DNA of 64,000 nucleotides from assembly GCF_946479765.1 (NCBI RefSeq), contig NZ_CAMLHO010000008.1:23671-87670 (forward strand), in the 5' to 3' direction. The position numbers were made by a program, and so were the translations under genes. Numbering within the stretch: position 1 is the stretch's first letter; every line of letters starts with the position of its first letter. Positions 1-64,000 of this stretch are shown here, one piece after another. The notes beneath the pieces are model-generated. The model had not been told where the DNA came from and did not search any database. It saw only the letters and a list, made by a program, of their open reading frames with translations. Source of the stretch: an uncultured Aliivibrio sp. (GTDB lineage Bacteria; Pseudomonadota; Gammaproteobacteria; Enterobacterales; Vibrionaceae).

Positions 1-1
1 T

Positions 2-649
2 GATATTTCTAAATTAATGAAAGTCAGTGATAAGATCGCCAGTTTAAATGCAGTGCGCTTTGAAGAGTGGTCAACGACGTTTACTCATGAAAATGCACGT
101 CAGGCTCTTTATGCCTTTAAAGGGGATGTTTACACCGGTTTAGATGCAAATAGTTTAACTGACAGTGATATCGATTATGCACAAACTCATTTGCGTATGT
201 TGTCAGGTTTATATGGTCTCTTAAAACCATTAGATCTAATGCAGCCTTATCGTTTGGAAATGGGAACAAAACTAGCGAATAAGCGCGGGACAAATTTATA
301 TCAGTTTTGGGGAAGTACAATTACGCAAAAATTGAATCAGGTTATTGCCGAGCAAGGCGACGATGTGTTGATTAATCTTGCGTCTAATGAGTATTTTAAA
401 GCGGTGAAACCAAAAGAACTTGCAGCTAACATTATTACGCCAGTTTTCAAAGATTGTAAAAATGGACAGTACAAAATTATTAGCTTCTATGCAAAAAAAG
501 CTCGCGGCTTAATGGCTCGCTATATTATTGAAAACCGTATTTCAAGCGTAGCGGCGTTAAAGGAATTTTCTGTAGGCGGTTATTACTTCGTTGCAGCGGA
601 GTCATCAAATGATGAACTTGTGTTTAAAAGGGAAGATCAGACAAAATAA
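2..649 (+). CDS. yaaA: Peroxide stress protein YaaA (5' end outside window)
   Basis: This is the C-terminal ~215 residues of a YaaA (DUF328/UPF0246) protein. The frame is open back to base 2 (reading DISKLM before the first ATG at 17), so the gene starts upstream of the window and the ATG at 17 is internal. Family-typical segments are visible: [48 protein letters not shown] and [20 protein letters not shown] near the end. E. coli YaaA is about 258 residues, so roughly 40 residues are missing. In E. coli YaaA lowers intracellular free iron and limits oxidative DNA damage during peroxide stress; that role is inferred from the family. The gene stands alone, with 256 bp before mscS. Confidence 0.93.
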
Positions 650-905
650 CGGGTGATAAGAATACGCAATGTTAGCTAAATGATAGTAAAATGTATAAAA
701 GATAACTAAATCCAGTTATATTATGTAGGTTATTGTAATTAAGGTTATTTTTTCTTTCTTATTGAAGAGAAAACAAATAAATAAGCGTGTTTTAAAAAGG
801 ATTTTACATCAAACTGACGCTCATAGTGTTAGAATTGGTATAAGTCGTCAAAATAATGGCAATCATCTCAATTTATACTGAGAATAACTATAAAGGACAA
901 ATCAA

Positions 906-1766
906 ATGGCAGAACAAGGCGCTGTAACTGATTTCGCTACTAGTGGAGTAGCAAATTTAGAACATTGGTTAACGGATAATTCAGAGCTATTTATCACTTA
1001 TGGTGTAAATATTATTTCAGCATTAGCAATCCTTTTTATCGGTAACATTATCGTTAAGAAAATCGCTGGTGGTGTAGGTAAAGCTCTTGAGAAAAAGAAA
1101 ATGGATAAAGCGGTTGTCGACTTTGTTCATACTCTAGTTCGTTACCTTCTATTTATTATCGTATTAATTGCAGCTTTAGGTAAAGTAGGTGTTCAAACCG
1201 CTTCTGTTGTTGCTGTTATCGGTGCCGCTGGTTTAGCGGTAGGTCTTGCTCTTCAAGGTTCTCTATCAAACTTTGCTGCGGGTGTGTTGATTGTTGCATT
1301 CCGTCCATTCAAATCTGGCGATTACGTTGAGATTGGTGGTGTTGCGGGTTCTGTCGAGTCAATTCAAATTTTCCAAACTATTTTAACAACACCAGATAAT
1401 AAAATGGTTGTAGTACCAAATGGTGGTGTTATTGGTAGCCCAATCACAAACTATTCTCGCCATGCAACTCGTCGCGTCGACCATGTAATTGGTGTTTCTT
1501 ACAGTGCTGATCTGAAGAAAACAAAAGAAGTGATTACAAAAGTTCTTGAATCTGATGAGCGTGTTTTAAAGACACCAGCACCAACGGTTGGCGTTGTTGC
1601 TCTTGCTGATTCATCAGTTAACTTTGTTGTTCGCCCTTGGTGTAAAACAGAGCAATACTGGGATGTTTATTTTGATACGCTTCAAGCGATTAAAGAAGGT
1701 TTAGATAAGGAAGGTATCGAAATCCCATTCCCACAAATGGATGTACATTTAAATAAAGCAGATTAG
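906..1766 (+). CDS. mscS: Small-conductance mechanosensitive channel MscS
   Basis: The 286-residue product has the length and layout of MscS. It has an N-terminal periplasmic stretch, hydrophobic segments around residues 28-48 and 75-95, and a pore-lining glycine/alanine helix (GAAGLAVGLALQGSLSNF, about residues 105-125). The MscS beta domain follows (PFKSGDYVEIGGVAGSVE, then VVVPNGGVIGSPITNYS) and then the C-terminal alpha/beta domain. MscS is a homoheptameric inner-membrane channel that opens under membrane tension and releases osmolytes on hypo-osmotic shock. A good ribosome site (AAAGGACA) lies 7-14 bases before the ATG. The gene is monocistronic and ends in a clear terminator. Confidence 0.96.
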   Translation: MAEQGAVTDFATSGVANLEHWLTDNSELFITYGVNIISALAILFIGNIIVKKIAGGVGKALEKKKMDKAVVDFVHTLVRYLLFIIVLIAALGKVGVQTASVVAVIGAAGLAVGLALQGSLSNFAAGVLIVAFRPFKSGDYVEIGGVAGSVESIQIFQTILTTPDNKMVVVPNGGVIGSPITNYSRHATRRVDHVIGVSYSADLKKTKEVITKVLESDERVLKTPAPTVGVVALADSSVNFVVRPWCKTEQYWDVYFDTLQAIKEGLDKEGIEIPFPQMDVHLNKAD

Positions 1767-1790
1767 CTTTTATTTAAATCAAAATATGAA

Positions 1791-1817
1791 ATGCTACCTT
1801 CGGGTGGCATTTTTTTT
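1791..1817 (+). terminator. Rho-independent terminator of mscS
   Basis: Stem ATGCTACC / GGTGGCAT with a TTCG tetraloop is followed directly by a T run, 24 bases after the mscS stop. Confidence 0.9.
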
Positions 1818-1908
1818 ACCTGGCTTTTTCTTGGCAAAGATCTAGGTAAAAGGAATTATTTAGGATTACTATAGTCATAACGATATGATGTTATTTGAGA
1901 TGTTTAAA

Positions 1909-2604
1909 ATGAAAAAAATTATAACTGCACTGTGTTTATCTGCTAGCTTTTCTCCTGCGGCTTTTGCATCATCACCTGACTTTCCTCATATTGAAGTATC
2001 AGGGAAAGGTGAGATTCTTGTTGTTCCTGATATGGCTCAGTTTTCTGTCGATGTTGTTGAAAATAAAGCAACGGCAGCAAAAGCAAAGCAAGCGGCAGAT
2101 AAGGCGGTTACAGGTTTTCTTGCTCGTTTAGAAGTTCAAGGTGTTAAGCGTGAAAATATTAACAGTGGCAATATTCGTTTAACGCCTGAGTACCGTTATC
2201 CTAAAGGAAAGAAACCAGAACTGGTTGGCTACAAAGCGATCCGAAATATTACCGTAACAGTGATGGATTTAAATAAACTAAACGGTTATTTAGATAAAGC
2301 GTTGGGTGATGGGATTAATCGTATTAATCAAATTGAACTGAAAACAAGTAAAGAAAAAGAATACATTGAAGCGGCGCGCTTAGAAGCGATTAAAGATGCC
2401 AATGAGAAAGCAAACTCATTAGCAAAAGGGTTTGGTACCGCGGTTAAAGGGGTTTGGAAAGTCTCTTATCACAATAACTATAGTCAACCTGTATTAATGA
2501 AGAGCATGAGAATGGATGCCGCATCTGGTGCGTCAGAAAGCTACCAAGATACTCAAATGGTTATTAGTGATTCAGTTTCTGTTGTGTACCGTCTTAAAAA
2601 TTAA
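1909..2604 (+). CDS. Exported SIMPL-domain protein (YggE/DUF541-like)
   Basis: The product starts with a signal peptide (MKKIITALCLSASF..., likely cleaved after AAFA) followed by a SIMPL/DUF541 domain over most of the ~220-residue mature protein. Typical family features are the opening HIEVSGKGEILVVPDMAQFSVDV, the TAAKAKQAADKAV helix and LVGYKAIRNITVTVMDL. YggE of E. coli is a periplasmic protein linked to reduced oxidative damage, but the molecular function is not established. The ORF track starts at 1885. I prefer the ATG at 1909 because it places the lysines and hydrophobic core of the signal peptide at the very N-terminus; the ATGs at 1885, 1888 and 1900 remain possible. The gene is monocistronic. 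Confidence 0.85.
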   Translation: MKKIITALCLSASFSPAAFASSPDFPHIEVSGKGEILVVPDMAQFSVDVVENKATAAKAKQAADKAVTGFLARLEVQGVKRENINSGNIRLTPEYRYPKGKKPELVGYKAIRNITVTVMDLNKLNGYLDKALGDGINRINQIELKTSKEKEYIEAARLEAIKDANEKANSLAKGFGTAVKGVWKVSYHNNYSQPVLMKSMRMDAASGASESYQDTQMVISDSVSVVYRLKN

Positions 2605-2628
2605 TCTATTTAATGGATAGAATATAAA

Positions 2629-2661
2629 AATGGGTTACCTAAAAAGGTAACTCATTTTTTA
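2629..2661. terminator. Bidirectional terminator between the SIMPL gene and serA
   Basis: The inverted repeat ATGGGTTACC / GGTAACTCAT has a TAAAAA loop. It is followed by a T run on the + strand and by a T-rich tract on the - strand, so it can end both the SIMPL-domain gene (+) and serA (-), which converge here. Confidence 0.8.
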
Positions 2662-2694
2662 TTGTTTAAACTATCTAGTTAAAGCGTATTTATG

Positions 2695-3924
2695 TTAATG
2701 AAGGATACGAGCTCGGATTGTTCCTTCAATTGCTTTAAGTTGAGTTAACGCTTCTTCTGATCTAGCTGTTTCAACATCAATTACCACATAGCCCATTTCT
2801 GCTGATGTTTGCAGGTATTGAGCGGCAATGTTAATGCCTTCATCAGCAAAAATACTGTTAATTTTAGTTAGGATACCAGGACGATTTTCATGAATATGCA
2901 GGAGACGAGAAGTATCAGTATGTAATGGAAGAGAGACTTCTGGGAAGTTAACTGATGATAATGTTGACCCATTATCTGAGTATTTAGTTAACTTGCCTGC
3001 AACTTCAACACCAATATTTTCTTGGGCTTCTTGAGTTGAACCACCCACATGTGGTGTCAGAATTACATTATCAAATTTTTGTAATGGAGACTCGAATGGT
3101 TCCGCATTTGTTTTTGGTTCGGTAGGGAATACATCGATAGCTGCGCCACCTAGATGCCCTGATTCAAGTGCATCACATAAGTCTGGAATTTTAACGACAG
3201 TGCCACGAGCAGCATTAATAAAGATGGCACCAGGCTTCATTCGAGAAAACTCTTCAGCGCCCATCATATCTTTTGTACCCGCTGTTTCTGGAACATGAAG
3301 AGAAATAACATCACATTTATTCAGTAATTCACTCATGGTTTGAATTTGAGTGGCGTTACCTAATGAAAGCTTATTTTCGATATCATAGTAGTAAACACGC
3401 ATGCCTAGGTTTTCAGCTAAGATCCCTAGTTGTGTTCCGATATGTCCGTAACCTACGATACCCAAACGTTTGCCTCTGGCCTCAAAAGAAGCGTCTGCAC
3501 TTTTTTTCCAGATACCGCGATGAGCTTGAGCATTTTTCTCTGGGATGCCGCGAAGCAACAATAGAATTTGCCCTAACACCAATTCAGCTACACTACGGGT
3601 ATTAGAAAATGGTGCGTTAAATACTGGAATGCCGCGTTTTGCTGCTGCAGTTAAATTAACTTGGTTAGTTCCAATACAGAAACAGCCCACAGCAACTAGC
3701 TTATTTGCAGCGTCGAACACTTCTTTGGTAAGTTGAGTTCGCGATCGCAAGCCAATAAAGTGAACATCTTTCACTGCTTCAAGTAACTCCTCTTCCGACA
3801 ATGAACCTTTGTGATATTCAATGTTGGTGTAACCGTCAGCTTGAAATACTTCAACGCAAGATGGGTGCAATCCTTCTAAAAGAAGAATTTTAATTTTTTC
3901 TTTTTCCAGAGATATTTTTGCCAT
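2695..3924 (-). CDS. serA: D-3-phosphoglycerate dehydrogenase
   Basis: SerA oxidises 3-phosphoglycerate to 3-phosphohydroxypyruvate with NAD, the first step of serine synthesis in the cytoplasm. The 409-residue product matches the E. coli length (410). It shows the substrate-domain motif FIGLRSRTQLTKEV, the Rossmann motif GYGHIGTQLG (about residues 158-167), the catalytic-domain segments INAARGTVV and LTPHVGGSTQEAQ (catalytic His), and a C-terminal ACT domain (LLHIHENRPGILTKINSIF). The ACT domain is the serine-binding feedback site in the E. coli enzyme. The neighbour upstream on the same strand is rpiA, as in enterobacteria, but the two are separated by a terminator, so serA has its own promoter in 3925-4040. 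Confidence 0.97.
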   Translation of the reverse strand: MAKISLEKEKIKILLLEGLHPSCVEVFQADGYTNIEYHKGSLSEEELLEAVKDVHFIGLRSRTQLTKEVFDAANKLVAVGCFCIGTNQVNLTAAAKRGIPVFNAPFSNTRSVAELVLGQILLLLRGIPEKNAQAHRGIWKKSADASFEARGKRLGIVGYGHIGTQLGILAENLGMRVYYYDIENKLSLGNATQIQTMSELLNKCDVISLHVPETAGTKDMMGAEEFSRMKPGAIFINAARGTVVKIPDLCDALESGHLGGAAIDVFPTEPKTNAEPFESPLQKFDNVILTPHVGGSTQEAQENIGVEVAGKLTKYSDNGSTLSSVNFPEVSLPLHTDTSRLLHIHENRPGILTKINSIFADEGINIAAQYLQTSAEMGYVVIDVETARSEEALTQLKAIEGTIRARILH

Positions 3925-4040
3925 GTCGTTCTTATCCTTAAAAACAAAATCAATAATGATTAGGGTAGTGATTATTTATTGATGATTATAAAGTATCAAA
4001 AAATAACCAGTTTGGGTAAGAAAATTACGAAATAGTTAAT

Positions 4041-4067
4041 AAAAAACGGTACTAATGAGTACCGTTT
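4041..4067 (-). terminator. Terminator downstream of rpiA
   Basis: Read on the - strand, AAACGGTACT-catt-AGTACCGTTT is a perfect 10-bp stem with a four-base loop followed by a T run. It lies 59 bases past the rpiA stop. Confidence 0.87.
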
Positions 4068-4125
4068 GTAATCGAATGACATTTTTATCTCTCAATCTAA
4101 GAGATAAGAAAGAAAATTTGTTGTA

Positions 4126-4782
4126 TTAATCGAATTTTTTTACGCCGTCAGGAGAACCAACTAACAGTACGTCTGCGCCACGATGTGCAAATAAACCGAC
4201 AGTGACTACGCCAGCAAGGCTATTGATTTTATCTTCTAATTCTTTAGCGTTAGTGATCTGCATATTGTGTACGTCTAAGATCATATTGCCATTATCTGTG
4301 ACTGTGCCTTCACGGTACGCAGGGTCACCACCAAGTTTAACTAACTCACGAGCAACGTAAGAGCGAGCCATTGGGATAACTTCTACAGGCAGAGGGAATT
4401 GACCTAGCACGTCGACTTGTTTCGTATTATCAACAATACAAATGAATTTTTCAGAAATAGCAGCAACGATTTTTTCACGAGTAAGAGCAGCTCCGCCACC
4501 TTTAATCATCTCGTTTTTACCGTTGATTTCATCTGCGCCATCAACATAAACATCAAGACTGAAAACATCATTACACTCGAAGACTGGAATGCCTAATTCT
4601 TTCAGCTTTTCAGTTGATGCTACAGAGCTTGATACTGCACCTTTAATTTCTTTTTTCATGGTCGCAAGTGCGTCGATGAAATGATTTACTGTTGATCCTG
4701 TACCTACACCAACAATGCTGCCAGCTTTTACGTATTCTAACGCTGCCCAACCAGCTGCTTTTTTCATCTCGTCTTGAGTCAT
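4126..4782 (-). CDS. rpiA: Ribose-5-phosphate isomerase A
   Basis: RpiA interconverts ribose 5-phosphate and ribulose 5-phosphate in the non-oxidative pentose phosphate pathway. The 218-residue length is standard. The phosphate-binding loop [13 protein letters not shown] (about residues 26-38), the catalytic DGADEI motif and [14 protein letters not shown] are all present, and the protein ends [10 protein letters not shown] as in the family. The ATG at 4782 is preceded by AGGAGAAT, a good ribosome site. Two overlapping ORFs in the track (4643-4888 and 4892-5134) are shadows. Confidence 0.97.
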
Positions 4783-4957
4783 GACATTCTCCTAATGAAA
4801 TAATAGAGTTCAAATAAAACGGCGTAATTATAACGTACAGATATTTCTTCGTCAGAAAAAAGAAGTCAATAAACGAGAATAATCCCAATTAATGCAAACG
4901 TTTTCGTTTTTAGGTAATAACGGCGAAGAGTCTATTCATATTGTTGCTAAAAAAACG

Positions 4958-5539
4958 TTACCAATGCCATATTTTTTTTGGCGTAATTATACGAGGCAGA
5001 GGAACATCCCAAGATTCAATTGGAAGTTGGTCAACTTGCTGGCACGAATGAGAAATTCCGATAGGTATTGGGCCCGTTTGAGATTGGTGCCAATTAACCA
5101 AGGTGCGGTCGTAATATCCGCCACCCATACCTAATCGATTACCTGTATGATCAAAAGCGACAAGAGGGGTAATAATAATATCAAGTGCATTAACGGGAAC
5201 CACTTGAGTTTTATCTAACTTGGGTTCAGGGATTTGATATTTATTTAATAGAAGCGTGGTCGTAGGATGGTACTGAAGAAAAAGTAAATGTCCCTTACTA
5301 AAAGGATGAATAACAGGTAAAGAGACAGATTTACCTTGTTGCCAAAGCCACTCAATTAGTAATGAAGTATCTATTTCACCATCAACAGAAAGGTAGATTG
5401 CGATGGATTGTGCTTTTTGAATATAAGGGTCATTCGCGCACTGTAAGACAAGGTCTTTGGCGGCTTGTGTTTGTTCGTGAGGGGATAACGCGTTGCGATC
5501 TAGGCGAATTGATTGTCGAATCTGTCGACGAGATGTCAT
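4958..5539 (-). CDS. fau: 5-formyltetrahydrofolate cyclo-ligase
   Basis: The enzyme converts 5-formyl-THF to 5,10-methenyl-THF with ATP, salvaging a folate that otherwise inhibits one-carbon enzymes. Family motifs are the N-terminal RRQIRQSIRLDRNAL, VDGEIDTSLLIEWLW and the glycine-rich VAFDHTGNRLGMGGGYYDRTL loop that forms the ATP/substrate pocket. The track starts the ORF at 5590, but residues 1-17 of that reading are the translation of the 6S RNA 3' part. The ATG at 5539 gives a normal ~193-residue protein. The start codon directly abuts the end of ssrS, the same gene order as ssrS-ygfA in E. coli, where they are cotranscribed. Confidence 0.92.
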   Translation of the reverse strand: MTSRRQIRQSIRLDRNALSPHEQTQAAKDLVLQCANDPYIQKAQSIAIYLSVDGEIDTSLLIEWLWQQGKSVSLPVIHPFSKGHLLFLQYHPTTTLLLNKYQIPEPKLDKTQVVPVNALDIIITPLVAFDHTGNRLGMGGGYYDRTLVNWHQSQTGPIPIGISHSCQQVDQLPIESWDVPLPRIITPKKIWHW

Positions 5540-5540
5540 G

Positions 5541-5724
5541 GAATACCCCAAAGTGCCGTAGTGGTCGTAGCCCTTGAACCCTCGGTTCAAGGCGGATCAG
5601 CAAAATTTACCGTAGGCTTCTCAGTACGAGCCGAGCTTGCTCAATAGTAAATAAATACTAACCCTAATTTGTGCTTATCGGCTCAGGGACATAGATCCGC
5701 CTACAAACACTCCAGGGTAAAATT
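5541..5724 (-). ncRNA. ssrS: 6S RNA
   Basis: Read on the - strand this is a ~184-base 6S RNA. Conserved pieces of the gammaproteobacterial RNA are visible: CCCTGAGCCGATA in the 5' part, GAGAAGCCTA after the central bubble, and CTTGAACCGAGGGTTCAAG (a perfect local hairpin) near the 3' end. The closing stem pairs TACCC-GGAGTG at the 5' side with CACT-GGGGTA at the 3' side. It lies between zapA and fau exactly as in E. coli. 6S RNA mimics an open promoter and sequesters sigma-70 RNA polymerase in stationary phase. The end points are set by alignment from memory and may be off by a few bases. Confidence 0.93.
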
Positions 5725-5753
5725 GATTCTTTTGCTATCCTTAGCGACAGTTC

Positions 5754-6080
5754 CTATTCTGCCGTACTTTCTTCTGTTTGGCTAGGCTTTACGGTAGAAA
5801 TTGCCGCTTCTAATGCGCTAGCAAGCAGTCCCATTCGATCATAAACAGCAGAAGAGTGATTACTTGCTTCTTTTTTCGCCATGTGTAGTTCGTAGCAGAT
5901 ATTTAACGATGTAATTGTTAATAATTGCTCAGTATTGGTTACCTTAGTTCGTTCAGATAATTCATTTACTCGATTATCTAAATCTTTTGCAGCTTCTTTC
6001 AAGGCTGCTTCTTGACCAGCAGGGCAGTTAACCTTGATGGCTCGTCCTAAGATTTGAACTTGCACGGCTTGGCTTGACAT
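5754..6080 (-). CDS. zapA: Cell division protein ZapA
   Basis: ZapA binds FtsZ, cross-links protofilaments and stabilises the Z ring. The sequence has the ZapA fold: a short beta N-terminus (SSQAVQVQILGRAIKVNCPAG), the helix AALKEAAKDLDNRVNELSERTKVTNTEQ, and a C-terminal coiled coil. The track extends to 6116, but the ATG at 6080 (MSSQAVQ) gives 108 residues, matching family length and its conserved N-terminus; the ATG at 6095 is an alternative. No start has a strong ribosome site. The stop lies ~30 bases before the 5' end of 6S RNA, so zapA transcription may run into ssrS. Confidence 0.92.
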   Translation of the reverse strand: MSSQAVQVQILGRAIKVNCPAGQEAALKEAAKDLDNRVNELSERTKVTNTEQLLTITSLNICYELHMAKKEASNHSSAVYDRMGLLASALEAAISTVKPSQTEESTAE

Positions 6081-6331
6081 CAATACATTACTCATCGTTA
6101 AACTAGAAGAATACACCGATAAAAAAACAGATCAGTGATAAGTGAATGAAACTATAAGAAATGCGCTAATAAGATTCAAGTATTTCCCTTCTCTTTGTTG
6201 ATGGTGGTTAACTATATTCTTAATAAAACAACAATATGATGAAAAGATACTCAATTGAGAGAGATAGTGAGTTTTCTGGTTATCCTCAAAGTGGTAGCAT
6301 GTCATCATTATCAATAAATATAGAGATCCCC

Positions 6332-6901
6332 ATGATCGTAATTAAAATGCCAACCTTTCTGACGGTAGAGTCAGCCTTAAAAGACAGTAGACTCGCTGTG
6401 ACGCCATCTGAATTGCATGGTTTACTTGTGGGAATGATAAGTGGCGGATTACCACTAGATAATAAAACGTGGAAACCACTTATGTTTGATTACACCAATG
6501 ATGGTATGGGGTGGCCAGACAATGCGCTGAAAATAGGCAGTGAGATTTTTCAGTGTACCGTTGAGGAGTTAAGTACGGATAGCTTTGCGCTAGAGGTGCT
6601 CATCCCAGATGAAACAGAAACATTAATGAATCGAGCTGATGGATTAAGTGAGTGGGTTAACCACTTTATTTCAGGGCTAGGGTTAGTTGAATTAAAATTA
6701 GATCAAGCGTCTGAGTCTTTGAAAGAAGCATTGCTAGATTTAGAAGAAATTGCTCGTTTAGGTATTGATGAAGACGATGAATTAGAAGAGCAAGCAAATT
6801 TATTTGAGCAAGTGATTGAACATGTTCGTATTTGTGTACTGACGATTCATGCTGAATTAGGTCAAAAAGTGCATAACGACGCGTCTAAAGCAGTGCATTA
6901 A
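6332..6901 (+). CDS. ygfB: UPF0149 family protein YgfB
   Basis: Recognised as YgfB by TPSELHGLLVGMISGGLP, the central segment LNRADGLSEWVNHFISGLGL-like (here MNRADGLSEWVNHFISGLGL) and the acidic RLGIDEDDELEEQ toward the C-terminus. The track start at 6236 adds 32 unrelated residues. The ATG at 6332 has AGAG seven bases upstream and yields ~189 residues, close to E. coli YgfB (192); the ATG at 6347 is possible. The biochemical role is unresolved; a Pseudomonas homologue affects expression of a cell-wall amidase gene. It is the first gene of the ubiH-ubiI operon, 12 bases before ubiH. The pepP gene found between them in E. coli is absent here. Confidence 0.9.
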   Translation: MIVIKMPTFLTVESALKDSRLAVTPSELHGLLVGMISGGLPLDNKTWKPLMFDYTNDGMGWPDNALKIGSEIFQCTVEELSTDSFALEVLIPDETETLMNRADGLSEWVNHFISGLGLVELKLDQASESLKEALLDLEEIARLGIDEDDELEEQANLFEQVIEHVRICVLTIHAELGQKVHNDASKAVH

Positions 6902-6913
6902 TTTAGGTAACAT

Positions 6914-8101
6914 ATGACACATTATGATGTAGTGATCGTGGGTGGTGCCATGTCTGGGGCGACCTTAGCACTGGCGCTAGAAGAAATGAATCAAGGCACT
7001 TTATCTATTGCTGTAATAGAGGCAATGGAGCCGGATTTGGAGCAGCATCCAGGTTATGATTCTAGAAGTATTGCGCTATCAAATGGGACATCCCAATTAT
7101 TACAAGACATTGATCTTTGGTCTGATATTGAATCATTTTCAACGTCTATTAATCATATTCATGTGTCAGACCGACATCATATGGGGTTAACTGAATTAAC
7201 CTCTAAAGAACTCAATGTTGATGCGTTAGGTTATGTCGTTGAGTTGGCTGATGTTGGTCACTTTTATTATAAAAAATTAGTGAACTCTCACCATATTGAC
7301 CTTCTTTGTCCTGCATCTATTGTTGATATTAAGCGTGAGCTTTCGTTATCAATAGTAACGTTATCGACAGGAAGCGTGATTTCAACGTCTCTTATTGTTG
7401 CTGCTGATGGCGCTGAATCAAAGACTTGTAAGTGTATGAATATTGAAAGTGAGAATGATGACTTTCAACAAGTGGCCATTATTGCCAATGTAACCACGGC
7501 TATTCATCCCCAAGGTAAAGCGTTTGAACGTTTTACCGATAATGGTCCATTGGCTTTGCTTCCTATGTCAAAAGGGAGAAGTTCCTTGGTATGGTGCGTT
7601 AGTCCTGAAGAGTCACAACAGATACTAGCCTATAATGATGAGGCTTTTTTAGATCATCTACAGCACGCTTTTGGTTGGCGTTTAGGTCAATTCATTAAAA
7701 CAGGGAAACGGGCGCATTATCCATTATGGTTGCGTCGTCAAAAACAGCACATATCACACCGTTTTGTTGCCATTGGTAATGCCGCTCAAACTCTTCACCC
7801 GATTGCAGGCCAAGGGTTTAACCTTGGTATTAGAGATGTATTCTCATTAGCTGATGGCATAACCCAAGCAAATCAATTAAATCGTGATATCGGTGAATAT
7901 TGTGTACTTTCTGATTATCAGAAACGACGCCAGACAGACCAACAAAAAACAATCAAAATGACGGCAGGATTAGTCTCTATTTTTGCAAACAGTGCGTTTC
8001 CAATGGTGATTGGACGAAATATAAGTTTGTGTGCTGTTGATACTTTCCGTTCTTTTTTAAAGCCCCTGACATTACGAGCAATGGGCAGAGTGAATAGATA
8101 A
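6914..8101 (+). CDS. ubiH: 2-octaprenyl-6-methoxyphenol hydroxylase UbiH
   Basis: This is an FAD-dependent aromatic monooxygenase of ubiquinone synthesis, hydroxylating the ring at C1. It has the N-terminal FAD-binding motif DVVIVGGAMSGATLALALE, the middle DG motif LIVAADGAESKTCK, and the FAD pyrophosphate/ribityl motif AIGNAAQTLHPIAGQGFNLGIRD near residue 290. Its 395 residues fit the family. UbiH and the downstream UbiI are paralogues sharing the same three motifs; LWLRRQKQHISHRFVAIGNA and position in the operon favour UbiH. The enzyme works in the soluble or membrane-associated Ubi metabolon. The stop is followed three bases later by the ubiI start region. Confidence 0.93.
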   Translation: MTHYDVVIVGGAMSGATLALALEEMNQGTLSIAVIEAMEPDLEQHPGYDSRSIALSNGTSQLLQDIDLWSDIESFSTSINHIHVSDRHHMGLTELTSKELNVDALGYVVELADVGHFYYKKLVNSHHIDLLCPASIVDIKRELSLSIVTLSTGSVISTSLIVAADGAESKTCKCMNIESENDDFQQVAIIANVTTAIHPQGKAFERFTDNGPLALLPMSKGRSSLVWCVSPEESQQILAYNDEAFLDHLQHAFGWRLGQFIKTGKRAHYPLWLRRQKQHISHRFVAIGNAAQTLHPIAGQGFNLGIRDVFSLADGITQANQLNRDIGEYCVLSDYQKRRQTDQQKTIKMTAGLVSIFANSAFPMVIGRNISLCAVDTFRSFLKPLTLRAMGRVNR

Positions 8102-8106
8102 TTATG

Positions 8107-9321
8107 ATGCAAAGTGTAGATATTGCGATTATTGGTGGTGGCATGGTTGGTTTAACTGTTGCTGCAGCATTAGAAAATAGCGGATTAAGAATCGCGGTTA
8201 TTGAGAACCAACTGCCTGATAGTGAATTGTCTGATTTACCTGATGTGCGAGTGTCAGCCATTAGCCGAGCAAGTGAAAACATCTTAGATCACGTTGGAGC
8301 ATGGCAAGGGATACTGTCCCGTAGAGCAGCGCCGTATACGTCAATGAAAGTGTGGGAACAAGATAGCTTTGCTCATATTGATTTTGAAGCAGAACAAATA
8401 GCACAGCGCAATCTAGGCCATATTGTTGAAAACCGAGTTATTCAGTTATCTCTACTTGATAAAGTATCTAAGCAAGAGAATGTAACGTTATTGGCACCAG
8501 AGCGATGCAGTAATATCATGTTTGGTGAAAGTGAAGCATGGCTAAATTTAGAATCAGGAAAAGCAATTACAGCCAAATTGGTTGTTGGTGCTGATGGTGC
8601 TAACTCTTGGTTGCGTAATCAATTAGACATTCCATTAACGCATTGGGATTATGGGCATAGCGCATTAGTTGCTAACATTCGAACCGTAGATAATCATAAT
8701 GAGACGGCTCGTCAAGTCTTTAGGCCTGAAGGTCCCTTAGCGTTTCTTCCTTTAGGGGAAAGTAACTTGAGTTCAATTGTTTGGTCGTTGGATCCTCTTC
8801 AAGCTGAAAATTTAGCATCAATGACTGAAGACGAGTTCAATAAGCAGCTAACGGTCGCTTTTGATAATCAACTAGGTTTGTGTCAAGTGGAAGGTAAGCG
8901 TCAAGCGTTTCCTTTAAAAATGCGTTATGCCAAAGACTTTGTTAAAGAGCGCGTTGTATTGGTTGGAGATGCGGCTCATACGATTCATCCTCTAGCAGGG
9001 CAAGGAGTGAATTTAGGCCTGGCAGATGCTGCAGCATTAGCTGAAACGATTATAGATCTACATCAAGAGGGCAAAGACATTGGCTTAAAAACCAATTTAC
9101 GCCCTTTTGAGCGCTGGAGAAAAGCAGAAGCGGCTCAAATGATTGCTTCAATGCAGGGCTTTAAAGAGCTATTTTCTGGAACTAACCCGATTAAAAAGCT
9201 AGTCAGAGGGATTGGTATGTCTTTGACTAATGAGCTAACACCGATGAAAGACGAGTGCTTAAAACGAGCATTAGGCTTGTCTGGTCGGTTACCAAATATG
9301 GCGAAGAAAGAGTCTATCTAG
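8107..9321 (+). CDS. ubiI: 2-octaprenylphenol C5-hydroxylase UbiI (VisC)
   Basis: A second FAD-dependent hydroxylase of ubiquinone synthesis (ring C5 hydroxylation). Motifs: DIAIIGGGMVGLTVAAALE at the N-terminus, LVVGADGANSWLR at about residue 160, and LVGDAAHTIHPLAGQGVNLGLAD at about residue 285. The N-terminus MQSVDIAIIGGGMVG is almost the E. coli VisC sequence, which favours the second of two adjacent ATGs (8107; the first is 8104). It ends ygfB-ubiH-ubiI and is followed by a strong terminator. Confidence 0.94.
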   Translation: MQSVDIAIIGGGMVGLTVAAALENSGLRIAVIENQLPDSELSDLPDVRVSAISRASENILDHVGAWQGILSRRAAPYTSMKVWEQDSFAHIDFEAEQIAQRNLGHIVENRVIQLSLLDKVSKQENVTLLAPERCSNIMFGESEAWLNLESGKAITAKLVVGADGANSWLRNQLDIPLTHWDYGHSALVANIRTVDNHNETARQVFRPEGPLAFLPLGESNLSSIVWSLDPLQAENLASMTEDEFNKQLTVAFDNQLGLCQVEGKRQAFPLKMRYAKDFVKERVVLVGDAAHTIHPLAGQGVNLGLADAAALAETIIDLHQEGKDIGLKTNLRPFERWRKAEAAQMIASMQGFKELFSGTNPIKKLVRGIGMSLTNELTPMKDECLKRALGLSGRLPNMAKKESI

Positions 9322-9336
9322 GGTGAATTAAATAGA

Positions 9337-9361
9337 AAAGGTAGCGAAAGCTACCTTTTTT
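9337..9361 (+). terminator. Terminator of the ygfB-ubiH-ubiI operon
   Basis: AAAGGTAGC-gaaa-GCTACCTTT hairpin with a T run lies 15 bases past the ubiI stop. The A-rich 5' flank means it could also act on the - strand for ytfK. Confidence 0.85.
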
Positions 9362-9387
9362 GTATCGATTTTACATATTACTCAGGT

Positions 9388-9591
9388 TTAATAGGACAGT
9401 CGTAAGCGAGCCACTTCCAAGTTAACCTCTCTTATCATTCTATACTGTTCACGTTCAGCTTGAGAAGGAACCATTAACTTTCCTTCTTCAAATCTAAACT
9501 CACCAATACCATGAATATGAATCTTCCCGTTAAACAGTCGACTAATATGTTTAGCAATCATACCAGGGGCATAGTGCTTAAAAAATCGCAT
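9388..9591 (-). CDS. ytfK: YtfK-like small protein (DUF1107)
   Basis: The 67-residue product aligns from memory along its whole length with E. coli YtfK: a basic N-terminus with a [R/I]F-[K/Q]-[H/R]Y pattern, AKHISRLFNGKIHIHGIGEFRFEEGKLMVP (YtfK: [24 protein letters not shown]), then a helix with EVNLEVARL (YtfK: EVNRQVMRL). E. coli YtfK binds SpoT and shifts it toward (p)ppGpp synthesis under phosphate or lipid starvation; the role here is inferred. Two adjacent ATGs (9594, 9591) follow AAAGGAT; the family-like N-terminus favours 9591. The gene is solitary and its leader holds a perfect 10-bp palindrome (9640-9675). Confidence 0.8.
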   Translation of the reverse strand: MRFFKHYAPGMIAKHISRLFNGKIHIHGIGEFRFEEGKLMVPSQAEREQYRMIREVNLEVARLRLSY

Positions 9592-9639
9592 CACATTATC
9601 CTTTAGTGATTAATACTACAAAAGTGTTTCCTTTATAGT

Positions 9640-9675
9640 TATCGTGCTGCACTTTGAATCGTAATCAGCACGATA
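9640..9675. repeat. Palindrome in the ytfK upstream region
   Basis: Perfect inverted repeat TATCGTGCTG / CAGCACGATA, with 10-base arms and a 16-base spacer, lies 46-81 bases before the ytfK start. It could be a hairpin in the leader mRNA or a pair of half-sites for a dimeric regulator about 26 bp apart centre to centre. I do not recognise a known operator. Confidence 0.7.
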
Positions 9676-9851
9676 GCTATCTACTTTGATAAGAATTATA
9701 AAACATAAAATGTGATAGTAGTGTGACAATAATGGGATAGAGTGATCAATGTGCTATTTTTAGTGTTTTTATCTTCTTCAATTTGATATCTATTTGAAAT
9801 TTACCTAGTAAAAAAGAATAGATAATGACTGGTATCGAATGCTTTGGGATA

Positions 9852-9990
9852 AAAAAAAGCCCGAAATAAATTCGGGCAAACAGTCACAGATGCATTTCCA
9901 ATATATATAGGTACATTGGAATAAATTGTTTGGAGTTAAACAATTTATGCGTTCTTTTGTAACAAAAGAACACAGTAACGATAGCTAAAT
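9852..9990 (-). ncRNA. Candidate small RNA or structured 3' region, three hairpins plus terminator
   Basis: The 545-base gap between ytfK and ygfZ holds no ORF but, on the - strand, four consecutive hairpins. These are GTTCTTTTGT/ACAAAAGAAC (9951-9971), AAATTGTTT/AAACAATTT with loop AACTCC (9923-9946), TTCCAAT/ATTGGAA (9896-9921), and GCCCGAA/TTCGGGC followed by a run of T (9852-9877), which is a good intrinsic terminator. The loop CUCC could pair with Shine-Dalgarno sequences. The 5' end is not defined; a TTGACC box near 10070 could be part of a promoter. It may be an independent sRNA or the processed 3' end of the ygfZ message. The rest of the gap is AT-rich with nothing clear. Confidence 0.45.
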
Positions 9991-10139
9991 AACAATTAAA
10001 TTGCTACTTATTCATAAATATTAAATAACAATTCACGTGTAATTCTTCCATTGTGCGCATAAGGTCAAGATTAAAAATGCAATGATGTAAATTAATCCCA
10101 TTTTCGACACAATAAAATGAACATCTGTCTATGTATATT

Positions 10140-11096
10140 TTATTCGTCATCTAGTGAATAAGGCTGTGACATTTTTCCCCAGGTAGAATCTTGAAGTCTA
10201 AATTTCGTGTCTTCATCCAGGTCATTAGGGAGAATCGCTAATGCTAAAGTGTGGCCATCTTCATAACGGAAAGAAGAAACAATAACACCACCTTTACGCC
10301 AGTTGTCGCCGACACTGCGTTCTATAGCATCACCCGCCGCAGGTACTTGCACTGATTGACCAGATACGAGATACATTGCACGCTTATTTATGCCTCGATA
10401 TTTCGCTCTTGCTACCGTTTCTTGACCTGTATAACAGCCTTTCTTAAAGCTAATGCCATCAATAGCTTGTAGATTCATTGCTTGAGGAATGTGCTCATTA
10501 ATTAACGCGTTATCAAGTTGAGGGAAACCGTGTTGAATATTATATAAATCCCACAGTGATTCATCACATAAAGTCACTTGAGTTAAAGAGTTAACCAGAG
10601 CGTCTTTATGCTCAGGAGTCGTTACCAGTAACCATTGCGATTGGCTAATTTTTGCAAAGGTACCAAACTCAGAATTTCTGACATTATCTTGAGAATCGGT
10701 ATTGGTATCGATCCATGTTTGAGCGTCTTCACCAGTAAAACCAAGCAATACGTCATCGCTAATAGCGATTTCAACTTTAGAGAATACAGCGTATTTTTTA
10801 ATTTCAGTTAATTCGTTTTCTACGGCACTTTTACGTTGGAATAGCGCATAACCTTCATTGTGATTAAATAGTTGGAAAACACTCCATAGCTTGCCTTTTG
10901 CGTCACAATGACCACCAAAGGTGATTTCATTTTTAGTTAAAGCGACCACATCACAAGTAACTTGGCCATGTAAGTAGGATTTTTTATCGTTACCTACCAT
11001 GGTAATTAATGCCCAATTATCCAATTCAGAAATTGCAAAACTTGGTAAGGTATCGTCTTTTTTTAGTGATAATGTAGGAAAAATAGTACTCATCAT
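10140..11096 (-). CDS. ygfZ: tRNA-modifying/Fe-S maintenance protein YgfZ
   Basis: YgfZ is a folate-binding GcvT-like protein needed for repair or maintenance of certain Fe-S enzymes such as MiaB. The signature K-G-C-Y-x-G-Q-E is present as [18 protein letters not shown] at about residues 227-244, including the essential cysteine. The N-terminal region shows [16 protein letters not shown], and 318 residues matches the E. coli protein (326). Adjacent ATGs at 11096 and 11093 are both possible starts. It is divergent from sdhE-ygfX, the same arrangement as in enterobacteria. Confidence 0.93.
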
Positions 11097-11275
11097 GACA
11101 TTCTTATTCAGTTAGATTATTTCTTTATAGTAAATGCCTAGATTTTAAATGTCAGCAAAAAGAAACAAGTAGTTTTATGTCTCATCTTCTTCATCTTGTG
11201 ACTTTAGATCATGGTTGTCATAGAAATAGACTGATAGACTCCAGTTAGTTATTTCTATTTAAGCTAGAGGACCGT

Positions 11276-11536
11276 ATGTACAGTGTTGAAGAAAAAGCAC
11301 GAGTAAAGTGGGCTTGCCGTCGTGGGATGCTAGAATTAGATGTGGTCGTAATGCCATTTTTTGACGAATGTTTTGAAGAGCTAACAGAAGCTGAGCAACA
11401 GAATTTTGTGTCATTACTAGAATGTGATGATCCAGATTTATTCACGTGGATCATGGGGCATGGGCGTAGTGATAATCTTGGGCATGCCGCTATAATAGAT
11501 AAGATCGTTGAGCATAACCTCAGTAAACTCCGTTAA
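11276..11536 (+). CDS. sdhE: FAD assembly factor SdhE
   Basis: SdhE (CptB/YgfY) promotes covalent flavinylation of the SdhA and FrdA flavoproteins. The 86-residue product shows the hallmark RRGMLELDVVVMPFF (RGxxE motif at residues 16-20), then LLECDDPDLFTWIMGHG. It forms a small five-helix bundle in the cytoplasm. It is divergent from ygfZ and its 3' end overlaps the ygfX reading frame by 29 bases, implying translational coupling. The start has AGAGGACCGT upstream of the ATG. Confidence 0.95.
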   Translation: MYSVEEKARVKWACRRGMLELDVVVMPFFDECFEELTEAEQQNFVSLLECDDPDLFTWIMGHGRSDNLGHAAIIDKIVEHNLSKLR

Positions 11537-11897
11537 GGTAACGCTTCATTTTTCATATATCGCCTATCTTACTCTATATAGTAGTTACTTCTACTTAGGA
11601 TGGGCGGTAATGATAATGGGCATAGTGCCATTTCCGCTTATTCCTCTTCTTTTTTATTTAATTCATAAACATATTACGTCGATTTATTATCAGCTATTAG
11701 AGTTACAAGGTGATTATACCTTTGTCGCGAAAACATCTGATGATCATCGCGATTGGGTTGTTACGCGTGTATTCTGGGTAAGTAAAAGCGTGAGCATCAT
11801 TTATGCTAATAATGACTATACAGAGCAGTATTTTTATTTATTTAAAGATGCGATGAGTGAAGAGGAACAGCACCAATTAGCGGTGCTGTTCAGATAA
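11508..11897 (+). CDS. ygfX: YgfX/CptA-like inner-membrane protein
   Basis: The 129-residue product has two adjacent hydrophobic helices in its first 60 residues and a soluble C-terminal part with WVVTRVFWVSKSVS and LFKDAMSEEEQHQL. This is the YgfX layout, and the gene follows sdhE as cptA follows cptB in E. coli. YgfX has been proposed as a toxin interfering with FtsZ and MreB, with SdhE as antitoxin, but SdhE's flavinylation role makes that disputed. The start is a TTG at 11508 overlapping sdhE; no ATG is available before the first membrane helix. It ends 10 bases from the convergent nadB stop. Confidence 0.8.
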   Translation: MSITSVNSVKVTLHFSYIAYLTLYSSYFYLGWAVMIMGIVPFPLIPLLFYLIHKHITSIYYQLLELQGDYTFVAKTSDDHRDWVVTRVFWVSKSVSIIYANNDYTEQYFYLFKDAMSEEEQHQLAVLFR

Positions 11898-11907
11898 GAT
11901 CAATAAA

Positions 11908-13539
11908 TTAATTAATGTTTTTAGGTACTAGGATCGTTGGTCCTGACTCTTCAAGTGCTTCTGGATAATCAAGCGTATAATGTAAACCACAGCTTTCTTT
12001 ACGCTCCATTGCACAGCGAACCATGAGTTCAGATACATCGAGTAAGTTACGTAGCTCAATTAAATTGTTCGACACACGGAAATTACTATAGTAATCATGC
12101 GTCTCTTGTTTCAATAATTGAATACGACGAAGTGCTCGTTCTAGACGCTTATCAGTACGAACAATCCCCATGTAATCCCACATAAACAGACGTAATTCAT
12201 GCCAGTTATGCTGGATCACCACTTCCTCATCAGAGCATTCAACTTGGCTTTCATCCCAAGCGGGTAATGACGGTGGAAGCTCTCGATTATTCATATCTTT
12301 AATGATGTTTTCAGAAGCCGACCATGCATAAACAACGCACTCTAATAATGAGTTAGAAGCCAAACGGTTTGCCCCATGAAGGCCAGTGTAGCTCACTTCA
12401 CCAATAGCAAATAAACCATCGATGTCAGTTTGACCTTGTTTATCGACCATTACGCCACCGCAAGTATAGTGAGCCGCAGGAACAATTGGGATTGGCTCTT
12501 CGGTCATATCGATACCAAATGACAACAGTTTTTCATTAATGGTTGGGAAATGGTGGAGAATGAAATCTTTAGGTTTGTGACTGATGTCCAAATACATGCA
12601 GTCAGCACCTAAACGCTTCATTTCAAAATCGATAGCGCGAGCAACTACATCACGAGGTGCTAATTCACCACGTTGGTCAAAATCAGGCATAAAACGAGTG
12701 CCATCAGGTCGGCGTAAATAGGCGCCTTCACCACGAAGAGCTTCGGACATTAAGAAATTACGAGCATCAGGGTGGAATAAACACGTAGGGTGAAATTGGT
12801 TGAACTCAAGATTTGCAACCCGACAACCTGCACGCCACGCCATAGCGATACCGTCACCAGAGGAAACATCTGGGTTTGATGTATATTGATACACTTTAGA
12901 GGCGCCACCTGTCGCTAATACGACAAATTTTGCACGAACGGTTTCAACGTGCTCCGCATCACGGTTCCAAATATAAGCACCAACTACTTTGTCTGCTTCG
13001 CCGCCAATTTTATCTTCGGTGATTAAATCCAACGCATTGTGTCGCTCAAAGATAGATATATTAGGATGGTTTACTACGTTATCTTGTAATGAGTTTTGCA
13101 CCGCTCTGCCTGTGGCATCTGCCGCGTGCAGAATACGACGATGGCTATGGCCACCCTCACGAGTTAAATGAAATTTTGGATCTGAAACGTCGGTTTCTTT
13201 TTCATCATCGTGATCAAAAGGAACACCGCCATCAATTAACCATTGAACGCAATGTTTGGCATTCTCCGCAATAAAAGTAACAACATCTTTATCACAAATA
13301 TGTGCGCCTGCAACAAGGGTATCGTCGACATGTGACTCTACCGTATCACTTTCATCAAATACGGCGGCAATGCCACCTTGAGCGTAGTAGGTAGAGCCTT
13401 CATTACGAGGGCCTTTACTTAAAACGATCACCTTTCCATGTGGTGCGACTCTAAGTGCAAGTGAAAGACCAGCAGCACCACTGCCTATGACTAAAACGTC
13501 GCAAGTGTGTTCATTGGTTATGTTCATACTATTCATCAT
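11908..13539 (-). CDS. nadB: L-aspartate oxidase NadB
   Basis: NadB oxidises L-aspartate to iminoaspartate, the first step of de novo NAD synthesis, using FAD and fumarate or oxygen. The 543-residue protein begins with a Rossmann motif [18 protein letters not shown] and shows [49 protein letters not shown] and [15 protein letters not shown], the conserved flavin/dicarboxylate site of the SdhA/FrdA/NadB family. The [21 protein letters not shown] motif confirms NadB. It lies next to rpoE on the opposite strand, as in many gammaproteobacteria. Internal ATGs at codons 2 and 5 are alternative starts. Confidence 0.97.
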
Positions 13540-13712
13540 TATCCTGTGATTATCCGAGCATTTTACCAGAATCTATGAGATTGCGTCATATTTTGAGGTG
13601 GAATCTTAAATATCAAGAATAAAAAATAGAGCGTGAGAAGTTAACGTTGTGTAAAAAAGATCGTTAAATCAATCATTGAACTATTAAATTGATAAAAAAA
13701 TGTAATAATAAA

Positions 13713-13740
13713 GGAACTTTCTAAAGATTAGAAACTCATA
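13713..13740 (+). promoter_or_regulatory. Probable sigma-E autoregulated promoter of rpoE
   Basis: GGAACTT at 13713-13719, followed after 16 bases by TCATA (13736-13740), fits the extracytoplasmic sigma-E consensus (GGAACTT, 16, TCTRA). It lies about 100 bases before rpoE, as does the E. coli rpoE P2 promoter. Confidence 0.7.
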
Positions 13741-13845
13741 CATAGTGCTCAAGTTAATCGTGGTATAGCGGATATATTGTCAGCTATTTGCGTAATCTAA
13801 ACTTTATGCGCATCTAAGAAGAATAACGTGGGAGTACCCGCTCCA

Positions 13846-14424
13846 ATGAGTGAGCAGTTAACAGATCAAGTTTTAATTGAGCGTGTTCAGCGTGGTGACA
13901 AGCAAGCCTTTAACCATTTGGTTATTAAGTACCAAAACAAAGTATGTAGTCTTGTTGCTCGTTATGTAAAAAACAGTGGCGATGTGCCAGATGTTGCACA
14001 AGAAGCATTTATTAAAGCGTATCGAGCGTTGCCTACTTTTCGTGGGGACAGTGCATTCTATACTTGGTTGTATCGAATAGCGGTCAATACAGCTAAAAAT
14101 TACCTTGTAGCTCAAGGCCGCCGGCCACCAGCCTCTGATGTTGATGCTGAAGAAGCTGAATATTATGAAGGTGCGAGTGCGCTAAAAGAAATCACTAACC
14201 CAGAAAATTTATCATTGACTGAAGAGTTACGACAAATCGTATTTTCGACAATTGATGGTTTACCTGAAGATTTAAAAACAGCAATCACGTTACGAGAGCT
14301 AGAAGGCTTAAGTTATGAAGATATTGCTGTTGTAATGGAGTGTCCGGTTGGTACGGTTCGTTCTCGTATTTTCCGAGCTCGTGAAGTTGTTGAGAAAAAG
14401 ATCCAACCGCTAATGCAGCGTTAA
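13846..14424 (+). CDS. rpoE: RNA polymerase sigma factor RpoE (sigma-E)
   Basis: The ECF sigma factor directs the response to misfolded outer-membrane proteins. Region 2 reads FNHLVIKYQNKVCSLVARYV...DVPDVAQEAFIKAYRALPTFRGDSAFYTWLYRIAVNTAKNYL, and region 4 carries LRELEGLSYEDIAVVMECPVGTVRSRIFRARE, the -35-binding helix-turn-helix. The track begins at a GTG (13828). The ATG at 13846 (MSEQLTDQ) matches other RpoE N-termini and has GGGAG 11 bases upstream, giving 192 residues. It heads the rpoE-rseA-rseB-rseC operon. Confidence 0.97.
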   Translation: MSEQLTDQVLIERVQRGDKQAFNHLVIKYQNKVCSLVARYVKNSGDVPDVAQEAFIKAYRALPTFRGDSAFYTWLYRIAVNTAKNYLVAQGRRPPASDVDAEEAEYYEGASALKEITNPENLSLTEELRQIVFSTIDGLPEDLKTAITLRELEGLSYEDIAVVMECPVGTVRSRIFRAREVVEKKIQPLMQR

Positions 14425-14454
14425 TTAATTTCCAACGGTCAAACGGTGAAGACA

Positions 14455-15072
14455 ATGACTTATAAAGAACAAATTTCGGCGTTTACTGATAATGAAGAAA
14501 TGGACAATGCGTTCATCGAATCGTTATCGCAGCCTGAAAATGCAGAAACCTGGAAAAGTTACCATTTAATTGGTGACATCATGAGAGGTGAAGCACCAGA
14601 AACAAAAGAGTGGGACATTGCTGCTAACGTTGCATTCGCGCTTGAAGATGAGCCTGCTCATCAAGTAAATGAGACGGTGACTGAATTTATACGGTCACAG
14701 CCAACGGCAAAGGAAGCAAAGAAAACGCTACCAAGTTGGTTGACACAATTTAGCCAAGTGGCGATGGCGGCGTGTTTCTCTTTGGTTGTCATTGTTGGTG
14801 TTCAGCAATATAACGGTGCTGATTCAGGTATTATTCCTGCTAGTGGTGACATTCAGGTACTTGATACTATTCCCTTTAGTGGAACGGCAGAGCCTGTGAG
14901 CTTAACTCGAGATTCTTTAGTTAAGAAAACCTCAACTGAAGCTGATGTCATGGAGCAACGTAAACGCATTAATGCGATGCTGCAAGATTATGAATTGCAA
15001 CTTCGGTTAAATGCTCACGATGGTTCTATTGACCGTGGTTTATTAGAGCAAAATACAACATTGGAAGAATAA
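14455..15072 (+). CDS. rseA: Anti-sigma-E factor RseA
   Basis: RseA is a single-pass inner-membrane protein whose N-terminal cytoplasmic domain holds sigma-E. Cleavage by DegS and RseP releases it. The N-terminal domain is recognisable (YKEQISAFTDNEE, then WKSYHLIGDIMRGE at about residues 30-45), followed by a membrane helix (FSQVAMAACFSLVVIVGVQQY) and a ~85-residue periplasmic tail. The track start is a GTG at 14446; the ATG at 14455 is the more likely start. Its stop overlaps the rseB start by one base (TAATG). Confidence 0.93.
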   Translation: MTYKEQISAFTDNEEMDNAFIESLSQPENAETWKSYHLIGDIMRGEAPETKEWDIAANVAFALEDEPAHQVNETVTEFIRSQPTAKEAKKTLPSWLTQFSQVAMAACFSLVVIVGVQQYNGADSGIIPASGDIQVLDTIPFSGTAEPVSLTRDSLVKKTSTEADVMEQRKRINAMLQDYELQLRLNAHDGSIDRGLLEQNTTLEE

Positions 15073-16049
15073 TGAAACGTATCCTGATCAGCTTTATTGT
15101 CTTGGTCAGCTTCTTTCCAAGAATAGCCTCAGCAGAAGATACCCCCTCTGCTGAGGCTTTGTTGCATCAAATGGGAGAGGCGAGTCACAAGCTAAACTAT
15201 GAACTTTCCTATATTTTAGTTAAGAAAAATAGCATTGAACCGTTTATGTATCGTCATTCCCACACGGATAAAATGACGTTATCCCATCTTGTTTATTTAA
15301 GTGGTTCGATGCGAGAAGTCATCCGTCGAAATGACGAGATTTCATATTTAGAGCAAGGTAGCAAACCTTTTTCAATCCAATCTGAATCTATTGTTGCTCC
15401 GGTGATCCCTCTTTTGCATAAAGACCTTGTTCCTCTGAAAGCCTATTATGATTTTGTTTCTGTGGGCAGAGGAAGAGAGGCGGGTTCACCAGCTCAGGTA
15501 GTGCGAATTGTCGCTAAAGATGGAAATCGTTATTCATACATAGTGTGGATTGACGAGCGCAGTAAACTCCCATTACGAACTGATCTCGTTAGTCGAGATG
15601 GTGACATAATTGAACAGTATCGAGTAGTTTCTTATACCGTTAGTGAGCAAATTTCAGGGTATATGAGTAAGCGTTTAGGAGAGATCGAGTTACCTAAAGT
15701 CTTGCCTTTATCATCGTCTTTACAAGAAAAAGCAACGTGGAGCGTTAACTGGCTTCCTAATGGATTTAAAGATATTAACTTTAATCGTTATCGTTTAGCG
15801 ATGAACCAACGCGCGGTTGAAAGCCAGATGTATTCTGATGGTTTATTTAATTTTTCAGTTTATATTTCTGAAGCGGATAAATTAAGCCAAAAAGAGCAAT
15901 CGGTCCGTCAAGGTCAACGCTCTCTCTACAGTTACATACAAGGTGACTATGAGATCAGTGTCGTTGGTGACATTCCACCAATTACGGCAAAACGTATTGC
16001 AGATTCTGTTGTTTTTCGCACTTCTGTAGTAAACAGTGAGGGTAAGTAA
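15072..16049 (+). CDS. rseB: Sigma-E regulatory protein RseB
   Basis: RseB binds the periplasmic part of RseA and shields it from DegS until lipopolysaccharide intermediates displace it. The 325-residue product has a signal peptide (MKRILISFIVLVSFFPRIASA) and then the MucB/RseB lipoprotein-carrier-like domain (SYILVKKNSIEPFMYRHSHTDK..., VSYLEQG-like) with a smaller C-terminal domain starting near WSVNWLPNGFKDIN. The translational overlap with rseA suggests balanced synthesis of the two partners. Confidence 0.94.
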   Translation: MKRILISFIVLVSFFPRIASAEDTPSAEALLHQMGEASHKLNYELSYILVKKNSIEPFMYRHSHTDKMTLSHLVYLSGSMREVIRRNDEISYLEQGSKPFSIQSESIVAPVIPLLHKDLVPLKAYYDFVSVGRGREAGSPAQVVRIVAKDGNRYSYIVWIDERSKLPLRTDLVSRDGDIIEQYRVVSYTVSEQISGYMSKRLGEIELPKVLPLSSSLQEKATWSVNWLPNGFKDINFNRYRLAMNQRAVESQMYSDGLFNFSVYISEADKLSQKEQSVRQGQRSLYSYIQGDYEISVVGDIPPITAKRIADSVVFRTSVVNSEGK

Positions 16050-16054
16050 TTCTT

Positions 16055-16540
16055 ATGATGACAGCACTTGCAACAGTACTTGATATTCAAGACGATATTG
16101 TTGTCGTTGGTTGCCAACAAAAAAGCAGCTGTAACCATTGCTCGTCTAAAGACTCATGTGGAACCGGTATTGTATCTAAAGTACTTCCTGGAAAAGTTCA
16201 TCACTGGGCTTTCCATACGGATAAGAAACTAACGGTAGGCCAAATGGTTGAAATAGGGCTACCAGAAAAGAATTTACTGCAATCTGCTGCCATTGTTTAT
16301 TTGGTTCCTTTGCTTTTTCTTTTGTTTGGTGCATTAATCTCTGACTGGTTAATCTCCCCATTAATTGGCATTGGTGAAGTGACAACCATTACCATTGCTG
16401 CGCTTTCTGCATGGGGAGGTTATTTTATTGCGAAACGCCTTTCTCATCGTATTGAACAGAACACAGAACAACAAGTTAGCCTAGTCCGAGTCCTTGGTGA
16501 ACCGATTTCTGACACTATCTCAGTAAATGCCGCAGGATAA
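16055..16540 (+). CDS. rseC: SoxR-reducing system/sigma-E accessory protein RseC
   Basis: RseC is an inner-membrane protein with an N-terminal cysteine cluster (CQQKSSCNHCSSKDSCGTG, residues ~27-45) and two membrane helices (about residues 75-97 and 105-125), the standard RseC/MucC fold. In E. coli it contributes to SoxR reduction together with the Rsx complex and sits at the end of the rpoE operon. The length of 161 residues is typical. Two ATGs (16055 and 16058) are both possible. Confidence 0.92.
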   Translation: MMTALATVLDIQDDIVVVGCQQKSSCNHCSSKDSCGTGIVSKVLPGKVHHWAFHTDKKLTVGQMVEIGLPEKNLLQSAAIVYLVPLLFLLFGALISDWLISPLIGIGEVTTITIAALSAWGGYFIAKRLSHRIEQNTEQQVSLVRVLGEPISDTISVNAAG

Positions 16541-16629
16541 GATAGCGACTTGCTAGGAAATTGGGTAGAATCCCATTACTTGATCTCACGATCCAATCCC
16601 ATTAACTAATTGAGTTTGTCACGTCATTC

Positions 16630-18423
16630 ATGAAGCATATTCGTAATTTTTCTATTATTGCCCATATCGATCACGGTAAATCAACACTATCTGACCGCCT
16701 TATCCAAATTTGTGGTGGCCTGTCAGACCGTGAAATGGCAGCACAAGTTCTTGATTCAATGGATCTAGAACGTGAACGTGGTATCACTATTAAAGCCCAG
16801 AGTGTGACTCTAAACTACACGGCGAACGATGGTGAAACTTATCAACTAAATTTCATCGATACACCAGGACATGTTGATTTCTCATACGAAGTATCACGTT
16901 CACTTGCTGCTTGTGAAGGCGCATTATTGGTGGTTGATGCGGGTCAGGGTGTAGAAGCTCAAACTCTAGCAAACTGTTATACCGCTCTTGAAATGGATTT
17001 AGAAGTGGTTCCAATCTTGAATAAGATTGATTTACCAGCGGCTGATCCAGATCGTGTAGCAGAAGAAATTGAAGACATCGTTGGTATTGAAGCGATGGAG
17101 GCGACACGCTGCTCTGCAAAGACTGGTTTAGGTGTTGATGCCGTTCTTGAAACGATTGTAAAATGTATTCCAGCACCAGAAGGCAATCCAGAAGGTCCAA
17201 CTCAAGCGTTGATCATTGACTCATGGTTTGATAACTATTTAGGTGTTGTTTCTTTGGTTCGAGTTAAGCATGGCTCACTAAAGAAAAATGACAAAATTAA
17301 AGTAATGAGCACTGGCCAATCATGGAATGTTGACCGCATTGGTATCTTCACACCAAAACAAGTGGATACTGATGGATTAAACACCGGTGAAGTAGGCTGG
17401 GTTGTTTGTGGTATTAAAGATATTTTAGGCGCACCAGTGGGTGATACATTAACTCACGCTAAAGGTGGCTGTGAAGAGCGCTTACCTGGTTTCAAAAAAG
17501 TGAAACCACAGGTATATGCTGGTTTATTCCCTATTTCATCGGATGATTATGAAAATTTCCGTGATGCACTGGGTAAATTAAGCTTAAATGATGCGTCTCT
17601 TTTCTATGAACCAGAAAGTTCTTCAGCGCTTGGTTTTGGTTTCCGTTGTGGCTTCCTTGGTATGCTACATATGGAAATCATTCAGGAGCGTTTAGAGCGT
17701 GAATACGATCTTGATCTGATTACAACAGCACCAACGGTAGTTTACGAAGTTGTGTTGAATAATGGCGATTTACTGTACGTAGATAGCCCTGCAAAATTGC
17801 CAGCAGTGAACGATTTAGACGAAATTCGTGAACCAATTGCTCGTTGTAATATCTTAGTGCCTGCGGATTATTTAGGTAATGTAATTAGCCTATGTATTGA
17901 AAAACGTGGTACTCAAGTCGATATGATTTATCATGGAAATCAAGTGGCATTAACTTATGACATTCCAATGTCTGAAGTAGTGTTAGATTTCTTTGACCGT
18001 TTAAAGTCCACATCTCGTGGTTATGCATCATTAGATTACAACTTCCAACGTTATGAACTTTCTAATATGGTTCGTGTTGACGTATTGATTAATGGTGAAA
18101 GAGTTGATGCTCTTGCTATCATTACTCACCATGATAATGCACAAGGTCGTGGTCGCTTACTTGTTGAGAAGATGAAAGAATTCATCCCTCGTCAAATGTT
18201 TGATATTGCAATTCAAGCGGCAATTGGTGGGCACATTATTGCGCGTTCAACCGTTAAGCAGTTACGTAAAAACGTAATCGCAAAATGTTACGGTGGCGAT
18301 ATTAGCCGTAAGAAAAAACTGTTGAAGAAGCAAAAAGACGGTAAGAAACGCATGAAGCAGATTGGTAATGTTGAATTACCTCAAGAAGCTTTCCTTGCGA
18401 TTCTTCATGTAGGTAAAGATTAA
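16630..18423 (+). CDS. lepA: Elongation factor 4 (LepA)
   Basis: LepA is a ribosome-bound GTPase that acts on stalled or initiating ribosomes. The 597-residue protein has the G1 loop [10 protein letters not shown]2/G3 ([26 protein letters not shown]), G4 NKIDLP, EF-G-like domains II, III and V, and the LepA-specific C-terminal domain ending [20 protein letters not shown]. It precedes lepB as in E. coli, with 120 bases between. Confidence 0.98.
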
Positions 18424-18474
18424 TTTATAACTTCTGATTTATCAGAACGACGTAAATGACGCTTTATTACAGCT

Positions 18475-18511
18475 CAAAGAAAGCGATGATCAATGGTCTT
18501 CGCTTTCTTTG
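18475..18511 (+). terminator. Inverted repeat between lepA and lepB
   Basis: CAAAGAAAGCGA / TCGCTTTCTTTG is a perfect 12-bp stem with a 13-base loop. The 3' arm is T-rich but no long T run follows, so it may be a weak terminator or attenuator. A second short hairpin (TTCTGAT/ATCAGAA) lies at 18432-18447. Confidence 0.6.
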
Positions 18512-18543
18512 TTATGCAACACTTAATAACTTAAGGGAATGTA

Positions 18544-19446
18544 ATGGCTAACACTTTTTCACTGATTTTAGTTTTAGTAACACTGTTTACTGGTGTTATT
18601 TGGACTATTGATAAATTCGTCTTGGCACCAAAGCGCAAACAAAAAATTGCAGCTGCGCGTGATCAAGTGAATGGACAAGTTGATGAAGCAACACTTGAAA
18701 AAGTCGCTCCTCAACCGGCATGGATAGAACAGTCTGTTTCTATTTTTCCAGTGATTGGCCTTGTTTTAGTGTTGCGCTCATTTATTTATGAGCCGTTCCA
18801 GATCCCATCCGGTTCGATGATGCCGACGCTTTTAGTCGGTGATTTTATCTTGGTTGAAAAATTCTCTTATGGAATTAAAGACCCTGTTTGGCGCTCACAA
18901 CTTGTAGACGTAGGTAAACCTGAACGTGGTGATATTGTTGTTTTTAAATACCCACCACAACCAAATATCGACTATATTAAACGTGTAGTTGGTGAACCTG
19001 GTGATACCGTTACCTATAGCTCTGCTAAGCAAATTTGTGTTAAACAAAAAGGTGAGAGCAAGTGTAATATCATCCCGTTAACGAACATGAAAGACAGTGA
19101 ATTTATGCCAGATCGCACTAACTTAGTTCAATATACTGAGCAGTTAGCAAGCGATACTACGCATGATATTTTGGTTAACCCTATGAGGTCTGATCGTGTG
19201 TCGATGTATCAACCACGACCAGGCTATAATGAATGGGTTGTTCCAGAAGGTAACTACTTTGTGATGGGCGATAATCGTGACAACAGTGCTGACAGTCGTT
19301 ATTGGGGTTTTGTTCCAGAAGCGAATCTTGTTGGCAAAGCGGTCGGGATCTGGATCAGCTTTGAATTTGAACGTGGTAGCGATAGTGTGCTGCCTTCCTT
19401 TATTCCTACTGGTGTGCGTTTTAACCGCATCGGTGGCATAGACTGA
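18544..19446 (+). CDS. lepB: Signal peptidase I
   Basis: LepB removes signal peptides from exported proteins at the outer face of the inner membrane. The two N-terminal membrane helices (about residues 4-24 and 62-78) are visible. The catalytic serine is in IPSGSMMPTL (box B), the general-base lysine in YIKRVVGEPGD (box D), and MGDNRDNSADSRYWGFVP is box E. At 300 residues it is slightly shorter than E. coli LepB (324). It is followed after 10 bases by rnc. Confidence 0.97.
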   Translation: MANTFSLILVLVTLFTGVIWTIDKFVLAPKRKQKIAAARDQVNGQVDEATLEKVAPQPAWIEQSVSIFPVIGLVLVLRSFIYEPFQIPSGSMMPTLLVGDFILVEKFSYGIKDPVWRSQLVDVGKPERGDIVVFKYPPQPNIDYIKRVVGEPGDTVTYSSAKQICVKQKGESKCNIIPLTNMKDSEFMPDRTNLVQYTEQLASDTTHDILVNPMRSDRVSMYQPRPGYNEWVVPEGNYFVMGDNRDNSADSRYWGFVPEANLVGKAVGIWISFEFERGSDSVLPSFIPTGVRFNRIGGID

Positions 19447-19456
19447 TTGAAAGATT

Positions 19457-20128
19457 ATGAATTCTTCATTACAACGCTTAGAAAAGAAAATTGGCTATCA
19501 ATTTAACGATGAAAACTTTTTAAAATTAGCACTGACTCACCGTAGTGCTAATGGTACTCATAATGAGCGCTTAGAGTTTTTAGGTGATTCAATTTTGAGT
19601 TTTGTTGTTGCAGATGAGTTATATCACCGCTTCCCTAAAGTGGATGAAGGTGATATGAGCCGTATGCGAGCAACTCTTGTTCGTGGTCATACATTGGCTG
19701 AATTAGGTCGTGAATTCCAACTGGGTGATTACCTATTCTTAGGTCCTGGTGAATTGAAAAGTGGTGGTTTCCGCCGTGATTCAATTTTAGCCGATGCGGT
19801 TGAAGCGATTATTGGTGGTATTTATCTTGATAGTGATACCGAAGTGATTCGTCGAATTATTTTAGCATGGTACAAAACACGCTTAGATTCGATTGAACCA
19901 GGTATCTCTCAAAAAGATCCAAAAACACGTCTTCAAGAATACCTACAAGGTCGTCGTAAGCCGTTACCAACGTACACTGTGACAAAAATTAAAGGTGAAG
20001 CTCACAACCAAGAGTTCACTATTGAATGTATCGTAGCAGGCTTGGATAAGCCTGTTATCGGCAAAGGAAGTAGCCGCCGCAAGGCAGAACAGTCGGCTGC
20101 TGACATAGCATTAGGACAAGTAAACTAA
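19457..20128 (+). CDS. rnc: Ribonuclease III
   Basis: RNase III cleaves double-stranded RNA in rRNA maturation and sRNA/mRNA turnover. The catalytic signature [11 protein letters not shown] (about residues 37-47) and the second acidic site [13 protein letters not shown] are present, followed by a C-terminal double-stranded RNA-binding domain ([18 protein letters not shown]...[14 protein letters not shown]). At 223 residues it is a standard length. Its stop overlaps the era start by one base (TAATG). Confidence 0.98.
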
Positions 20129-21093
20129 TGTCAGATGACAAAGAATTCGATCTAGATGCGTACTTCTCATCAGAAGCTAAAACAGAATCTAGCGACAATC
20201 AGCACTGTGGCTTTATTGCTATCGTTGGTCGTCCAAACGTAGGTAAATCAACACTTCTAAACCAAATATTGGGGCAGAAGATTTCGATTACATCTCGTAA
20301 ACCTCAAACGACTCGTCACCGCATTATGGGTGTTGATACGGAAGGGGATTATCAAGCGATTTATATTGATACGCCAGGTCTTCATATTGAAGAAAAGCGT
20401 GCGATTAACCGTTTAATGAACCGTGCAGCAAGCTCATCATTAAGTGATGTTAACTTGGTTTTATTCTTGGTAGATGGTACTCACTGGACACCAGACGATG
20501 AAATGGTATTGAATAAGCTGAGAAAAGCTGGATTCCCTACGGTTTTATTAGTAAACAAAGTAGATAACGTTAAAGATAAAAATGACGTTATGGCTCATCT
20601 TCAAACAATGACTGAAAAAATGGACTTTGTTGATGTTGTGCCAATTTCAGCGAAATCAGGGTCTAATGTTGATATTGTTCAAAAACTAGTTCGTGAACAT
20701 TTACCAAAAGCGGTGCATCACTTTCCTGAAGAATACGTAACTGACCGTTCGCAACGTTTTATGGCATCAGAAATTATTCGTGAAAAGCTTATGCGCTTTA
20801 CGGGTGAAGAACTGCCGTATTCAGTAACCGTTGAGATCGAGCGTTTTGATTACAACCCAAAAATGGATGGTTTTCATATTAACGGCCTAATTCTTGTTGA
20901 GCGTCTTGGTCAAAAGAAAATGGTTGTTGGTAAGAACGGTGAAAAGATCAAAGTAATTGGTCGTGAAGCACGTATTGATATGGAAGGCTTGTTTGACCGC
21001 AAAGTGTATTTAGAGCTTTGGGTTAAAGTTAAATCTGGTTGGGCTGATGATGAGCGAGCACTTCGTTCTCTAGGTTACATCGACGATTTGTAA
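20128..21093 (+). CDS. era: GTPase Era
   Basis: Era is an essential GTPase that binds the 3' end of 16S rRNA during 30S assembly. G1 is [10 protein letters not shown]3 DTPGLH and G4 NKVDNV. A C-terminal KH domain includes [23 protein letters not shown]. The N-terminal ~25 residues are an acidic extension ([16 protein letters not shown]) longer than in E. coli. It is translationally coupled to rnc. Confidence 0.97.
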
Positions 21094-21109
21094 TTTCTAG
21101 AAACTAGAA

Positions 21110-21227
21110 ACGATAAAAGCTAGAGCTGGATCCCGAATAACTGAAGTGAATACCTTTAAGTTGTTTGGGATTTTTTTGTTATAGCATAAGGCATCTTTTA
21201 TAGTCTCTAGAAGCGAAGCTTTATCGT
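21110..21227. repeat. Long-range inverted repeat around the era terminator
   Basis: ACGATAAAAGCT at 21110-21121 is matched in inverse at 21217-21227 (AGCTTTATCGT), one base unpaired. The flanking CTAGA-type sequences are also partly mirrored. The pair encloses the era terminator in the 174-base era-recO gap. It could be a small mobile repeat or a folded leader of recO. Confidence 0.5.
21130..21177 (+). terminator. Terminator downstream of era
   Basis: ATCCCGAATAACT pairs with AGTTGTTTGGGAT (13 bp with two G-U pairs), followed by seven T. It lies within a larger inverted repeat (arms at 21110-21121 and 21217-21227). Confidence 0.75.
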
Positions 21228-21267
21228 TAGCGAAGTGTATAGTTCATCTTATTTATAGGTAAAAAAC

Positions 21268-21984
21268 GTGGAAGAAGGCTTACAACGCTGTTTTGTCCTG
21301 CACCGTAGACCGTATAGTGAAAGCAGTCTAATCTTAGATGTGTTTAGCGAAGAATATGGTCGTTTATCTATTATATCCAAAGGCGCACGAAGTAAGCGAT
21401 CCAATCTAAAAGGTGTATTGCAAGCGTTTACTCCATTACTAATGAAGTGGTCAGGAAAAGGGTCCATGCGAACACTGCGTCAGGCTGAAAGCATCAGTTT
21501 GGCTATCCCGCTCACTGGCATAAACTTATATTCAGCCATGTACATTAACGAATTAGTGGTGCGCGTGATTGAACAAGAAACGCCTTATCCCGCACTCTTT
21601 CTCGATTATCTCACCGTATTAACTGAACTTGCTCAGACTAAAAATCCAGAACCTGCCTTGCGTCGTTTTGAATTGGCCTTATTGTCTTCATTAGGTTATG
21701 GCGTCGATTTTTTACATTGTTCTGGGAGTGGTGAAGTTGTTTCTCCAGAAATGACCTATCGCTACCGTGAGCAACAAGGTTTTATGGCATCCATTCGTCA
21801 TGACCCGTTAATGAGCTTCAAAGGTGATGAACTTATCGCTATCAGTGAGCGTCGATTTATAACACCAGAGCAATTAAAAGCGGCAAAACGCTTTACACGT
21901 ATAGCCTTAAAGCCGTATCTTGGCGGTAAGCCCCTAAAAAGTAGGGAACTGTTTCTTCCAAGAACAAGGAGTATTCTAAAATGA
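21268..21984 (+). CDS. recO: DNA repair protein RecO
   Basis: RecO helps load RecA onto SSB-coated single strands with RecR. The start is a GTG ([20 protein letters not shown], close to E. coli MEGWQRAFVLHSRPWSETS). The N-terminal OB fold ([24 protein letters not shown]) is followed by a helical domain. A cysteine remains near the zinc-site region (FLHCSGSGE). The stop overlaps the pdxJ start by four bases. Confidence 0.95.
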
Positions 21985-22712
21985 GTTCAATTTTACTTGG
22001 TGTCAATATCGATCACGTAGCCACTCTTCGTAATGCAAGAGGGACTAAATACCCAGATCCAGTGCACGCTGCTGAAATTGCAGAGCGTGCAGGCGCTGCC
22101 GGTATTACGATTCATCTACGTGAAGACCGTCGTCATATAAAAGATCGTGATGTGCGAATTTTACGTGAAACGCTGCAAACACGAATGAATTTAGAAATGG
22201 CAGTGACGGATGAAATGATCGCTATTGCATTAGAAACACAACCTGAGTTTGTTTGTCTTGTGCCAGAAAAGCGTGAAGAGTTAACCACTGAAGGTGGTCT
22301 GAATGTTGTTGGTCAACTTGAGAAAGTAAAAACAGCAACTCAAACGCTATCAAAAGCAGGAATTAAAGTGTCTCTGTTTATTGATGCCGATAAAGATCAG
22401 ATCGATGCTGCTGTTGAGTGCGGAGCTCCATTTATTGAACTTCATACTGGTGCGTATGCGGATGCCGAGACAGAAGAAGCGCAACAAGGCGAATTGAAAA
22501 AAATTGCGGCAGGTGCAAGTTATGCTGTATCTAAAGGTTTAATTGTTAATGCTGGTCACGGTTTGACATATCATAACGTTGAAGCGATTGCTGCTCTACC
22601 AGAAATCTATGAATTAAACATCGGTCACTCTATTATGGGGCGAGCAGTGTTTGATGGTTTAGAAAAAGCGGTTTCGGATATGCACCGTATTATGCTTGGT
22701 GCTCGTAAGTAA
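21981..22712 (+). CDS. pdxJ: Pyridoxine 5'-phosphate synthase
   Basis: PdxJ condenses 1-deoxyxylulose 5-phosphate with 3-amino-2-oxopropyl phosphate to make pyridoxine 5'-phosphate. The 243-residue TIM-barrel protein shows [48 protein letters not shown] and [29 protein letters not shown]. It lies in recO-pdxJ-acpS, overlapping both neighbours. A second vitamin B6 gene, pdxY, sits 36 kb away after cadA. Confidence 0.98.
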
Positions 22713-23092
22713 TGGCAATTATAGGTATTGGGACTGATATCGCTGAAATAGAAAGGGTAGAAAAAGCCCTTTCTCGTTCAGGAGATACGTTCGCTGAGCG
22801 CATCTTGAGCGTATCTGAATTTGAAAAATATCAAACCTTAAAGCAAAAAGGACGTTTTTTAGCTAAACGTTTTGCAGCAAAAGAAGCTGCCTCTAAAGCG
22901 CTTGGCACCGGCATCGCTCATGGTGTTACCTTCCATGATTTTACTATTTCTAATGATGAAAATGGTAAACCCTTCTTAATACTATCAGGTAAGGCGCTTG
23001 AGCTTTCTATGGCCCGTGATATCGTACATACACACCTTACTATCTCTGATGAGCGGCATTATGCGGTAGCCACCGTTATCTTTGAGTCTTAG
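22712..23092 (+). CDS. acpS: Holo-[acyl-carrier-protein] synthase
   Basis: AcpS transfers 4'-phosphopantetheine from CoA to the acyl carrier protein. The first residues [15 protein letters not shown] hold the metal-binding Asp, and [21 protein letters not shown] holds the second acidic site. Its 126 residues are typical. It overlaps pdxJ by one base and ends 44 bases before the convergent barA stop. Confidence 0.97.
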
Positions 23093-23136
23093 TTATATGT
23101 CGTATCTAAGTTTGTGTTTATTTATACGCTAATTGA

Positions 23137-25929
23137 TTAGTTTATTATTCGTTGTGCCGCTTTGGTCACTTTTTTCATTTCATCTTGAAGTTCAAACAGT
23201 TCAGGTTCGATATCCTCTATCGATTGATCTTGTCGTAATGCAGTTTCGAGTAAATTACACAGTTGTTTTAATCGTGGAACACCACAATACGAGCTACTGC
23301 CATGCAGTTTATGTATGTGCAGGCAAAGCTCTTCAGTTGAAGAATTACCCTCAAGAGCTTTTTCAATCCAACCATCAACTTCGGGAATAAATTCCACCAA
23401 CATTTTCAGCATCTCTTTGGCGAGGTCTTCTTTCCCAGCGGATTGTTTTAATGCCGCCCCCCAATCGATACTTCCCGGATCATTACTTGTTGTTTTTTCA
23501 ATGTGAGGTTCTGGAACTATATTAGGTAAAATGTTTATTTTTTTAGCATCAGTTATTTCTGTTAATGGACTCCAATGAATAATGACTTGTTGAAGAACAT
23601 GCTCTTCAATCGGTTTTGTTAAATAATCATCCATCCCTTCATTAATCAGTCGTTCTCGCTCACCAGCCATTGCATGAGCAGTTACAGCAACAATAGGAGT
23701 TTGTGCATTCAACAGTGTTTTACGGATCTCCTGGCAAGCCATAACGCCATCCATTTTCGGCATTTGGATATCCATTAAAATAATATCAAACTTTTGCTCT
23801 GTGGCTTGTTGGACTGCGTCGATACCATTTTCACACGTAACAACCGTTTCAACTTGCTCATACAAAAGCGCAGAAATAAGTTTGAGATTGGCTGGGTTAT
23901 CATCTACTGCCATCACTTTAATTGGTAATCGTTGAGGGAGAGGAACATGCGACGCCATTAAATTAGGAAGAGCAGGGGTAGCTTCAGATTGAGTCGAAAT
24001 AAGTAATGCATCCAACAGTTTTTTCTTAGCGAATGGCTTAGATAAACACGTAATTGTTGAGTGCTGATTAAGTTCTTCAGTCAGGGCAAGTTCAGTACTT
24101 GGTAAGCCAACAATGACAGTTGGACAGTAAGGAATTAATTTTTCTGATATGGTTTGTAATGATTCAGTGGTCGGTTTTGAGGTCGAACTTAAGCTGATCA
24201 GAGCAAAATCATGTGGTTCTATTGTGCCAGGTAATGTAGAGCTATAAGTAACAAACATACCATGATGGATTAATTGTTTTTGTAGAATAGAGGCAGATTG
24301 CATGTTTGGTTCGATTAATAATAACCTTTTACTTTCCAGTTGAGAGACATCAATTTCATCAATCATCGGGAGTTCAGTCGAGTTCATTTTAATTGTAAAC
24401 CAGAAGGTCGAACCTTGGTGTAAACGGCTGTTTAACCCAATGTCACCTCCCATTTGAGCGACCAATTTTTGTGTGATAACCAAGCCTAAACCAGTACCTC
24501 CATAACGTCGTGAAATACTGGCATCAGCTTGACTGAAGGCTTGGAAAAGTTGTGCTTGTTGGCGTTCAGAAATCCCAATACCCGTATCTCGTACGACAAA
24601 TTGAAGTTCGATACTATCATCATGAAGATGTTTTAGCTCAACTGAAATATCGATATTGCCTTTCTCAGTAAATTTAATAGAGTTACCAACCAAGTTATTT
24701 AGCACCTGTTGGATACGTAGTGGGTCGCCAATTAATCCAGAGGGAACACGCGGGTCAATTTTAAGAGTGATCTCTAACCCTTTCTCATGAGCACTTGGTG
24801 CTAGAAGGCTAACCATCTCATCAAGGCTGTCTTGAAAATTAAACGGTAAATTTTCAAGCAATAACTTACCTGCTTCAAGTTTAGAGAAATCAAGAATGTC
24901 ATTAATGATAGTTAATAAGTTATTGGCTGAACGTTCAATGGTTTGTAGGTAATCTGTTTGATTATTAGATAGTGACGTTTTTAGCATTTGACGAGTAAAG
25001 CCAATCACCCCATTTAATGGTGTTCTTAGTTCGTGCGACATGTTTGCTAAGAACTCTGATTTAACTCGAGCGGCTTCTTGTGCGCGTTTTTTAGCAATAT
25101 CTAATTCTACGTTTTGGATCTCTAGCTGTTCTAAGGTTTCCCGCAAATCAGAAGTGGCTTGGTCGATACTTTGTTGCATCTCTACATGATATTCAGACAA
25201 AGAAATCGCCATGGCATTGATACCATTTTTAAGCGTATCTAGTTCTCCATGTAATGTATTCTCTATACGCACATTCAAGTGGCCGCGGCGAATACGGTCA
25301 ACCACGCTTACCATGTGTGAAATAGGTTGTGTTACATCTTGCATTAAGCGATAGGCAAAAACACCCGATAAACTTAGACCAAGGAAAAGAACAATTAAGG
25401 CTGAGAATATTTCTTGATATTGCTGTAATCGTAAACTGGATAAATCCAATTCAATAGCAATATAGCCCAAGGGTTCATTCATATGAGAGGAATCAAAATT
25501 TACAGAAAACTGGCCTTCAGGAAGGATCGGCGTTCGTAATATTAAAGACTCACCTTGAAAGGAGATATTAAGTAATAGAGGGATCGGCTTATCTTTTGGG
25601 AACGTAAGGCTTTCAAAATTAGGATGGAAGTTAGAGGTAACAAACAATTCATGATGTTCATCAAATACGGCAATACTGCGAACAATTTTAGAATGTTTTC
25701 GATGCGCGTAACTGATCAACCGACGAACCGCTTCTCGGTTTTTACCTGTCATGCCGTACTCACTCGAAATTGCCAATGGCTCGATAATACTCATGCCACT
25801 AGAAATAAGTTGATCTTCCAAATCATTATATCGATTCATGGTAAAGAAACCACTAAGCAGTAAACCGATGATTAATGTTGGCGCTAATGTAAGAGTGATG
25901 ACTCGTGCGCGTAAACCGTATTTTGTCAT
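23137..25929 (-). CDS. barA: Hybrid sensor histidine kinase BarA (VarS/GacS type)
   Basis: The 930-residue tripartite kinase has a short cytoplasmic N-terminus, a membrane helix (TLTLAPTLIIGLLLSGFFTM), a periplasmic sensor of ~140 residues, a second helix (~170-190) and a HAMP linker. The phosphorylated His is in KSEFLANMSHELRTPLNGVIGF (about residue 295). ATPase boxes are NNLVGNSIKF and GTGLGLVITQKL. A degenerate pseudo-receiver is followed by a true receiver (MAVDDNPANLKL...IILMDIQMPKMDG) and an Hpt domain with LHKLHGSSSYCG. BarA feeds UvrY/VarA, which drives Csr sRNAs. It is divergent from rlmD, as in E. coli. Confidence 0.95.
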   Translation of the reverse strand: MTKYGLRARVITLTLAPTLIIGLLLSGFFTMNRYNDLEDQLISSGMSIIEPLAISSEYGMTGKNREAVRRLISYAHRKHSKIVRSIAVFDEHHELFVTSNFHPNFESLTFPKDKPIPLLLNISFQGESLILRTPILPEGQFSVNFDSSHMNEPLGYIAIELDLSSLRLQQYQEIFSALIVLFLGLSLSGVFAYRLMQDVTQPISHMVSVVDRIRRGHLNVRIENTLHGELDTLKNGINAMAISLSEYHVEMQQSIDQATSDLRETLEQLEIQNVELDIAKKRAQEAARVKSEFLANMSHELRTPLNGVIGFTRQMLKTSLSNNQTDYLQTIERSANNLLTIINDILDFSKLEAGKLLLENLPFNFQDSLDEMVSLLAPSAHEKGLEITLKIDPRVPSGLIGDPLRIQQVLNNLVGNSIKFTEKGNIDISVELKHLHDDSIELQFVVRDTGIGISERQQAQLFQAFSQADASISRRYGGTGLGLVITQKLVAQMGGDIGLNSRLHQGSTFWFTIKMNSTELPMIDEIDVSQLESKRLLLIEPNMQSASILQKQLIHHGMFVTYSSTLPGTIEPHDFALISLSSTSKPTTESLQTISEKLIPYCPTVIVGLPSTELALTEELNQHSTITCLSKPFAKKKLLDALLISTQSEATPALPNLMASHVPLPQRLPIKVMAVDDNPANLKLISALLYEQVETVVTCENGIDAVQQATEQKFDIILMDIQMPKMDGVMACQEIRKTLLNAQTPIVAVTAHAMAGERERLINEGMDDYLTKPIEEHVLQQVIIHWSPLTEITDAKKINILPNIVPEPHIEKTTSNDPGSIDWGAALKQSAGKEDLAKEMLKMLVEFIPEVDGWIEKALEGNSSTEELCLHIHKLHGSSSYCGVPRLKQLCNLLETALRQDQSIEDIEPELFELQDEMKKVTKAAQRIIN

Positions 25930-26103
25930 ATTAATTCGTTCTAATTAGCTTCCTTGAGTGCGTAGCTTAATCAAGTTAGGGAATAAGCTCAATTATTCTC
26001 TGTCCAAATCGTAAGCTAAAACGTAAATGAATGACTAATCAAGACTGCATCTTAATGCTGTTTCGGTATAATGACGCTAATTTTGGTAAATCAGGCAATA
26101 ATC

Positions 26104-27420
26104 ATGGCTCAATTCTTCAAAGCAAAAAAGAAAGCTTCAATAAACACTAAGCATCAATCGGTTGATGTGGTTCGATTAGATCATAACGGTGCAGGTATCG
26201 CTTTTGTGGATAAGAAGCCAGTGTTTATCGAAGGTGCTTTACCTGAAGAAAAAACAATTATTCAATTTATCGAACAGAAAAAACAATATTCTCGTGCCAC
26301 TTTAATTAAGTTGACGCAAAAGAGCAGTAAACGCCAAGATCCAATTTGTCAGCATTATCATGAATGTGGTGGTTGTAACTTACAGCACCTACAGCATGAC
26401 GAACAAGTACTGGCTAAAAATAACAAGCTACAAGAGTTAATGCAAAAACAGGGTGTTGAGTGCTGTGAAATGGTTACCCCTATTGTGGCTGGTGAGCAGA
26501 GCTATCGTCGTCGAGCACGCATTAGCTTAATGGTAAACAAACAAACTCATCAACTTGATTTCGGTTTCCGCAAAAAACAAAGTAAAGCCATTGTGAATGT
26601 TCGTCATTGTCCAGTACTGGTTAATGAACTGGATCAACATTTAGAATCGCTATATACCCTACTTAATCAGATGAAAGGTAAGAAACACCTAGGGCATGTA
26701 GAGTTAGTGCAAGCAGATAATGGCAGCGTATTACTGATACGCCACATGGCTGACTTTACTGAAAAAGATCGTCAAGCATTATTTAGCTATTGTGAAGCGC
26801 GTGATTTGATCCTATACCTAATGCCAGAATCCGATGTATTGAATCATGTACATGGAGAAGAACCGTATTATGTGATTGATGGCGTGAAAATTTATTTTAC
26901 ACCGAAAGACTTCATTCAGGTGAACGCATCAATTAACGAAAGCATGGTACATCAGACGCTAAATTGGTTAGGTCTTAAGGCTGATGACCGTGTACTTGAC
27001 CTATTCTGTGGCTTGGGTAACTTCAGTTTACCTCTGGCGAAAAAAGTACAAACGGTTGTTGGTATTGAAGGCGTGGATGAAATGGTTCAACGTGCTCAAT
27101 CGAATGCAAAAAGAAATGAGTTAGATAATGTCACCTTCCATCAAGCGAATTTAGAAGAGCATATTGATACGCAAATGTGGGCTAGCACAAAGTTTACAAA
27201 GATTTTACTTGATCCCGCTAGAGCGGGGGCTGCAGGAGTGATGCAAACTGTGGCAAAATTGAAGCCTCAAACCGTGGTTTATGTATCGTGCAACCCAGCA
27301 ACACTTGCACGCGATAGCCAATTACTTATTCAACACGGTTACAAGCTTACTAGGCTAGGTATGCTTGATATGTTCCCACACACAGGACATTTAGAATCTA
27401 TGGCATTGTTTGAGCGATAA
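26104..27420 (+). CDS. rlmD: 23S rRNA (uracil1939-C5)-methyltransferase RlmD
   Basis: RlmD (RumA) methylates U1939 of 23S rRNA with S-adenosylmethionine. An N-terminal TRAM domain (VDVVRLDHNGAGIAFVDKKPVFIEGALPEE) is followed by the 4Fe-4S cysteines (CQHYHECGGCNLQHL). The SAM motif is DLFCGLGNFSLPLA, and the catalytic cysteine is in YVSCNPATLARD. The track starts at 26071; the ATG at 26104 (MAQFFKAKKK) gives the conserved N-terminus and the usual length of ~438 residues. It is followed by relA after 65 bases. Confidence 0.95.
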   Translation: MAQFFKAKKKASINTKHQSVDVVRLDHNGAGIAFVDKKPVFIEGALPEEKTIIQFIEQKKQYSRATLIKLTQKSSKRQDPICQHYHECGGCNLQHLQHDEQVLAKNNKLQELMQKQGVECCEMVTPIVAGEQSYRRRARISLMVNKQTHQLDFGFRKKQSKAIVNVRHCPVLVNELDQHLESLYTLLNQMKGKKHLGHVELVQADNGSVLLIRHMADFTEKDRQALFSYCEARDLILYLMPESDVLNHVHGEEPYYVIDGVKIYFTPKDFIQVNASINESMVHQTLNWLGLKADDRVLDLFCGLGNFSLPLAKKVQTVVGIEGVDEMVQRAQSNAKRNELDNVTFHQANLEEHIDTQMWASTKFTKILLDPARAGAAGVMQTVAKLKPQTVVYVSCNPATLARDSQLLIQHGYKLTRLGMLDMFPHTGHLESMALFER

Positions 27421-27485
27421 CTGAATACCAGTGCGCTCAATGGAGTCAAAAGAATCATTATAAAATTGGATTATAGGAAACGGAC

Positions 27486-29723
27486 ATGGTCGCAGTTCGC
27501 GGAGCACATCTTAAGGAAAATGAAGAGTTCGAGTTAGGTGAATGGATCACCAGCCTTGAACAAGATAAAAACACCTCAAAAAAACTGACAGAGGTGTATA
27601 AGCAATGTGAAGAGCTAGTTGCTTCTCATAAAGAAGGACAGCTCTTGCTATGGCGTGGACGTGAGATGATCGAAATTTTGATCACCTTAAGTATGGACAA
27701 GCCAACACTTATTGCTGCTCAGTTATTCCCTTTGGTTTCATCTGGTGTTCTAGACAGAGAAGCGTTAACTGAGAATTACAATAAAGAAATTGAAAAATTG
27801 ATCGATGGCGTTGAAGAGATGGACGCGATTGGTCAACTAAATGCCTCTGTTGATGCAGAATCAACCTCTTCTCAAGTGGATAACATTCGTCGAATGCTAC
27901 TTGCTATGGTGGATGACTTCCGCTGTGTGATTATTAAATTAGCGGAGCGTATTTGTAATCTACGTGAAGTGAAAAATGAATCAGACGAAATCCGTCGAGC
28001 GGCAGCTAAAGAGTGTAATAACTTATACGCACCATTGGCGAACCGTTTAGGTATTGGACAGTTAAAATGGGAAATAGAAGATTACTCTTTCCGTTATCAG
28101 CATCCAGATACCTATAAAAAAATCGCTAAGCAATTGTCAGAGAGACGCATTGTTCGTGAGCAATACATCGACGATTTTGTCACTGGTTTAAGTGATGAAA
28201 TGGCAGGATACAACATCAATGCAGAAGTGAGTGGGCGTCCAAAACACATCTACAGCATTTGGCGTAAAATGCAGAAAAAAAGCTTGGCATTTGATGAGCT
28301 ATTTGATGTGCGTGCCGTTCGTATTATTGCTGACAAACTGCAAGATTGTTATGCCGCTCTTGGGGTTGTGCACACTAAATTTAAGCACTTACCAAGTGAG
28401 TTTGATGATTACGTCGCAAACCCAAAACCTAATGGTTACCAATCGATACATACTGTCGTATTGGGCCCTGAAGGGAAAACTATTGAGATCCAGATCCGAA
28501 CCAAGGATATGCACGAAGACTCCGAGTTAGGGGTTGCTGCACACTGGAAGTACAAGGAGGGCGCATCGAGCAACAGCCGCAGTGGTTACGATGAAAAAAT
28601 CACTTGGTTACGTAAACTGCTTGATTGGCAAGAAGAGATGTCAGACTCTGGTGAAATGCTGGATGAATTGCGAAGCCAAGTATTTGATGACCGAGTTTAT
28701 GCCTTTACCCCGCGTGGTGATGTGATTGATCTACCTATGGGTGCAACACCATTAGATTTTGCCTACCATATTCACTCAGAAGTAGGTCATCGTTGTATAG
28801 GTGCAAAAGTAGCAGGGCGAATCGTTCCATTTACGCATCAGCTAACCATGGGTGATCAGGTAGAGATCATTACCCAGAAAGAACCGAATCCATCGCGAGA
28901 TTGGTTAAATCCAACATTAGGCTTTGTTAATTCAGGTCGTGCTCGTGCAAAGATCAATGCGTGGTTTAGAAAACAGAGCCGAGAGAAGAACCTTGATGCA
29001 GGTAAAGAGATCCTAGAAGTTGAACTAGCAAAAATTGGAGGCACATTAAAAGATGCTGAGCGATATGCGTTGAAGCGTTTTAATGTTAATTCAACCGATG
29101 AGTTATTTGCTGGTGTGGGTAGTGGTGATCTTCGGATTAACCAAGTGATTAATCATATTAATGCGTTAATCAATAAACCAACAGCAGAACAAGAAGATCA
29201 AAAAGCATTAGCGCAACTGCAAGAGTCGGAAGCCAAAGCACAAGCACAAGCTCAACTTCAAAATAAGAAACGTAATGATGCCGTGGTGGTGGAAGGGGTT
29301 GATAATTTAATGACCCATCTTGCCCGTTGTTGTCAGCCGATCCCTGGAGATCCAATTTCAGGTTATATTACTCAAGGGCGTGGTATTTCAGTACACCGCA
29401 GCGATTGTGACCAACTTAATGAACTGCGCCATCATGCGTCAGAACGTATAATAGATACGGTATGGGGCAGTGGTTTCGCCGGGTCGTACATCTTAACATT
29501 GCGTATTACAGCAATGGACCGTTCAGGTTTATTAAAAGATCTAACTAGTTTGTTTGCCAATGAAAAAGTAAAAGTATCAGGGATGAAAAGTCGTAATGAT
29601 CATAAAAAACAACTGACGATCATGGATTTTGATCTTGAGGTTTTTAACGCAGATATTCTTGGTCGATTGCTAACACGTGTGGAGCAAGTAAAAGACGTAA
29701 TAGAAGCGATACGATTATCGTAA
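27486..29723 (+). CDS. relA: GTP pyrophosphokinase RelA
   Basis: RelA makes (p)ppGpp on ribosomes carrying uncharged tRNA. The 745-residue protein has the RelA layout: a degenerate HD hydrolase domain, the synthetase domain (RPKHIYSIWRKMQKKSLAFDELFDVRAVRI, then KPNGYQSIHTVVLGPEGK), a TGS domain (VYAFTPRGDVIDLPMGATPLDFAYHIH), a zinc-finger region with LARCCQPIPGDPISGY, and a C-terminal ACT domain. The HD metal site is altered (no HD pair near residues 60-90), which separates it from bifunctional SpoT. The E. coli order barA/rlmD-relA-mazG is interrupted here by a flagellin gene. Confidence 0.97.
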   Translation: MVAVRGAHLKENEEFELGEWITSLEQDKNTSKKLTEVYKQCEELVASHKEGQLLLWRGREMIEILITLSMDKPTLIAAQLFPLVSSGVLDREALTENYNKEIEKLIDGVEEMDAIGQLNASVDAESTSSQVDNIRRMLLAMVDDFRCVIIKLAERICNLREVKNESDEIRRAAAKECNNLYAPLANRLGIGQLKWEIEDYSFRYQHPDTYKKIAKQLSERRIVREQYIDDFVTGLSDEMAGYNINAEVSGRPKHIYSIWRKMQKKSLAFDELFDVRAVRIIADKLQDCYAALGVVHTKFKHLPSEFDDYVANPKPNGYQSIHTVVLGPEGKTIEIQIRTKDMHEDSELGVAAHWKYKEGASSNSRSGYDEKITWLRKLLDWQEEMSDSGEMLDELRSQVFDDRVYAFTPRGDVIDLPMGATPLDFAYHIHSEVGHRCIGAKVAGRIVPFTHQLTMGDQVEIITQKEPNPSRDWLNPTLGFVNSGRARAKINAWFRKQSREKNLDAGKEILEVELAKIGGTLKDAERYALKRFNVNSTDELFAGVGSGDLRINQVINHINALINKPTAEQEDQKALAQLQESEAKAQAQAQLQNKKRNDAVVVEGVDNLMTHLARCCQPIPGDPISGYITQGRGISVHRSDCDQLNELRHHASERIIDTVWGSGFAGSYILTLRITAMDRSGLLKDLTSLFANEKVKVSGMKSRNDHKKQLTIMDFDLEVFNADILGRLLTRVEQVKDVIEAIRLS

Positions 29724-29781
29724 TAAAATAAACGAATAACTTTTATTTTAAGTTGTTGATTAATAACAAAAATACATTTAA

Positions 29782-29817
29782 AAACCGAATGTTATTTATA
29801 ACATTCGGTTTTTTTTT
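29782..29817 (+). terminator. Terminator downstream of relA
   Basis: AAACCGAATGTTAT / ATAACATTCGGTTT is a perfect 14-bp stem followed by a run of T, 58 bases after the relA stop. It insulates the flagellin promoter. Confidence 0.93.
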
Positions 29818-29828
29818 GAAAAAAAATC

Positions 29829-29855
29829 TCAAGTTTTAAAATGTCAGGCCGTAAA
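29829..29855 (+). promoter_or_regulatory. Sigma-28 (FliA) promoter of the flagellin gene
   Basis: TCAAGTTT (29829-29836), then 11 bases, then GCCGTAAA (29848-29855) fits the FliA consensus TAAAGTTT-N11-GCCGATAA at 7/8 and 6/8 positions with the exact spacing. It lies 72 bases before the flagellin ATG and directly behind the relA terminator. Confidence 0.8.
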
Positions 29856-29926
29856 TAAATGTATCAACGATGAATTATAGGCTTCTTATCCTATAACAAT
29901 AAATGAAGCCGACCGGAGCACACATT

Positions 29927-31060
29927 ATGTCAATTTCAGTAAATACAAACATCTCAGCAATGACAGCACAACGTTACATGAATAATGCAACTGCTGCTCA
30001 AACTGATTCAATGGAGAAATTGTCTTCAGGTTCAAAAATCAACAGCGCTGCTGATGATGCTTCTGGTCTGCAAATTTCAAATCGTATGACAGCACAAACT
30101 CGTGGCTTGGACGTAGCTGTTCGAAATGCCAATGAGGGTATGTCAATGGCACAAACGGCTGAAGGCGCAATGAAAGAAACAACAAACGTACTTCAACGTT
30201 TACGTGACTTATCACTACAATCTTCAAACGGCTCAAATACTGATGCTGATCGCCAAGCAATGCAAGAAGAAGCAAGTTCATTAACTGATGAACTGAACCG
30301 TATTGCAGAGACTACATCTTTTGGTGGCACTCGCTTAATTAACGGTGAGTTTGGTACAAAATCTTTCCAAATTGGTGCTGATTCAGGTGAAGCAGTGGCA
30401 ATGACACTAAACAGCATGCGTGCTGATGAATCAACAATGGGTGGCAAATCTTACTTTGCAGAAGAAGGTCGTGATATCAACTGGACTGTGGGTAAAGAAA
30501 ATACGCAATTCAATGTGACATACAATGATAAGAGTGGTAACCCTCAAGAAATCAACATCTCAGCAAAATCGGGTGATGATATTGAAGAGTTAGCGACTTA
30601 CATTAATGGCCAGACAAACGAGCTAAGCGCTTCGGTTACTGAAGATGGCGTGCTTCAAGTATTCATGTCAGGTGAAACAATCTCTTCACCATTAGAGTTC
30701 AATGGTTCGCTAGCAAATGAATTAAAAATGGGTGGCGAGTCAGACGACACGGTTGCTTCAATGAGTTTGACTACTGTTGGTGGCGCACAGCGTTCAATTG
30801 ATGTTATTGATGCTGCACTAGAATACGTTGATGGTAATCGTGCTTCATTAGGTGCTTTCCAAAACCGTTTTGAAAGCGCGGTTAAAAACCTAACAAACAT
30901 TAACGAAAATATCACTGATTCTAATAGCCAAATTAAAGACACAGATTTTGCGAAAGAAACAACAAACTTAACTAAGACGCAAATTTTAAGTCAATCAAGC
31001 TCGTCAATTCTTGCACAAGCAAAACAAGCACCAAACATGGCAATGAGCTTATTAGGCTAA
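29927..31060 (+). CDS. Flagellin, solitary copy (FlaF-like)
   Basis: The 377-residue product has a complete flagellin N-terminal D0/D1 region ([20 protein letters not shown], then [22 protein letters not shown]), a variable centre with Vibrio-type [17 protein letters not shown], and the C-terminal D0 helix ([19 protein letters not shown]...AMSLLG). The track starts at 29903; the ATG at 29927 follows CCGGAGC and gives the standard N-terminus. V. fischeri is known to have six flagellins, five clustered and flaF elsewhere, so this may be flaF, but I cannot prove the paralogue. It lies between relA and mazG, with its own sigma-28 promoter and terminator. Confidence 0.92.
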
Positions 31061-31101
31061 GATAATAGAAAGCCTTCTTATTTAAGGTGAATGATTTTTT
31101 A

Positions 31102-31138
31102 AAAAGCGATGACTATAATGGTCATCGCTTTTTTTGTT
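31102..31138 (+). terminator. Flagellin terminator
   Basis: AAAAGCGATGAC-tataatg-GTCATCGCTTTT with a trailing T run lies 41 bases past the flagellin stop and just before mazG. Confidence 0.9.
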
Positions 31139-31157
31139 TTTAATCGCAGGTAAATCT

Positions 31158-31979
31158 ATGACAAGCTCAAATAATCTTGAACAGTTACTTTCCATTATGG
31201 CGCAATTACGTGACAAAGAATCAGGTTGCCCATGGGATAAAAAACAGACGTTTGACTCTATTATTCCTCATACAATAGAAGAGACCTATGAAGTGGTGGA
31301 TGCGATCCATAAAAAGGATTGGAGTAATTTAAAAGAAGAGTTAGGCGATTTATTGTTTCAAGTGATTTTCTATTCTCAAATTGCCAAAGAAGAGCAGTTG
31401 TTTGATTTTAATGATGTACTTGAGACGTTAAATGAAAAGCTAGTTCGTAGGCACCCTCATGTGTTTGGGGATGACGTGTTCTCATCAGAAGAAGAAATAA
31501 CCGCCAATTGGGATAAAGTGAAGCAGCAAGAGCATCGAGATAAGGAAGGATTAGAAGAGGGTAAGCCGCAGCAAGAAAGTATCTTAGATTCAATTCCTAC
31601 AGCGTTACCGGGGTTATTACGAGCAAATAAAATCCAGAAGCAGTGTGCTAAAGTTGGTTTTGATTGGGATGAGCTGCAACCGGTTGCGGATAAAGTGAAT
31701 GAAGAGGTCGCAGAGGTACTTGAAGAGGCGTTCAAAATCCCAAGGGATGAAAAGAAGCTTGAAGAAGAATTGGGCGATTTACTTTTTGCTACTGTAAATT
31801 TTTCTCGTCATTTAGGAAAAAATCCTGAGCAAGCATTGTGTAAAGCAAATGATAAATTTGAGCGCCGTTTTCGTCAAATTGAAGCGAACGTCGCCAAAAA
31901 GAATAAAAAAATACAACAATGTGATTTAAATGAACTAGACTCAGAATGGGAAAATGTGAAGCGAAGCGAGCGGAATTGA
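31158..31979 (+). CDS. mazG: Nucleoside triphosphate pyrophosphohydrolase MazG
   Basis: MazG hydrolyses NTPs to NMP and pyrophosphate and in E. coli lowers (p)ppGpp-related stress and removes aberrant nucleotides. Two MazG domains are present: the first with GCPWDKKQTFDSIIPHTIEETYEVVDAI and EELGDLLFQVIFYSQIA, the second with VNEEVAEVLEEAFK and EELGDLLFATVNFSRHLG. The ATG at 31158 (MTSSNNLEQLL) follows CAGGTAA; the track start at 31134 is in the terminator and unlikely. It ends 130 bases before pyrG. Confidence 0.95.
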   Translation: MTSSNNLEQLLSIMAQLRDKESGCPWDKKQTFDSIIPHTIEETYEVVDAIHKKDWSNLKEELGDLLFQVIFYSQIAKEEQLFDFNDVLETLNEKLVRRHPHVFGDDVFSSEEEITANWDKVKQQEHRDKEGLEEGKPQQESILDSIPTALPGLLRANKIQKQCAKVGFDWDELQPVADKVNEEVAEVLEEAFKIPRDEKKLEEELGDLLFATVNFSRHLGKNPEQALCKANDKFERRFRQIEANVAKKNKKIQQCDLNELDSEWENVKRSERN

Positions 31980-32106
31980 TTTGGAGCAAAAAATAAATCA
32001 ATTAACTGTGATACTTTTCACGTTGTGGCGATAAAGCGGTTCTGGTATATTCATTTCCCGTCCAGATAATATCCATTTTATTCCTCATTACACCAATTTC
32101 AGGTAA

Positions 32107-33750
<1,644 letters not shown>

Positions 33751-33802
33751 TAGGATTTACGGGTAGCTGTCCAATGTTGTGGCAGCTATTTTTAGCTTTT
33801 AA

Positions 33803-35125
<1,323 letters not shown>

Positions 35126-35183
35126 TCTCAATTTTTGAGAATATGACTTAATTCTTTAATCGTTCGATTAGAATTTTGATATA

Positions 35184-35213
35184 AAAACCGTCTCATTTGA
35201 GGCGGTTTTTTTT
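35184..35213 (+). terminator. Enolase terminator
   Basis: AAAACCGTCTC-attt-GAGGCGGTTTT stem (one G-U pair) followed by a T run, 58 bases after the eno stop. Confidence 0.92.
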
Positions 35214-35302
35214 ATTTCCGTTAGACAGCTAGTGAAGTTCTAATGAGGGGTTGATATAGTTACCCTCAGCTTTTTTATCATTGTCAATTTTCCGGAGTAA
35301 CT

Positions 35303-35587
35303 ATGCGCGCATTGGCCATTTTATTATTAGCCACTTTAGGTTGGCTGCAATATACCTTATGGTTTGGGAAAAATGGGATGTCAGATTACGCACAAGTCTC
35401 AAATGACGTCACATTGCAAGAAGAAGTTAATCAAGGGTTACGTAATCGAAATGAGCAAATGTTTGCTGAAATTGATGACCTTAAAGACGGCTCTGAAGCA
35501 ATTGAAGAACGAGCTCGACATGAGTTGGGAATGATAAAAAAAGGCGAAACTTTTTATCGAATTATTGATGAAGACAGTGAGGGTTAG
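35303..35587 (+). CDS. ftsB: Cell division protein FtsB
   Basis: FtsB is a bitopic divisome protein that forms a complex with FtsL and FtsQ. The 94-residue product has a single N-terminal membrane helix ([20 protein letters not shown], residues 3-22), a periplasmic coiled coil ([28 protein letters not shown]) and the conserved [20 protein letters not shown]. Both length and motifs match the family. It is the first gene of a tight run ftsB-ispD-ispF-truD-surE-pcm-nlpD-rpoS. Confidence 0.96.
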
Positions 35588-35590
35588 GTG

Positions 35591-36307
35591 ATGACATCTT
35601 TACTTTCTTATTCTATTACTGCCATCGTACCTGCGGCGGGTGTTGGCAGTCGTATGAAAGCTGATCGCCCAAAGCAATATCTATTATTGAATGGAAAAAC
35701 GGTACTAGAGCACACCATTGAGCAATTGTTAGCTTACCCTTTAATCGATAAAGTGATCGTTTCAGTAACCGATGGCGACCCTTATTTTAACGAATTAAAC
35801 ATTGCAAAGGATAAGCGAGTTATTCGAGTGTCCGGTGGCAAAGAGCGTGCAGATTCAGTACTTTCAGGGTTAACTTACGTAAAAGATAATCAATTGAGTG
35901 AATGGGTTATGGTTCACGATGCCGCTCGTCCTTGTATTCGCCATAGTGATATTGAAAAGCTGATTGAAGCCGTGATACCTCACCATGTAGGTGGTATTCT
36001 CGCCTCACCAGTTAGGGATACGATGAAACAAGCGACACTTGATCAACAAATAGAGACAACCATTGATCGCAGTGTTTTGTGGCACGCTTTAACTCCTCAG
36101 CTTTTTACGACTGAACTTTTATATACAGCATTAAAAACAGGGTTAGATAAATCATTCTCAATTACTGATGAATCGTCAGCCATAGAATTAATGGGGTATC
36201 AGCCTAAACTCGTTCAGGGCCGTGCCGATAACCTAAAGATCACCCAACCAGAAGATCTTGATTTAGCTGAGTTCTACCTTCAAAAAATGAAAAAGGAAAC
36301 CAAATAA
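35591..36307 (+). CDS. ispD: 2-C-methyl-D-erythritol 4-phosphate cytidylyltransferase
   Basis: IspD couples MEP to CTP in non-mevalonate isoprenoid synthesis. The signature nucleotide-binding N-terminus [28 protein letters not shown] is present, with [25 protein letters not shown] and [12 protein letters not shown]. The track starts with a GTG at 35588; the ATG at 35591 three bases after the ftsB stop is preferred. Its stop overlaps the ispF start by one base. Confidence 0.97.
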
Positions 36308-36783
36308 TGAGAATTGGACACGGATTTGATGTACATAAATTTGGTGGTGAAGGCCCTGTCATTATTGGTGGCGTTAGTGTTCCCTATGATCAAGGTTTGA
36401 TTGCACATTCAGATGGTGATGTTGCATTGCATGCCCTTAGTGATGCATTGCTTGGTGCAATTGCCGAAGGGGATATAGGTCGTCATTTCCCTGATACTGA
36501 TGATAAATGGAAAGGTGCAGATAGTCGTGCCCTATTACGTGATGTCTACCGTCGTGTAAAAGAGAAAGGGTTAGTCTTAGGCAATGCAGACGTTACTATC
36601 ATTGCTCAAGCCCCTAAAATGGCCCCGCATATTCAAGCAATGTGCGCCGCAATTGCAGAAGATTTAGAAACAGAACTTGGTAATGTTAATGTAAAAGCGA
36701 CCACCACAGAGCGTCTCGGTTTTACAGGAAGAAAAGAAGGCATTGCTTGTGAAGCAGTAGTGCTGTTAGTTAACGCATCTTAA
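36307..36783 (+). CDS. ispF: 2-C-methyl-D-erythritol 2,4-cyclodiphosphate synthase
   Basis: IspF cyclises CDP-ME 2-phosphate, two steps after IspD. The zinc ligands are visible in [11 protein letters not shown] (Asp, His) and [17 protein letters not shown] (His). The C-terminal substrate site is [22 protein letters not shown]. It has 158 residues, as expected. Coupled translation with ispD keeps two steps of the same pathway together. Confidence 0.98.
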
Positions 36784-36798
36784 TTAGAGATACATTCT

Positions 36799-37845
36799 AT
36801 GTCAGACATCATGTCTAATTTTTCGTGGTTATACGGAAAACCAGTTGCAACAGGTAAATTAAAGCAATTACCTGAGCATTTTATTGTTAAAGAAGTACTA
36901 GGTTTTACGTTCACAGGAAAGGGTGAACACTTAATGGTTAAGATCCGTAAAACGGGTGAAAACACTAAGTACGTAGCGAACGAATTAGCGAAATTTTGTG
37001 GTGTAAAATCAAAAGATATTAGCTGGGCAGGCCTTAAAGATCGCCACGCAATTACTGAGCAATGGTTGAGCGTTCATTTGCCAAAAAGTGATCATCTGAA
37101 GTTTGCCTTATTTGAAGTTTCGCATCCCGGTGTTGAAATTTTAGAAATGACACGCCATAACAAAAAGTTACGTCCAGGTGATCTTCTAGGAAATAGCTTC
37201 CAGTTAATTGCCACTGAAGTTACTGACATGGACGATGTATTATCTCGTTTAGAGAAAGTTAAAGTGTCAGGTGTGCCTAACTACTTTGGTTCACAACGTT
37301 TTGGTCATGAAGGCAATAACGTAACAGAAGCACGTCGTTGGGGCCGTGAAAACGTTCGTACTCGTGATAATACAAAGCGCAGTTTCTATTTGTCTGCGGC
37401 TCGTTCATGGATCTTTAACCATATTGTTTCTCAAAGAATAACAGAGGGTTACTTCACTCAACCTGTTGATGGTGATATTCTACTTGATCAACATGGTCGT
37501 ACGGTTAATGAGAATGTAACCTCAGAAGAGAACATTCAAAAAATCCAGAAAGGTGAATGGTCAATCAGCGCTGCTTTAGCAGGCGATAATCAATTACCGA
37601 CAAGTGAGACGGCATTAGCGTTAGAGCAGCCACAACTGGATGCAGAACCTGACTTAATGGCATTGATCCGTGGTAACCGCATGCGTCATGAACGTCGTAG
37701 TGTTGAATTGCACCCTGAGAACCTAAGCTGGTCTACAGAGGGCGATACACTAACACTGAATTTCTCTTTATCATCAGGCAGTTTTGCTACGGTGATCGTA
37801 CGTGAATTACTGCAAGAGATTGAAGTAGAACGTACGTACGAATAA
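36799..37845 (+). CDS. truD: tRNA pseudouridine(13) synthase TruD
   Basis: TruD converts U13 of tRNA-Glu to pseudouridine. The catalytic Asp lies in ISWAGLKDRHAITEQWLS (about residue 82), preceded by the conserved EHLMVKIRKTGENT. The GVPNYFGSQRFGHEGNN motif marks the TRUD insertion. The 348 residues match E. coli (349). The ATG at 36799 has GAGAT upstream. It lies between ispF and surE as in E. coli. Confidence 0.97.
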   Translation: MSDIMSNFSWLYGKPVATGKLKQLPEHFIVKEVLGFTFTGKGEHLMVKIRKTGENTKYVANELAKFCGVKSKDISWAGLKDRHAITEQWLSVHLPKSDHLKFALFEVSHPGVEILEMTRHNKKLRPGDLLGNSFQLIATEVTDMDDVLSRLEKVKVSGVPNYFGSQRFGHEGNNVTEARRWGRENVRTRDNTKRSFYLSAARSWIFNHIVSQRITEGYFTQPVDGDILLDQHGRTVNENVTSEENIQKIQKGEWSISAALAGDNQLPTSETALALEQPQLDAEPDLMALIRGNRMRHERRSVELHPENLSWSTEGDTLTLNFSLSSGSFATVIVRELLQEIEVERTYE

Positions 37846-37875
37846 TTCAATTTAAGTTAAAGAAGCGAGATAAGA

Positions 37876-38640
37876 GTGAGCAAAAAATTACGCATATTAC
37901 TAAGTAATGATGATGGTGTCTTCGCGGAAGGGATAAATACTCTCGCGGCAGTATTATCAGATATTGCGCATATTACCATCGTCGCCCCTGATCGTAATCG
38001 CTCTGGTGCATCGAATTCACTCACTCTTGAGTCTCCGCTTCGAGTTCGTCAAATTGAAGATCATATTCATTCAGTGCAAGGCACACCAACGGATTGTGTG
38101 CACTTCGCATTGAATGAATTAATGAAAGATGATCTCCCTGATTTAATTATTACCGGAATAAATCACGGTGCAAATTTGGGTGATGATACGCTGTATTCAG
38201 GAACCGTTGCCGGAGCGACAGAGGGGCACTTTCTAGGGTTACCAGCAATCGCCATGTCCTTAGTTGGCAGTAAATACTTTGATACAGCAGCTCAAGTCGC
38301 TTTAGAGTTAGTGAACAATCATTTAAAAAAACCACTAACGACCAAAAGAGTACTAAACGTTAATGTACCTGATTGTGAGTATTCTCAAATAACCTCTTGG
38401 GAAGTTACCCGCTTAGGTGCGAGACATCACTCAGAGAGTATGATAAAAGACACCGATCCTCGTGGAGAAACTATTTATTGGTTAGGTCCTCCAGGAAAAA
38501 AACAAGACGCAGGTAAAGGCACAGATTTTTATGCCATCCAACATAATCAAGTGTCGATCACGCCACTGCAAGTTGATTTAACGGCTCATGATTCTTTAGC
38601 CAGTATGGCTGATTGGTTATCAATAGAGAGAATTAAGTAA
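37876..38640 (+). CDS. surE: 5'/3'-nucleotidase SurE
   Basis: SurE is a metal-dependent survival phosphatase acting on nucleoside monophosphates. The active-site opening [36 protein letters not shown]-like ([15 protein letters not shown]), the [11 protein letters not shown] segment and [24 protein letters not shown] are present. The start is GTG at 37876, preceded by AGCGAGATAAG. The stop overlaps the pcm start by one base. surE and pcm mutants of E. coli survive stationary phase poorly, fitting the link with rpoS. Confidence 0.96.
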
Positions 38641-39266
38641 TGGCTCATTCTCGTACCGCGCTACTTGAGCAGTTTTTGCGTCAACAAGGTATTCAAGATG
38701 AGGCTGTGCTTGCAGCAATACGAGCATTACCAAGAGAGCGCTTTATTCCTGAAGCTTTCGCGCATCAAGCCTATCAAAATAACGCGCTGCCTATTGGTGA
38801 AGGGCAATCTATCTCTCAACCTTATATCGTTGCTAAAATGACCGAGTTGTTATTGTTGCAACGAGATTCGAATGTATTGGAAATAGGTACAGGTTCTGGT
38901 TATCAAACCGCAGTATTAGCGCAGTTGCTTGATCATATTAATTCGGTTGAACGGATTAAATCACTGCAATGGAACGCCAAGCGATTATTGAAACAGCTGG
39001 ATATATATAATGTCTCAACAAAACACGCTGATGGGTGGCAAGGCTGGGCAAGCAAAAGCCCTTTTGATGCCATCATTGTCACCGCAGCCGCAAAGTCCAT
39101 TCCTAATGATTTATTATGGCAATTAAAGGATGGCGGTAGATTAGTGATCCCTATTGGTGAAGCTACTCAGCAATTATTACGTATTGTTCGACATGGTGAT
39201 GAGTTTCAATCTGAAATTATTGAAGATGTTCGTTTTGTCCCATTGGTCGCAGGTGAATTAGCATAA
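38640..39266 (+). CDS. pcm: Protein-L-isoaspartate O-methyltransferase
   Basis: Pcm methylates isoaspartyl residues to start repair of aged proteins. The 208-residue product shows [36 protein letters not shown], the SAM-binding [18 protein letters not shown] and [31 protein letters not shown]. It is coupled to surE and followed by nlpD after five bases. Confidence 0.97.
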
Positions 39267-39271
39267 ACATA

Positions 39272-40315
39272 ATGAATAAAATGACCGTTATCTCCTCTCG
39301 CTTGTGGTTAATTACTGCAATAGTTAGCGTATTACTTTCAGGTTGCTCTATGGGACCTCATCGTCCTGCGCCTGTTTCAAGTGTTAATCAATCCTCTTCA
39401 TCTTATGCTGGAGCTGAACGCGGTAGTTATCGTGGTAGCTACTATCAAGTAGAGAAAGGAGATACGTTATATTTTATTTCCTATGTTACCAACAAAGATG
39501 TTAAAGAGCTGATTGCTTATAATGAATTAAAAGCCCCTTATGTGATCCACCCGGGTCAGAAAGTAAAATTATGGGGGCCAAAGTATGTCGCTCCAGCGTA
39601 TGGTGATGACGGGCATTCAGTAAATAAAAAAGGCGCGTCCTCAATAATCGTAGCCGCCGTTGTCGCTGTCCCCGCTTCTAATAGTAAATCTATCAGTAAG
39701 GCAGCGCCAAGCGTGTCGAGTAGCACAAACTCACCATCTGTACAAAAACAAAGCACAAAAAAGGTTGAAAACCCTAAACCTAAGGAGTATGTTGATTCTA
39801 ACAAATCGATAACATCTTCTAAGTCAAAGCCAGTTGAAAAGCCAAAGTCGGTTGCTAAACAAAAACCAATAGCGACACAAAAACCGATTGCTAAATCGAA
39901 GCCAATACCGAAACCGAAATCAAAACCAGTAGAAAAAAAATCGGAGAAGGTGGATTCTTGGTTATGGCCAACAAAAGGGCGAGTTATCGCTAAGTTTTCA
40001 ACAGGAGACCAAGGGAATAAAGGGGTTGATATTGCTGGCCAACGAGGTCAAGACATCATCTCTACTGCAAAAGGAACAGTGGTTTATGCGGGTAATGCAT
40101 TAAGAGGTTATGGCAATTTAATTATAATTAAACATAACGATGATTACTTAAGTGCATACGCTCATAACGAATCACTATTTGTTAAAGAAGGTCAAAATAT
40201 TACAGCGGGACAAAAAATCGCATCAATGGGTAGCTCAAGTACGAGCAGTGTTCGTTTGCATTTTGAGATCCGCTTTAGAGGGAAATCGGTAAATCCACAA
40301 CGGTATTTACCGTAA
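39272..40315 (+). CDS. nlpD: Murein hydrolase activator NlpD
   Basis: NlpD is a lipoprotein that activates the amidase AmiC at the septum. The signal peptide ends in the lipobox LLSGCS (acylated Cys about residue 25). A LysM domain follows (YYQVEKGDTLYFISYVTNKDVKELIAYN, about 57-100), then a long lysine/proline/serine linker with KPI/KPK repeats (about 150-225), and a C-terminal M23 domain. The M23 metal site is degenerate, with NKGVDIAG in place of HxGxD, as in known NlpD, so it is an activator rather than an enzyme. In E. coli the main rpoS promoter lies inside nlpD. Confidence 0.95.
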   Translation: MNKMTVISSRLWLITAIVSVLLSGCSMGPHRPAPVSSVNQSSSSYAGAERGSYRGSYYQVEKGDTLYFISYVTNKDVKELIAYNELKAPYVIHPGQKVKLWGPKYVAPAYGDDGHSVNKKGASSIIVAAVVAVPASNSKSISKAAPSVSSSTNSPSVQKQSTKKVENPKPKEYVDSNKSITSSKSKPVEKPKSVAKQKPIATQKPIAKSKPIPKPKSKPVEKKSEKVDSWLWPTKGRVIAKFSTGDQGNKGVDIAGQRGQDIISTAKGTVVYAGNALRGYGNLIIIKHNDDYLSAYAHNESLFVKEGQNITAGQKIASMGSSSTSSVRLHFEIRFRGKSVNPQRYLP

Positions 40316-40371
40316 CAGGGATGACATAGCTGAGTTGTAATGTCTTGCTGGACTCGCCATGGGGAGGCGCT

Positions 40372-41334
40372 ATGAGTAAAAGCAATGCAGTAACTAAAGA
40401 AGTTGAAGAGTTCGAACTAGATACAGTCAATGACAGTGACGTTGTTGCTGAGGAACGTTCGGAACGTCTTGAGGTAACCAGTTCACAAAAAGTAATGGAT
40501 GCAACGCAACTTTACTTAGGTGAAATTGGTTTTTCTCCACTCCTAACAGCCGAAGAAGAAGTTTATTTTAGTCGCCTTGCATTAAAAGGTGATGTCGCTG
40601 CACGATCACGAATGATTGAAAGTAACTTACGTTTAGTGGTGAAAATTGCTCGTCGTTACAATCATCGTGGTCTTGCACTATTAGATCTCGTTGAAGAAGG
40701 CAATCTTGGTTTAATCCGCGCAGTTGAAAAGTTTGACCCAGAAAGAGGTTTCCGCTTTTCTACTTACGCAACGTGGTGGATACGTCAAACGATCGAACGT
40801 GCCATCATGAACCAAACTCGTACCATTCGCTTACCTATCCATGTAGTAAAAGAGCTTAATGTGTATTTACGTGCTGCACGTGAACTGTCACAAAAATTGG
40901 ATCACGAACCAACACCAGAAGAAATAGCAGAAAAACTTGATAAACCAGTCAGTGATGTCAGTCGAATGCTGCGCTTAAATGAACGAGTGACTTCTGTTGA
41001 CTCAATGGTTGCTGGTGAGTCAGATAAAGCACTGCTCGATATTTTACCTGATACTAAAAATTGCGATCCTGAATCTGAAACTCAAAAAAACGATATTAAT
41101 GCCTCTTTGGTTGGTTGGCTTGGTCAACTTAATCCAAAACAAAAAGAAGTGGTTGCGCGTCGTTTTGGTTTATTAGGCTACGAAACGGCAACGTTAGAAC
41201 AAGTAGGTAAAGAGATAGGGCTAACTCGTGAGCGAGTAAGACAGATCCAAGTTGAAGGGTTACGTCGTCTAAGAGAAATCATGACGCAACAAGGCTTGAA
41301 TATGGAAACTCTATTTGCGGTTGATGATTATTAA
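40372..41334 (+). CDS. rpoS: RNA polymerase sigma factor RpoS (sigma-S)
   Basis: RpoS directs the general stress and stationary-phase response. Region 1.2/2 reads [32 protein letters not shown]...[62 protein letters not shown], and region 4 includes [30 protein letters not shown]. The ATG at 40372 follows a strong GGGGAGG site and gives 320 residues; the track start (TTG at 40345) is not needed. In V. fischeri relatives RpoS affects motility and stress resistance. Confidence 0.97.
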
Positions 41335-41373
41335 TCCTTTTAAGTAACTAAACAATTTAGTATAGAGATAATT

Positions 41374-41411
41374 AAAAGCCACAGTAAATTTATTACTGTG
41401 GCTTTTCTTTG
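41374..41411 (+). terminator. rpoS terminator
   Basis: AAAAGCCACAGTAA-atttat-TTACTGTGGCTTTT is a perfect 14-bp stem, T-rich after the second arm. It also lies between convergent genes and may act both ways. Confidence 0.88.
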
Positions 41412-41416
41412 TCTTT

Positions 41417-42055
41417 TTATTCTAGATTAGAATTGTTTTTCTGTTCGCAGTCTTTCAACGTATGAAATCCAGACCAAATTCGATTAAACGTCGTAATCCA
41501 ACATAAAGCAGAATAGACATATGCAATGATGGTAAAGTGAGTAGGGAATAAACAGAATAAAACAAAACACGCAATGGTTTCAGTCCCTTCTGTTAAGCCA
41601 CTCATATAATACAAAGACTTGTTTTTATATACCGGGTTATCAATATTTCGTTTTCCCGCCATTATTGCAAAGGCTAAGAAGCTGCTCCCAGTACCAATAA
41701 AAGAAAAGATAATCAGAGCTCCTGCAATCGCATTTTGTTCAGGGTTCGCTAAGACAAAACCAAATGGGATCAGAGAATAGAACAGGAAGTCTAAACTGAT
41801 ATCTAAAAAACCACCAGAATCGGTAATGCCTGTAATTCTAGCTAAAGCGCCATCCAAGCCATCACATATCCGATTCAATAAAATAAAGAGTAACGCAATA
41901 TTATATTCTTGAAGTAATAATGCAGGAAAAGCCAAGCAGCCTAAAGCAAAGCCAAATAGGGTGGTTTGATTTGCCGTTATCCCTAATTTATGTAAGCCAC
42001 TTGCTGCTATTGATAAAGGCTTTTTTATTATTTGAATACTGAATTTATCAAGCAT
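41417..42055 (-). CDS. CDP-alcohol phosphatidyltransferase family protein (YnjF-like)
   Basis: The 212-residue membrane protein carries the CDP-alcohol phosphatidyltransferase signature as DGLDGALARITGITDSGGFLDISLD (D-x2-DG-x2-AR...G-x3-D-x3-D) and about six hydrophobic helices. The signature spacing between AR and the next G is seven rather than eight residues. It makes or transfers a phospholipid head group, but the substrate cannot be told. The start overlaps the ATP-binding gene ynjD by eight bases. In E. coli ynjF closes the ynjABCDEF cluster, so the linkage to the ABC transporter is conserved. Confidence 0.85.
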   Translation of the reverse strand: MLDKFSIQIIKKPLSIAASGLHKLGITANQTTLFGFALGCLAFPALLLQEYNIALLFILLNRICDGLDGALARITGITDSGGFLDISLDFLFYSLIPFGFVLANPEQNAIAGALIIFSFIGTGSSFLAFAIMAGKRNIDNPVYKNKSLYYMSGLTEGTETIACFVLFCLFPTHFTIIAYVYSALCWITTFNRIWSGFHTLKDCEQKNNSNLE

Positions 42056-42695
42056 GGTTTATCTCCATTGGCCAAAGGAAGGTTTGGCTATTTTTGGGAA
42101 TATCATCAATATCATGAGTCACTAACAATGTTGGAATATTGGCTTCCGCTAACTGTTCAAATACCCAATCACGAAACTGAATACGCAAAACGTTATCTAG
42201 CTTACTAAAAGGTTCATCTAATAAAGCAACATTAGGTTTTGCTAATAACATTCTTACCAAGCTGATCCTAGCTCGTTGTCCGCCAGATACTTGATCTGGA
42301 AATACATTGGCTAATGAATCTAATTGAACCTTTTTAAGAGCACTTATTGCTTCAACTTTACGTTGGGAACCTTTTATTTTATCTGGTAAAGCAAAAGCCA
42401 GATTTTCCCAAATACAAAGGTGAGGAAAAAGAAGATCCTCCTGAAATAGAATACCTACTTTTCTTGAATGAGAAGGCAGAGCGTTAATGCAATTATCATT
42501 GACGTTAATGTCTCCAGAAAACTGAAAATCATTCGCCAAATGTCCAGCGATAACACTTAATAATGTCGATTTTCCACAACCGCTTGGCCCCATCACACTT
42601 AACACGTCTCCTTTCTCTATGGTAAAAGAGCAAGAGGGTAATAAGAGTGAACCATTACGAGTGAGAATGCTGAGATTGGTGATTGAGAGACTCAT
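42048..42695 (-). CDS. ABC transporter ATP-binding protein (YnjD-like)
   Basis: The 215-residue ATPase has Walker A GPSGCGKST (residues ~36-44), the Q-loop ILFQEDLLFPH, signature VSGGQRARISLVRML, Walker B VALLDEPF and the switch His in LLVTHDID. It groups with short importer ATPases of the YnjD type. It probably pairs with the fused permease upstream. Its stop lies inside the start of the YnjF-like gene, so the two are translationally coupled. The substrate is unknown; the YnjBCD family is sometimes annotated as thiamine or sulfate/iron-like, without proof. Confidence 0.9.
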   Translation of the reverse strand: MSLSITNLSILTRNGSLLLPSCSFTIEKGDVLSVMGPSGCGKSTLLSVIAGHLANDFQFSGDINVNDNCINALPSHSRKVGILFQEDLLFPHLCIWENLAFALPDKIKGSQRKVEAISALKKVQLDSLANVFPDQVSGGQRARISLVRMLLAKPNVALLDEPFSKLDNVLRIQFRDWVFEQLAEANIPTLLVTHDIDDIPKNSQTFLWPMEINHA

Positions 42696-42701
42696 AACTC
42701 G

Positions 42702-44384
42702 TTACTTTCCTTGTTGTTGTTGTGTAAAGGGTGGGAGAAGGTGAGAGCGGCGTGTATAAAACCGCCCGATAAAAATGGCACCGCTAAAGAAAACAAAAGG
42801 CAATAGCGCTTGCCACAACCCATAAAGTGCAGTGATCCGACGATCAAAACCACTAGATAGTGCCACAGCCTCAGTGGTTAACGTCATGATCCTACCTGCC
42901 CCAAGCATTTGTGTTGGAAGGTATTGAGCCAAACTGACACTGATGCCAATTGCCCACGCATATAAAACCGCAGGAAACAGTAAAGGCAGCTTTATTTTTA
43001 TCCAACAATGCCAAGGCGATTTCCCAAGGCTTAATCCTGTTTGGGTCAAGCGTTGATCAAAGCTGCGCCAAGGACCATCTAAAGCTAGAAATACATAAGG
43101 GAAAGCAAAAAAAACATGTGCCCAAATCACCCACAGCCAATAAGAATCACTAGAGAAATAGAGCGCGCTCACTTGAATACCAAATAACAAAGAAAGTTGT
43201 GGTACTAGCATAGGAGTCGCAATGACTAATGAGGGGATATGCGAACGGTATTTAAGTTTGAATTCGTGTCCAAGCAAGGCAAAAGCCAGTGCAATAGTGG
43301 CAGATAGTACTGCAATAATAATACTGTCGGTGATCACCGGAAACAAACTGCGCCACTCACTTTCCCAAAATCGTAGCGTAAAGCTAGTCGGTAATAGTTC
43401 AGGAAAGCGCCAACGTTGAGTAAAACTCCATAAAACCATCATAGGCAGTGAAGCCGCAGCAATACCTGCAACTAGCATAAAAAGAGACAATCCAGGAAGA
43501 CGCAAGCCTCTACGACCAGAAACTTGCCAACGACGGCAATGAGTTGTGATTGCCCATTCTAAAAAGCGATGAAGTCCAATAAGTAACAGACAAAGAGAGA
43601 GAAGGACCATCGCACCTGCACCCGCTCTGGGTTGCAATTGAATATCAGGATCACTAAACCATTGCCATACTAATACTGCAAATGTAGGAGGGTTACTTGA
43701 CCCAATAATCAAGCTGACATCTACCACAGATACGCTATAAGCAATAATGGCAAGCAAAGGGAATCGAGCTTTTTTGAGCCATTGAGGAAAAATACATTTC
43801 CACCAAATTTGATGACGTTGATAACCCAGACTTGCTGCGACCGTCATGGTTTTATCTACTTGCAGTTGCTGCATTATGGGAATGCTCATTAAAAGAAGAA
43901 AAGGCACTTCTTTAATAATCAAAACTAAAATAAGCCCTGCATTAAGCGAGTCATTAATAATAATGGGGAAATCAACGGATCCTAAAGGGACAAGTAACCT
44001 TGCAATAATTCCTGTTGGCGAGAAAAGAAAAGCGAAACCAATAGCAAAAGCGACATGTGGCATAGCAAGTAGTGGGGATAATAAAGGCTCTATTTTTTTC
44101 CAAACAGAGAGATGCCATGTACTTTGCAGAATTGCAAAAGTAATCAAACAAGAGATAAGAGTACTTATAAAGGCGCTGCCTACAGTTAAGGAGATTGAGT
44201 GCCAGATACCGCTCCATTCAAAGACCGATATGTATCCATTTAAAGATAAAGTGTGCAGGCCTATTGGGGGTAGGTAGCTCAACGATGCACTCAAAACCCC
44301 GATTATTCCTGGAAGGATCGGAAGGATGCAAACCATGATAAGTAAAATATAAAAAAATGGTAATATCATGGTCTTGTTAGTCAT
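42702..44384 (-). CDS. Fused ABC transporter permease (YnjC-like)
   Basis: The 560-residue protein is a tandem duplication of two six-helix BPD_transp_1 permease domains (about residues 60-260 and 340-540). Each has an EAA-like loop (AASLGYQRHQIWWKCIFPQWL in the first, GLSLGKSPWHCWIKIKLPLL in the second) that contacts the ATPase. Such fused permeases are typical of YnjC and FbpB types. It is the first gene of the -strand operon. No substrate-binding protein gene is found upstream, although E. coli has ynjB there. The 295 bases to 44680 hold the divergent promoters. Confidence 0.9.
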   Translation of the reverse strand: MTNKTMILPFFYILLIMVCILPILPGIIGVLSASLSYLPPIGLHTLSLNGYISVFEWSGIWHSISLTVGSAFISTLISCLITFAILQSTWHLSVWKKIEPLLSPLLAMPHVAFAIGFAFLFSPTGIIARLLVPLGSVDFPIIINDSLNAGLILVLIIKEVPFLLLMSIPIMQQLQVDKTMTVAASLGYQRHQIWWKCIFPQWLKKARFPLLAIIAYSVSVVDVSLIIGSSNPPTFAVLVWQWFSDPDIQLQPRAGAGAMVLLSLCLLLIGLHRFLEWAITTHCRRWQVSGRRGLRLPGLSLFMLVAGIAAASLPMMVLWSFTQRWRFPELLPTSFTLRFWESEWRSLFPVITDSIIIAVLSATIALAFALLGHEFKLKYRSHIPSLVIATPMLVPQLSLLFGIQVSALYFSSDSYWLWVIWAHVFFAFPYVFLALDGPWRSFDQRLTQTGLSLGKSPWHCWIKIKLPLLFPAVLYAWAIGISVSLAQYLPTQMLGAGRIMTLTTEAVALSSGFDRRITALYGLWQALLPFVFFSGAIFIGRFYTRRSHLLPPFTQQQQGK

Positions 44385-44695
44385 ACCTTAATTAAAAATA
44401 AGTACATAGTTGCTGGGGAATATTATGTGGTATTGATGATAATGTATTGAATAAGAGAAAAAGTAAACTAATTAGTTCATTTTTAAATTGTCACGAATAC
44501 CAGTATTATTTATTGTATAGATTTGGTTGTTAATGTGTGGTTTTTTTTAGTAAGTAAGATTTTATTTTTCTTATTTGTAATTATTTGCTGTGAGTTCTTT
44601 TCTAATAAGTAAAATAGAGTGATTTTTATCACATAATTCGTGATTTTAAATCTGCGCTATGTATACTCCTTTTCCCAATGCAAGCCGTCACATGG

Positions 44696-44734
44696 AACAG
44701 TGAATGACCCCAAGGACTTGGACCAGCTACTGTT
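44696..44734 (+). promoter_or_regulatory. Structured 5' leader of the nucleoside transporter gene
   Basis: AACAGT (44696-44701) pairs with ACTGTT (44729-44734) around an inner hairpin CCAA-GGAC-TTGG (44710-44721). It lies just before the leader ORF at 44757. I do not recognise a known riboswitch. Confidence 0.45.
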
Positions 44735-44756
44735 AAACAGCTTGTAAGGGTAAATA

Positions 44757-44870
44757 ATGAACATACTAATCTCCATCATCACTTCTTCTTGGTGCAGTCA
44801 CTCTTCGCCGATCTCGTCATCCACGATGGCACCTCCTTTTGTTTCTTCTTTTTATTCAATTGCTTCATAG
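44757..44870 (+). CDS. Putative serine-rich leader peptide upstream of the nucleoside transporter
   Basis: A 37-codon ORF (MNILISIITSSW...FYSIAS) starts at an ATG with a strong ribosome site, AAGGG six bases upstream, and stops eight bases before the transporter ATG. Thirteen of its 37 residues are serine. The coding stretch is unusually C-rich and G-poor for this genome: by direct count about 31 C to 11 G in 44761-44860, the composition of Rho-loading sites. This arrangement is that of a leader peptide controlling Rho-dependent termination or translational coupling. The peptide has no recognised family; a true small protein cannot be excluded. Confidence 0.5.
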   Translation: MNILISIITSSWCSHSSPISSSTMAPPFVSSFYSIAS

Positions 44871-44878
44871 GCGTAATC

Positions 44879-46093
44879 ATGACTATTTTATTTAGCCTAC
44901 TAGGCATGTGTGCGTTGATTTTCTGTGCATGGGTATTTTCAGAGAAACGTTCAGCAATTAATTGGAAAACGGTCTCTAGAGCTCTTTTATTACAATTCTC
45001 TTTTGCCGCTCTGGTGCTGTATTTTCCATGGGGACAAGCCGCTCTCGCCGGATTAAGCAGCGGGGTATCTAGTTTGCTTGGTTTTGCCGATGCAGGTATT
45101 GCTTTTCTCTTTGGTGATCTCGCTTCAACTGGTTTTATTTTTGCTATTCGCGTCCTTCCTATTATTATCTTCTTTAGTGCCCTTATCTCCGCGTTATATT
45201 ATTTAGGTATCATGCAAAAAATCATCGCGGTTCTTGGTGGTGCAATTCAAAAATTCCTCGGTACAAGTAAAGTAGAATCCCTCGTCGCTACTGGTAACAT
45301 CTTTCTTTCTCAAGGTGAGTCACCTCTTCTTATCCGTCCATTCCTAGCTCAAATGACTCGTTCTGAACTGTTTGCTGTAATGGCGGGTGGTATGGCATCA
45401 GTAGCTGGTAGTGTGCTTGGTGGTTATGCAGGTTTAGGGGTAGAGCTTAAATACCTAATCGCTGCTAGTTTCATGGCAGCGCCTGGTAGTTTATTAATGG
45501 CGAAGATTTTAGTTCCTGAGCAATCAACACCGGTTGACCAACATGAATTAACCATCGATAAAAGTGAACAAAGCAATGTGGTGGATGCATTAGCAAGTGG
45601 CGCGATGAACGGCATGAAAGTCGCGGTTGCTGTAGGTACTATGCTAATTGCGTTTGTGAGTGTTATCGCAATGGTAAACAGTGGCCTAGAAATGGTGGGT
45701 GAATGGTTTGGTTTTGCGGGCATTACACTGCAAACATTATTCGGTTACTTGTTTGCACCTGTTGCATGGATCATTGGTGTACCTAAGCATGAAATGATCA
45801 TGGCGGGTTCTTATATCGGTCAAAAAGTAGTACTGAATGAGTTTGTTGCTTTCATCGACTTTGTTCAACATAAAGATCAATTATCTGCTTATACTCAAGT
45901 TATCATCACGTTTGCATTATGTGGTTTTGCTAACATTGGTTCTATTGCGATTCAATTAGGCTCTATTGGTGTAATGGCTCCTGAGCGTCGTGCTGAAGTT
46001 GCGAACATGGGTTTTAAAGCGGTACTGGCTGGTACGTTAGCTAACTTGATGAGTGCATGTTTAGCGGGTCTATTCTTTAGTTTATCGATGTAA
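44879..46093 (+). CDS. Concentrative nucleoside transporter (NupC family)
   Basis: The ~404-residue multi-helix inner-membrane protein belongs to the CNT family, which imports nucleosides with H+ or Na+. Family motifs are GDLASTGFIFAIRVLPIIIFFSALISALYYLGIM, the SQGESPLLIRPFLAQMTRSEL core, GGMASVAGSVLGGYAG and the late YVLCGFANIGSIAIQLG-like stretch (FALCGFANIGSIAIQLGSIG). The track starts at 44789, but the ATG at 44879 (MTILFSLLGMC) gives the normal N-terminus, and the upstream 30 residues overlap the leader ORF. A good terminator follows. Confidence 0.93.
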   Translation: MTILFSLLGMCALIFCAWVFSEKRSAINWKTVSRALLLQFSFAALVLYFPWGQAALAGLSSGVSSLLGFADAGIAFLFGDLASTGFIFAIRVLPIIIFFSALISALYYLGIMQKIIAVLGGAIQKFLGTSKVESLVATGNIFLSQGESPLLIRPFLAQMTRSELFAVMAGGMASVAGSVLGGYAGLGVELKYLIAASFMAAPGSLLMAKILVPEQSTPVDQHELTIDKSEQSNVVDALASGAMNGMKVAVAVGTMLIAFVSVIAMVNSGLEMVGEWFGFAGITLQTLFGYLFAPVAWIIGVPKHEMIMAGSYIGQKVVLNEFVAFIDFVQHKDQLSAYTQVIITFALCGFANIGSIAIQLGSIGVMAPERRAEVANMGFKAVLAGTLANLMSACLAGLFFSLSM

Positions 46094-46110
46094 TTACTTT
46101 AAGCTAAAAC

Positions 46111-46149
46111 AAAGCCCATGCAGTATGAGAATACGCATGGGCTTTTTTA
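46111..46149. terminator. Bidirectional terminator between nucleoside transporter and dcuB
   Basis: AAAGCCCATGC / GCATGGGCTTT with a T run on the + strand and an A-rich 5' side that gives a T-rich tail on the - strand; it separates convergent genes. Confidence 0.88.
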
Positions 46150-46170
46150 TTTTTTAAATGACTATTTTAA

Positions 46171-47499
46171 TTAACCAATTACTATTTGGCCTAATACATA
46201 GCCAAGCATACAGGCAGAAATTACACCGATTAACCCCACGGACATAAATGAGTGGTTAAAGTAATATTTACCAATCTTAGTCGTACCTGAGCTATCAAAG
46301 TTAACCGTTGCAATGTCTGATGGGTAATTGGGAATGAAGAAATACCCATAAACAGCAGGCATTAAACCAATGACTAAGGCAGGTTCCAATCCTAGAGCAA
46401 GACCAACCGGTAACATCATTCGAGCGGTTGCTGCTTGAGAGTTAACCACTACAGATACAATGAATAGCGCTAAAGCGAATGTCCATGGGTGAAGTGTCAC
46501 CATGTCTACAATCCCTGCTCTAAATTGAGGCATTGCGTATTGGAAATAGGTATCAGACATCCAAGCGATACCGAAGATGGCAATCGCTGCAACCATACCT
46601 GATTTAAATACAACACCATTAGGAACGTCACGCGGATCGGTTTTTGTTGCTAATAAAATTACACCACCAAACGCTAGCATCATCATTTGGATTACAACAG
46701 ACATTTTGATCGGAGCGCCACCTTCAGTGATCGTTCTAACTTCAGGCCACATAGCGATAACAACGATAGAAACAATGGCACCTAAAAAGATAAGTACCGC
46801 ATTACGCGCTTTAGTTGGTAACTCTTCATCTAAAGAGGTAGAGGTTGTATTTAAGATTTTTTCACGCCAAACAGGATCTTTTAAGCGTGCTTGGTACTCT
46901 TCATCATCGTCTAATTCTTTACCACGACGTAAGCTATACAGTGCTAGCATTAACGTACCAAACAAGGTAGAAGGCACCGTTACCATTAAGATCGACATTA
47001 AGGTAATTGATGCGTCAATATCGACTAGTTGTGCAAGGTAGTAAACAACCGCAGCAGAAAGAGGAGAGGCGGTTATTGCGATTTGAGAAGCAACAGATGC
47101 CGCTGCCATTGGGCGTTCAGGACGAATGCCATTTTTTAATGCGACATCACCAATGATCGGCATGATTGAGTACACAGCATGGCCTGTACCTAACAAAAAT
47201 GTCATTGCATAAGTAACAAAAGGCGCAATGATAGTGACGCGTTTAGGATTCTTTCTTAAGATCCGTTCGGCCACCTGTAACATATATTTCAAACCACCTG
47301 CCGCTTCTAATATTGAAGCACAAGTCACTACCGCTAAAATGATCAGCATTACGGTGACGGGAGGAGAGGTTGGTGGCATTTTGAAGATAAAGACTTCAAT
47401 CACCAAACCAATACCTGAGACAACCCCTAAACCTATCCCACCAAATCGAGACCCGATATAGAGCACGAGTAATAAAAAGAGAAATTCAAAATACAACAT
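46171..47499 (-). CDS. dcuB: Anaerobic C4-dicarboxylate transporter (DcuA/DcuB family)
   Basis: The ~442-residue membrane protein exchanges fumarate, malate or aspartate for succinate in anaerobic fumarate respiration. Typical sequence includes SRFGGIGLGVVSGIGLVIEVFIF, RNPKRVTIIAPFVTYAMTFLLGTGHAVYSIMPII and NGIRPERPMAAASVASQIAITASPLSAAVV. The track start at 47565 adds 22 residues; the ATG at 47499 (MLYFEFLFLLL) has CAGGTGG at a good distance and matches the family N-terminus. It resembles DcuB more than DcuA, but the assignment between the two is not certain. Confidence 0.9.
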   Translation of the reverse strand: MLYFEFLFLLLVLYIGSRFGGIGLGVVSGIGLVIEVFIFKMPPTSPPVTVMLIILAVVTCASILEAAGGLKYMLQVAERILRKNPKRVTIIAPFVTYAMTFLLGTGHAVYSIMPIIGDVALKNGIRPERPMAAASVASQIAITASPLSAAVVYYLAQLVDIDASITLMSILMVTVPSTLFGTLMLALYSLRRGKELDDDEEYQARLKDPVWREKILNTTSTSLDEELPTKARNAVLIFLGAIVSIVVIAMWPEVRTITEGGAPIKMSVVIQMMMLAFGGVILLATKTDPRDVPNGVVFKSGMVAAIAIFGIAWMSDTYFQYAMPQFRAGIVDMVTLHPWTFALALFIVSVVVNSQAATARMMLPVGLALGLEPALVIGLMPAVYGYFFIPNYPSDIATVNFDSSGTTKIGKYYFNHSFMSVGLIGVISACMLGYVLGQIVIG

Positions 47500-47724
47500 A
47501 GAACCACCTGCATTAATGCAATTATAATTAAAATCAACTACAGGCATTAATACCTTATTTTTCATGGGGTTTAATTGAGCAAGTTCTCATTTAGATTGTT
47601 GTTGGTTTTATAAATAGAAGCTTGGTTGATCTGAATTAAATGAAGGGACGGTTTCTATTAAAAAATAAAGAAATGGGTTCTAGCTATCAGATTGTAATAA
47701 AGGTTTTGTGCTTTAGGTTAGGCA

Positions 47725-48663
47725 TTAATCTCGAGTAAAGTTTTGCTCTGAGAAGTGGTCAAGATCGTACGGTGTTTGCTGGTAAACACAGTAATTAAGC
47801 CAGTTAGAAAACAGCAAATGTCCATGACTGCGCCATGTCGCTTTAGGTGGTATCTCTGGATCATCATCTGGGTAGTAATTGAGAGGAATAGTAGGCTCCA
47901 TTCCTTCACCTAAATCACGAACGTACTCATGATGTAGAGTGAATGAATCATACTCAGGGTGACCCGTGACAAACACATTTCGCTTATCTTTTGTTGAAGC
48001 AAGGTATACACCTGCTTGTTCAGATGTGGCTAGAATATCCAGATCAGTGTGTTCATTCAGATAATCTGCGGAGAAATCAGCGTAACGAGAATGAGGAGCT
48101 AAAAACTGATCATCAAAACCACGTAAAATAGGGTGGTGTTGATCAAGATTATTATGTTGATATACCCCAGATAATTTCTCTTTACGGGTGCGTTTTGGTA
48201 AATCGTATAAAAGTTTTAAACCTGCTTGAGCAGCCCAACAAACATAAAGGCTTGAGGTTACATGATCTTTTGCCCAGGTCATGATGGTTTGTAAGTGATC
48301 CCAATAAATTACATCTTCAAATTGCACTAAACCTAATGGAGCGCCAGTGATGATCAGCCCATCAAAGTTACGATTTTTAATGCCTTCAAATTGACGATAA
48401 AAGGTATCTAAATGCTCTGTTGGGGTATTTTTACTGGTGCGATTATCAATGCGTAATAGCTCAACATCCACTTGTAATGGGCTATTAGAAAGTAAGCGTA
48501 AAAATTGAGTTTCTGTTTCGATCTTTTTTGGCATCAAATTTAAAATGATGACTTTAAGAGGTCGAATGGCTTGCGTGGTGGCACGAGACTCTTGCATGAT
48601 AAAGATATTCTCTTCACGCAAGACTTCAGCAGCAGGGAGTTGGTCTGGTATTTTTATCGGCAC
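47725..48663 (-). CDS. metA: Homoserine O-succinyltransferase
   Basis: MetA activates homoserine with succinyl-CoA at the start of methionine synthesis. The 312-residue protein begins [23 protein letters not shown] as in the family. It contains the catalytic cysteine in [15 protein letters not shown] (about residue 142) and the His/Glu pair in [17 protein letters not shown] glutamate rather than glycine at the acyl-specificity position cannot be judged without alignment, so the acyl donor is an inference. Tandem MetJ-like boxes lie just upstream (48692-48707). Confidence 0.97.
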
Positions 48664-48691
48664 AACTTATCCTTAAGTTATTTTAATTTGT

Positions 48692-48707
48692 AGCGTTCTA
48701 TACGTCC
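48692..48707 (-). promoter_or_regulatory. Possible MetJ operator of metA
   Basis: On the - strand GGACGTAT directly followed by AGAACGCT resembles two tandem MetJ boxes (consensus AGACGTCT; 6/8 and 5/8 matches). It lies 29-44 bases before the metA start. Confidence 0.4.
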
Positions 48708-48750
48708 ATACTCCTAAACTACCTTATTATGAATAGTGTGTCGATACAAG

Positions 48751-48779
48751 AAAGGGCACCAACGTGCCCTTTTCTTTTT
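48751..48779. terminator. Terminator between the EamA exporter gene and metA
   Basis: AAAGGGCAC / GTGCCCTTT hairpin. On the - strand it follows the EamA gene by 11 bases and continues into TCTTGT, a weak tail; on the + strand the tail TTCTTTTTC is more T-rich. Confidence 0.65.
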
Positions 48780-48790
48780 CTTTGATGTAA

Positions 48791-49708
48791 TTACGCTGAC
48801 TTATCGCGCATTTTAAATAAATTTAATGAAAGTTTATTTCGTGGAAGCTTGGCCAGTAAAATGCCACTAAGCAGTGGGATTAACAGCATTAATGATTGTT
48901 CTGAAATCACAGTGCCAGAGGTAAGCGCCGATAGGCTTAAAGCCACTAATGGGAAAATTAAGAAACAGATTGAAGCTGCAAATGGCGTTGAGATCTGACC
49001 TAATTTGAAATAAGCAACAATGCCACCGACACTAGCAAATACACCTAAATAACTAACAGCAATAAGTGACGATGATGAAAATGATTGCACATCTACGTTT
49101 TCAAATGCAAATGAAGTAATAAACAGCAATAGTGAAGCTATAAAGCTAGGTATTGCGTTGTAAGTGATAACTTGAATATCTTTGCAGTGTTTTTGAACCA
49201 TGACGTACATTATGGCATGAATAACGACTGCCAAGGCTAACGCTGCTGAACCTATCAATAAATTATTCCCCCCAATACTCAGTTCATTCGATAAGATAAG
49301 ATACAAACTCCCTACCGAAATAAAGAGACCCGCAAATTGGTGGGGTGATAGTCGAAGCCCTAAAAATAGCGTTGATGTGATCATAACGGCAATTGGCATG
49401 TTAGCAAAAATGATAGATGCTAGACCTGAAGAAATATACATCTCACCAGCAATCATTAAGGTAAATGGAATTGCGAAATAGAAAACAGCGACAATAACCA
49501 TCCATTTATTTTTTCCTTTTGGAAAGAACAAGGGTTGATTAAATATCTTCGAGAGTAAAATTAAAATGGGTGAGGCAATAAGGAAACGTAAAGCTGTCGA
49601 AAAAATGGGTGGAATACTGGCTACTGCGATTTCCATGGCAAGCCATGTTGTGCCCCAAATAAAGCATACAGAGCAAAAAAGAAGTAGTGATAGATATTTG
49701 TTATTCAT
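48791..49708 (-). CDS. EamA/DMT family transporter
   Basis: The 305-residue product has ten hydrophobic helices in two EamA repeats (about residues 5-140 and 150-285). It shows the repeat starts SVCFIWGTTWLAMEIAVASIPP and ALALAVVIHAIMYVMVQ. Such proteins export amino acids, amines or other metabolites; the substrate cannot be predicted. It is monocistronic, upstream of metA on the same strand but separated by a hairpin. The C-terminus ends in a short basic tail (KLSLNLFKMRDKSA). Confidence 0.85.
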   Translation of the reverse strand: MNNKYLSLLLFCSVCFIWGTTWLAMEIAVASIPPIFSTALRFLIASPILILLSKIFNQPLFFPKGKNKWMVIVAVFYFAIPFTLMIAGEMYISSGLASIIFANMPIAVMITSTLFLGLRLSPHQFAGLFISVGSLYLILSNELSIGGNNLLIGSAALALAVVIHAIMYVMVQKHCKDIQVITYNAIPSFIASLLLFITSFAFENVDVQSFSSSSLIAVSYLGVFASVGGIVAYFKLGQISTPFAASICFLIFPLVALSLSALTSGTVISEQSLMLLIPLLSGILLAKLPRNKLSLNLFKMRDKSA

Positions 49709-49832
49709 ATGCTGTTCCTTTGTGTATTATTGAAGGTTATGTTTTTTGCTTTTAATTACAATGAGTTAGATGTGTGTAATATACGTGCTTCATGAGAGAA
49801 TAACTTACTCATTTATGTCTTATAATTACTGC

Positions 49833-49899
49833 TATAGAGAAAAAAATTCTCTGCTGAAGGGGTAATTGAGAACTTCTATTTGGTGGAAGGTTCTTTTTT
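49833..49899 (+). ncRNA. Candidate short transcript or attenuator before the YeeE pair
   Basis: The 305-base gap from 49709 to 50013 has a perfect TATAAT (-10) at 49821-49826. A hairpin AGAGAA/TTCTCT (49836-49852), a G-rich stretch GAAGGGG and a terminator-like hairpin AGAACTTC/GAAGGTTCT with a T run (49869-49899) follow. The -35 box is weak. It may be a small RNA of about 67 bases or an attenuated leader of the transporter genes that start 115 bases later. Confidence 0.33.
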
Positions 49900-50013
49900 G
49901 TATTAGTAATAACTAAATTCATCGTTGTTAAATTAGTAGTTGCTAAATAACTATTGACTAATATTCCTGCTTTAGTATGCTTATTGTCTATTTATTGATG
50001 AAGACAGAGGTCT

Positions 50014-50436
50014 ATGATGAGCGTAGCAATTCCATGGGAATCGTTATTTGGCGGTATGCTGTTAGGTGTATCTGCGACCTTATTGCTTTTACTTAACGGT
50101 AAAATTGCAGGAATAAGTGGGGTACTTACCGGATTAATGACACCGAAAAATCGAGATTACGCATGGCGATGGTTGTTCGTATTTGGCATGGTCAGTGGTG
50201 GGGTATTCGGTGTGTATTTCTTAGGGGCTGAAGTGCCAAAAGAATATGCAGCTACAACCAGCATGCTTATTGTTGCCGGGTTATTGGTGGGGATTGGTAC
50301 TCGTTTAGGTAATGGTTGTACGAGTGGTCATGGGATTTGTGGTATTGGACGCTTATCCGTTCGCTCAATGGTAGCCACTGCGGTATTTATGTTTGTTGCT
50401 GCGGTAACCGTGTTTTTTCGATTACATGTACTTTAA
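50014..50436 (+). CDS. YeeE/YedE family transporter subunit, first half
   Basis: The 140-residue inner-membrane protein has four hydrophobic helices and the DUF395 (sulfur transport) motifs GKIAGISGVLTGL and GTRLGNGCTSGHGICGIGRLSVRS, which carries the conserved cysteine pair. Pairs of short YeeE/YedE proteins together equal one full-length thiosulfate transporter (YeeE/TsuA). The two genes here are 12 bases apart and form an operon. The transported species is inferred to be a sulfur compound. Two ATGs at 50014 and 50017 are possible. Confidence 0.87.
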   Translation: MMSVAIPWESLFGGMLLGVSATLLLLLNGKIAGISGVLTGLMTPKNRDYAWRWLFVFGMVSGGVFGVYFLGAEVPKEYAATTSMLIVAGLLVGIGTRLGNGCTSGHGICGIGRLSVRSMVATAVFMFVAAVTVFFRLHVL

Positions 50437-50448
50437 TAAGGGCTGGTT

Positions 50449-50880
50449 ATGAATAATGTATTGTTTCGTTTAGTTGCTCTTATTTCTGGTCTTCTATTTG
50501 GTCTAGGTATGGTGATATCTGGCATGGCTGACCCTGTAAAAGTGATTGGCTTTTTAGATGTTGCTGGTAACTGGGACCCAAGTTTAATGTTCGTAATGGG
50601 CGGGGCATTATTCGTCTTTATGCCTGCCTATTTCTTATTAATTAAATCAAAAACAAAGCCACTGAATGCGGAAACGTTTTGTTTATCGACCAACAAAAAA
50701 ATTGATACAAAATTGCTATCAGGCGCAGCCATCTTTGGTTTAGGTTGGGGGATTGCAGGTATTTGTCCTGGCCCTGCGGTATCGAGTCTCGGGCTTGGTA
50801 ACGGTGATGTCGTTTATTTCTTAATTGCCATGATGATAGGGTTAGGAAGTACTCACTTTATTCTTAATAAAAAACAGTAA
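50449..50880 (+). CDS. YeeE/YedE family transporter subunit, second half
   Basis: The 143-residue partner of the preceding gene shows SGLLFGLGMVISGMADPVKVIGFLDVAGNWDPSL, typical of the second half of YeeE, and FGLGWGIAGICPGPAVSSLGLG with its conserved cysteine. It is predicted to have four membrane helices. The two halves probably assemble into one transporter for thiosulfate or another sulfur compound. No other sulfur gene is nearby. Confidence 0.87.
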   Translation: MNNVLFRLVALISGLLFGLGMVISGMADPVKVIGFLDVAGNWDPSLMFVMGGALFVFMPAYFLLIKSKTKPLNAETFCLSTNKKIDTKLLSGAAIFGLGWGIAGICPGPAVSSLGLGNGDVVYFLIAMMIGLGSTHFILNKKQ

Positions 50881-51169
50881 CTATTATAAAGAGCAAGGCA
50901 CATTAAATTAAAAATACGCTATTGAGTGATATATTATTTGTGTTTTTAGTTTTATTTATGTTGCATTCATAAATCACAGTTTCTATTAATATTAAAAACA
51001 AGATTGTTAATGTAGAGAATGAAAAGTTAATGTTATTAGGCGGGCGTCACGGTTTTTATTTAATACTTACTATTCAATTTGTTACGGTTGGTTTTATGAT
51101 GTTTCTTATCTGTAAGTTCACACTGGATCCTAAGATTTCATTTTTGATAAGGGAATGATATATCCATGA

Positions 51170-51260
51170 ATAAATAGTTTATTTATAATCGCCACCTATT
51201 TCATAAATAGTTTATATATTAAGCATGAATCTTTATTTTTGACATGTCCAAACTATTTAT
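51170..51260. repeat. Repeated 13-mer ATAAATAGTTTAT upstream of cadC
   Basis: Exact copies of ATAAATAGTTTAT at 51170-51182 and 51203-51215 start 33 bases apart, about three helical turns. An inverted partial copy (AAACTATTTAT) lies at 51250-51260, 32 bases before the cadC ATG. This looks like an operator array in the AT-rich 411-base yeeE-cadC gap. The rest of that gap (50881-51169) shows nothing else clear. Confidence 0.55.
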
Positions 51261-51291
51261 ATTAATGACGATTTAACACAATGAGTATCTT

Positions 51292-52839
51292 ATGGTCGGA
51301 TTATGTTTTCAAATTAATGACTGGACCCTTGTCATTGAAGAAAATAAATTATATCGCCAAGATAGGGAAGTCTCAGTTGAGCCACGTTTAGTTAATTTAC
51401 TGCGTTTTCTTGCTCAACATTCAGGTGAAGTTTTTTGTCGTGATGAACTAATTAAGCACGTCTGGGATGGTGCATTCGTTACCGACCAAGTAGTCACTCA
51501 ATCTATTTTTGAGTTACGTAAAATTTTAAGAGATGGTCGTTTAGATAATGCAAGATACCTTGTGACCGTACCAAAACGCGGCTATAAGTTAGTTGCTGAT
51601 ACCAAGTTAATTAATTTTGAAGAGACGGAATTTTTGAAACCTAACGATAAGGAGAGAAAACCCGATCTTTCTTTTCCATCAGGTCCTTTAACACGAGCAA
51701 TGACAACTATTTCGAAAGATGTCGAGAAAGAAAAAAGCAAACAAGGAGCCGGATTCAACTCATTTCACCGTTGGAAGCTGCTCGCTTTTGATGCTTTTTT
51801 GGTGTGTATATTAATTGTCGTGATTGTGGCTACAACGTATCAAAAATCAGAAACTCATATTACGAAAGCTATTGATACGGATTTAATTGAATTTAGCTAT
51901 CATGAAAGTCGAAATCAAAGAGATGATACTGAGTTTTTAGCCGATGGGATCAGTCAAAAGTTAATGGCAGATTTAGCTAGTATTGGTCATTATCGTGTTC
52001 AACTGAATAAAACGTCATTTACTACGGGGATCTTACCTGGAAAGGCTGTCAATGTTCGAGTGGAAGAGCAGCAAAATAAAACGTATTTAGATATTGAATA
52101 TCGCAGTAATACTTCAAATAAAGTACTGTTTAGCCGTCAATATCGAATGACAACATCGAATCTTGAGAATGTATTGCGTCAATCCTCTTTGGATTTAATG
52201 AAAGCGTTAGGCGTTTCTGTCTCTACAGATCAAATGGATGGTTTAATGCAGGGATTACCTCAAGAGGAAGGGTTACTTGAGATGTTAATTCAGGCGAATC
52301 ATTACATCAATCAACCTGATCCTAAACTTTTTGAACAAGGCATTCGATTATTAGAAAAAATTTCAGCCGCAGAGCCTGATAACACGTATGTATTGGCTGA
52401 GTTATATATTGCGTATAATGCGTTTTCAGCACTGAATCCAGAGCTTGAGCTTAATGATAATACGGTAAAAATTGATAATTTAAGCCAAGAGTTAGTCGAC
52501 AAATATTCGTTATTAAGCGAAGAGCGATTACCGACCCGTTTTTATGAAGCGTTAGCGATGAATGCAATTAAACAAGATAATAAAGAAGAAGCACAACAAT
52601 ACCTTAAACAGGCTTTTGAGTGCAGAGAATCGGCTTTTTCTTATATTCTTCAAGGTAAGCTGTTTGAGTTAAATGGCAATTTAGACAGTGCAGGGGATGC
52701 CTACAGTCGAGCATTTTTTATGGATACATCTTTAGAAACTTATATGCTTAGCGAAAATATCGCGTTTTACAGCGATTTAGAAACGGTGGCGTATTTTATG
52801 TATCGTGCTGTGAATCCAAGTGAAGTTCGCTTGATGTAA
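51292..52839 (+). CDS. cadC: Membrane-bound transcription activator CadC
   Basis: CadC senses low pH and lysine through its periplasmic domain and activates cadBA. The 515-residue protein has an N-terminal OmpR-type winged helix (VEPRLVNLLRFLAQHSGEVFCRDELIKHVWDG, recognition region VVTQSIFELRKILRD, wing VPKRGYKL; residues ~5-105). A linker, one membrane helix (about 163-182) and a periplasmic domain with tetratricopeptide-like helices follow. Length matches E. coli CadC (512). Unlike in E. coli, it is separated from cadBA by 2.2 kb with an alanine symporter on the other strand. Confidence 0.92.
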   Translation: MVGLCFQINDWTLVIEENKLYRQDREVSVEPRLVNLLRFLAQHSGEVFCRDELIKHVWDGAFVTDQVVTQSIFELRKILRDGRLDNARYLVTVPKRGYKLVADTKLINFEETEFLKPNDKERKPDLSFPSGPLTRAMTTISKDVEKEKSKQGAGFNSFHRWKLLAFDAFLVCILIVVIVATTYQKSETHITKAIDTDLIEFSYHESRNQRDDTEFLADGISQKLMADLASIGHYRVQLNKTSFTTGILPGKAVNVRVEEQQNKTYLDIEYRSNTSNKVLFSRQYRMTTSNLENVLRQSSLDLMKALGVSVSTDQMDGLMQGLPQEEGLLEMLIQANHYINQPDPKLFEQGIRLLEKISAAEPDNTYVLAELYIAYNAFSALNPELELNDNTVKIDNLSQELVDKYSLLSEERLPTRFYEALAMNAIKQDNKEEAQQYLKQAFECRESAFSYILQGKLFELNGNLDSAGDAYSRAFFMDTSLETYMLSENIAFYSDLETVAYFMYRAVNPSEVRLM

Positions 52840-52860
52840 TCGTTACTGTTATCGGAAAAT

Positions 52861-52898
52861 AAAAAAGCCCGTCGTGGAAAATACGGCGGGCTTTTTTT
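52861..52898. terminator. Terminator between convergent cadC and the AGCS gene
   Basis: AAAAAAGCCCG / CGGGCTTTTTTT hairpin, U-rich on both strands, between the two stop codons. Confidence 0.9.
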
Positions 52899-52920
52899 AT
52901 TTATGATTTAGAGAAAACGT

Positions 52921-54390
52921 TTATGCTTTCTTTTTCTTTGGGTGCCATGCACCTTCTAAATCATCAAGTTCAGGGAACTTAGTACGATCAAACTCTGGCG
53001 TTTTACCCTCTTTAAGTTGAATCTCGTAATCTTTAATGATCTTGATAGCCAGCTTAGAAAGAAGGATTAAAGCAATAATATTGATTAATGCCATCATCCC
53101 CATAGAAGCATCCGCGAGGCTCCATACCACAGGTAAAGAAGCCACAGAACCAAACATTACCATTCCAAGAACACACAGACGGAAACCAAATAGGCCCTTT
53201 TTCGAGTTACCATTCAAGAACATTACGTTAGTTTCAGCGTAGCTGTAGTTCGCAATAATAGACGTAAAGCAGAACAACAGGATAGCCAATGCCATAAAGT
53301 AGCTTGTCCAACCGCCTAACTCATTGGTTAGCGCTTGTTGAAGAAGGCTTATACCTGTAGCAGCATCTGGTTGGTCCATCACACCAGAAAGCATAATCAT
53401 TGCCGCTGAAGCCGTACAGATAACGATGGTATCGACAAACACACCTAGCATTTGCACAAAACCTTGTGATGCAGGGTGGTTAGGGTTTGGTGTAGCACTT
53501 GCTGCGATGTTAGCCGCAGAGCCCATACCCGCTTCGTTTGAGAATAAACCACGAGCGATACCTGATTGCATAGCTTGCGCGATAGTATAAGCAACACCAC
53601 CAGCAGCGGCTTCTTGCCAACCGAACGCGCTCTTAACGATAAGCGTTAATACTGCTGGAACTTCAGTAATGTTCATTACTACGATGATTAATGCAATAGC
53701 AAGATAACCAATCGCCATTACAGGAACAATTTTAGATGATGCAGTAGCTACACGACGTAACCCACCCATAATGAAGAAAGCAGATACAGCAACAATGACA
53801 ACACCCATGATGGTTTTATCAAAACCAAATGAGTGATTTAACGCGTCAGTAATTGTGTTTGCTTGAACAGCATTAAAGACCAAACCAAATGCGATGATTA
53901 AGAAGATAGAGAAAAGCGTACCCATCCAACGTTGACCAAGGCCTTTCTCCATGTAATAAGCTGGGCCGCCACGGTATTGACCGTCAACGTCTTTCACTTT
54001 GTACACTTGCGCTAGTGTTGATTCAATGAATGCTGTCGCCATACCAAATAGAGCAATCACCCACATCCAGAAGATAGCACCAGGGCCACCCACCGTTAAT
54101 GCCACTGCCACACCTGCCATGTTACCCGTTCCCACGCGAGCTGCCATAGAGGTACAAAATACTTGATAAGAGCTGATGCCGTTTTCGATTTCTTGGCCGC
54201 TGCGTAAGATTTTAACTGAATGTCCAAGTTGGCGAAGCTGAATAAAGCCAAGACGTACTGTGAAGTAAACCCCCACACCAACAAGAAGGTAAACGAGAAC
54301 TTGACCCCAAAGAAGGCCATTGATCACACCAATAACGGACATCAATGCCTCGTTTATTGACTCAATTAGCGGTAAATCTGTGTTTGTCAT
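52921..54390 (-). CDS. Alanine/glycine:cation symporter (AGCS family)
   Basis: The 489-residue inner-membrane protein imports alanine or glycine with sodium. AGCS motifs are SYQVFCTSMAARVGTGNMAGVAVALTVGGPGAIFWMWV and GGPAYYMEKGLGQRWMG, and also IARGLFSNEAGMGSAANIAA and ETNVMFLNG. Ten or so helices are predicted. It lies between cadC and cadBA but points the other way. It may be unrelated to lysine metabolism. The 655-base upstream gap to cadB is AT-rich and has no glycine riboswitch, although such elements precede some Vibrio AGCS genes. Confidence 0.93.
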   Translation of the reverse strand: MTNTDLPLIESINEALMSVIGVINGLLWGQVLVYLLVGVGVYFTVRLGFIQLRQLGHSVKILRSGQEIENGISSYQVFCTSMAARVGTGNMAGVAVALTVGGPGAIFWMWVIALFGMATAFIESTLAQVYKVKDVDGQYRGGPAYYMEKGLGQRWMGTLFSIFLIIAFGLVFNAVQANTITDALNHSFGFDKTIMGVVIVAVSAFFIMGGLRRVATASSKIVPVMAIGYLAIALIIVVMNITEVPAVLTLIVKSAFGWQEAAAGGVAYTIAQAMQSGIARGLFSNEAGMGSAANIAASATPNPNHPASQGFVQMLGVFVDTIVICTASAAMIMLSGVMDQPDAATGISLLQQALTNELGGWTSYFMALAILLFCFTSIIANYSYAETNVMFLNGNSKKGLFGFRLCVLGMVMFGSVASLPVVWSLADASMGMMALINIIALILLSKLAIKIIKDYEIQLKEGKTPEFDRTKFPELDDLEGAWHPKKKKA

Positions 54391-55045
54391 GAAATTTCCT
54401 TATTATTAATCGTTAATTTATTTTTCTTAAATAATGGATAACGAAACGCCAATCTTTAAGAAATATAAGTAACTTTGTTATAAAGTTGTATAAAATATCG
54501 TTTGCTAAGGATTCGCGGCGATTAATATAGTTCAGTCAGCTTTGTATAGTCAATAATAATGAAACAATATGTCGTACTTTTTTTACGAATAAACATAATT
54601 ATTTACAACATTTCGTTTTCATTTTTCTTTCTTTTATTATTTTTGTATTCAACAAGGAAAATGGCAGCAAGCTTGACATAACGGAGAGATAAACCTTTTC
54701 CTTTCTCGGTAAATATTTCAAAGTTGATAACTTTATCTTTTTTGTTTTTTATCATTTTTCTAAATTGAAAATAATTAACTTAATGATAATTAAGTATTTT
54801 TTAAATTGTAGTTTGCGTTTTTTACTTTGCACCCTTATTTTTTTTATCATTATTTTATTGATAATTTTATCCTTATTTTTTTTCCATTCTTTGGGCGTAA
54901 CCTTCATCTCAACATTCAAGCGAGATGTTGTTTATTTACCCCGATAGAGTTTGCATGACCTGTCCAGATAACACCTTGCCCCTTTAAATAAATAATTTCG
55001 TATTACGGGCTTAAATTGGTCCATTCGATAATTCCTGGAGATGTT
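54391..55045. promoter_or_regulatory. Divergent AGCS/cadBA control region
   Basis: This 655-base AT-rich intergenic stretch must hold the promoters of the AGCS gene (-) and cadBA (+). CadC in E. coli binds AT-rich sites upstream of cadBA, but I cannot point to a specific site. A short hairpin ACTTAAT/ATTAAGT followed by TTTTTT is at 54778-54802. A hydrophobic 60-codon ORF (54765-54947) is not convincing as a gene. Confidence 0.5.
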
Positions 55046-56380
55046 ATGGAATCGAATACAAAGAAAATTGGCTTAATAGCCTGTACGGGTGTTGTTGCCG
55101 GCAACATGATGGGGAGTGGTATTGCACTATTACCTTCTTCATTAGCAGCGGTTGGTTCAGTATCAATTTTTAGTTGGATTATCTGTTTAGTTGGTGCATT
55201 AAGTTTGGCGTTTGTTTTTGCCCGCTTAGCAACAAAGAATCCACAAGAAGGTGGCCCTATTGCTTATGCTGGTGAAGTATCTCCTGTATTTGGTTTCCAA
55301 ACGGGTGTTCTTTACTACCACGCAAACTGGATTGGTAACTTAGCAATCGCCATTACTGGTGTTTCTTACTTATCTGTTTTCTTCCCTGCTTTGAATGACC
55401 CTATCCCTGCGGCTGCCGCGACGATTGCATCAGTATGGTTATTTACCCTAGTTAACTTACTAGGTGGTAGCTGGGTTAGTCGTCTTTGTACATTAGGTTT
55501 AGGTCTTATCCTTATTCCGGTTGTTGGTACAGGGGTTGCTGGTTGGACTCACTTCGATCCTGCTTTATATAGCCAAAACTGGAATGTCTCTTCAGGTACA
55601 AGTAGCCACGCTGTTATTAGTGCTGTGCTTATCTGTTTATGGTCGTTTGTTGGTGTTGAATCAGCAGCGGTATCATCTGGTATGGTTAAAAACCCAAAAC
55701 GCACGGTTCCTTTAGCAACAATGCTTGGTACTGCGATTGCGGGTGTGATTTATATCCTATCAACTCAAGTAATCAGCGGTATGTTCCCAGCAGCAGAAGT
55801 GGCAGCATCAGGCGCACCATTTGCAATGGCGACCACTGAAATCTTCGGTAGTTGGTCAGCGCCATTTGTTGCTGCATTTACTGCTTTAGCATGTTTCACA
55901 TCACTAGGTTCTTGGATGATGTTGGTTGGTGAAGCCGGTAAGCGTGCTGCTCACGATGGTAACTTCCCTAAAATTTACGGTGAAGTTGATAAAAACGGTG
56001 TAGCGAAAAAAGGCCTTGTACTTGCGTCGCTAAAAATGACAGCGCTAATGATTGTATTGACCGTATTCAGCTCTCAATCAGCACATACTGCTGACTTATT
56101 TAATCAGTTAACGACTGATGCCGTACTACTAACAATGCTTCCTTACTTCTATTCAAGCATTAACTTAATTCGATTTGAAGGTATGACAACACGCAGTGGC
56201 TTCACCATGTTCTTCTCTGGTATTGCTTGTGTGTTCTGCATGATTGCTCTTGCTGGTGCAGAAGGCGCAACACTGACTGCAACCTTTATCGTGTCACTTG
56301 TTATCTTAATGTTCTACGCAAAAAAAATGGGCTTGAAACAATCTGAGCAACACATCAGCACTGAAGCTACTGCCCATTAA
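55046..56380 (+). CDS. cadB: Lysine/cadaverine antiporter CadB
   Basis: CadB exchanges external lysine for internal cadaverine, which exports protons when combined with CadA. The 444-residue APC-family protein begins MESNTKKIGLIACTGVVAGNMMGSGIALLPSSLA, nearly the E. coli sequence, and shows QEGGPIAYAGEVSPVFGFQTGVLYYHANWIGNLA. Twelve helices are expected. The ATG at 55046 follows CTGGAG; the track start at 55016 is 30 bases too far upstream. It is followed by cadA after a 117-base spacer with a strong hairpin. Confidence 0.96.
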   Translation: MESNTKKIGLIACTGVVAGNMMGSGIALLPSSLAAVGSVSIFSWIICLVGALSLAFVFARLATKNPQEGGPIAYAGEVSPVFGFQTGVLYYHANWIGNLAIAITGVSYLSVFFPALNDPIPAAAATIASVWLFTLVNLLGGSWVSRLCTLGLGLILIPVVGTGVAGWTHFDPALYSQNWNVSSGTSSHAVISAVLICLWSFVGVESAAVSSGMVKNPKRTVPLATMLGTAIAGVIYILSTQVISGMFPAAEVAASGAPFAMATTEIFGSWSAPFVAAFTALACFTSLGSWMMLVGEAGKRAAHDGNFPKIYGEVDKNGVAKKGLVLASLKMTALMIVLTVFSSQSAHTADLFNQLTTDAVLLTMLPYFYSSINLIRFEGMTTRSGFTMFFSGIACVFCMIALAGAEGATLTATFIVSLVILMFYAKKMGLKQSEQHISTEATAH

Positions 56381-56433
56381 TATCACTCGATAGCGTGAAC
56401 ACGTAACGCTACCAACTTAATAAATTTACCCTC

Positions 56434-56475
56434 AGGCGCTCCACTACCTCACCATCAAAAAGATGGGGAGCGCCT
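56434..56475 (+). repeat. Hairpin in the cadB-cadA spacer
   Basis: AGGCGCTCC pairs with GGAGCGCCT and an inner stem CCATC / GATGG extends the structure. There is no T run after it, so it is not a classical terminator. It may set the ratio of the two products by stabilising or processing the mRNA. Confidence 0.65.
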
Positions 56476-56497
56476 TGTTTCGTCTTGGAGATATAAA

Positions 56498-58636
56498 ATG
56501 AATATTTTTGCTATCCTAAACCACTCAGGTGTTTTCTTTAAAGAAGAGCCAGTACGCGAATTACATGCTTCTTTAGAAAAAGCAGGCTACAAAGTAGTTT
56601 ACCCAGTAGACGCGCAAGATTTATACAAAATGGTCGAAATGAACCCACGAATTTGTGGTGTGTTATTTGATTGGGATAAATACTCACTAGACCTATGTAC
56701 TGAAATTAATACCCTGAATGAAAAATTGCCTTTGTACGCGTTTGCAAACCAACATTCAACATTAGACATTTCATTAACTGATTTACGTCTAAATCTTCAT
56801 TTCTTCGAATATGCCCTAGACATGGCTGACGATATCGCGTTGAAAATCAATCAAGCGACCGAAGAATATAAAGACCAAATCATGCCTCCTTTTACTAAAG
56901 CGTTATTTAAATACGTTGAAGAAGGTAAATATACATTCTGTACTCCGGGTCACATGGGCGGCACCGCTTTCCAAAAAAGCCCTGCAGGCAGCATCTTCTA
57001 TGATTTCTACGGTCCAAACGCATTTAAAGCGGATGTATCAATCTCAATGCCTGAACTAGGTTCATTACTTGATCACTCAGGTCCTCATAAAGAAGCAGAA
57101 GAGTACATCGCTCGTACTTTTAATGCGGACAGCTCTTACATCGTAACGAACGGTACGTCTACCTCAAACAAAATTGTAGGTATGTTCTCTGCACCAGCAG
57201 GCAGCACTGTACTTATTGACCGTAACTGCCATAAATCTCTGACTCACATGATGATGATGAGTGATGTAACGCCTATTTACTTCCGTCCAACGCGTAACGC
57301 TTACGGCATCTTAGGTGGTATTCCACAAAGTGAATTCACTCGTGAAGTGATTGAGCAAAAAGTAGCAGCAACACCAAACGCAACAATGCCGGGTTATGCA
57401 GTTATTACTAACTCAACTTACGATGGTCTGTTGTACAACACTCAATACATCAAAGAAACGCTAGAAACTAAATTCATTCACTTCGATAGTGCTTGGGTTC
57501 CTTACACTAACTTTAACTCTATTTACGAAGGTAAATGTGGTATGAGTGGTGAAGCGATGCCAGGTAAAGTGTTCTATGAAACACAATCAACTCATAAATT
57601 ATTGGCTGCGTTCTCTCAAGCATCAATGATCCATGTGAAAGGTGAGTTTGATAAAGAATCTTTCAACGAAGCCTTCATGATGCACACATCAACATCACCT
57701 CAATACGGTATTGTTGCATCAACAGAAATTGCTGCGGCGATGATGCGCGGTAATACAGGTAAGAAACTGATCCAAGACTCTATTGACCGTGCGATTCGTT
57801 TCCGTAAAGAGATCAAACGTCTAGAAAGTGAAAGTGACAGCTGGTTCTTCGATGTATGGCAACCAGAAAATATCGATACAACAGAATGTTGGAAACTGGA
57901 TCCTAAAGATACATGGCATGGTTTTAAAGACATCGATGATGACCACATGTACCTTGATCCAATTAAAGTAACGCTATTAACTCCAGGAATGAACGAAAAT
58001 AGCGAAATGAGTGAAACAGGTATCCCTGCTTCTATCGTTGCTAAATACTTAGATGAACACGGTATCGTAGTAGAGAAAACAGGTCCATATAACCTATTAT
58101 TCTTGTTCTCTATCGGTATTGATAAATCAAAAGCAATGCAATTACTGCGTGCGTTAACTGACTTTAAACGTGGTTATGATCTAAACTTAACAGTGAAAAA
58201 CTTCTTACCTTCACTGTACAACGAAGATCCAAGCTTCTACGAAGGCATGCGCATTCAAGAATTGGCACAAGGCATTCACGACCTTACTCGTAAATACCGT
58301 TTACCTGAATTGATGTTCAAAGCGTTTGATGTATTACCTGAACTAAAAGTAACGCCGCACGCAGCATGGCAAGAAGAGCTACGCGGCAATGTGGAAGAAG
58401 TGAAACTGGAAGAAATGGTTGGTCGCGTAAGTGCCAATATGATCCTTCCTTATCCTCCAGGTGTTCCACTAATACTTCCTGGTGAAATGGTAACAACAGA
58501 ATCTCGTCCAGTACTTGATTTCTTAGAGATGCTATGTGCAATCGGCGCTCATTATCCAGGTTTTGAAACGGATATTCACGGTGTATATGCTCAAAAAGAT
58601 GGCAGTTACACAGTGAAAGTATTAAAAGAAGATTAA
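56498..58636 (+). CDS. cadA: Inducible lysine decarboxylase CadA
   Basis: CadA decarboxylates lysine to cadaverine with PLP, consuming a proton and raising pH. The 712-residue enzyme has the wing domain at its N-terminus, the PLP fold with FCTPGHMGGTAFQKSP, TNGTSTSNKIVGM, and the Schiff-base lysine in TQSTHKLLAAFSQASMIHV (about residue 367), then the C-terminal domain (YPPGVPLILPGEM). It matches E. coli CadA in length (715). The downstream pdxY supplies PLP-related chemistry. Confidence 0.98.
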   Translation: MNIFAILNHSGVFFKEEPVRELHASLEKAGYKVVYPVDAQDLYKMVEMNPRICGVLFDWDKYSLDLCTEINTLNEKLPLYAFANQHSTLDISLTDLRLNLHFFEYALDMADDIALKINQATEEYKDQIMPPFTKALFKYVEEGKYTFCTPGHMGGTAFQKSPAGSIFYDFYGPNAFKADVSISMPELGSLLDHSGPHKEAEEYIARTFNADSSYIVTNGTSTSNKIVGMFSAPAGSTVLIDRNCHKSLTHMMMMSDVTPIYFRPTRNAYGILGGIPQSEFTREVIEQKVAATPNATMPGYAVITNSTYDGLLYNTQYIKETLETKFIHFDSAWVPYTNFNSIYEGKCGMSGEAMPGKVFYETQSTHKLLAAFSQASMIHVKGEFDKESFNEAFMMHTSTSPQYGIVASTEIAAAMMRGNTGKKLIQDSIDRAIRFRKEIKRLESESDSWFFDVWQPENIDTTECWKLDPKDTWHGFKDIDDDHMYLDPIKVTLLTPGMNENSEMSETGIPASIVAKYLDEHGIVVEKTGPYNLLFLFSIGIDKSKAMQLLRALTDFKRGYDLNLTVKNFLPSLYNEDPSFYEGMRIQELAQGIHDLTRKYRLPELMFKAFDVLPELKVTPHAAWQEELRGNVEEVKLEEMVGRVSANMILPYPPGVPLILPGEMVTTESRPVLDFLEMLCAIGAHYPGFETDIHGVYAQKDGSYTVKVLKED

Positions 58637-58712
58637 GCCCTAGGGTTTTAAAGGATTATCGTTTATTTTAGGGCACGGAAGCCCTTACTCTATTTTAAAT
58701 TATGGTGATGTT

Positions 58713-59582
58713 ATGAAACGTATTCTTTCCATTCAGTCTCATGTGGTATTTGGTTGTGCAGGCAACAGTGCAGCGGTTTTTCCAATGCGAAGAATGGGAA
58801 TGGAAGTGTGGCCAATTAACACGGTACAGTTTTCAAATCACACACAATATTTACAAGGCTGGAAAGGCATCGCTATGCCTGCGGGCCATATTTCAGAATT
58901 AGTTGATGGTCTATCAGCAATTGAAGCAACAAAAGTCTGTGATGCGGTATTAAGTGGTTACTTAGGATCAGCAGCACAAGGCCAAGAAATTATTACGGCT
59001 GTTAAAAAAATCAAACAAGACAATCCAAACGCGATTTACTTTTGTGATCCGGTAATGGGACATCCTGAGAAAGGGTGCATCGTTGCACCAGAAGTTGAAG
59101 TGTTTTTTAAAGAATCGGCATTAGCTTCAGCAGATATTATTGCACCAAATTTACTTGAGTTAGAAAGTTTATCTGGCATGACTATTAATACCTTAGATCA
59201 AGTGATTGAAGCGAATAATCAACTGCTTGAAAAAGGCGTTAAGATGGTAGTGGTAAAACACTTGAGTCGTGCGGGAATTCAAAAAGATCGTTTTGAAATG
59301 CTATTAACCACCAAAGACGGCAGTTACCACGTTTCTCGTCCTTTATATGACTTTGATGCAAAGCGTCAGCCAGTAGGGGCAGGGGATTTAATCAGTGGTG
59401 TGATGCTGGCCAATTTGATGGCAGGCTATGCGCCAATTGAAGCATTTGAGCGTACCAATGCTGCGGTTGATTCTGTGATGAAAGAAACCTTCAATCGTGG
59501 AGCGTATGAGTTACAGCTTATCGCGTCACAAGAACAATTTAATGCGCCAAATATTACGGTAAAAGCGACGAAAGTAGCGTAA
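58713..59582 (+). CDS. pdxY: Pyridoxal kinase PdxY
   Basis: PdxY phosphorylates pyridoxal to PLP. The 289-residue ribokinase-family protein has [43 protein letters not shown] at the N-terminus, a middle [20 protein letters not shown], and the C-terminal anion-hole motif [13 protein letters not shown] with its catalytic Asp. It starts 76 bases after cadA on the same strand without a clear terminator between, so it may be read with cadBA. Since CadA needs PLP, the linkage suggests cofactor supply during acid induction. Confidence 0.95.
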
Positions 59583-59613
59583 TCCGTCATCATTCACAAT
59601 GAATAGAAAATGC

Positions 59614-59656
59614 AAAGCCCTTTAATCCCTATCGTCAGTGATTAAAGGGCTTTTTT
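59614..59656 (+). terminator. pdxY terminator
   Basis: AAAGCCCTTTAATC / GATTAAAGGGCTTT is a perfect 14-bp stem followed by T, 32 bases after the pdxY stop. Confidence 0.92.
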
Positions 59657-59673
59657 ATTGTGTTGATTTCTTT

Positions 59674-60132
59674 TTAATTATTGAATAGATCAGATTGACC
59701 ATAGAGGTGTGTAAATTCTTGTAGTGTTAAACCTGCATTATTTTTAATACTTTCAGAGCAGTTGATCTTATATAGACGTTTCGCTATCGAAAACTCACCT
59801 TTTATTATGGCTCCCATGATTGCTGTATTCCCTCGTTTATCTTGTAAGCATGCATTAGCGCCTTTTTCTAACAGTAATTCGATGGACGACTGGTGTCCAT
59901 AATAGGCGGCGGTCATTAATGCGGTATAACTTTTACTGTTGACTTGGTTTACAGGAAAACCCGCATTTAAAAATGTAGATAAAACGTCATCATTACCCGT
60001 TCTGGCTGCGGCAAAGTAAAGGGTAATTAATTCTTGATAATCTTCGTTGGTGGTTTGTTCTTTTTCTGTGGCAAAACCAGACAAAGGCAATAATAAAAAT
60101 ATCAGATAAAAATAAGCGATGCTTTTTTTCAT
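59674..60132 (-). CDS. Exported ankyrin-repeat protein next to catalase (AnkB-like)
   Basis: The 152-residue product has a signal peptide (MKKSIAYFYLIFLLLPLSGFA) and about three ankyrin repeats (DDVLSTFLNAGFPVNQVNSKSYTALMTAAYYGHQSSIELLLEKGANA..., then CLQDKRGNTAIMGAI). In Pseudomonas aeruginosa a periplasmic ankyrin protein, AnkB, is encoded beside catalase KatB and is needed for its full activity. The pairing here is the same, so a role in export, folding or protection of the catalase is a reasonable inference. It lies 93 bases downstream of katA on the same strand. Confidence 0.85.
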   Translation of the reverse strand: MKKSIAYFYLIFLLLPLSGFATEKEQTTNEDYQELITLYFAAARTGNDDVLSTFLNAGFPVNQVNSKSYTALMTAAYYGHQSSIELLLEKGANACLQDKRGNTAIMGAIIKGEFSIAKRLYKINCSESIKNNAGLTLQEFTHLYGQSDLFNN

Positions 60133-60225
60133 AGGGTTATCCTTGACGTTATTTTTAATAAAGTGGTTCGCAGGGCTCTCATTTCTGGGCAGAAAAGAGT
60201 CGTTATTCCCTGCGAACCAAAGCTT

Positions 60226-61737
60226 TTACATCGAGGCTAATTGGATAACTTGTTTTATATTTCCGTTTGTCGCTTTCGTTAGTTGAGTGCCATACTCTTT
60301 ATCTGCACGATAGAAATAACTCAGCATTGTTGCTTTGACATGTTCATCGTTAACTCGGCCCAAATCCGCAGCAAGGTTGGAGATTAAATCTTTTTTATCT
60401 TGTTTATTTAAGCTTCGATAAAATTCACCGGCTTGATAAAAGTTTCTTTGTTGGGTAATCGCTTTTTGTTGAACGTGACCACTAAGAGGTGTTTGTATTG
60501 TTTTATATTGTGGGTCTTCAGCTAAATCTAAGTGATTACTTGGTTCATAATTAATATCTGAGTTCATATTTGCGGTATTACCACGGCCATCTTGGTTATG
60601 GTTATACACCGTTGTTTTCGGTTTATTAATAGGAAGTTGAAATAGATTGACCCCTAAACGGTATAATTGAGTGTCAGAATAAGCAAATAAACGACCTTGT
60701 AACAGTCTGTCTTCAGACGGTTCAATTCCTGGAATTAAATTGGATGGTGAAAAGGCAGACTGCTCCGTTTCCAAAAAGAAATTATCAGGAACTTTATTTA
60801 ATGTCATTGTTCCGACTTTCTTTTCTGGGACATTAAGCCACATTTTTGTTGCATCTAAGCCGTTATAATCTAAAGAATTTAGCTCGTTTGGAGAAAGTAT
60901 TTTTACAAATAGATCCCATTTTGGATAATTACCAAGATCAATTTGAGAATAGAGGTCATTGGTTAAATGGTTAAAATCTTTACCTTGAACAGCCATTACT
61001 TCATTTGGACGAAGGCTTTTTATTCCTTGTTGACTCTTCCAGTGGAACTTAACGTAGTTCACCTCTCCTGATTGATTGATCCATTTATAAGCATGGACAC
61101 CAAATCCATCCATCTCTCGATAGGTCGCGGGTGTACCGAGGTTGCTGTAAACCCAACTTAGCATATGAGTACTGCTAGGTTCTTGGCTGAAAAAGTCAAA
61201 AAATCGGTTTGGATCTTGAATGTTGGTCACTGGTGATGGTTTTAGTGAGTGAACCATATCTGGAAACTTAATCGAATCACGAATAAAAAATACGGGTAAA
61301 TTATTACCGACTAAATCCCAATTTCCTTGTTCAGTATAAAATTTGGTTGCAAAACCTCGAGGATCTCTGAGGGTTTCTGGTGATCCTTTTGAGTGAATGA
61401 CACTTGAAAAGCGAACAAATACGGGGGTTTCTTTTCCTGTTTGAGCAAAAGGAGGTGATGCCGTTAAATGACTAAAATCAGCACTCGATACAAAGTTACC
61501 GTGCGCACCAGTTCCACGAGGGTGGACAACTCGTTCTGGGATACGCTCTCGTGCAAAACGCTGTAATTTTTGGATAAGCTGAACATCTTGCAACAATACG
61601 CTGCCATGTTCCCCCGCGGTTATTGAATTTTGATTATCACCAACTGGGGCTCCATTATCTCGGGTTAACGTTTGTGCTTGAATCGACGTAGTTGTTAAAC
61701 CTAGTGTTATATATAACAATTTTTTTTGTATTGTCAT
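60226..61737 (-). CDS. katA: Exported (periplasmic) catalase KatA
   Basis: A clade III haem catalase that breaks hydrogen peroxide into water and oxygen. The active-site histidine is in RVVHPRGTGAHGNF, the distal asparagine in WDLVGNNLPVFFIRD, and the proximal haem tyrosine in RLFAYSDTQLYRLG (about residue 350). The first ~21 residues (MTIQKKLLYITLGLTTTSIQA) form a signal peptide, so the enzyme is likely periplasmic. V. fischeri KatA has been described as a periplasmic group III catalase needed for normal squid colonisation, and this gene fits it. The 241 bases upstream (61738-61978) hold its promoter. Confidence 0.95.
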   Translation of the reverse strand: MTIQKKLLYITLGLTTTSIQAQTLTRDNGAPVGDNQNSITAGEHGSVLLQDVQLIQKLQRFARERIPERVVHPRGTGAHGNFVSSADFSHLTASPPFAQTGKETPVFVRFSSVIHSKGSPETLRDPRGFATKFYTEQGNWDLVGNNLPVFFIRDSIKFPDMVHSLKPSPVTNIQDPNRFFDFFSQEPSSTHMLSWVYSNLGTPATYREMDGFGVHAYKWINQSGEVNYVKFHWKSQQGIKSLRPNEVMAVQGKDFNHLTNDLYSQIDLGNYPKWDLFVKILSPNELNSLDYNGLDATKMWLNVPEKKVGTMTLNKVPDNFFLETEQSAFSPSNLIPGIEPSEDRLLQGRLFAYSDTQLYRLGVNLFQLPINKPKTTVYNHNQDGRGNTANMNSDINYEPSNHLDLAEDPQYKTIQTPLSGHVQQKAITQQRNFYQAGEFYRSLNKQDKKDLISNLAADLGRVNDEHVKATMLSYFYRADKEYGTQLTKATNGNIKQVIQLASM

Positions 61738-61978
61738 GATTGTTTTCCAATGCCTGATAAAACTCTTTTCTGCCCTAGGAAAATATATAACAAAAAGAAA
61801 ATTTAACTTAACTGAAAATACCTATTAATTTAATAGATGAAACTTATTGAACTATATCATTATAAATTAACTTTCTTGTTACCTTGAAGAGATATGGTAT
61901 CGTCTTCCTTTATGATTGCTAAGCAATATCATTTAAAAATTGAAGACGTTCTTCCTCTTGTTCTGACATTTGATAGGG

Positions 61979-63520
61979 CTAATCAGTTAAGCTTGACGTA
62001 TTAAATGACGAAATAGAAAAAACCGCTTCTTTACTCGGCCCATAACGTGTTTTTTCTCCTGGAAAACCCGACATTCTTTCTACTGTGATATTTCGTAATT
62101 CAAACTCAGTAGCGTAATTTTTAAGCACTGAATGATGTGCTTTTAGCTCAAATACGGTATTGCCCTGAGAGAACCTCCATTTATTGATTAAAGAAGCGAT
62201 AGGCCTGCCATCGATTTGAAATAAATTAGTTCTAATTCGGTAATTTCCTGATTATTTCACGTCAACATTCAGCGGTAATATAATATCGCTTCCAGTTGAA
62301 TAGGGAGGTTGAATTGAATTAACGTAAGCCATTGGGTCTGAAAATTGAATATCAGTAGTGAGTGTATATTTTCCATCTAAAAAGGAGGTCACCGCTTTAA
62401 TTTTAATCTATTGAGGCCACTTTTTTTGAGGTGTAAACTCAATAACTAAGTATTGTGTATAGTGAGTTGTGAGGGGTTTTCGAGTTTCTGGATCTAATAA
62501 CTCATACTCGATATGGTCAACCGCTAGATCTGAATTAAGTGTGATGGTAATTAATTCTGGATAATCAAATCGATATTTAAAGAGAGAGAAGTGGTATGAG
62601 GACCATCTAATACAGATATGTTAACTTCATTGAAGTGATTGGGTTTAAGATAATTTTTATTATTAGAACTCAGTGGCGTTGAGTAAGAAGGATAAACAAT
62701 ATCATCGGTATAAGCTTTAGATAATAAGGCAAACTGTTTGGTTAATTCTTGCGGTAAAACCTGCTGTACGTCATCTTTTTTTTGTGGATGCAAAGGTGCT
62801 ATTTTTGTTTGGTCTAATTATTTTTTTAGCGGTTCTCTATGCGCGGTGATCGCGGGTGCTAAAGGCTGGTTTGACATTCGCGAGTACATTCAAGGTCATC
62901 ACAATTGGTTTAAAAAAACGACATGTTCATTGAAGATATTCCCGCTGACGATACTATCGCTCGGATCATATCAACGATAGAGCCAGAGCAGTTTCACCGC
63001 TGTTTTTTGAACTGGATGCAATCGGTACATATCTTAACAAATGGTCAAGTGATTGCAATCGATGGTAAAACGCTTCGCGGCTCATACAACCGAGAAGATA
63101 GAGCCAGCACAATCCATATGATCAATGCTTACGCCTCTTCGAATAAACTGGTACTCGGGCAGCTAAAACTGGTCAAAAGAGCAACGAAATTACGGCCATT
63201 CCCGAACTTCTAAAGATGCTGGACTTACGTGGTGCTCTTGTGACAATCGATGCATTGGGTACTTGATGTCAGCATGAGCGAAGATGCCTGCCAGATCTAC
63301 AAAGACAACGGCGCGGAAAACGTGTCTTACTTGCGTCACATGGCTCTCAATATGCTTAGGGCTGAGCCGACGAAGGTGAGCATCGTCGGAAAACAAAAGC
63401 GTTGCTTAATGAATACATCAATGTTGGAAAAGATGTTAATTGCAGGGTTATCTAAAAACTGAACACTCATGCGGTTGCCTTGACTAACAGCGCACCAATA
63501 AATAAAAAAATTTTATTCAT
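61979..63520 (-). pseudogene. Secreted-protein pseudogene split by an ISAs1-family remnant
   Basis: Minus-strand fragments read as one broken gene. At 63520-63467 it begins with a signal peptide (MNKIFLFIGALLVKATA) and then hits a stop inside IS sequence. After the IS remnant the frame resumes at about 62793-62551 (HPQKKDDVQQVLPQELTKQF...). A frameshift follows near 62560, and a readable stretch (DYPELITITLNSDLAVDHIEYELL...) runs on with an in-frame TAG and TAA and a stop at 61979. The C-terminal part ends in a domain with WRFSQGNTVFELKAHHSVL. It resembles Vibrio secreted proteins with a beta-sandwich C-terminal domain (possibly DUF4785), which I cannot confirm. It is clearly dead. Confidence 0.75.
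62830..63462 (+). pseudogene. ISAs1-family transposase remnant, internally deleted
   Basis: Transposase pieces of the ISAs1 (H-repeat) family are in three frames: LCAVIAGAKGWFDIREYIQGHHNWFKK from about 62848, MFIEDIPADDTIARIISTIEP...GQVIAIDGKTLRGSY from 62923, and after a shift near 63170 [26 protein letters not shown]. This is then joined directly to [41 protein letters not shown]. The join at IDA/HWVLDV lacks roughly 130 residues of the usual protein. The N-terminal ~40 residues are also missing. Both the frameshifts and the deletion make it inactive. The C-terminus is intact to a TGA at 63460-63462. Confidence 0.85.
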
Positions 63521-63945
63521 CACAATAAATTACGAACCAATTCTGACATGGTTTTATTCTTTGAATTGTCAACATAACGATAAGTATTTCCGCTTAACCA
63601 GTAAGTAAAATCAGTCGTATTTACTTTAATGATAGTGCCATCAAGCAGTGTTTTCTGTTGGCTTATTACTGTAACTTTGCCTTGATTTTTTGTGCCTATT
63701 AATTCGCTATGACTGTAATTATCTCCCATTAGTAATGGATAATGATAAGGCATAAAATTAGTTACCGCTTCAGGTTGAGTCGCTACTTCTCCATCAAAAG
63801 CGAGAGTCGTTGAACAGCTTGCAAATGAGCCAGATTGACTTGACCCACAGGAACAGTGGCTTGCTACAACACCATCGTCTTTACCAAGTGCAGCTAAGCT
63901 AGGAAAAGAAGCTATAGCAATAATGAATAAAAATAGACGTGAAAG
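63520..63945 (-). pseudogene. Cysteine-containing secreted protein, start codon removed by IS insertion
   Basis: The frame is open to 63945 and encodes a signal peptide lacking only its first Met (LSRLFLFIIAIASFPSLAALG), a mature part with SHCSCGSSQSGSFASCST, and then DFTYWLSGNTYRYVDNSKN. The ORF track shows only the last 77 codons (63520-63753). The IS5/IS903-type end begins immediately upstream at 63946, so the start is gone. The stop (TGA) overlaps the ATG of the next gene (TGATG), so both genes formed a translationally coupled operon. Function unknown. Confidence 0.75.
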
Positions 63946-64000
63946 GGCGTTGTTGACTAAATCAGGGAACCTTTCGTAAATCTTGTGATCAGATCATTAT
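63946..64000. mobile_element. End of an IS5-family (IS903-group) element, continuing outside the window
   Basis: GGCGTTGTTGACTAAATC at 63946-63963 closely resembles the terminal inverted repeat of IS903-like elements (GGCTTTGTTGAATAAATC). The rest of the element lies beyond the right edge. No transposase is visible yet. Confidence 0.6.

Follow-up and report, generated by a model that had tools for sequence, protein, structure and literature searches.

Several described bacterial leaders share parts of their design with the one reported here. In Mycobacterium tuberculosis, the ppe2 B12 riboswitch lies ahead of a translated upstream open reading frame (uORF) whose translation the downstream gene requires, chiefly by way of termination-reinitiation (PMC11260477), and the pe20 Mbox acts on a conserved uORF, with termination by Rho (PMC12810186). 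The guanine-class, 2′-deoxyguanosine and xanthine (NMT1) riboswitches are 5′ RNAs on purine-related genes, and the Rho-dependent attenuators of mgtA and tnaC combine a leader ORF with C-rich, G-poor RNA.

The leader of nupC in a 64,000-nt stretch of DNA from an uncultured Aliivibrio sp. (the window, in which all positions are counted) draws a parallel to each of these systems and departs from each of them. As in ppe2, a structured RNA precedes a small translated ORF; however, the ppe2 aptamer binds B12 and is actinobacterial, whereas the nupC element is unrelated to it in sequence and some lineages do without the uORF. As in the pe20 Mbox, the leader combines a translational platform on a uORF with a possible action of Rho on untranslated leader RNA, but the Mbox senses Mg2+, and the Rho step that is shown there is for nupC only inferred. 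The nupC element resembles the guanine-class, 2′-deoxyguanosine and NMT1 riboswitches in being a 5′ RNA on a purine-related gene, here as a candidate aptamer, but it has no sequence or Rfam similarity to them, and none of them is tied to this CNT transporter in these families. Finally, while the leader ORF and the C-rich, G-poor RNA are features of mgtA and tnaC, the conserved part of the nupC leader is the upstream RNA fold, and its peptide is unconserved and evolutionarily dispensable. Our search of the open-licence literature found no nupC motif or nucleoside-transporter riboswitch for these bacteria, and two open-licence papers on genome-wide riboswitch discovery mention neither nupC-type motifs nor these genera. 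We propose, with a probability of roughly 0.6, that the nupC mRNA begins with a structured RNA, acting in cis and belonging to an undescribed family, that would function as a riboswitch-like translational control element.

The nupC locus and its conserved RNA element

The nupC gene (44879–46093, + strand) encodes a CNT-family nucleoside transporter (TIGR00804, 465.5 bits against a cut-off of 442), and its true start is the ATG at 44879, not 44881. Translation of nupC from an upstream in-frame TTG at 44789 was considered and rejected, because the pN/pS of 2.2 across Aliivibrio means that this frame is not coding there. Upstream of the gene, two CRP-like half-site pairs on the + strand, GTGATTTTTATCACA at 44619–44633 and GTGATTTTAAATC at 44640–44652, are kept in all Aliivibrio relatives. 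The V. cholerae nupC homologs are under CytR/CRP control (PMC4581735), and by analogy the 44619–44652 segment is probably the CRP/CytR control region of nupC. Sequence and conservation point to a probable −10 box, TATACT, at 44662–44667 (+), from which the nupC transcript is predicted to start at about 44673–44676, so that the RNA element described below would be the 5′ end of the mRNA. An attempt to place the transcript start via the mapped start of V. cholerae VC2352 and its HapR site was abandoned, since the HapR site is not near the elements of the V. cholerae group. These elements lie, in complete genomes, on contigs of 1.07–1.11 Mb, the size of chromosome II, and the paralog behind them is therefore probably VCA0179; a mapped transcript start was looked for in VCA0179 and none was found.

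The RNA element, and not the leader ORF, is the most conserved feature of the nupC leader. The element, which we call type A, is an orphan riboswitch candidate of about 76 nt that spans positions 44675–44750 (+), as delimited by covariance-model matches. A DNA search with the region matched 13 further Aliivibrio genomes, and in three genomes of another genus only 44675–44753 aligned. The covariance model R1, built from this segment, has matches in 201 of 331 Vibrionaceae species genomes and in 5 of 13 genera; Vibrio and Photobacterium account for many of these matches. With R2, a broader model, matches extend to 59 of 395 genomes of the order, representing nine genera that include Moritella, Aeromonas and Shewanella, and type A matches are also present at Shewanella marina and Ferrimonas loci. 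The element is near-invariant across Vibrionaceae and is found in genomes much too distant for the nucleotides around it to be similar. A class-wide search that went beyond the order and covered 369 genomes matched the window's own genome and no other; pattern matches in unrelated genomes (Streptomyces, Azospirillum and others) were discarded, as the covariance model gave no confirmation of them.

The element thus has what is found in riboswitches as a kind, namely a conserved structured 5′ RNA that precedes one or few gene types across species. No family of Rfam 15 matches type A or its sister type B (see below) at E-values up to 2–5, and a known RNA family, including the known purine- and nucleoside-related riboswitches, was ruled out by these scans. 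Elsewhere in the 64-kb window, a 6S RNA (RF00013, 123 bits) is located at 5541–5721 on the − strand.

The association of the element with its gene is strict. The same NupC ortholog comes next in all 140 distinct type A loci (140/140; disrupted in two), and nine Vibrio genomes that lack a credible element contain only NupC paralogs of about 53–57% identity, from which we conclude that the element and the nupC ortholog were lost together. The three other nupC paralogs of the window's genome gave no element match, even with the filters off. In three other genera, which carry a NupC ortholog of 66–69% identity, the leader has diverged and displays a GCCCCAAGGAACUGGGC(C)CAGC-like P4, which visual inspection picks out in two of the genera and less clearly in the remaining one. 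These leaders (L337, L338 and L339, from genera g3, g10 and g7, respectively) score near zero with the models and possibly constitute a third sub-type of the RNA element. At L080 and L158, the element persists although the nupC behind it is disrupted or partly deleted.

Folds of the type A and type B RNAs

The type A consensus reads CCAAUACAAGCYGUCAC-(NGGA..)-GUGAAYGACC(C)CANGGAnn(n)GGACCRGC-(8-15 nt)-GCUUGUAnnGG. In the window, all of its helices being on the + strand, P1 is formed by TGCAAGC (44679–44685) and the conserved GCTTGTA (44740–44746), and two of its pairs are compensated in type B. The P2 arm (44687–44708) consists of GU/AC (44687–44688 with 44707–44708) and CAC/GUG (44689–44691 with 44700–44702) and holds the conserved NGGA and AAUG internal loops. 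Both parts of P2 are paired in 100% of cells across 21 diverse sequences, A-U replacing C-G once, in L195, and the covariation score was equalled in 1 of 500 shuffles. A model of P2 in which C15 pairs with G32 was rejected because the L195 variant and type B favor C15-G28, the CAC/GUG register. The P4 hairpin, CC..GGA..GG (44710–44721), is conserved in both types, its upper pairs being variable, and the joining strand GGACCRGC (44720–44727) is invariant. As the type A core is near-invariant, it shows slight covariation of its own. The base preceding GUCAC tracks the R of GGACCRGC in most loci, C occurring with A and U with G, a pattern that an isosteric C-A / U-G contact could explain. The V. 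harveyi-like clade has an extra hairpin, P3, inserted after NGGA, which carries eight double changes (0 of 500 shuffles). At L136, L138, L139 and L141, for example of the Vibrio tapetis type, the P3 inserts are very long (roughly 36 to 65 nt), and their sequence was not otherwise recognised.

The first-pass annotation had drawn attention to a hairpin in this region, in which AACAGT (44696–44701) and ACTGTT (44729–44734) enclose CCAA-GGAC-TTGG (44710–44721). This hairpin is indeed present in the minimum-energy fold, but the stability of that fold is unexceptional (z = −1.4; 17 of 200 shuffles were at least as stable), and outside Aliivibrio the matched and permuted partners of the AACAGT/ACTGTT stem behave alike (P 0.19–0.40); this particular stem is not conserved. 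What had been read as a hairpin is a part of the ~76-nt RNA element at 44675–44750.

The Shine-Dalgarno (SD) sequence of the leader ORF, AAGGG (44746–44750, +), is located directly 3′ of P1 and is complementary to the CCC at 44674–44676, a pairing that we call P0; the complementarity of the GG of the SD to a CC just 5′ of P1 is general across loci. Matched flanks pair slightly better than permuted ones, the difference not being significant (P 0.07–0.29), and sequestration of the SD through P0 is plausible.

Weak covariance-model matches in families f10 and f17 led to the sister RNA, type B (L193:385–482, L197:395–493, L200:409–487 and L328–L332), which in f7, f10 and f17 directly precedes the gene for an ~87-aa membrane protein of the CBU_0592 family. 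A PDB sequence search with this protein gave no credible structural homolog. A covariance model built from type B alone (R3) added type B loci from f7 and f17, again ahead of the CBU_0592 gene, and it recognises type A elements of four Vibrio genomes (best E 1.7e-4); each type's model thus finds members of the other. The type B helices covary, with 7 of 20 pairs and 12 double-change cells supporting them against 0 of 500 shuffles and 0–3 cells in slid controls, and RNAalifold, unprompted, returns the same type B fold.

The invariant bases of the element could also be contacted by a protein, and the main alternative to a riboswitch-like element is a CsrA-like protein that binds the two invariant GGAs. 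The element would then be the binding site of a regulatory protein, for instance of a CsrA dimer that bridges the two NGGA motifs, which are ~20 nt apart, and blocks the SD. Both motifs are invariant in types A and B, the P4 loop presents one of them, and the purine-rich SD follows. We nevertheless consider a protein site unlikely: about 30 other positions (GUCAC, GUGAAYGAC, GGACCRGC and P1) are equally invariant, which is beyond the need of a GGA binder, and in the V. harveyi-like clade the first GGA, instead of being apical, is part of an internal loop that has a covarying hairpin above it.

The leader ORF and the C-rich leader RNA

All 14 Aliivibrio genomes carry the leader ORF, which in the window has 37 codons, MNILISIITSSWCSHSSPISSSTMAPPFVSSFYSIAS, begins with an ATG and extends from 44757 to 44870 (+). 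The features for which it was originally noticed are all present, as 13 of its 37 codons specify serine, AAGGG is positioned 6 nt before its ATG, and its stop lies 8 nt before the nupC ATG. At the local base composition, the chance of a 36-codon open frame is P ~0.33 and that of 13 serines is P ~0.0008; it is the comparison between genomes that clearly exceeds chance. In Aliivibrio, the pN/pS of the leader is 0.17 in frame versus 2.1 and 2.2 in the shifted frames, and the variable sites are distributed over the three codon positions as 6/5/19 (P = 7e-4, nine genomes). V. splendidus-like leaders give 0.17 in frame versus 1.15 and 1.81, and V. harveyi-like and Photobacterium leaders are less constrained (0.65–0.75 in the larger groups). 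Where close relatives share an 18-nt gap, their leaders comprise 39, 44, 59 or 33 codons, the length changing by whole codons. Judged by its pattern of substitutions, the leader ORF is translated and under purifying selection in Aliivibrio.

The gap between the leader and nupC is 8 nt in all analysed Aliivibrio loci, and most Photobacterium loci have a TAATG overlap. An SD-like AGG (44869–44871, +), the same in other Aliivibrio, overlaps the leader stop ahead of nupC. A leader end that abuts or overlaps the start of the next gene is, in its sequence arrangement, a termination-reinitiation layout, and the earlier suggestion that a translated leader is coupled to nupC agrees with both this layout and the in-frame pN/pS. 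The conservation check that had been proposed for relatives likewise came out in favor of the ORF and its C-richness, both of which are kept, though the upstream RNA is conserved more.

The leader is, however, missing from 32 of the 140 type A loci, where nupC starts 14–16 nt after P1, and five Vibrio loci (of the V. mimicus / V. metoecus type and one other) retain a frame of 1–9 codons; the element is kept in all of them. We conclude that what stays constant is the RNA element, with the leader as a relay that can be dispensed with, and that the leader ORF, being absent from loci that keep the element, is most likely not the sensor. These loci weigh against a reading in which the peptide does the sensing, with serine or tryptophan codons or a TnaC-type arrest setting the access of Rho and the RNA merely aiding initiation. 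Such a reading would draw on the ORF being under purifying selection, in Aliivibrio as in V. splendidus-like genomes, and on the C-rich leaders, and would be favored by the start of the leader, MNIL....TS.W, which we take to resemble E. coli TnaC. As the sequence, length and serine content of the peptide vary freely between clades and the RNA does not, we regard it as rather improbable.

The narrower proposal of the first-pass annotation, that serine codons are the sensed signal, was rejected. The serine fraction of the leader is 0.32 in Aliivibrio and 0.09–0.22 elsewhere, the richness thus being confined to that genus, the leader is absent at many loci, and no conserved run of regulatory codons, as in an amino-acid (serine) attenuator, was found in the leaders.

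The C-richness of the leader was confirmed. Its best 100-nt segment, at 44762, contains 31 C and 11 G, and 0.5% of such segments in the 64-kb window are as skewed. Of 106 leaders, 105 contain more C than G, with a mean skew of +0.19 versus −0.11 in the nupC reading frame. The arrangement is that of Rho-dependent attenuators, in which a C-rich, G-poor leader lies downstream of the control site, and the conserved C-over-G skew would agree with a possible Rho step. Within the window, the 100 nt with the strongest skew of C over G are found outside the leader, at 54036–54135 (40 C, 15 G). Inside the ORF, a weak terminator-like stem of six pairs (44816–44830; GTCATC/GATGGC, then T-rich) is, by eye, broken in L011. 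An attenuator based on an intrinsic terminator was rejected, as there is no conserved terminator between the leader and nupC, just this weak and poorly conserved stem.

A putative translational switch

The comparison of loci yields (i) conserved P1, P2 and P4 helices together with GGACCRGC, (ii) an SD 3′ of P1, and (iii) a translated leader that begins at this SD and ends at or next to the nupC start, and in some lineages nupC itself starts at the SD of the element. A ligand acting on the hairpin, which the first-pass annotation had named in passing, has become the leading candidate. In the riboswitch-like element that we favor, a small molecule (most simply a nucleoside or a salvage product) would bind the junction and stabilise P1 and its extension onto the SD. 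With the SD covered by the P1 extension, the leader would remain untranslated and so, via termination-reinitiation, would nupC, and the untranslated C-rich leader RNA may let Rho end the transcript. A single SD under the control of the element would serve the leader in most lineages and nupC in others. With nupC as the downstream gene, the simplest ligand would be a nucleoside or a metabolite of nucleoside salvage, and with the SD adjoining P1, the simplest logic would be that of an OFF switch. More tentatively, the element might represent a new riboswitch class for a nucleoside or a derived metabolite, the two structural sub-types of which would control NupC (often via a uORF) and the CBU_0592 protein, respectively, the latter hence being a transporter of the same compound or a related one; as a whole, this extension is possible yet doubtful.

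In V. cholerae, the sRNA VadR represses another nupC homolog, vc2352, by way of the 5′ region of that gene (PMC7695739), and the element begins at the predicted 5′ end, both of which would suit an RNA with no sensing role that either stabilises the 5′ end constitutively or is targeted by a trans-acting sRNA; this is very unlikely, as vc2352 is a different paralog, the HapR site of which is not near the element, the element is common to two unrelated membrane-protein genes, and the compensatory changes throughout the type B helices are needless for an antisense target.

As a riboswitch candidate, the element is compact, well delimited and an orphan outside Rfam, and nucleosides and salvage products are the obvious first ligand class. 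A comparison is built in, as the leader ORF intervenes in some lineages and is missing from others, and Aliivibrio fischeri ES114 and E. coli reporters are at hand as hosts for the element. The coupling of a riboswitch to a uORF, reported in mycobacteria, would extend to Gammaproteobacteria, and the CBU_0592 membrane-protein family would gain its first functional handle.

The expression platform is not uniform, since V. cholerae-group loci have neither the SD pairing nor a long leader. Five loci of the V. mimicus / V. metoecus type (L053, L055, L064, L066 and L067) have no SD right after P1 and carry ~90 nt of pyrimidine-rich RNA after their ORF of just 1–7 codons, which, by its sequence, is a different expression platform.
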